Below, piece after piece: positions 1-20,720 of a stretch of DNA of 20,720 bases. Source of the stretch: a virus; IMG/VR virus record IMGVR_UViG_3300050821_001691, positions 1 to 20,720 of that record. One strand, 5' to 3'. How positions within the stretch are numbered: position 1 is the first letter of the stretch; each line of letters opens with the position of its first letter. Under the pieces are notes generated by a model. It searched no databases and was not told where the DNA came from. It was given only the letters and a program-made list of their open reading frames with translations. The position numbers and the translations under genes are program-made.

Positions 1-717
1 CCAGCCGAAGCCGCCATCGAGCTTACCAAGGCTTGGAAGGGCGCTGAGAAGCTGATTGGCATCCCCAAGGACGAACTCCTGCGTATGCCAAAGGCTGACG
101 ATGCCGAGGCTCAGAAGGCATTTTGGGGCAAGCTCGGGGCGAAGGAAAAGGCTGAGGAATACCAGTTCACCGGCCAGGACAAGCTCGACCCGAAGCTGGT
201 TGAGACGGCCCGCGCAGCCGCTTTTGAGCTTCGCATCCCTGCCGACAAGGCGGATGCGTTCATGCAGAAGTTCGTGGCCTACGAAGGCTCCAGGGCCGAA
301 GCCAACGCCGCTGCTGCAACCGTGGCGAAGAACCTTGAACTGGAGAAGCTACGGGCCTCGTGGGGGCCTAATTACGATGTGAACCTACTCGCGGCCCAAA
401 GAGCAGCTTCCACCATCCCAGGGATCACTCCAGAGGCCGTGACGGCACTTGAGAGCACGGCGGGATATTCCGTTGTCATGGAGATGTTCCGCAACCTCGA
501 TGCCCGCATGGGCGAAGCCAAGTTCCACACCGGGGACAGCACCACGATCGCTCCGGCCATGACCTATGAGCAGGCGTTGGCTGAGAAGGCCGACTTGATG
601 CGTGATAAGGTCTTTGTCAACAAGTGGATTAATGATGGCGATCGGAGCCCTCAGCGGGTGAAGATTGCTGAACTTGACCGATTGATCGCGTCCAATCCCA
701 ATCATCTTCGTAGGTAG
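1..717 (+). CDS. Scaffold-like capsid assembly protein, 5' truncated by the window
   Basis: The frame is open from base 1 to the TAG at 715-717, so the gene starts upstream; the ATG at 85 is internal. The visible 238 residues are charged, alanine- and glutamate-rich and largely helical. They include an 'EKAEEYQF' segment, a 'WGPNYDVNLLAAQRAA' segment and a C-terminal 'MTYEQALAEKADLM' helix. This pattern is typical of podovirus proteins encoded just before the major capsid protein and regarded as scaffold (role of T7 gp9): they fill the procapsid and leave before DNA packaging. Family membership is by recognition of these segments, not by search. The oddity is that the capsid gene does not follow directly but lies about 4 kb downstream. 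The next gene starts 5 bases after this stop. A different helical virion or assembly protein is possible. Confidence 0.7.
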   Translation, partial: PAEAAIELTKAWKGAEKLIGIPKDELLRMPKADDAEAQKAFWGKLGAKEKAEEYQFTGQDKLDPKLVETARAAAFELRIPADKADAFMQKFVAYEGSRAEANAAAATVAKNLELEKLRASWGPNYDVNLLAAQRAASTIPGITPEAVTALESTAGYSVVMEMFRNLDARMGEAKFHTGDSTTIAPAMTYEQALAEKADLMRDKVFVNKWINDGDRSPQRVKIAELDRLIASNPNHLRR

Positions 718-722
718 AGACC

Positions 723-1322
723 ATGCACACAGTTGAAGACAGAGACGGGATGCGTGTTCTCGTCGTTACCTCCATGCAGGATTTGTCAAGCATGCAGAGT
801 GGTTCTCTTGAAATCATTGAAGGGAACAAACTCGAAGAGCCGACTGCTATTGTTCATGCCAATGACATAGCAAAATACTACGGCTTGGATATCAGGGATG
901 TTTGGCCGTTAGTCCATGCCAATGCTATGGGGCAACGCGTATCATATAATTCTACGCCCACGGAGGACAAAGACAGCCCTACACCTGGAAAGCCAATTCT
1001 TCCCATGACAAAAAACTCTAATCGTAATGAACGGTATTGGGTTGATGGATACGACACCCACGGTAACAAAACCAAGGTAGAGCGTGTTCGTCGTGTTCCC
1101 TACGTTCAAGAACCAGACGACGGCGTGTACGCGAAGTACACTGACGTTCTCTATTTCGCCGACAGCCAGGGTTGGACTAAGGGCGGCGGCAAGCCGAAGT
1201 CGAAAGAAGCTCAGCAGACCACCAGCGACCTGTCGGTTCTCTCGCAGCAGATTGCCGAGTTGACCAAGCTTATGACCATGCAGGTTCAGCTTTCCCTCGA
1301 TGAGAAGAAGGCCCGTAAATGA
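723..1322 (+). CDS. Unknown phage protein with C-terminal coiled coil
   Basis: A 199-residue protein I do not recognise. Residues 1-70 look like a small alpha/beta domain ('MRVLVVTSMQDL', then 'AIVHANDIAKYYGLDIRDVW'). The middle is polar and proline/glycine rich ('NERYWVDGYDTHGNKTKVERVRRVPY'-type text with many charges). The last 35 residues ('SVLSQQIAELTKLMTMQVQL') form a likely coiled coil. No signal peptide or membrane segment is visible. It sits 5 bases after the scaffold-like gene and overlaps the next gene by four bases (ATGA), so it is probably translated from the same message. Base composition of its first half is visibly richer in A+T than the flanking genes, which may indicate separate acquisition. 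An accessory or regulatory DNA- or protein-binding role is possible but unproven. Confidence 0.75.
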   Translation: MHTVEDRDGMRVLVVTSMQDLSSMQSGSLEIIEGNKLEEPTAIVHANDIAKYYGLDIRDVWPLVHANAMGQRVSYNSTPTEDKDSPTPGKPILPMTKNSNRNERYWVDGYDTHGNKTKVERVRRVPYVQEPDDGVYAKYTDVLYFADSQGWTKGGGKPKSKEAQQTTSDLSVLSQQIAELTKLMTMQVQLSLDEKKARK

Positions 1323-1627
1323 AGGTCAATGTCGAAAAGCTTAGGCTGATCGCTGACTTGGTGCACCCTGTCAAAACCAGGGTGTTCCTCACTACCTCGA
1401 ATTGGGCGCGGATCGCAGCCGAGATTAACCTGGTCTACAAGGATAGCCTTGTGATGCCGAGCGGCAAGCCGACGCCTAAGAACTTTAGGGAGATGGTGAT
1501 CCGCTCGACCACCTTCATCAACTCGGGCACTGACGATCAGGACGTGTGTAATCTGCTCAACGACCCCGAAGAAGCCCGCACCCCGTTCCGATTTAGAGAA
1601 GCCAACTTTGCAGTGAGGCGCGCATGA
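1319..1627 (+). CDS. Small unknown phage protein
   Basis: A 102-residue, basic protein not recognised from motifs. It is charged and soluble, with segments such as 'LRLIADLVHPVKTRVF' and 'SNWARIAAEINLVYKD' suggesting a helical fold; there is no membrane helix. The ATG lies in a four-base ATGA overlap with the end of the upstream gene. Its own TGA (1625-1627) overlaps an ATG at 1624 in the same way, so translation is probably coupled on both sides. No function can be assigned. Confidence 0.7.
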   Translation: MKVNVEKLRLIADLVHPVKTRVFLTTSNWARIAAEINLVYKDSLVMPSGKPTPKNFREMVIRSTTFINSGTDDQDVCNLLNDPEEARTPFRFREANFAVRRA

Positions 1628-1662
1628 CTATAACTTACTCGTACCTCAGGTACGGGATATGA
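1624..1662 (+). CDS. Possible 12-codon coupling mini-ORF
   Basis: ATG at 1624 opens a 12-codon frame (MTITYSYLRYGI) ending at TGA 1660-1662. It overlaps the preceding gene by the four bases ATGA and the following glycosyltransferase gene by the four bases ATGA. It therefore exactly bridges the only gap between these two genes. It also runs through the inverted repeat that contains the glycosyltransferase ribosome site. This geometry suits a leader peptide whose translation opens the downstream start site. It may equally be chance: the peptide itself has no recognisable property. Confidence 0.3.
   Translation: MTITYSYLRYGI
1640..1654 (+). promoter_or_regulatory. Hairpin covering the ribosome site of the glycosyltransferase gene
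   Basis: CGTACCTCAGGTACG is a perfect 7+1+7 inverted repeat (as RNA, six pairs with a three-base loop). Its right arm contains the AGG (1648-1650) that serves as ribosome site for the ATG at 1659, eight bases downstream. Folding would hide that site. A ribosome translating the mini-ORF at 1624 would melt it. Seen: the repeat and its position. Inferred: translational control. Confidence 0.45.
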
Positions 1663-2288
1663 AGGTCTTCCTCGGCTGCCCAATGGGTGAGAACATTATC
1701 CCGCAGACCGCACTAGCAATTCTAGGGCTTGTCAGTACCAGCAAACTGGCAGCGGTCTCATTTGCTCAGGATGGATACATTGATCGTAATCACAACGGGA
1801 TTGTTGGGAACGCTCTTAGCCTCGGCATGGACGCAATCTTGTTCGTCGATAGCGACCACGAGTTTCCATCCGATAGTCTCGATCGCCTCATCGCCAGGAA
1901 GAAGGACATCGTGGGATGCCAATATCGGATGCGACAAACCCCCTGGGGCCTTATGCCACCGTGCAGCTTGAATGGGAACCAAGACGAACTCGATCATGGG
2001 TGCCAGGAAGTGGAATGGCTCCCCAGCGGCCTTATGCTTGTCCGTACAGATGTGTTTCGGAAACTTCCATTCCCTTGGTTCCCCAACCTGTATGGGAAGA
2101 AGTTGGAGGATTTCGTAGGCTCAGACCGATCATTTTCCCGCAAAGCTCGCGGCCTGGGGGGATATAAACTCTGGTGCGACTTCGACCTTAGTGATAAAGT
2201 AACGCACATCACGCGGGTCTCAGTGCGCCGCGATGGCACCTTTGTTCACCCTGGTACTTCTCTCGACGGAATTTGTGAGGTAGGTTAA
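1659..2288 (+). CDS. GT-A fold glycosyltransferase
   Basis: A 209-residue protein with the layout of a small nucleotide-sugar-dependent transferase found in many phages. 'AILFVDSDHEFP' (residues 59-70) carries the DxD metal/nucleotide-sugar motif (D64, D66). 'DIVGCQYRMR' (83-92) and 'EWLPSGLMLVRTDVF' (119-133) follow as the acceptor-side strand and helix. 'GSDRSFSRKARGLGGYKLWCDF' (from residue 154) matches the usual catalytic-acid/late-helix block. H183 could be the late metal ligand. No membrane segment is present, so it should act in the cytoplasm on a phage component or a soluble host acceptor. It is coupled to the gene before it and joined to the lysozyme gene by a TAATG junction. Donor and acceptor cannot be deduced. 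Modification of the Thr/Ser-rich virion proteins encoded nearby is an inference. Confidence 0.8.
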   Translation: MKVFLGCPMGENIIPQTALAILGLVSTSKLAAVSFAQDGYIDRNHNGIVGNALSLGMDAILFVDSDHEFPSDSLDRLIARKKDIVGCQYRMRQTPWGLMPPCSLNGNQDELDHGCQEVEWLPSGLMLVRTDVFRKLPFPWFPNLYGKKLEDFVGSDRSFSRKARGLGGYKLWCDFDLSDKVTHITRVSVRRDGTFVHPGTSLDGICEVG

Positions 2289-2737
2289 TGAAACTGTCCA
2301 CCGCAGGAGCTACGTTTATCGCCAGCCTTGAGGGCACCAAGCTTGTAGCCTATCAGGACGTGGCTGGTGTCTGGACGATTGGCTGCGGCCATACAGGAGA
2401 CGTGAACCCAGGCGATCATATCACCCAAGATCAGGCTATGTCACTCCTGCTGATGGACACGGCTCGCTTTGCCAGGGCAGTGGACTTCTACACCAATGTC
2501 CAGACCCAAACCAATCAGAACGGGTTTGATGCGATGGTGAGCTTGGCCTATAACATTGGGGTCAACGCTTTCCTTGGCTCCTCGGTTCTGAAAAAGCACC
2601 TGGCGGCTGATTGGTATGGTGCCCAAGCTGCCTTCCTCTTGTGGGATAAAGCCCATATCGACGGGTGCCTATGCACGGTTCCCGGCCTCCTCAACCGCCG
2701 CAAACAGGAAGCGGCCCTCTATTTGAAAGCTGTCTGA
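2288..2737 (+). CDS. GH24 lysozyme (T4/P22-type muramidase), endolysin
   Basis: A 149-residue enzyme that hydrolyses the MurNAc-GlcNAc bond of peptidoglycan. The family triad is intact and correctly spaced: E15 in 'SLEG', D24 in 'YQD', T30 in 'VWTIGCGHT' (the E-8-D-5-T spacing of T4 lysozyme). Downstream are the conserved 'AMVSLAYNIG' and 'GLLNRRKQEAALY' blocks. Length agrees with the compact GH24 family (about 150-165). There is no signal peptide or signal-anchor helix, so release would need a holin, and none is visible in this window. Start: ATG at 2288 overlaps the previous stop (TAATG), with GAGG at 2277-2280 as ribosome site. A virion-associated role is less likely because there is no extra domain. 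Its place between scaffold and capsid genes is unusual. Confidence 0.95.
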   Translation: MKLSTAGATFIASLEGTKLVAYQDVAGVWTIGCGHTGDVNPGDHITQDQAMSLLLMDTARFARAVDFYTNVQTQTNQNGFDAMVSLAYNIGVNAFLGSSVLKKHLAADWYGAQAAFLLWDKAHIDGCLCTVPGLLNRRKQEAALYLKAV

Positions 2738-3180
2738 TGGCTCTCCAGTTCTCTACCACCTACCGCAATTACATGCTGAACAACAGTTCATCGGGCGCGA
2801 ACATCGTCAATGCGCTGCTCGGCTCAGGCTCCAACCTTCTGGTCTATGACAACTCGGCTGGTGTCCCGGCCACGTGTGCGGCTTCGGCAACCGGGAACCT
2901 CCTGGCGACGATCGCCCTCGGCACCCCGGAAAGCTCGACGGAACCATTTGCTCAGGCTACCGCTGAGACAATGACCCTATCGGGCCTGACTATCGCCGGC
3001 ACCGCGTCTGGTGGCTCCGCTGCTACGCCTGGGTACTTTCGCCTGGAAACCAGTGGCGGCACCACGCATATTCAGGGCACCGCTGGCATTAGCTCGGGCG
3101 ACCTGTCCTTCAACGGAACGATCACCAATGGGCAGACGATCGACATTACTGGCTTCACGATCACCGCGCCTGGTGCGTAA
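2737..3180 (+). CDS. Small structural-type phage protein
   Basis: A 147-residue protein. I place the start at the ATG overlapping the lysozyme stop (TGATG, 2735-2739) rather than at an upstream in-frame ATG inside the lysozyme gene, because residues from 'MALQFSTTYRNYMLNN' onward match a recurrent phage pattern. That pattern is a short N-terminal helix followed by 'LLVYDNSAGVPATCAA', 'GNLLATIALG', and a beta-rich Gly/Thr/Ser region with 'GYFRLETSGGTTHIQG'. Such proteins recur near tail and capsid genes of many phages. Their exact role is not known to me; a decoration or fibre-associated protein is likely. The protein is low in charge and has no membrane segment. The next gene begins three bases after its TAA. 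Confidence 0.75.
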   Translation: MALQFSTTYRNYMLNNSSSGANIVNALLGSGSNLLVYDNSAGVPATCAASATGNLLATIALGTPESSTEPFAQATAETMTLSGLTIAGTASGGSAATPGYFRLETSGGTTHIQGTAGISSGDLSFNGTITNGQTIDITGFTITAPGA

Positions 3181-3183
3181 ACC

Positions 3184-4542
3184 GTGGCTTTTGGTGCGAG
3201 GATACAGGGCTCCGTCAATGTAAACGGTAGTGGGGGGCCTGTTTCTACAACTCTTTCTGCGATAACAAATGGCAACATAGTCATTTTATGCGCTGCTACT
3301 ACTGGTGCAGCACCAGTGGTTTCAGACAATCAAGGAAACTCCTATTCCGCTGGGGAGGTAATGAACTATGCTACTGGCGCGATCTTTGCCATTTATTACC
3401 TCCTAAATTGTACGAACGGCCCAACGACATTCTCTATGAGTTCTGCGGGGGCGGGGATTACCCAACTCTCCGCAGAGGAATTTACCGGAACCTCTACAGC
3501 CGTTTATGACACCGGCAATCAAGCAAATGACGCATCCTCGGGAGAATTTTTTACCCCAGGGAATATAACCCCATCGAGCTCTGGTGAATTATTAATCGCT
3601 TATGCGCAATCTAATAATTACCCTATATCCCTAGCTGTTGATAGCCCATTCACAATCGGGGAAGCAAGCGTTACTCTTCCTCATATCGCTTCCGCATATT
3701 ACCTCGATAGCGGTTCTTCTGCGATTACAAGCACGTTTGATGGCGGCTCTGCTAACAACGGGGGCATCTCTGGCATTATTGCTATATCCGCTGGTGGGTC
3801 TGCTGCTACCGCTTCCCTCGCGGTTACGATGCCAGACCTTACCTTGGTTGGCACCGCTACCGTTCCGATCGCGGCCACCCTCGCTAAGACGATGCCGGCT
3901 TTCACGTTATCTGGCACAGCCACGGTTCCTGTTGGTGCCACTCTCGCCGTCACGATGCCCAACTTCACGCTGGCTGGCACCGGGACAATTATCACTGCCG
4001 CGACCCTAGCTAAGACGATCGCTGATCTTACCCTGGCTGGCACGGCTACGGTATCTGGTGGAGTAGTCAGCGGCACACTCGCTGCCACTATGCCTGCCTT
4101 CACCCTGGTAGGAACAGCCGGGGTAATCTCAGCCGGCAGCCTCGCCGCCACTATCCCCAGCTTTACCCTGGTGGGTACGGCCCAGGTTCTCTCTGTCGTT
4201 ACCGCGGCTCTGGCTGCTACGTTCCCAGCCTTCATCCTGACCGCCACTGCCCTAGTAGGCAAGGCTCCGGTGCCACCCCCGCCTGATGGGGTTTCCAATT
4301 TCATCATGCAGGGTTTGCTGCTAGGGACGATAGTGACCGATGAACCGATCGCAGCGGGGGCTTACAAGGTCTCTGTGTCTGCTCGGTGGAACCAAGGGTC
4401 GAAGATCACCATTGGCACGATCAATGGCCCCGCGTATTCCTGGACCAACAATAGCCGGCGAGGGGTGGCTTTCCCGCTTGGGCAACTGGTGGTCACAGTG
4501 CAGAACGCGACATCGGTAAAAATCGTTATCTCTCCTAGTTGA
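3184..4542 (+). CDS. Probable head-fibre/tail-fibre-like adhesin with seven internal repeats
   Basis: 452 residues, GTG start three bases after the previous TAA; the N-terminus 'MAFGARIQGSVNVNGSGG' supports this start although no clear ribosome site is seen. Three regions are visible. Residues 1-210 are a beta-rich, low-charge domain ('VILCAATTGAAPVVSDNQGN', 'YYLDSGSSAI') resembling jelly-roll domains of phage surface proteins. Residues 211-362 are seven repeats of about 21-24 residues with consensus L-A-x-T-M-P-x-F-T-L-x-G-T-A-x-V. Residues 363-452 are a separate C-terminal beta domain after a proline-rich hinge ('APVPPPPDG'). This architecture fits an extended fibre or surface adhesin; receptor binding is inferred. 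The coding sequence of the first domain is A+T richer than its neighbours (50 G/C in 120 bases at 3541-3660 by hand count), suggesting domain acquisition. Its TGA lies inside the -35 box of the capsid promoter. Confidence 0.75.
   Translation: MAFGARIQGSVNVNGSGGPVSTTLSAITNGNIVILCAATTGAAPVVSDNQGNSYSAGEVMNYATGAIFAIYYLLNCTNGPTTFSMSSAGAGITQLSAEEFTGTSTAVYDTGNQANDASSGEFFTPGNITPSSSGELLIAYAQSNNYPISLAVDSPFTIGEASVTLPHIASAYYLDSGSSAITSTFDGGSANNGGISGIIAISAGGSAATASLAVTMPDLTLVGTATVPIAATLAKTMPAFTLSGTATVPVGATLAVTMPNFTLAGTGTIITAATLAKTIADLTLAGTATVSGGVVSGTLAATMPAFTLVGTAGVISAGSLAATIPSFTLVGTAQVLSVVTAALAATFPAFILTATALVGKAPVPPPPDGVSNFIMQGLLLGTIVTDEPIAAGAYKVSVSARWNQGSKITIGTINGPAYSWTNNSRRGVAFPLGQLVVTVQNATSVKIVISPS
3814..4269 (+). 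repeat. Seven degenerate in-frame repeats of 63-72 bases
   Basis: Units, by protein alignment: 3814-3876, 3877-3939, 3940-4002, 4003-4074, 4075-4137, 4138-4206, 4207-4269. Each encodes a variant of 'LAxTMPxFTLxGTAxV' followed by a variable 4-8 residue linker. Units 4 and 6 have longer linkers (24 and 23 residues in total). At the DNA level the copies have diverged in third positions, so the repeat is old or selected at the protein level. One beta-hairpin per unit, forming a rod, is a plausible inference. Confidence 0.85.
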
Positions 4543-4567
4543 CACCAAGCCTACCATAGCGTAATCT
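4539..4567 (+). promoter_or_regulatory. Sigma70-type promoter for the capsid gene
   Basis: TTGACA (4539-4544, perfect -35) is followed by a 17-base spacer and TAATCT (4562-4567), which keeps the most conserved -10 positions T1, A2 and T6. The -35 box contains the TGA stop of the upstream gene. Transcription would start near 4574-4576, at the first base of the long RNA helix described next. No other promoter is needed to explain capsid expression, but read-through from upstream is also likely. The site lies in the largest intergenic gap of the window. Confidence 0.65.
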
Positions 4568-4574
4568 ATCTATT

Positions 4575-4744
4575 CGGTCGGGCGTATAGGGCGTCGTGTA
4601 ATGCGCGCTTCCCGCCCTCGGGCTTCGCATGTATCCCCGCCTTTAGGCCCCCTACAGGGCACCGGTGGCGACCATGTGGGCCGCGCGCCCGACCGAATGG
4701 GGATACGTGTGAAGCGGCCCCCCGCACCCTACCCGCCCGACCGG
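4575..4744 (+). ncRNA. Structured RNA leader upstream of the major capsid gene
   Basis: A GC-rich segment (84 G/C in 120 bases at 4601-4720 by hand count) with extensive self-complementarity. P2: 4622-4638 pairs with 4699-4715 over 17 uninterrupted base pairs, including two G-U wobbles (4627:4710 and 4630:4707) that work only in the + strand RNA. P1: 4575-4584 (CGGTCGGGCG) pairs with 4734-4743 (CGCCCGACCG), continued after a 2x2 internal loop by TAGGG 4587-4591 with CCCTA 4727-4731. Smaller hairpins: AGGGCG 4588-4593 with CGCCCT 4613-4618 (alternative to the P1 extension) and GGCCC 4646-4650 with GGGCC 4678-4682. A second copy of the P1 3' arm sits at 4686-4695, extended to 13 pairs with 4572-4584. 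There is no T-run, so it is not an intrinsic terminator. The leader continues to the ribosome site AGGAG at 4801-4805, with a small further hairpin at 4765-4769/4776-4780. The structure is seen; function (control of capsid translation, message stability or packaging) is unknown. Confidence 0.7.
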
Positions 4745-4811
4745 CCCCCGCAAGGATACGGCTGTAGAGCAGTTACTCTATTGGCCTTAACCCTTGTGAC
4801 AGGAGCCCTCC

Positions 4812-5777
4812 GTGGCAACTCTCGCCCCTTTTGAAACCAGCATGGAGACGGTGCAGTTTAACACCACCTTCGAGATGCTGTTGCAGCAAGAAGTCTCCAA
4901 GCTTCGCGGCATGGTAGACAGCAAAGCTTATGTCGGTCGTATGGCCCAGGTGGTCAACCAGATTGGTGCCCTTGAGTTCAAGCAGCCCGCTGGCCGATAC
5001 TCTCCCCTCCAGTTCCAGATTGCTCAGTACACTCGTCCGTGGGTGCAGCCGACCGACCGTGACATCGCGGTTCCGTTCGACACCTTTGACGAATTGAAGT
5101 CCATCGCCGATCCGAAAGCTGCCATCAGCATGTCTGTGGTTGCAGCGGCGAACCGCTTCTACGACGATCTTATTATCAATGCCTTTGCCGGTACTACCCA
5201 GCGTGGCCAGGACGCACAGACCCTTACGGGCGAGACGTTCCCCACTACGGTCAGCACGACTACCAGCGCCTCGGCCCCGTTTGGCGGCTTCGTGGTGGCT
5301 GATACGTTTGGTGCGGGTGCCAGCGTTGGCATGACCTTTAACAAAATCCGTGAAGCCCAGCGCGTTCTTCGCCACTACGAGAACAACCTTGCAGCGGAGA
5401 AGCCTACCCTGGTGGTTGGTTCGCAGCAGATTTCTGATTTGCTCGGCCAGGTCGAAGTCATCGACAAGTCGTACAATGACAGTGCGGTTGTTGAGCAGGG
5501 CGAAGTCACCAGCATCCTCGGGACGATGATCGTATCGAGCGAGCGTCTGAACACCAGTTCCAGCAATACGCTGCGCAACTGCTTCATGTTCGTCCGCAGT
5601 GGTATGCACCTTGGCATCTGGAAAGATATGTCCACCCGGATCGACAACCGGCAGGATTTGTCTTCGCAGCCTTGGCAGTTGTATTCGATGATTTCCGCTG
5701 GCGCATGTCGCACCCAGCTTGGTAAGATCATCCAAATCAATTGCGCCGATACCACCGGCTCCGACATCACTCCGTAA
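4812..5777 (+). CDS. Major capsid protein
   Basis: 321 residues, GTG start with AGGAG at 4801-4805, six bases upstream. The sequence follows the pattern of a large family of phage capsid proteins distinct from classic HK97 gp5 in sequence (I believe Pfam Phage_capsid_2). Recognisable blocks are 'AQVVNQIGALEFKQ' (45-58), 'RDIAVPFDTFDELKSIADPK' (83-102) and 'AAANRFYDDLIINAFAG' (111-127), where the partner families have D-x-P and K/DD-x-I-I-A signatures. Next comes 'LVVGSQQISDLLGQVEVIDK' with 'GEVTSILGTMIVSSERL'. The C-terminal 'FVRSGMHLGIWKDMSTRID' and 'YSMISAGACRTQLGKIIQINC' close the fold. It forms the icosahedral shell. It has its own promoter and a long structured leader, in keeping with the highest-copy virion protein. 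No slippery site or extended second form is visible at its 3' end. Confidence 0.92.
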   Translation: MATLAPFETSMETVQFNTTFEMLLQQEVSKLRGMVDSKAYVGRMAQVVNQIGALEFKQPAGRYSPLQFQIAQYTRPWVQPTDRDIAVPFDTFDELKSIADPKAAISMSVVAAANRFYDDLIINAFAGTTQRGQDAQTLTGETFPTTVSTTTSASAPFGGFVVADTFGAGASVGMTFNKIREAQRVLRHYENNLAAEKPTLVVGSQQISDLLGQVEVIDKSYNDSAVVEQGEVTSILGTMIVSSERLNTSSSNTLRNCFMFVRSGMHLGIWKDMSTRIDNRQDLSSQPWQLYSMISAGACRTQLGKIIQINCADTTGSDITP

Positions 5778-5804
5778 TCGCTGGTCTGAAAGGAAGATAT
5801 TTCT

Positions 5805-6494
5805 ATGGCACAGCAATCTGCTCCGACGAGCGCTCTTTATAGCGTCACCGTCGCGGGTCTCGATCCTAACCAGAACTCGGGCTTTGTTACTCGTCCGACC
5901 GCTGGGCAGGGTGGTGCTGGCAGGCTTGTGGTTGCAACGGGCACGGTCCTGTTTGCAGCCACCACGGCCACCACTGTCGCGACCCGTATGGTTCGTATTC
6001 CCTCTAATGCTATCGTGAAGTCAGTCGCCTTTGCGCTCGACCTCGCTGGTGGTACGGCGACCACGTTGACGGGTGCGACCGGCCTGTTGTTCTCGGACAA
6101 CGTTCTGGACGGCACTAGCACCATCAACGCCGGTTCGCTCACCCCCTACTCATCCTCGTTCTTCACGGCGACGACTGCGATGGCTGGTTACACCACGGCC
6201 TTCACCAACGTCACGTACCTGAACTCTGCTGGCAACTCGGCCACGGACGGCTACAATGTTCCCTCCTCTAGCACTCTGCCGATCTGGCTGGCTGTTACGC
6301 AGGGTGGACCTGGGCCGGTTCAGACGCCTGGCGCTTGGGCGGGCACTGGCGCAACCTCGCTCTCCACTTCGCCCTCCTACCACGTTGGCGTCGATCCGGG
6401 CGGGTTCTTCGATGTGTTCTTCCAGCCGACGACCACGACCAACCTTTCGGCTGCGATGAACTTCACCTGCGAAGTCACCTACGTAACTACGTAA
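5805..6494 (+). CDS. Probable capsid-associated structural protein (decoration or head protein)
   Basis: 229 residues, ATG with AGGAAG ten bases upstream. It is very rich in Thr, Ala, Ser and Gly, with few charges and no cysteine cluster or membrane segment. The block 'GTVLFAATTATTVATRMVRIPSNAIVKSV' (split here only by family variation) resembles phage proteins that follow the capsid gene, with a beta-strand then 'R-x-V/I-x-I-P-x-x-A' pattern. Later regions ('PSYHVGVDPGGFFDVFFQP', 'MNFTCEVTYVTT') look like the end of a beta-sandwich. Position directly after the capsid gene favours a capsid decoration or minor head protein. This is inference: no specific family is identified with certainty. 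Confidence 0.8.
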   Translation: MAQQSAPTSALYSVTVAGLDPNQNSGFVTRPTAGQGGAGRLVVATGTVLFAATTATTVATRMVRIPSNAIVKSVAFALDLAGGTATTLTGATGLLFSDNVLDGTSTINAGSLTPYSSSFFTATTAMAGYTTAFTNVTYLNSAGNSATDGYNVPSSSTLPIWLAVTQGGPGPVQTPGAWAGTGATSLSTSPSYHVGVDPGGFFDVFFQPTTTTNLSAAMNFTCEVTYVTT

Positions 6495-6495
6495 G

Positions 6496-6789
6496 ATGGC
6501 TGACACCTATCAATCTATGGTGATGGGCGCGGAGCTTGTAGCTGGCAGTGGGGGTATCTCCACTGTCAACTCAACTCTTGCAACCCTAGTCGCCGATGGT
6601 GCCAGTCCTACGCAGGCCCATGTCACTGCGGTTGCTAACGCTGTTCTAGCCTTCCAAGGTGGGGCTCTCACTCCGCACGCGGCAGTCTTCCTCAACGTTG
6701 ATACCACTCAAGTTCCCACGGCTTCCGTGCTCCGGGGTATCCTGTTGCAGATGGTAAGCCGTATGACCAACGGAGGGTTATCCCCCTAA
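6496..6789 (+). CDS. Small unknown structural-cluster protein
   Basis: 97 residues, not recognised. It is low in charge and rich in Ala, Val and Thr ('AELVAGSGGISTVNSTLATLV', 'HVTAVANAVLAFQGG'), with predicted helices and no clear transmembrane segment. It starts one base after the preceding TAA with no good ribosome site, so it is presumably read by ribosomes finishing the upstream gene. Its stop overlaps the next ATG (TAATG). The position suggests a head or head-tail component. Confidence 0.7.
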   Translation: MADTYQSMVMGAELVAGSGGISTVNSTLATLVADGASPTQAHVTAVANAVLAFQGGALTPHAAVFLNVDTTQVPTASVLRGILLQMVSRMTNGGLSP

Positions 6790-7094
6790 TGGCGCAGGTC
6801 AATTATTTCTTTTCGACTATCGTTCCAGCTGGTGGTGATCGTGCCTACACGGCTGCAAACTCTGCCACCCTTGGTGATTTGAACCAGGGTACATCCACTA
6901 ACCTGGCGGACGCATTTGAGTTTCGTGTCAGTACCGGGGTCACTGGTTACACCAACCCCACCAAGCGCGATATCATCAACTTCCTGCGCCTCGTGGAGCG
7001 GTGGGTTCTCGATCAGGGTGGCTCGTCCACTAACTCGGGCCAGGGTCTCGATTACCTGATTACCGCTACCAGCGGCACAGTCGGTATTCCCTAA
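6789..7094 (+). CDS. Small unknown structural-cluster protein
   Basis: 101 residues, not recognised. 'VNYFFSTIVPAGGDRAYTAAN' is followed by a polar region and a likely helix 'TKRDIINFLRLVERWVLDQGG', then a Gly/Ser/Thr tail. The start overlaps the previous stop (TAATG), with GGAGG about eleven bases before it; its own stop overlaps the next ATG in the same way. It belongs to the chain of five small genes between capsid and adaptor. A minor head protein is a guess from position only. Confidence 0.7.
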   Translation: MAQVNYFFSTIVPAGGDRAYTAANSATLGDLNQGTSTNLADAFEFRVSTGVTGYTNPTKRDIINFLRLVERWVLDQGGSSTNSGQGLDYLITATSGTVGIP

Positions 7095-7642
7095 TGGCTG
7101 GTCCCGCTGGCTTCCTACGCACCGATCGCTATGGCTTCGTCAGCGGCACCCTTGTTGCTGGCGTCACCATCCAGACGATTACCGCAACCACTGCGGCCCA
7201 AGCTGTTACGGTTCTCTGGACTAACCCGGTTGGCAGTGGGGTCATTGGTCGCATCAAGACAATCTCTATGGGGAACCATGTCGTCCCCGTTGCTGTTGAG
7301 CCAATGGTTATCGGGGTACAGTCCAACCCCACGAATGCCGCCACTGTCACTACGGCGGCTACCGTTGTTACCATCCCGTTCGGCGCTTCTGGTTCCAACA
7401 AATGCACGTTTGCCTACTCGGGCACGATCACGTTCAACGGCGCGAGCAAAGAGTTCTTCGATGCCAATTACTACCTTAACAACTTTGCTACGGCAGTTGG
7501 TTGGCAGCCGGGGATTTACGAGTTCAACGATGAACTGATTTGTGGCCCGAATACCAACGTGGTGATCTATAACAACTATGCCACTCTCGCCTCCACGATG
7601 GTTACGTTCGTGTGGGAAGAGTATGCGTTGCAGGCGATCTAA
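7094..7642 (+). CDS. Unknown beta-rich structural-type protein
   Basis: 182 residues with an all-beta appearance: alternating hydrophobic strands ('VSGTLVAGVTIQTITATTA', 'AVTVLWTNPVGSGVIGRIKTI', 'MVTFVWEEYALQAI'), few charges, many Thr, Val and Gly. The strand pattern, including a final Trp/Phe-rich strand, would suit a decoration or minor capsid protein forming a jelly roll. It is joined to both neighbours by TAATG junctions and has no strong ribosome site of its own. No family is recognised. Confidence 0.75.
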   Translation: MAGPAGFLRTDRYGFVSGTLVAGVTIQTITATTAAQAVTVLWTNPVGSGVIGRIKTISMGNHVVPVAVEPMVIGVQSNPTNAATVTTAATVVTIPFGASGSNKCTFAYSGTITFNGASKEFFDANYYLNNFATAVGWQPGIYEFNDELICGPNTNVVIYNNYATLASTMVTFVWEEYALQAI

Positions 7643-8031
7643 TGGCAAACATGACATATGTGAACCGTTGCCCCCAGGCCATTGCGGCTACTGGTGGTCT
7701 CGGTTCCTACCCAGCGCCTGGCAATAACAGGTTCACTACGGTCGATCCTGCCCAGGTGTTCAACGCTGCGGAGAGTACCGCTTGGACGGTGCTGATCGTG
7801 GCGGCGAATGCTGCGGCGGTCACTGCCGGCTACGGGCAGAATGATCCTGGCTATGGGCAGGGCATGATTACCAATTATGGCACCTACCTTGCCAGCGTTC
7901 TAGCGGCTGCTAAGACTGCCGGATATACCCCTGGCACCGCAGCGGTGGGCAGTATCACCCCCAATGGTATCTGGACCTGGCTCTACAATGCCACGGCTCT
8001 GAACGGGACCATCCTCGCACCAGGTACTTGA
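7642..8031 (+). CDS. Small unknown structural-cluster protein
   Basis: 129 residues. I choose the ATG at 7642 (TAATG overlap with the upstream stop, AGG seven to nine bases before it) over the in-frame ATG at 7612, which lies inside the upstream gene and adds an unsupported extension. The protein is Ala/Gly/Tyr rich ('AGYGQNDPGYGQGMITNYGTY', 'KTAGYTPGTAAVG') and ends with 'PNGIWTWLYNATALNGTILA'. It lacks charge and a membrane segment. No function is recognised. It is the last gene before the adaptor gene, one base away. Confidence 0.7.
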   Translation: MANMTYVNRCPQAIAATGGLGSYPAPGNNRFTTVDPAQVFNAAESTAWTVLIVAANAAAVTAGYGQNDPGYGQGMITNYGTYLASVLAAAKTAGYTPGTAAVGSITPNGIWTWLYNATALNGTILAPGT

Positions 8032-8032
8032 T

Positions 8033-8710
8033 ATGGCTGAATACACTACTAGCGTAGATATCGCCAACAAGGCTCTGCAACATCTCGGCGCACCGCTGAT
8101 CGCCACCCTGGCGGACAACAGCAAGAACGCCGTGCAGATGAATTTCGCCTACGACAAATGTCGGCAGGCTGAACTCCGCTCTCACGTCTGGCAGTTCTCA
8201 ATCGCCTATTCTACTCTCGCGGCTGCCAGCCCTGCCACCCAAGCTTTCCAAAATGGGGCAGTCCGCAATAGGTTTACGCTGCCAGCCAACTACGTTCGTA
8301 TGGCCCAGCAAGACCCGCACACTGCTGGTGTTTCTAACCAGAATGTGACGGCTGGCCTCCAGTGGTCCGACTATTCTGTAGAGGGTACGATCCTTCTCAC
8401 CGCGAACCCAAGCGTCCTTCTTCGGTACGCATCGGACATTACCACCGTCACGGCCTTCGATGCGCTGTTCGATGAAGCCCTGGCGGCTCGCCTGGCGTTC
8501 GACACGTGCGAAGTCATCACTCAGAACCTCAATAAGCGTGGGCAGATGGCACAGATTTACGCTGAGCGTATCGCTATGGCCCAAACCCTCAACTTGATTG
8601 AGACCGCTGCTGATGAGCCGACTGAGCTTGAAGCGATGTTCTCGCGCATTAATCAGAACCCTAATGGGCCTGTGCAACCACAACAGGGTGGTGGTAGAGG
8701 GCAACGGTAA
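8033..8710 (+). CDS. Tail tubular protein A-like adaptor (T7 gp11-type), copy 1
   Basis: 225 residues, close to T7 gp11 (about 196). The family N-terminal signature is clear: 'DIANKALQHLGA' (9-20), then a short loop with 'ADNSKNAVQMNFAYDKCRQAELRSHVWQFS' spread over residues 27-56. In this protein class it forms the adaptor ring between portal and nozzle. The C-terminal half begins at 'FTLPANYVRMAQQ' (81-93) and includes 'VTAFDALFDEALAARLAFD' and a final helix. A Gln/Gly-rich tail (residues about 208-225) follows. It is joined to the next gene, its own paralogue, by TAATG. Which of the two copies forms the ring, or whether both do, cannot be told from sequence. Confidence 0.85.
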   Translation: MAEYTTSVDIANKALQHLGAPLIATLADNSKNAVQMNFAYDKCRQAELRSHVWQFSIAYSTLAAASPATQAFQNGAVRNRFTLPANYVRMAQQDPHTAGVSNQNVTAGLQWSDYSVEGTILLTANPSVLLRYASDITTVTAFDALFDEALAARLAFDTCEVITQNLNKRGQMAQIYAERIAMAQTLNLIETAADEPTELEAMFSRINQNPNGPVQPQQGGGRGQR

Positions 8711-10224
8711 TGGACGCCTTCAAGGCTCCAGTTGACATCTACAATCGGGCCGCTCAGCATATGCACCTGCCTCGTATCGCTGCTCCTGGTGATATGTCTC
8801 AGGTAGCGCAGGAGCTAAACTTCGCCTACGACAAGATCAGACAGGCCGAACTACGCCGCAATCTCTGGAGGTTTGCCACCAGGAGGCAGCAAGTCAGGCC
8901 GCTCGACTACACGACGATGATTATAAAGCCCTTGTTGTGGCAGGCACCTACAGCCTACCCTGCCGGGGCCATCGTCTCTTATCCGCTGGGCAACTATTGG
9001 ATTAGCCGGTTGCCTAACACCAATCAGGTGCCGAGCAACACCACGGTAGACAGCTACGGCGAACTGGTGTGGGATAGCTACTTCGGCCCTCTCACCGCGC
9101 AATCTTGGAACCATCAGGTGCCCGGTCAACCTGAGCCGTCGCAAGGCAGCGGGGGTAGTGCCGCGTATGATACCCCTGGTTCCGAGAACTACCAGGCTGG
9201 TGAGCTTGCTTTTGTCCCTATAGGGAATGGCACCGCAGTCCTGTTCCAATGCCTCCAGGGCACCAACATTGGGCCTCTTGAAGCCGAAGGATATGTAGAC
9301 AACCACTATTACAACAAGGGGCAGATTGTCTCTTGGCCTAGCTCGGCGACCTTCATCTTGGGGCCGAATGGTGATACACTATCTGATGCGTCTGGTCTAG
9401 GCAATGTTCTATACCAGAGCACCAGCGACATCAACATCGGCAATGATCCCCAACTCACTCAACTTGGTCCTGGCTCTGGTGGGGCACCGCCTTGGGATGG
9501 CGTCACCAGTTTTGTGGTTTCAGACTACGCTTACGGAACTGACAATCAAATCTATCTATGTGTAGCACCCAGCACTGGCAACTACCCCGATGGTGTGGAC
9601 GAGCAAGGGAATGTGGTTACTCCTGGCTCCAATCCTGTCACCGATTATGCCAACGCCTTCTGGCAGCCGCAGTATATGTATATGGGTATGTGGCAACCAC
9701 TCGCCACCAATCCCGGTGCTCTGTCTATCCACTGGCAGCAGATACAAGCCAATCTGGTTCCGATCACCCTCGCGTGGCCAAGAGGCTCAAGAGGCTGGCC
9801 AGTCGGCACCGGCCCCGCATCAGAAGAGACGAGCAGCAATATCTATCGGCTCCCGGCGAACTGGATGCGCAGGGCAGCGGAAGACCCGAAATCGGACCTG
9901 GCTCCCTACCTGGGTGGACCGAGCTTCATCAACTACAAGGATTGGGTATTCGAGGGCGATTGGATGATAAGTCATCTGACGGGTCCAGTTCTATTCCGTT
10001 TCGTCGCCGACGTGCAGGACGTTACCGCATTCGATCCCATGTTCGCTGAGGCATTGGCCCTGGCCCTGGCGATTGAGTGTGCTTCTGCTTGTGGCAGTAA
10101 ACGTCCTCTCAATGAGATTGTTAGTCTCTATAAGAACGTGATTGAGGATGCCCGCACGGTGGACGCCATCGAACAGGGCATGACAACCGAACCCGATGAT
10201 TTGCTAATAGCCGTCAGATTTTAG
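8710..10224 (+). CDS. Tail tubular protein A-like adaptor, copy 2, with about 310-residue insertion
   Basis: 504 residues. Residues 8-63 ('VDIYNRAAQHMHLPRIAA', 'LNFAYDKIRQAELRRNLWRF') align with copy 1 residues 8-60. Residues 378-504 ('IYRLPANWMRRAAEDPK', 'VTAFDPMFAEALALALAIE', 'TVDAIEQGMTTEPDDL') align with copy 1 from residue 80 onward. Where copy 1 has about 20 residues, this protein has about 314. The insert is aromatic and Asn/Gly/Pro rich, with several units of the form W-x-Y-x-G-x-x-V followed by Y/F and a late W ('YPAGAIVSYPLGNYW'; 'YYNKGQIVSW'; 'YGTDNQIYLCVAPSTG' ending in 'FWQPQY'). This recalls small carbohydrate-binding modules of the CBM5/12 type; that comparison is inference. 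The 14-mer TTCGCCTACGACAA is shared by both genes (8143-8156, 8821-8834), consistent with gene duplication. Confidence 0.85.
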   Translation: MDAFKAPVDIYNRAAQHMHLPRIAAPGDMSQVAQELNFAYDKIRQAELRRNLWRFATRRQQVRPLDYTTMIIKPLLWQAPTAYPAGAIVSYPLGNYWISRLPNTNQVPSNTTVDSYGELVWDSYFGPLTAQSWNHQVPGQPEPSQGSGGSAAYDTPGSENYQAGELAFVPIGNGTAVLFQCLQGTNIGPLEAEGYVDNHYYNKGQIVSWPSSATFILGPNGDTLSDASGLGNVLYQSTSDINIGNDPQLTQLGPGSGGAPPWDGVTSFVVSDYAYGTDNQIYLCVAPSTGNYPDGVDEQGNVVTPGSNPVTDYANAFWQPQYMYMGMWQPLATNPGALSIHWQQIQANLVPITLAWPRGSRGWPVGTGPASEETSSNIYRLPANWMRRAAEDPKSDLAPYLGGPSFINYKDWVFEGDWMISHLTGPVLFRFVADVQDVTAFDPMFAEALALALAIECASACGSKRPLNEIVSLYKNVIEDARTVDAIEQGMTTEPDDLLIAVRF

Positions 10225-10232
10225 GATAAGAA

Positions 10233-10490
10233 ATGGCAACCTTGACCCTAGCTACTATGTCGGCAGCCCAGGTGCTCGCGACCAAGCTCATCACCGTCAA
10301 CCAGGCCCTCACTACCCTGGCGGGCAACCCAGCCTTGTCAACGCCGCTTCTGTCCTTTGCAGGCTTCCCGCCCGTCCCTACTGACCTGGTGTCTAGCTCA
10401 GTTTTCAACGCAGCTTTCACTAGCGTTCTACAGGCTGAACAGACCGCCTTAGTAGCGGCCCTCGAAGCCCTCGGGGCACCCACGACCTAA
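10233..10490 (+). CDS. Small unknown protein between adaptor and nozzle genes
   Basis: 85 residues, Ala/Leu/Thr rich and almost uncharged ('MSAAQVLATKLITVNQALTT', 'FNAAFTSVLQAEQTALVAAL'). It probably folds as a helical bundle, and no segment is hydrophobic enough for a convincing membrane helix. It has a good ribosome site (AGGA at 10223-10226, within the end of the preceding gene) and its stop overlaps the nozzle-gene start. The function is unknown. A small tail-assembly or virion protein fits the position. Confidence 0.75.
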   Translation: MATLTLATMSAAQVLATKLITVNQALTTLAGNPALSTPLLSFAGFPPVPTDLVSSSVFNAAFTSVLQAEQTALVAALEALGAPTT

Positions 10491-13240
10491 TGTCTCGTGC
10501 CAGTTATACCCAGCCTAATTTCCTTGGTGGTGAGTGGTCCCCATCAGCACAGGGTAGATTAGACCTTCCTCAATACAGGATGGCTCTAGCTCTCTGTCGT
10601 AATGCCATCGTAAGTGAAACAGGCTCGGTCAATCGTCGATCAGGTACAAGGTTTATATCTCCTACCAATAATGGTCTGGAGGCATTTGTATATACCCTGA
10701 CACTCGGTCAGCTTGAGAATTATATTATCTGCGAGACCTATGACGGATCGAACTTGATCCTGCATTTCTTTCGTGGCAACCATGTCGTCACGTCAAATGA
10801 TGAAGTGGGGATTAGCAACATCAGCACGGCAACCCCTGCTGAGATTACCACGGCTTCGCCCACACTTTGGGGAACGGGAACCCATATCAGGCTCCAAGTT
10901 GCCCCTCTAGCTACGCACGCTTGGTCCCCCCTGGTGAACCGGGATTTCGTCGTCACCAAGATCGACACTACCCATTTCACCTTAGCTGACGGGATCACGG
11001 ATGCTGCCGTGGTGGGTACAACTTTTGTAGGTACCCAACCTTCCATCCAAGCAGCGTCGGTTGCAGGTTGGGACCCGAGCCAATTCGCTGGCACTGAGCT
11101 AGTTCTATTCAACGTTTTTACCGCGTTGGAGAACGGTATAATGGTGCCGACTTCTCATTTTGCGGGTGCCGGCAACCCCCAGGTCATTGAGGTTACTACT
11201 CCGCAGACCGTTTCAACCTGGGCCAATTTCCAAACTACCCCACTAATCTTTCAGGACGGGCCGTACCAAGACCCGATTACAGATACGCTTACCCTTACGG
11301 TAATCTCCAGTCCTTCATACACATTTACAGCGGCGGCAGGGGATTTCACTTCCAATCAGATTGGCAACCCCATTAGCATTGTTCTGGTGGCAAACCTTTG
11401 GGTAAGTGGCACAGACTACGCTGCTAACCAGGTTGTGGTGACAGACCCTATTACCAATGGGCAGTTCATCAACATCAACACTACGGCTCTTAGCGCTACC
11501 AATCTTGGGAACCTCCCATCCATCAGCGCAAACTTTTGGGCTCCCTATGCCAATGGCGCAGTCAGGGTGAATGGGTCGATCGCATCTATCAATTCCACCA
11601 CGTCAATCGTTGTGACCCTTGATACTAGCGTACCCCCGCTCTCTAGCTATTTTCCACAGACCTATCAGCTTTCATTGTACAGCGACAAAAACCAGCTTTG
11701 GCCAGTCTGTGGAGTGTTCCATGAAGGACGCGTATGGTTTGGCGATACTGGTCAGAATATCAACGGGTCTTCGGTCTTTGGGTTTAGCGCTCCCTATGCG
11801 AATATGAGCCCGTCCGATACTTATCAGGAAGTCCTGGATAGTAGTGGTATAAATGAACAAATCATTGGCCCTGGTTCCAATCCGATCTTTTGGTTGGCTC
11901 CTGATGCTGGAGGTATCTTGTTTGGCACCCAGGCTGGTGAGTGGCTTATTCAAGCTTCCAATGAACAGAACCCGCTTACCCCCACTAGTTTCCAGGCCCA
12001 CCAATATACTAAGTTCGGGAGCCTGGATACCGCTCAGCCGGTGCGTCCTGGCTTAGCTATCGTCTTCATTGATCGCTATTCGCAGCGGCTTATGGAGTAC
12101 ATCACTGATCCGTTCACCCGGAAATTCTCAGGGCGTCCCCTAAATCTAAATGCTCGTGGCCTGGGGAGACAGTCAGAAGACGTAGCTGGTATGACAGTGC
12201 TGGCATATTCCGAGACACCCGATCCGATCATCTGGACCTTGGGGAACAATGGTGGTTTCCTCGGCTGCACCTATCGCCGTCTCAGTGCCTTCACCACGGA
12301 AGCCCCGCTCTACAATGCTTTCCATCTCCATACATTAGGAAGTGGCTGGGGTATTTCATATCTCTGTGGCAGCTACACGTCAGATGGTGCCAATGACCAA
12401 CCCTACTTCGTTACCCAGGATAGTAATGCGGTACACTATGTCGAGAGCCTTTATCCTCAATTCACTGACAACGATACGCTTCTAACAGCTTGGCCCGTCG
12501 ATGAGGGAGTAACCGGGATTGAGTTTGGCACCCTTCAAGGCGGTGGCAATGATGGAGGCCCGCTACGTTGTGAGGGTTGCTATGGAGTTGATGATGGCGC
12601 GGGTCACATAGTCTTCTCAGGTTTGTGGTACTTCGTCGGTGATACCCTCACTGTATGGCTCGGTGGTCTCGACTTCCAAGATTACGTGGTGGCAGCAGAT
12701 GGAACGATCACTGTCCCGTATGCGGCAGACGTGAAGGGGATCGGCACCCAAGCGTACCTTGAGAGTTTGAACGGGCTGAACCTCCCGCCTGCTAATTCTC
12801 AATGGCCTAGTGTATCTCAACTGCCGACTATCCCCATTTTGATTAGCGGCACCACTTACAATGTACCTGGTGTCATTGGGTTCAAATTCACCACGGAGAT
12901 ACAGAGACTTCGGCCTGACGATCAAGAGACCGCCCGCACCCAAGCTGGTTCTGCCTCGGGGCAATTGAAGCGCAACCATTGGTTCTCTGTGCTCCTGGCG
13001 GCAGGAGTTGCCAACACGATCAGCATCGGTTGTAATCCTAATGGCAACCTCTATCCTATGAGCCTGGATAACTTTGATACAGGCCAGCCCACACCTAACA
13101 ACGTGTTGTTCTCTGGCGTCTTCCGAGATACAATTGAAAGCGATTACGACCTAGACGGGCAAATGTATCTAGTGCTCACCAGGCCCGCGCCATTCGTTCT
13201 TAACTCATTGACCGGATTTATGGAAGTGAATGAGCTATAA
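10490..13240 (+). CDS. Tail tubular protein B-like nozzle protein (T7 gp12-type)
   Basis: 916 residues; T7 gp12 has 794. The diagnostic N-terminus is intact: 'QPNFLGGEWSPSAQGRLDLP' (8-27), then 'ALALCRNAIVSETGSVNRRSGTRFI' spread over residues 32-56. It forms the hexameric tail nozzle below the adaptor. A beta domain at about 107-205 ('VNRDFVVTKIDTTHFTLADG') is usual in the family. Around residue 303 an inserted-looking stretch ('NLWVSGTDYAANQVVVTD' ... 'ANFWAPY') resembles the W-Y-x-V modules in adaptor copy 2. The middle region has 'GRVWFGDTGQNINGSSVFGF' and 'LIQASNEQNPLTPTSFQ', propeller-like blocks common to nozzle proteins. It starts at a TAATG junction without a clear ribosome site. Confidence 0.92.
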   Translation: MSRASYTQPNFLGGEWSPSAQGRLDLPQYRMALALCRNAIVSETGSVNRRSGTRFISPTNNGLEAFVYTLTLGQLENYIICETYDGSNLILHFFRGNHVVTSNDEVGISNISTATPAEITTASPTLWGTGTHIRLQVAPLATHAWSPLVNRDFVVTKIDTTHFTLADGITDAAVVGTTFVGTQPSIQAASVAGWDPSQFAGTELVLFNVFTALENGIMVPTSHFAGAGNPQVIEVTTPQTVSTWANFQTTPLIFQDGPYQDPITDTLTLTVISSPSYTFTAAAGDFTSNQIGNPISIVLVANLWVSGTDYAANQVVVTDPITNGQFININTTALSATNLGNLPSISANFWAPYANGAVRVNGSIASINSTTSIVVTLDTSVPPLSSYFPQTYQLSLYSDKNQLWPVCGVFHEGRVWFGDTGQNINGSSVFGFSAPYANMSPSDTYQEVLDSSGINEQIIGPGSNPIFWLAPDAGGILFGTQAGEWLIQASNEQNPLTPTSFQAHQYTKFGSLDTAQPVRPGLAIVFIDRYSQRLMEYITDPFTRKFSGRPLNLNARGLGRQSEDVAGMTVLAYSETPDPIIWTLGNNGGFLGCTYRRLSAFTTEAPLYNAFHLHTLGSGWGISYLCGSYTSDGANDQPYFVTQDSNAVHYVESLYPQFTDNDTLLTAWPVDEGVTGIEFGTLQGGGNDGGPLRCEGCYGVDDGAGHIVFSGLWYFVGDTLTVWLGGLDFQDYVVAADGTITVPYAADVKGIGTQAYLESLNGLNLPPANSQWPSVSQLPTIPILISGTTYNVPGVIGFKFTTEIQRLRPDDQETARTQAGSASGQLKRNHWFSVLLAAGVANTISIGCNPNGNLYPMSLDNFDTGQPTPNNVLFSGVFRDTIESDYDLDGQMYLVLTRPAPFVLNSLTGFMEVNEL

Positions 13241-13842
13241 TGGCTGACGCAGGTTCTTTCACACCGGATGTAACTAGTCCTGGGGATCAAACCTTTGGGG
13301 CTGGTGGTAGCATATTGGCTGGCATCAGCGGTGGCGACCTTACTGCTGCTGGTGGTATCGCCAGTGCTGCGGGTTCCCTCTTCGGCGCTATTGGTAGTTC
13401 ACAGGCTTCTGAGGCTCAGGCTTCTGGATACGAACAGGAAGCTGCGCTCTACACCCAAGCATCTAACATCTCTGAGCAGGACGTGCAGATTGCTGGAGCG
13501 GAAGGCCAGGTTCAGACGGCTGCTGTTAAGCGCCAAATCGCTCAGACTGAGGGCACGGCTGCTGCGGTTGAGGGGGCTGGGGGCACTGGCCCTGGCGGCA
13601 GCAACGCAGCTATCGCTAATGAGAGCAATATCCAAGGCAACCTCGCTGTCGCTCAGACCAATCTCCAGACGCAGCTACAGAAGAATAGCTACCAACAACA
13701 GGCGACAGCTTACCAGGCTCAGTCAGCAGGAGCTACAGCAGCAGCCCAAGCAGCTAAGGCAGCCTCCAGTTCTGGCTTGCTTGGCGGCATCCTCGGTGCC
13801 GTAGGATCAATCGCGAAGATCGCTCTCCCGTTTCTCCCATAG
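13240..13842 (+). CDS. Internal virion protein, T7 gp14-like
   Basis: 200 residues; T7 gp14 has 196. The Gly-rich N-terminus is followed by a hydrophobic stretch and then a long Ala/Gln-rich helix ('ASEAQASGYEQEAALYTQAS', 'QTNLQTQLQKNSYQQQATAY'). The C-terminus is hydrophobic ('GLLGGILGAVGSIAKIALPF'), suited to insertion into the outer membrane. In T7, gp14 is ejected first and forms the outer-membrane part of the ejectosome; assignment here is by composition, size and gene order (nozzle, then gp14, gp15, gp16). The start overlaps the nozzle stop (TAATG). Confidence 0.75.
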   Translation: MADAGSFTPDVTSPGDQTFGAGGSILAGISGGDLTAAGGIASAAGSLFGAIGSSQASEAQASGYEQEAALYTQASNISEQDVQIAGAEGQVQTAAVKRQIAQTEGTAAAVEGAGGTGPGGSNAAIANESNIQGNLAVAQTNLQTQLQKNSYQQQATAYQAQSAGATAAAQAAKAASSSGLLGGILGAVGSIAKIALPFLP

Positions 13843-13850
13843 GAGTTTAG

Positions 13851-15488
13851 ATGCCGACTATCCCGATCTATGAAGCACCAGCTAGAGAAGTTGCGATCCC
13901 GGATCGTGGCGTCGAAGCTCTGGCTCAGGCCGGCAGACGGCTAGGGCAGCTTGGTAACGAGCGGGCTGCGGACATCTCTCGTGGTGCTGAGGATATAGCT
14001 CGTGGCGCTGCGCAGTTCGGCAACGACCTGGAGAACGCTGGCAAACTACAGACTGCCAATGCGGGCAACGCGGAAGTCCTAAACCTGGGGGCTCAAGCTG
14101 CAATCACCAACAACGCACTAACCCAGGCTTGGCAGCAGACGCTCGCGGGGTCCAACCCTACTGATCCTAATGTCAAGCAGAAGTTCATCGAGAACAATGT
14201 TGCGCCTGCCTACCAGGACTTGCTGAGCCAGGCTACTACGCCAGAAGGCAAACGCTGGATAGCCGAGCACGCAGCCCAGCAGGAAACTAGTTGGGATCAT
14301 CTCACCAGTGCAGGCCAGGCTCAGCTTGTAAACACCCAAGCCACCACGGCTTACAGCACCGCCTTCGAGCATCTGAGTAGCAGCGTTGCCCTTGACCCCA
14401 AGCATCTTCCTGATGCACTCACTACTCTCCGTTCCCTCACCGACAATGTGATCGGTGCTGTTGGTGGCACACAGACCGCTGAGGATGCTGCTAAGCTCTC
14501 AGGCCCAATCTACCAGGAGCGAGCCAGGGCATTAGTGCAGCAAGCCTACACATCAGCGCTACGCGATAATCCCAACATGGACATGACCGCCTTCAAACAG
14601 AAGTACGGCGACATCATGGGTGGTGAGGGGATCGAACACCTAGACCAGACACAACATGTGTTCCAGGACCAGGCCCGTAAGACTGCTGATGAAGACCGTA
14701 CCGCGCAAGAGCGCCAGGCTAAAGACCTATCCACTCAGAACTCACAGGCTGCTATCGGGCAGTTAATTAATCCTCAGACCGGGCAATACGTTGGTCCAAC
14801 GGCTGGTAGCAACTGGCGGCTAAATGTTGTGACTGCTATTGGCAAGGGGCAGCTTACTCGCGAGGATGGCTCAGCCCTACTCGGCCTCCAGGATCGCCTA
14901 TCCAAACCGCAGCAGGAACCCAATGACCCAGCTACCTTCCAACACTTCATGCAGCTTGCCGGTAGAGCACCTGATGACCCGCAGCGGCCGACGCTTGATC
15001 AGGTGTATGACACCATTGGTAGAGGGCTCGACCTAGCGCATGGGAGGATGGTGATCGACGCCATCCAACGGAAATCCCCGCAAGACATCGCCGACACCCA
15101 GCAGTTCAATGCGGATGCTGGTGCTCTAGCTGCGGCGGCTGGACAGATGGGCGGCAACATGGCAGCTAATGCCTATGCTGCTGTCGAGGCTCGCCGGCTA
15201 TTCACAGATGGGTTCGCCAAGGCTAGGGCTGGTGGTTACACATCGGAGTATCTATCTCCAGATGGCCCGCGATCCTACACGAAGACCATCGACTTGAATA
15301 AGATCGCACAGGCAGCGACGAACAGTTCCGTGCACCCTGTTGCTGTTCCTACAACTCCAGTGCGCACTCAACCTAGCAATACTGGTAGCGGAGTGGTTCC
15401 TATTCCACCCCCCACTCCCCCCAAGCTCGGCCACTTCTTCCAACCTGGTGAGAGTGCGGATCAGTATTTGCGTAGGGAAGCTCAGTAA
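13851..15488 (+). CDS. Internal virion protein, T7 gp15-like
   Basis: 545 residues, shorter than T7 gp15 (747). It has a strong ribosome site AGGAG (13841-13845, overlapping the previous stop), five bases before the ATG. The protein is hydrophilic and helical, Ala/Gln/Asp rich, with 'FGNDLENAGKLQTANAGNAE' near residue 65 and repeated Gln-rich helices around 270-300. The C-terminus has a proline-rich linker ('VVPIPPPTPPKLG') and a final 'PGESADQYLRREAQ' helix. Gene order and composition indicate the middle component of the ejection complex, which spans the periplasm with the gp16-like protein. No catalytic motif is visible. Confidence 0.7.
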   Translation: MPTIPIYEAPAREVAIPDRGVEALAQAGRRLGQLGNERAADISRGAEDIARGAAQFGNDLENAGKLQTANAGNAEVLNLGAQAAITNNALTQAWQQTLAGSNPTDPNVKQKFIENNVAPAYQDLLSQATTPEGKRWIAEHAAQQETSWDHLTSAGQAQLVNTQATTAYSTAFEHLSSSVALDPKHLPDALTTLRSLTDNVIGAVGGTQTAEDAAKLSGPIYQERARALVQQAYTSALRDNPNMDMTAFKQKYGDIMGGEGIEHLDQTQHVFQDQARKTADEDRTAQERQAKDLSTQNSQAAIGQLINPQTGQYVGPTAGSNWRLNVVTAIGKGQLTREDGSALLGLQDRLSKPQQEPNDPATFQHFMQLAGRAPDDPQRPTLDQVYDTIGRGLDLAHGRMVIDAIQRKSPQDIADTQQFNADAGALAAAAGQMGGNMAANAYAAVEARRLFTDGFAKARAGGYTSEYLSPDGPRSYTKTIDLNKIAQAATNSSVHPVAVPTTPVRTQPSNTGSGVVPIPPPTPPKLGHFFQPGESADQYLRREAQ

Positions 15489-18400
15489 TGGCTGACACGA
15501 TGCCCCCGGCACCCGCTCCCGCCGTTCAGGACGCTGCTGTAGCTGCTCGGGTTGAAGGTGGGCATACGTGGGGAGACATCAACAACCACGTCACCCAGGC
15601 TGCTGGGGCGGCCGTGGACGCAGGGTATCACCCCGACACTGTTGCAGCCTACCAAGGCAATGCCCCCGCCTCTACAGCCGTTGAGAACGCCGAGACCCAC
15701 CATGCAGTGGCGGCACACTCGCCCCCGGGGGATGAGACCAAGGCGATGCGCTTCAACTACGCTGACGCCGTGCTCAATGGCTCTGTTGAGGGGCCTACTC
15801 AGTTCGCCAAGAGTTGGGATGCAGGCAAGGCAGCGGCGGCACAGAGCGCTTTAGGCCCCCGTTCAACGCCCGCTGAAACCGTGCCATCCACTGAAAAGGT
15901 GGCGGACTTCCCCAAGCCCCAGGACATTACCGACACCGCTATCTCAGCCGTGCATGACCAGGGCTTGCCGCTCACCCCAAACAACATCAACACGGCGAAG
16001 CAAAACTTGGCGAAGGGATGGGTTAACACTGGCACACCCCCGGCACAGATAGCGCAGCAGGCCCCCGATTGGGTAACGAAGGCTCCATCGGCCCCCGTCA
16101 GCGACACCGTGCTCGGTATCTTTAGTGAGATTGAAAGCCACGGACGCAATGTTCCCCCGAGGACAATTCAAGGCAATGGCCACACCGAAAACGTCACTGG
16201 CCCCTGGCAGGTCACTGATGACACGGCTAAGTCGTATGGGGCTGATCCTGCTAAGCTCACTGACCCCGCCTATAACAAGCAAGTTGCTGGCACCATCCTC
16301 ACTGACTTGTCTCGCCGCTACAATGGTGACTTGCAAGCGATGGCGGTGGCCTACAATGCCGGCCCAGGGACAGCAGACCGGTGGATAAGAGATGGTCGTG
16401 ATCCCAGCGTTCTGTCACAAGAGACACAGAATTATCTAAAGACTTTGAGCACCATTGCTCCTGGCATGGGAGACCTTACACAAGGCCACCGCGATGCTGT
16501 CTATGATCCCCTTACCTCCAGTGGCGTACCGAGTGAGGAACCCGATCTAGCTGCCGGCTGGGCCGCGCTAAAGGGCCTTCCTGCTGATATCCAGAAGGTG
16601 ATCGACGACAACAGCAAGCCCCCTGAGCCTACGATGGGTCAGGAGATGGAGAAGACCAAGCCCGAAGATCAGGATCGGTCAATCAGCATCGCTCTCGGCT
16701 TCGCTGGTGCTGGCCCCGGTAAGATAGCTGGTGACGTGCTGCGCGCATACATGGGGCCGGCGAGAGCAGCAGCCTACGACTTCTCCCTAGCTGGCAAAAG
16801 TGCTGCTACCGACGTGGTGACTGAGGCTCAGGGTTTAATCAAACAGAAGACCGCTGTTGCTGCGGCTGCCCTGGAACAGTATCGTTCCCTGATAAATAGC
16901 AAGCTTGTAGCCTACAAGCAATGGATTGACCTACCTAACAAGGGCAACCAGCCTGTTCCAGAGATACAGCATCTCATCAATTACGTCGAGGGCATACCGG
17001 GCGTACAAATTGGTGGTGGGATGAAAGACCTGGCTGATGCAATGCGTGGCATTTATCATGATACCAGGACTAGCATCGAAAACACTATCCCAAATATGAA
17101 GTCATTCGTTGACGATTACTATCGTCATATGTGGACGGACCCGGTGAAGGCAACCCAGGCATTTGCTGGCCGGACGGGTAGCTCAGCGTCCCTCAAGCTA
17201 CGGACGATCCCCACGCTCGCCGAAGGTATCCTCACTCATGGACTGGTGCCACGCATTCTCGACCCGATTGAGAATACGCTGGCCTACGTTCATTCGATGC
17301 AAAGCTACCTGGCGAACCACACTGTCCGCGAGATTGGTGCGAGCATCGGCCAGGTCAAATACAGCACCAGTGGGCCACCAGTCGGGACCAATTGGGTAAA
17401 GCTGAAAGGCGCATCCTCCAACACCTTTCAAGGTCAAGCCTATGCTCCACCTGGCTGGGCTAGGGTCTATAACTCCTGGGTAGGGCGGGGTGTCTATGAT
17501 TGGTCTAACCCTATGTGGGGGAAAATCTATGACAAGCTGCTGGTGGCAAGCAATACTATGACCGCCTTGAAGCTCGGGCTCAGCGGCTACCATGCCTGGA
17601 ACATCGCGCAGGAAACCATTACCTCGGGGCTCTCGAAAGCCTTTGGCAATTTGGAGCATGGTGAACTCGGTCGAGGGCTGGCTGAGCTTGGCTTAACCGC
17701 CACAGTTGCCCCCAAGATCGTGAAGAATTTGTATCGTGGTAGAGAGCTTAGACTGGCCTACCTGGAGACTGCCGGTGCCCATCCTGATGACGTGGCTTTG
17801 ATGAAGCTCGCTGCTCGTTCGGGGGTGCGTGTGACTAAGCCAGCAGTCTATCAGGGTGCCGGGATACCCAACTACGTAAAAGCGTACCAGGCGGGCTCCT
17901 TGAAGTTCCAGATGAAGGAACAATTGTCGAAGTTGGCCGGGGCTCCTGGTGAAACCAAGCTGGCGACCGGGCTCCTAGCGCCTGGCCGTGCCACAGAGTT
18001 CTTTGCCAACCAAATCGGCAGCACCTTCTCCACTATCATGTCTCCCCTGTTCGACATGGCCATCCCCGCGCTAAAGAATGCAGCTTGGGCTGACGAGATG
18101 GAAATGTACATTCGCAACAATCCCAATGCCACCATGAGTGAACTGCTCGCGCATGGTAGGCCGTTATCCAACCATATGGATGACGTGTTCGGAGAGATGC
18201 AGCAAGACAATCTCTATTGGGCTCGGGGCTTCAAGCAAGCGATGAACCTCCTCACCGTCTCCGTAGGTTGGGAGTATGGCACCCTGCGCGCCTTTGGCAC
18301 CGGAGCTAAGGACATCTTTGGTGTAGATGGTCTCACTCCCCGCTCACGTTGGCTGATCGCGTTCCCTATTATGAATGCCTCTATCGCCAACACATATCAG

Positions 18401-19000
18401 TATCTAAGAACCGGAACCACTGGATTTACAGATTGGCAAACGATGGCTGGCGCTCCCCTCACTGGTGGCACCAACCCGGACGGTTCACCTGAGAGAGCTT
18501 GGAACCCTGGGCCGCAGAAGGAACCATTGCAAGTCGCAAGTGAATGGATGCAGGCCCCCCAAGTCCCACCGCCGTTCAGAGCCGCCATCGCTGTTAAGAA
18601 CTACGCCGAGAGTAAGTTGGGGCCGGCCCCTCAAACCCTCGTGGGGCTCGCCACCAGTAAGAACTACGCAAACATGGACCTTCGTGGAGCTTACCCGAAT
18701 GGTGCCCTGCCAGGCTATTGGGATAGCTACGTCAAGTTCATGGAGGATCAGCTTACCTCCATTCAGTTGGAGAATGCTGCGGAACAGGGCACGAAGATCA
18801 CGCTGCCTGAGCGCATCATGGGGATCAGAGCCGCCAACAAGATGATGACCAACCCCGAAGATTTTAAACGCACAATGGATTGGGTGGACCAAAACAACCT
18901 GCGGCAAGCTCAGCACTTCGCTGGTACACAGAACGCTAAGCTGCTGGCACCTGACCCCACCATCCCACTCGTCCCGCTACACCAAAGGAAGTTGCGATGA
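15488..19000 (+). CDS. Internal virion protein with lytic transglycosylase domain, T7 gp16-like
   Basis: 1170 residues; T7 gp16 has 1318. A family-1 (Slt70-like) transglycosylase domain lies at about 200-320. It contains 'FSEIESHGR' with catalytic E216-S217, 'GPWQVTDD' (238-245, equivalent of the GLMQ motif), 'AMAVAYNAGPG' (284-294) and a late tyrosine in 'QNYLKTL' (Y316). The enzyme cleaves peptidoglycan so that the ejected proteins can cross the wall. The remaining 850 residues are mostly helical, with a Gly/Ala/Pro-rich low-complexity N-terminal 200 residues preceding the enzyme. In T7 gp16 the domain is at the extreme N-terminus, so the extra N-terminal region is a difference. The start is in a TAATG junction; the end overlaps the next gene by ATGA. 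Confidence 0.88.
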   Translation: MADTMPPAPAPAVQDAAVAARVEGGHTWGDINNHVTQAAGAAVDAGYHPDTVAAYQGNAPASTAVENAETHHAVAAHSPPGDETKAMRFNYADAVLNGSVEGPTQFAKSWDAGKAAAAQSALGPRSTPAETVPSTEKVADFPKPQDITDTAISAVHDQGLPLTPNNINTAKQNLAKGWVNTGTPPAQIAQQAPDWVTKAPSAPVSDTVLGIFSEIESHGRNVPPRTIQGNGHTENVTGPWQVTDDTAKSYGADPAKLTDPAYNKQVAGTILTDLSRRYNGDLQAMAVAYNAGPGTADRWIRDGRDPSVLSQETQNYLKTLSTIAPGMGDLTQGHRDAVYDPLTSSGVPSEEPDLAAGWAALKGLPADIQKVIDDNSKPPEPTMGQEMEKTKPEDQDRSISIALGFAGAGPGKIAGDVLRAYMGPARAAAYDFSLAGKSAATDVVTEAQGLIKQKTAVAAAALEQYRSLINSKLVAYKQWIDLPNKGNQPVPEIQHLINYVEGIPGVQIGGGMKDLADAMRGIYHDTRTSIENTIPNMKSFVDDYYRHMWTDPVKATQAFAGRTGSSASLKLRTIPTLAEGILTHGLVPRILDPIENTLAYVHSMQSYLANHTVREIGASIGQVKYSTSGPPVGTNWVKLKGASSNTFQGQAYAPPGWARVYNSWVGRGVYDWSNPMWGKIYDKLLVASNTMTALKLGLSGYHAWNIAQETITSGLSKAFGNLEHGELGRGLAELGLTATVAPKIVKNLYRGRELRLAYLETAGAHPDDVALMKLAARSGVRVTKPAVYQGAGIPNYVKAYQAGSLKFQMKEQLSKLAGAPGETKLATGLLAPGRATEFFANQIGSTFSTIMSPLFDMAIPALKNAAWADEMEMYIRNNPNATMSELLAHGRPLSNHMDDVFGEMQQDNLYWARGFKQAMNLLTVSVGWEYGTLRAFGTGAKDIFGVDGLTPRSRWLIAFPIMNASIANTYQYLRTGTTGFTDWQTMAGAPLTGGTNPDGSPERAWNPGPQKEPLQVASEWMQAPQVPPPFRAAIAVKNYAESKLGPAPQTLVGLATSKNYANMDLRGAYPNGALPGYWDSYVKFMEDQLTSIQLENAAEQGTKITLPERIMGIRAANKMMTNPEDFKRTMDWVDQNNLRQAQHFAGTQNAKLLAPDPTIPLVPLHQRKLR

Positions 19001-19656
19001 GCTTTCCCAGCCTCGGCATGGTGGCTGAAATGATCGCTTCTAAGATCACGGCAGCCCCCAACAAAACCATTACCATTAGTGGGGATATATCTGGTTCTGG
19101 AACATCCGCCATTACAGCTACCCTAGCAACGGTCAACTCAGATGTTGGAACCTTTGAGGGTATCACCGTCAATGGTAAGGGGCTCGTCACCGCAGCAGCA
19201 ACTAAGACTAACCTCCAGACCACACCCATCGCAACCTCAGTCGGTCTCACCACATCAAGCACCACCGGGGTAATGATGGGGCTCGCGAGTACGCCTACCT
19301 CGGGAGCGGGTAACGCGGCAGTCATTACCCCCGCAGCAACAGGCAACGTGATGGTGTCTATCGTATTGACCGGAGAGGTAGCGACGGGTACCGACTATGC
19401 AAATGCCCAGCTTGCCCACGGTACGGGCACCGTTCCTACTGCCGGACACACCCCTACTGGTACTACAATCTCTGGCGTGACCTGGGGTCAAACCAATGCT
19501 GCTGCTGATGTACCCTTCTTCCCTGTCACTCTAACCGGCATCATCAAGGGCGCTGCTATCGGCACCCAACTTTGGATAGATGTCGTATGGGCTAATGGCG
19601 TCGGTGCTAGAGCCATTACAGCCTACTCAATCTCTGTCTCAGCCTTTGAAATTTGA
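18997..19656 (+). CDS. Fibre-like structural protein
   Basis: 219 residues, beginning within the stop of the gp16-like gene (ATGA). After a short N-terminal helix comes the widespread phage-fibre block 'ITISGDISGSGTSAITATLA' (45-64 region) continuing to 'TFEGITVNGKGLVTAAA', found in tail fibre and collar proteins of many phages. The C-terminal 100 residues form a beta-rich domain ('MVSIVLTGEVATGTDYANAQ', 'PTGTTISGVTWGQ', 'GTQLWIDVVWANG') resembling knob domains. At 219 residues it is short for a full tail fibre. It may be a minor or adaptor fibre carrying the spike encoded next. No chaperone domain is visible. Confidence 0.75.
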   Translation: MSFPSLGMVAEMIASKITAAPNKTITISGDISGSGTSAITATLATVNSDVGTFEGITVNGKGLVTAAATKTNLQTTPIATSVGLTTSSTTGVMMGLASTPTSGAGNAAVITPAATGNVMVSIVLTGEVATGTDYANAQLAHGTGTVPTAGHTPTGTTISGVTWGQTNAAADVPFFPVTLTGIIKGAAIGTQLWIDVVWANGVGARAITAYSISVSAFEI

Positions 19657-19674
19657 ACCTCTGTGGAGTATAAT
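19646..19674 (+). promoter_or_regulatory. Near-consensus sigma70 promoter for the spike gene
   Basis: TTGAAA (19646-19651, five of six -35 positions), a 17-base spacer, then TATAAT (19669-19674, perfect -10). Transcription would begin about seven bases on, at or next to the ATG at 19681, giving a leaderless or nearly leaderless message. GGAG at 19665-19668 could serve as ribosome site only on read-through transcripts from upstream, and its 12-base spacing is long. The -35 lies in the last codons of the upstream gene. Confidence 0.65.
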
Positions 19675-19680
19675 CGACCG

Positions 19681-20720
19681 ATGCGCAAACTGATCCTAGC
19701 GGCGTGCTTGGCACTCGCATCCCTGACCCTCGGCCACGCTGCTCATGCTGGTTGTCCGGTTCCCAATCCTAATCTCCAAGCACCCCCGTTCTATGATGGG
19801 TGCATTGTCCCTGCTATCGCCCTTAATCGCTTAGGTGCTCCCGGTCCCGTCTTTTCCCCGCTGGCCTATGGTGCCAAATGCGATGGGGTGACTGACGACA
19901 CCACTGCGCTCAATGCTACTGGTGCAGCGGCAGTGGCGACTGGCGGCTCAATCGCATGGCCTGCCAAGACTTGCTATAGTGCGACGGGTGTTACCTTCGC
20001 CGGCCCAATCTCAATCCGAGGAACGTCGTTTGTCCCCAGCTTGGATAGCGGGTTGGTAGGCTCGGCTCTCGAATGTCCTAACACCATCACTGCATGCCTC
20101 AAGCTCACTGGTGGCACCGGCAACTTAAATGCCGTGTCGATCCGTGACCTGTTTGTGTACGGCAAAGGTACCACACCTACCTCTGGTTCGACTGGCATCT
20201 GGCAGGCGAATGGTGCGGTAGTTACGTGGCAGGATGTTGCCTCAGTCAATTGGGATACGTGCACTAAATTCAGTTCCGCTTCGTCGGCTGGCATCCGTAT
20301 GTCGGGACAGAGTATCTACACCGGCGCTTGCTTCACTCATGCGTACACCATTGACGGCTGGCCTGAAATCCTAATCAATGGTGGCGCTGCGGATATTGAA
20401 GGTTCTAATTCTGTTGCAGCTACCGGGCAAAACGATTTTGTCTTCGGCACTAATACCGCCTGCACTACTGGTGGCTGCGGACCTAACACCATCAATTTTG
20501 AGAACTACAACTTCATCACTAATGGTGGGGTATCCTGCTTCTTCAATCTCGCGGGCAACCAGCATCCGACCGATGGTGTGGTCGCAGAATTTCGGTTCCT
20601 AGATGACCATGTTGAGTTTCACGATGCTGCAACCGCGCCAGCAGGATTAATCTGTACCGACAGCACTATTCCACTGTTGGCAAATTTGTATGTCACGAAT
20701 ATGCTGACAGCTTCGTTCCA
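19681..20720 (+). CDS. Pectate-lyase-fold spike/depolymerase with signal peptide, 3' truncated by the window
   Basis: The frame is open from ATG 19681 to the window end (346 complete codons, no stop). Residues 1-23 form a typical Sec signal peptide: positive n-region (RK), an Ala/Leu core and an AHA cleavage site before G24. Residues 60-75 contain 'SPLAYGAKCDGVTDDTTA', the entry motif of the pectate-lyase-3/tailspike beta-helix family. Following repeats of short strands ('GISIRGT'-like 'GPISIRGTSF', 'VSIRDLFVYG', 'EILINGGAADIEG') suit a right-handed beta-helix that binds or cuts polysaccharide. Thirteen cysteines are present (12 after the signal), at 25, 41, 67, 98, 132, 139, 194, 217, 261, 266, 286 and 325. 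This is unlike the other virion proteins and compatible with disulfide bonding outside the cytoplasm. It could be a true tailspike or a secreted depolymerase. GTG at 19663 is a weaker alternative start. Confidence 0.85.
   Translation, partial: MRKLILAACLALASLTLGHAAHAGCPVPNPNLQAPPFYDGCIVPAIALNRLGAPGPVFSPLAYGAKCDGVTDDTTALNATGAAAVATGGSIAWPAKTCYSATGVTFAGPISIRGTSFVPSLDSGLVGSALECPNTITACLKLTGGTGNLNAVSIRDLFVYGKGTTPTSGSTGIWQANGAVVTWQDVASVNWDTCTKFSSASSAGIRMSGQSIYTGACFTHAYTIDGWPEILINGGAADIEGSNSVAATGQNDFVFGTNTACTTGGCGPNTINFENYNFITNGGVSCFFNLAGNQHPTDGVVAEFRFLDDHVEFHDAATAPAGLICTDSTIPLLANLYVTNMLTASF

Follow-up and report, generated by a model that had tools for sequence, protein, structure and literature searches.

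Capsid protein is needed in large and timely excess, and to our knowledge dedicated RNA elements that control it are rarely known in double-stranded DNA phages. The lambda boxB element is a short hairpin that is repeated in the leader and falls into phage-specific compatibility groups; its recognized part is a GNRA-like pentaloop, read by the N protein. The operator of the MS2/R17 coat protein is a bulged hairpin near the start codon of a phage gene, and CsrA/RsmA sites expose an invariant GGA in a loop or single strand. The put RNAs of phage HK022 act on RNA polymerase with no dedicated protein factor. They comprise ~70 nt with two long stems, follow both early promoters and bind the β′ zinc-binding domain of RNA polymerase (PMC9378689), and in bacteriophage Mu the zinc-finger protein Com binds a short hairpin of the mom mRNA and activates translation (PMC6483171).

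The locus described here lies in a 20.7-kb fragment of a podovirus-like phage (the whole stretch of DNA analyzed, hereafter the window). Besides the major capsid protein (MCP), the window encodes a lysozyme, a protein with a transglycosylase domain and another that has a weak T7 gp14-like match. Among annotated phages, environmental podovirus records come nearest, followed by Pelagibacter phage HTVC010P and its kin (~25–31% MCP identity). The MCP gene and its expression signals are as follows.

4539–4567, + strand: sigma70-like promoter, TTGACA-17-TAATCT, read from sequence; retained in close relatives
4801–4805, + strand: Shine-Dalgarno-like AGGAG of the MCP gene, read from sequence
4812–5777, + strand: MCP gene (PF19821, PHROG 3437), GTG start

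From the position of the promoter, which a stricter promoter scan did not list, the 5′ end of the RNA is predicted near 4572–4575, in agreement with a preliminary description in which a structured RNA begins at the predicted transcription start.

The long fold of the window leader and its alternative

The preliminary description proposed a 170-nt fold made of a long helix and a second helix enclosing it, and both can be found in the sequence.

4622–4638/4699–4715, + strand: reported 17-bp helix, real here; a lineage-specific alternative pairing
4575–4584/4734–4743, + strand: reported outer helix, mutually exclusive with helix P1 (below); overlaps the conserved hairpin (below) by two bases

The 17-bp helix is uninterrupted and includes two G-U pairs, and none of 1,000 shuffles of the insert described below matched its complementarity. 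The outer helix continues into 4587–4591/4727–4731. As also read from the sequence, the element contains no T-run and ends ahead of the ribosome-binding site. The + strand folded more stably than its dinucleotide shuffles (z = −2.7, with 2 of 200 as good), and the − strand was less extreme (z = −1.3, with 22 of 200 as good). For the full leader of the window, the thermodynamic model prefers the reported fold, with a pair probability of ~1.

Comparison with close relatives revealed that this fold, real and beyond chance as its helices are in this strain, is not a conserved element. Specifically, relatives with 98–100% MCP identity keep both flanks and have 4621–4682, which holds the 5′ arm of the 17-bp helix, swapped for unrelated sequence; this stretch is a hypervariable insert exchanged among near-identical phages with fixed flanks. 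When five leaders were aligned, pairing held in only 73.6% of the cells of the reported fold and double changes were absent, i.e., neither reported helix shows the compensatory substitutions that homologous leaders were expected to carry. A competing helix (P1), missed by the preliminary description, is the basis of a different local fold.

4572–4584/4686–4698, + strand: P1 helix, 13 bp, perfectly complementary; encloses P2 and P3
4588–4593/4613–4618 (whole hairpin 4588–4618), + strand: P2 hairpin, outer stem AGGGCG/CGCCCU; part of the minimum-free-energy (MFE) fold of prefixes to 4700 and 4730
4621–4682, with base 4621–4627/4676–4682, + strand: P3, the replaceable insert with its own stem; base covaries among relatives

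In the same alignment, 95.4% of the cells of P1 and the base of P3 pair, three pairs are changed on both sides (equalled by 22 of 500 shuffles) and the covariation score was equalled by 3 of 500 shuffles. The P1 helix of L011 carries one compensatory change (U-A to C-G), which disrupts the reported outer helix, and P1 is kept in the other relatives. At the base of P3, two base pairs have both sides changed among relatives, and the length and sequence of the insert differ in L002, L003, L004 and L011. Covariation is uninformative for P2 because its sequence is invariant among relatives. The relatives thus support P1/P3, on evidence that is modest because only five sequences enter it.

In prefix folding, the MFE structure was P1/P2/P3 for prefixes to 4700 and 4730 and the reported fold from 4745 on, so a switch is possible in this strain. 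It nevertheless seems improbable to us that the 170-nt element with the 17-bp helix at its core would be the functional structure, possibly as such a switch with P1/P3. The helix exceeds chance, belongs to the full-leader MFE fold and has a counterpart in L004, where a 13-bp helix of its own uses the same 3′ region (matched by 1 of 1,000 shuffles), but it is lost in L002, L003 and L011, where no corresponding long helix was found above chance as judged by shuffles, it lacks compensatory changes, and inverted repeats of this kind can arise through template switching. A pseudoknot of the 13-bp with the 17-bp helix, the arms of which abut, was discarded since the 17-bp helix is not retained in relatives. 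The wider proposal of an undescribed structured RNA in the MCP leader holds up, more strongly than the preliminary description could show, through the alternative local fold and, most of all, through an adjacent hairpin (4741–4765).

A conserved bulged hairpin upstream of the MCP gene

The conserved hairpin overlaps the edge of the reported interval and is followed directly by a second, smaller one.

4741–4765, + strand: conserved bulged hairpin, stem 4742–4746/4760–4764
4765–4780, + strand: small hairpin UAGAG/CUCUA; stem invariant and loop variable in relatives; present in the full-leader MFE fold

Above its outer stem, the window hairpin has C4747 opposite A4756, inner pairs 4748–4749/4754–4755, a GCAA loop (4750–4753) and a bulge formed by U4757-A4758-C4759. 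In the consensus, the closing pair of the outer stem is C/U-G; next come C opposite A/G, CC/GG, a loop of variable sequence and mostly 4–18 nt, and a 3′ bulge of Y-A-(A/C). A covariance model (R1) built from 47 copies, the window copy among them, scored the window at 32.1 bits (E = 1.6e-6). Across 103 distinct copies, in an alignment fitted to the model and thus biased in its favor, 98.3% of pair cells were standard, and 42 double-change cells were counted versus 10.9 in shuffles (reached by 0 of 500). A set of 77 copies chosen without requiring outer pairing displayed CG, GC, UA and AU pairs in the outer stem and an excess of G-U over C-A of 37 to 3 (25 to 3 without the pair with the fixed 3′ G), which identifies the element as a + strand RNA. 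The same excess bears on a DNA-level role as replication origin, packaging site or DNA-hairpin promoter: a single tandem array per genome would agree with such a role, but the copies occupy the sense strand only and the predominance of G-U fits + strand RNA, not duplex DNA, so that we regard this explanation as barely credible.

Under the thermodynamic model, the conserved hairpin has almost zero probability in the full-length leader of the window, because flanking pairings win; we infer from the relatives that it would form in the window as well. The 4765–4780 hairpin could compete with the 3′ stem arm of the conserved one. A second, degenerate copy inside the insert (~4648–4665) was not detected by the covariance model.

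Next, we explored how the hairpin is distributed. A sequence-pattern scan of IMG/VR matched at least 119 stretches. In the loci examined, ~60 matches (loci fetched twice being counted twice) were located immediately before homologous MCP genes, in many cases as tandem copies. The remaining matches look like chance, with a back-of-envelope expectation on the order of 100 hits, and one locus fetched by a short DNA pattern (L013) proved to be an unrelated chance match. Since many pattern matches are likely fortuitous, the covariance model was tested on loci selected by MCP homology alone, and nearly all of these carried one to three sense-strand copies close upstream of the MCP start. Among 53 distinct leaders of this homology-selected set, 49 contained the hairpin and 45 contained two or more copies. 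A separate structural scan, largely blind to sequence, recovered the architecture in 45 of the 53 sense, 3 of the 53 antisense and 1.8 of 53 shuffled leaders. The copy number is one in the lineage of the window and usually two or three, up to four, in relatives. The last hairpin ends 30–101 nt before the start codon (median, 36 nt; 95 leaders).

In 40 phage records, complete or partial (sets of 16 and 25 with one shared), the significant matches concentrate in the MCP leader; a few weak matches lie elsewhere, the strongest being in G021 (E = 0.004), in sequence without an array. Copies also precede MCP-like genes in contigs of two bacterial metagenome-assembled genomes (L221 and L223). What the distant leaders L006–L008 have in common is a motif whose overlap with the reported interval is limited to the interval's last bases. 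Among more distant PF19821 phages, the hairpin is mostly missing (present in 13 of 71, compared with 6.3 on average and no more than 12 in shuffles). The annotated phages L135, L137 and L141 seem, by eye, to share the architecture with other stem letters, and their hairpins were not detected by model R1.

Other elements were noted upstream of the hairpins. Of 17 single-hairpin relatives, at least 9 have a promoter similar to that of the window (TTGAC[AG], then TAnnnT) ahead of the MCP gene. A conserved GTGCGTTG box is present in 53 of 72 multi-hairpin leaders (e.g., ~190 nt before the MCP start in L110) and precedes an inverted repeat (e.g., GGGCGCGG-CAGGTT-CCGCGCCC), the arms of which vary together; box and repeat are perhaps a promoter with its operator. 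In phage record L053, a suhB/mmgR small RNA (Rfam RF00519; 51.7 bits, above the gathering score) was matched at L053:2202–2282 (the same as L282:2202–2282), ~4.9 kb upstream of the MCP leader array.

The last bulge base, its possible readers and the proposed function of the array

The last base of the bulge is either A or C and is shared within a phage. Among the 72 leaders with at least two copies, it was A throughout in 47, C throughout in 17 and mixed in 8, two of which owe the mixture to an overlapping artifact hit. Mixed A and C bulges occur in L168, L172, L178, L180, L181 and L183, where nearly always only the first hairpin is odd. Within phages, the last bulge base agreed between copies in 155 of 170 pairs (shuffle mean, 100; maximum, 121), and other variable bases displayed no such agreement. 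The label needs 20 changes on the MCP tree; in independent pairs taken from that tree, the copies flipped together in 6 of 7, 5 of 5 and 5 of 6 cases and never oppositely, with P values of 0.03–0.06 that mark the limit of the test's power.

These flips bear on the identity of the reader. The MCPs of L045 (A) and L121 (C) are 98.7% identical, with four differing sites, three of them conservative. Because the MCP hardly changes while the letter flips in concert, a reader other than the MCP is suggested, and the MCP was rejected as reader of the bulge base given such near-identical proteins of opposite type with few, conservative residue differences. The simplest reading of the sequences would be selection by a trans-acting reader other than the MCP. 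Exchange of whole leaders as blocks could move all bulge letters together, but it would not explain the uniform types. When gene clusters were compared with the A/C type, mostly structural genes were common and none obviously separated the types, a comparison that is weak given crude open reading frame calling.

One gene adjoining the array encodes a candidate partner.

L063:1091–1411, L208:3451–3771 and about 40 other loci: gene for a Cys/His-rich (zinc-knuckle) protein, directly upstream of the MCP leader

The product is a small basic protein of ~105 aa (107 aa in L199) with a Lys/Arg-rich N-terminus and an invariant C-x3-C-x4-C-x7-C-x-H-P. Its gene lies directly upstream of the array in 64 of 72 multi-hairpin loci. 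It is absent from G001, the near-identical 47.9-kb relative of the window, and from the hairpin-bearing phages L008, L037 and L101, so the protein is at most a lineage-specific partner. As a universal partner it was rejected on account of these absences and of the same Cys/His core in L063 (A) and L199 (C). The protein had no Pfam match, insignificant PHROG matches only and no sequence match to solved structures, and AlphaFold modeled it with low confidence (mean pLDDT, 71; pTM, 0.49).

Taken as a whole, we favor, with moderate confidence, a cis-regulatory binding array that controls MCP expression, probably at the level of translation or mRNA stability. The conserved functional unit of the MCP mRNA leader would be the small bulged hairpin just upstream of the ribosome-binding region; a putative trans-acting factor would recognize the 3-nt bulge and its C-A/C-G neighbor, and its binding would determine how well the MCP message is translated or how stable it is. 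In the lineage of the window, a promoter-proximal P1 with P2 and P3 would precede the hairpin and could rearrange into the reported long helix. Three features, namely the fixed place by the ribosome-binding region, the conservation of the bulge and the concerted change of its last letter, favor binding of a factor that would act on translation or stability and not on transcription. Of the functions offered in the preliminary description, control of capsid expression stays the most likely, and the evidence from the bulge base speaks against the capsid protein as the specific reader.

The main rival is antitermination or anti-pausing, in which nascent hairpins bind RNA polymerase (cf. put) or a phage protein (cf. 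boxB/N) so that the structural operon is transcribed. The leader of the window lies behind a predicted promoter and at the head of a long operon, tandem hairpins stand near the transcript start, the letter shared within a phage resembles boxB/N compatibility, and confinement to a single leader would suit a late antitermination site as well. We nonetheless consider this rival unlikely, given that the element occupies one place per genome, always beside the MCP start and with a sharp 30-nt distance floor, and that upstream structural genes lack it; put sites instead follow both early promoters (PMC9378689). Less likely still is passive stabilization, whereby strong leader hairpins protect the MCP message against ribonucleases or hold the ribosome site accessible and nothing reads them specifically: the leader is indeed filled by GC-rich hairpins, and P1 of the window begins at the predicted 5′ end, but passive stems do not need the conserved Y-A-(A/C) bulge or its concerted last letter.

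Comparison with known RNA systems

At the gathering threshold, no Rfam 15 family matched the window or the element in eight tandem-copy relatives, and known ribozymes and riboswitches were set aside since Rfam scans at permissive E-values gave just weak, unrelated matches. A literature search of open-licence papers turned up no description of an RNA motif in the leader of this capsid gene. An intrinsic terminator has a GC hairpin and a T-run behind it; no terminator-like site was found in 4542–4812, and no T-run follows the hairpin.

Among described systems, HK022 putL and putR are likewise phage leader RNAs with tandem bulged stem-loops near a promoter, but the hairpins described here measure 25–50 nt, come in one to four copies and occur only in the MCP leader. 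As in the MS2/R17 operators, a bulged hairpin lies near the start codon of a phage gene; the bulge and loop are different, however, the phages have double-stranded DNA, and the MCP is seemingly not the reader of the bulge letter. The array resembles CsrA/RsmA sites in its tandem hairpins, many with GGA, and differs from them in that the GG pairs with CC, the position after it is A in 121 and G in 50 of 171 copies, and L135 has GACAGACAAG instead. A possible parallel with Mu Com/mom would be provided by the gene for a small basic Cys/His-rich protein, a candidate binder, that adjoins the array in most multi-hairpin relatives, although this gene is absent from the phage of the window and three others and the target gene differs.

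By their defining features, the element is not put, boxB, a CsrA site or a terminator, which suggests that it is an undescribed phage cis-regulatory hairpin array. A consistent hairpin family that is absent from Rfam and has a testable letter code offers a direct route to an RNA-binding regulator, and the covariance model can be used for annotating a large group of uncultured phages. The likeness to lambda boxB/N lies in a short hairpin repeated in the leader and, here, in an A/C letter shared within a phage; the loops, unlike those of boxB, are variable at 4–18 nt, and the bulge is the conserved part. Somewhat tentatively, we propose that these hairpins may constitute a new and widespread phage RNA family for the control of capsid dosage, in which tandem bulged hairpins carry an A/C code shared per genome and a phage or host reader is exchanged separately, comparable to the boxB/N groups.
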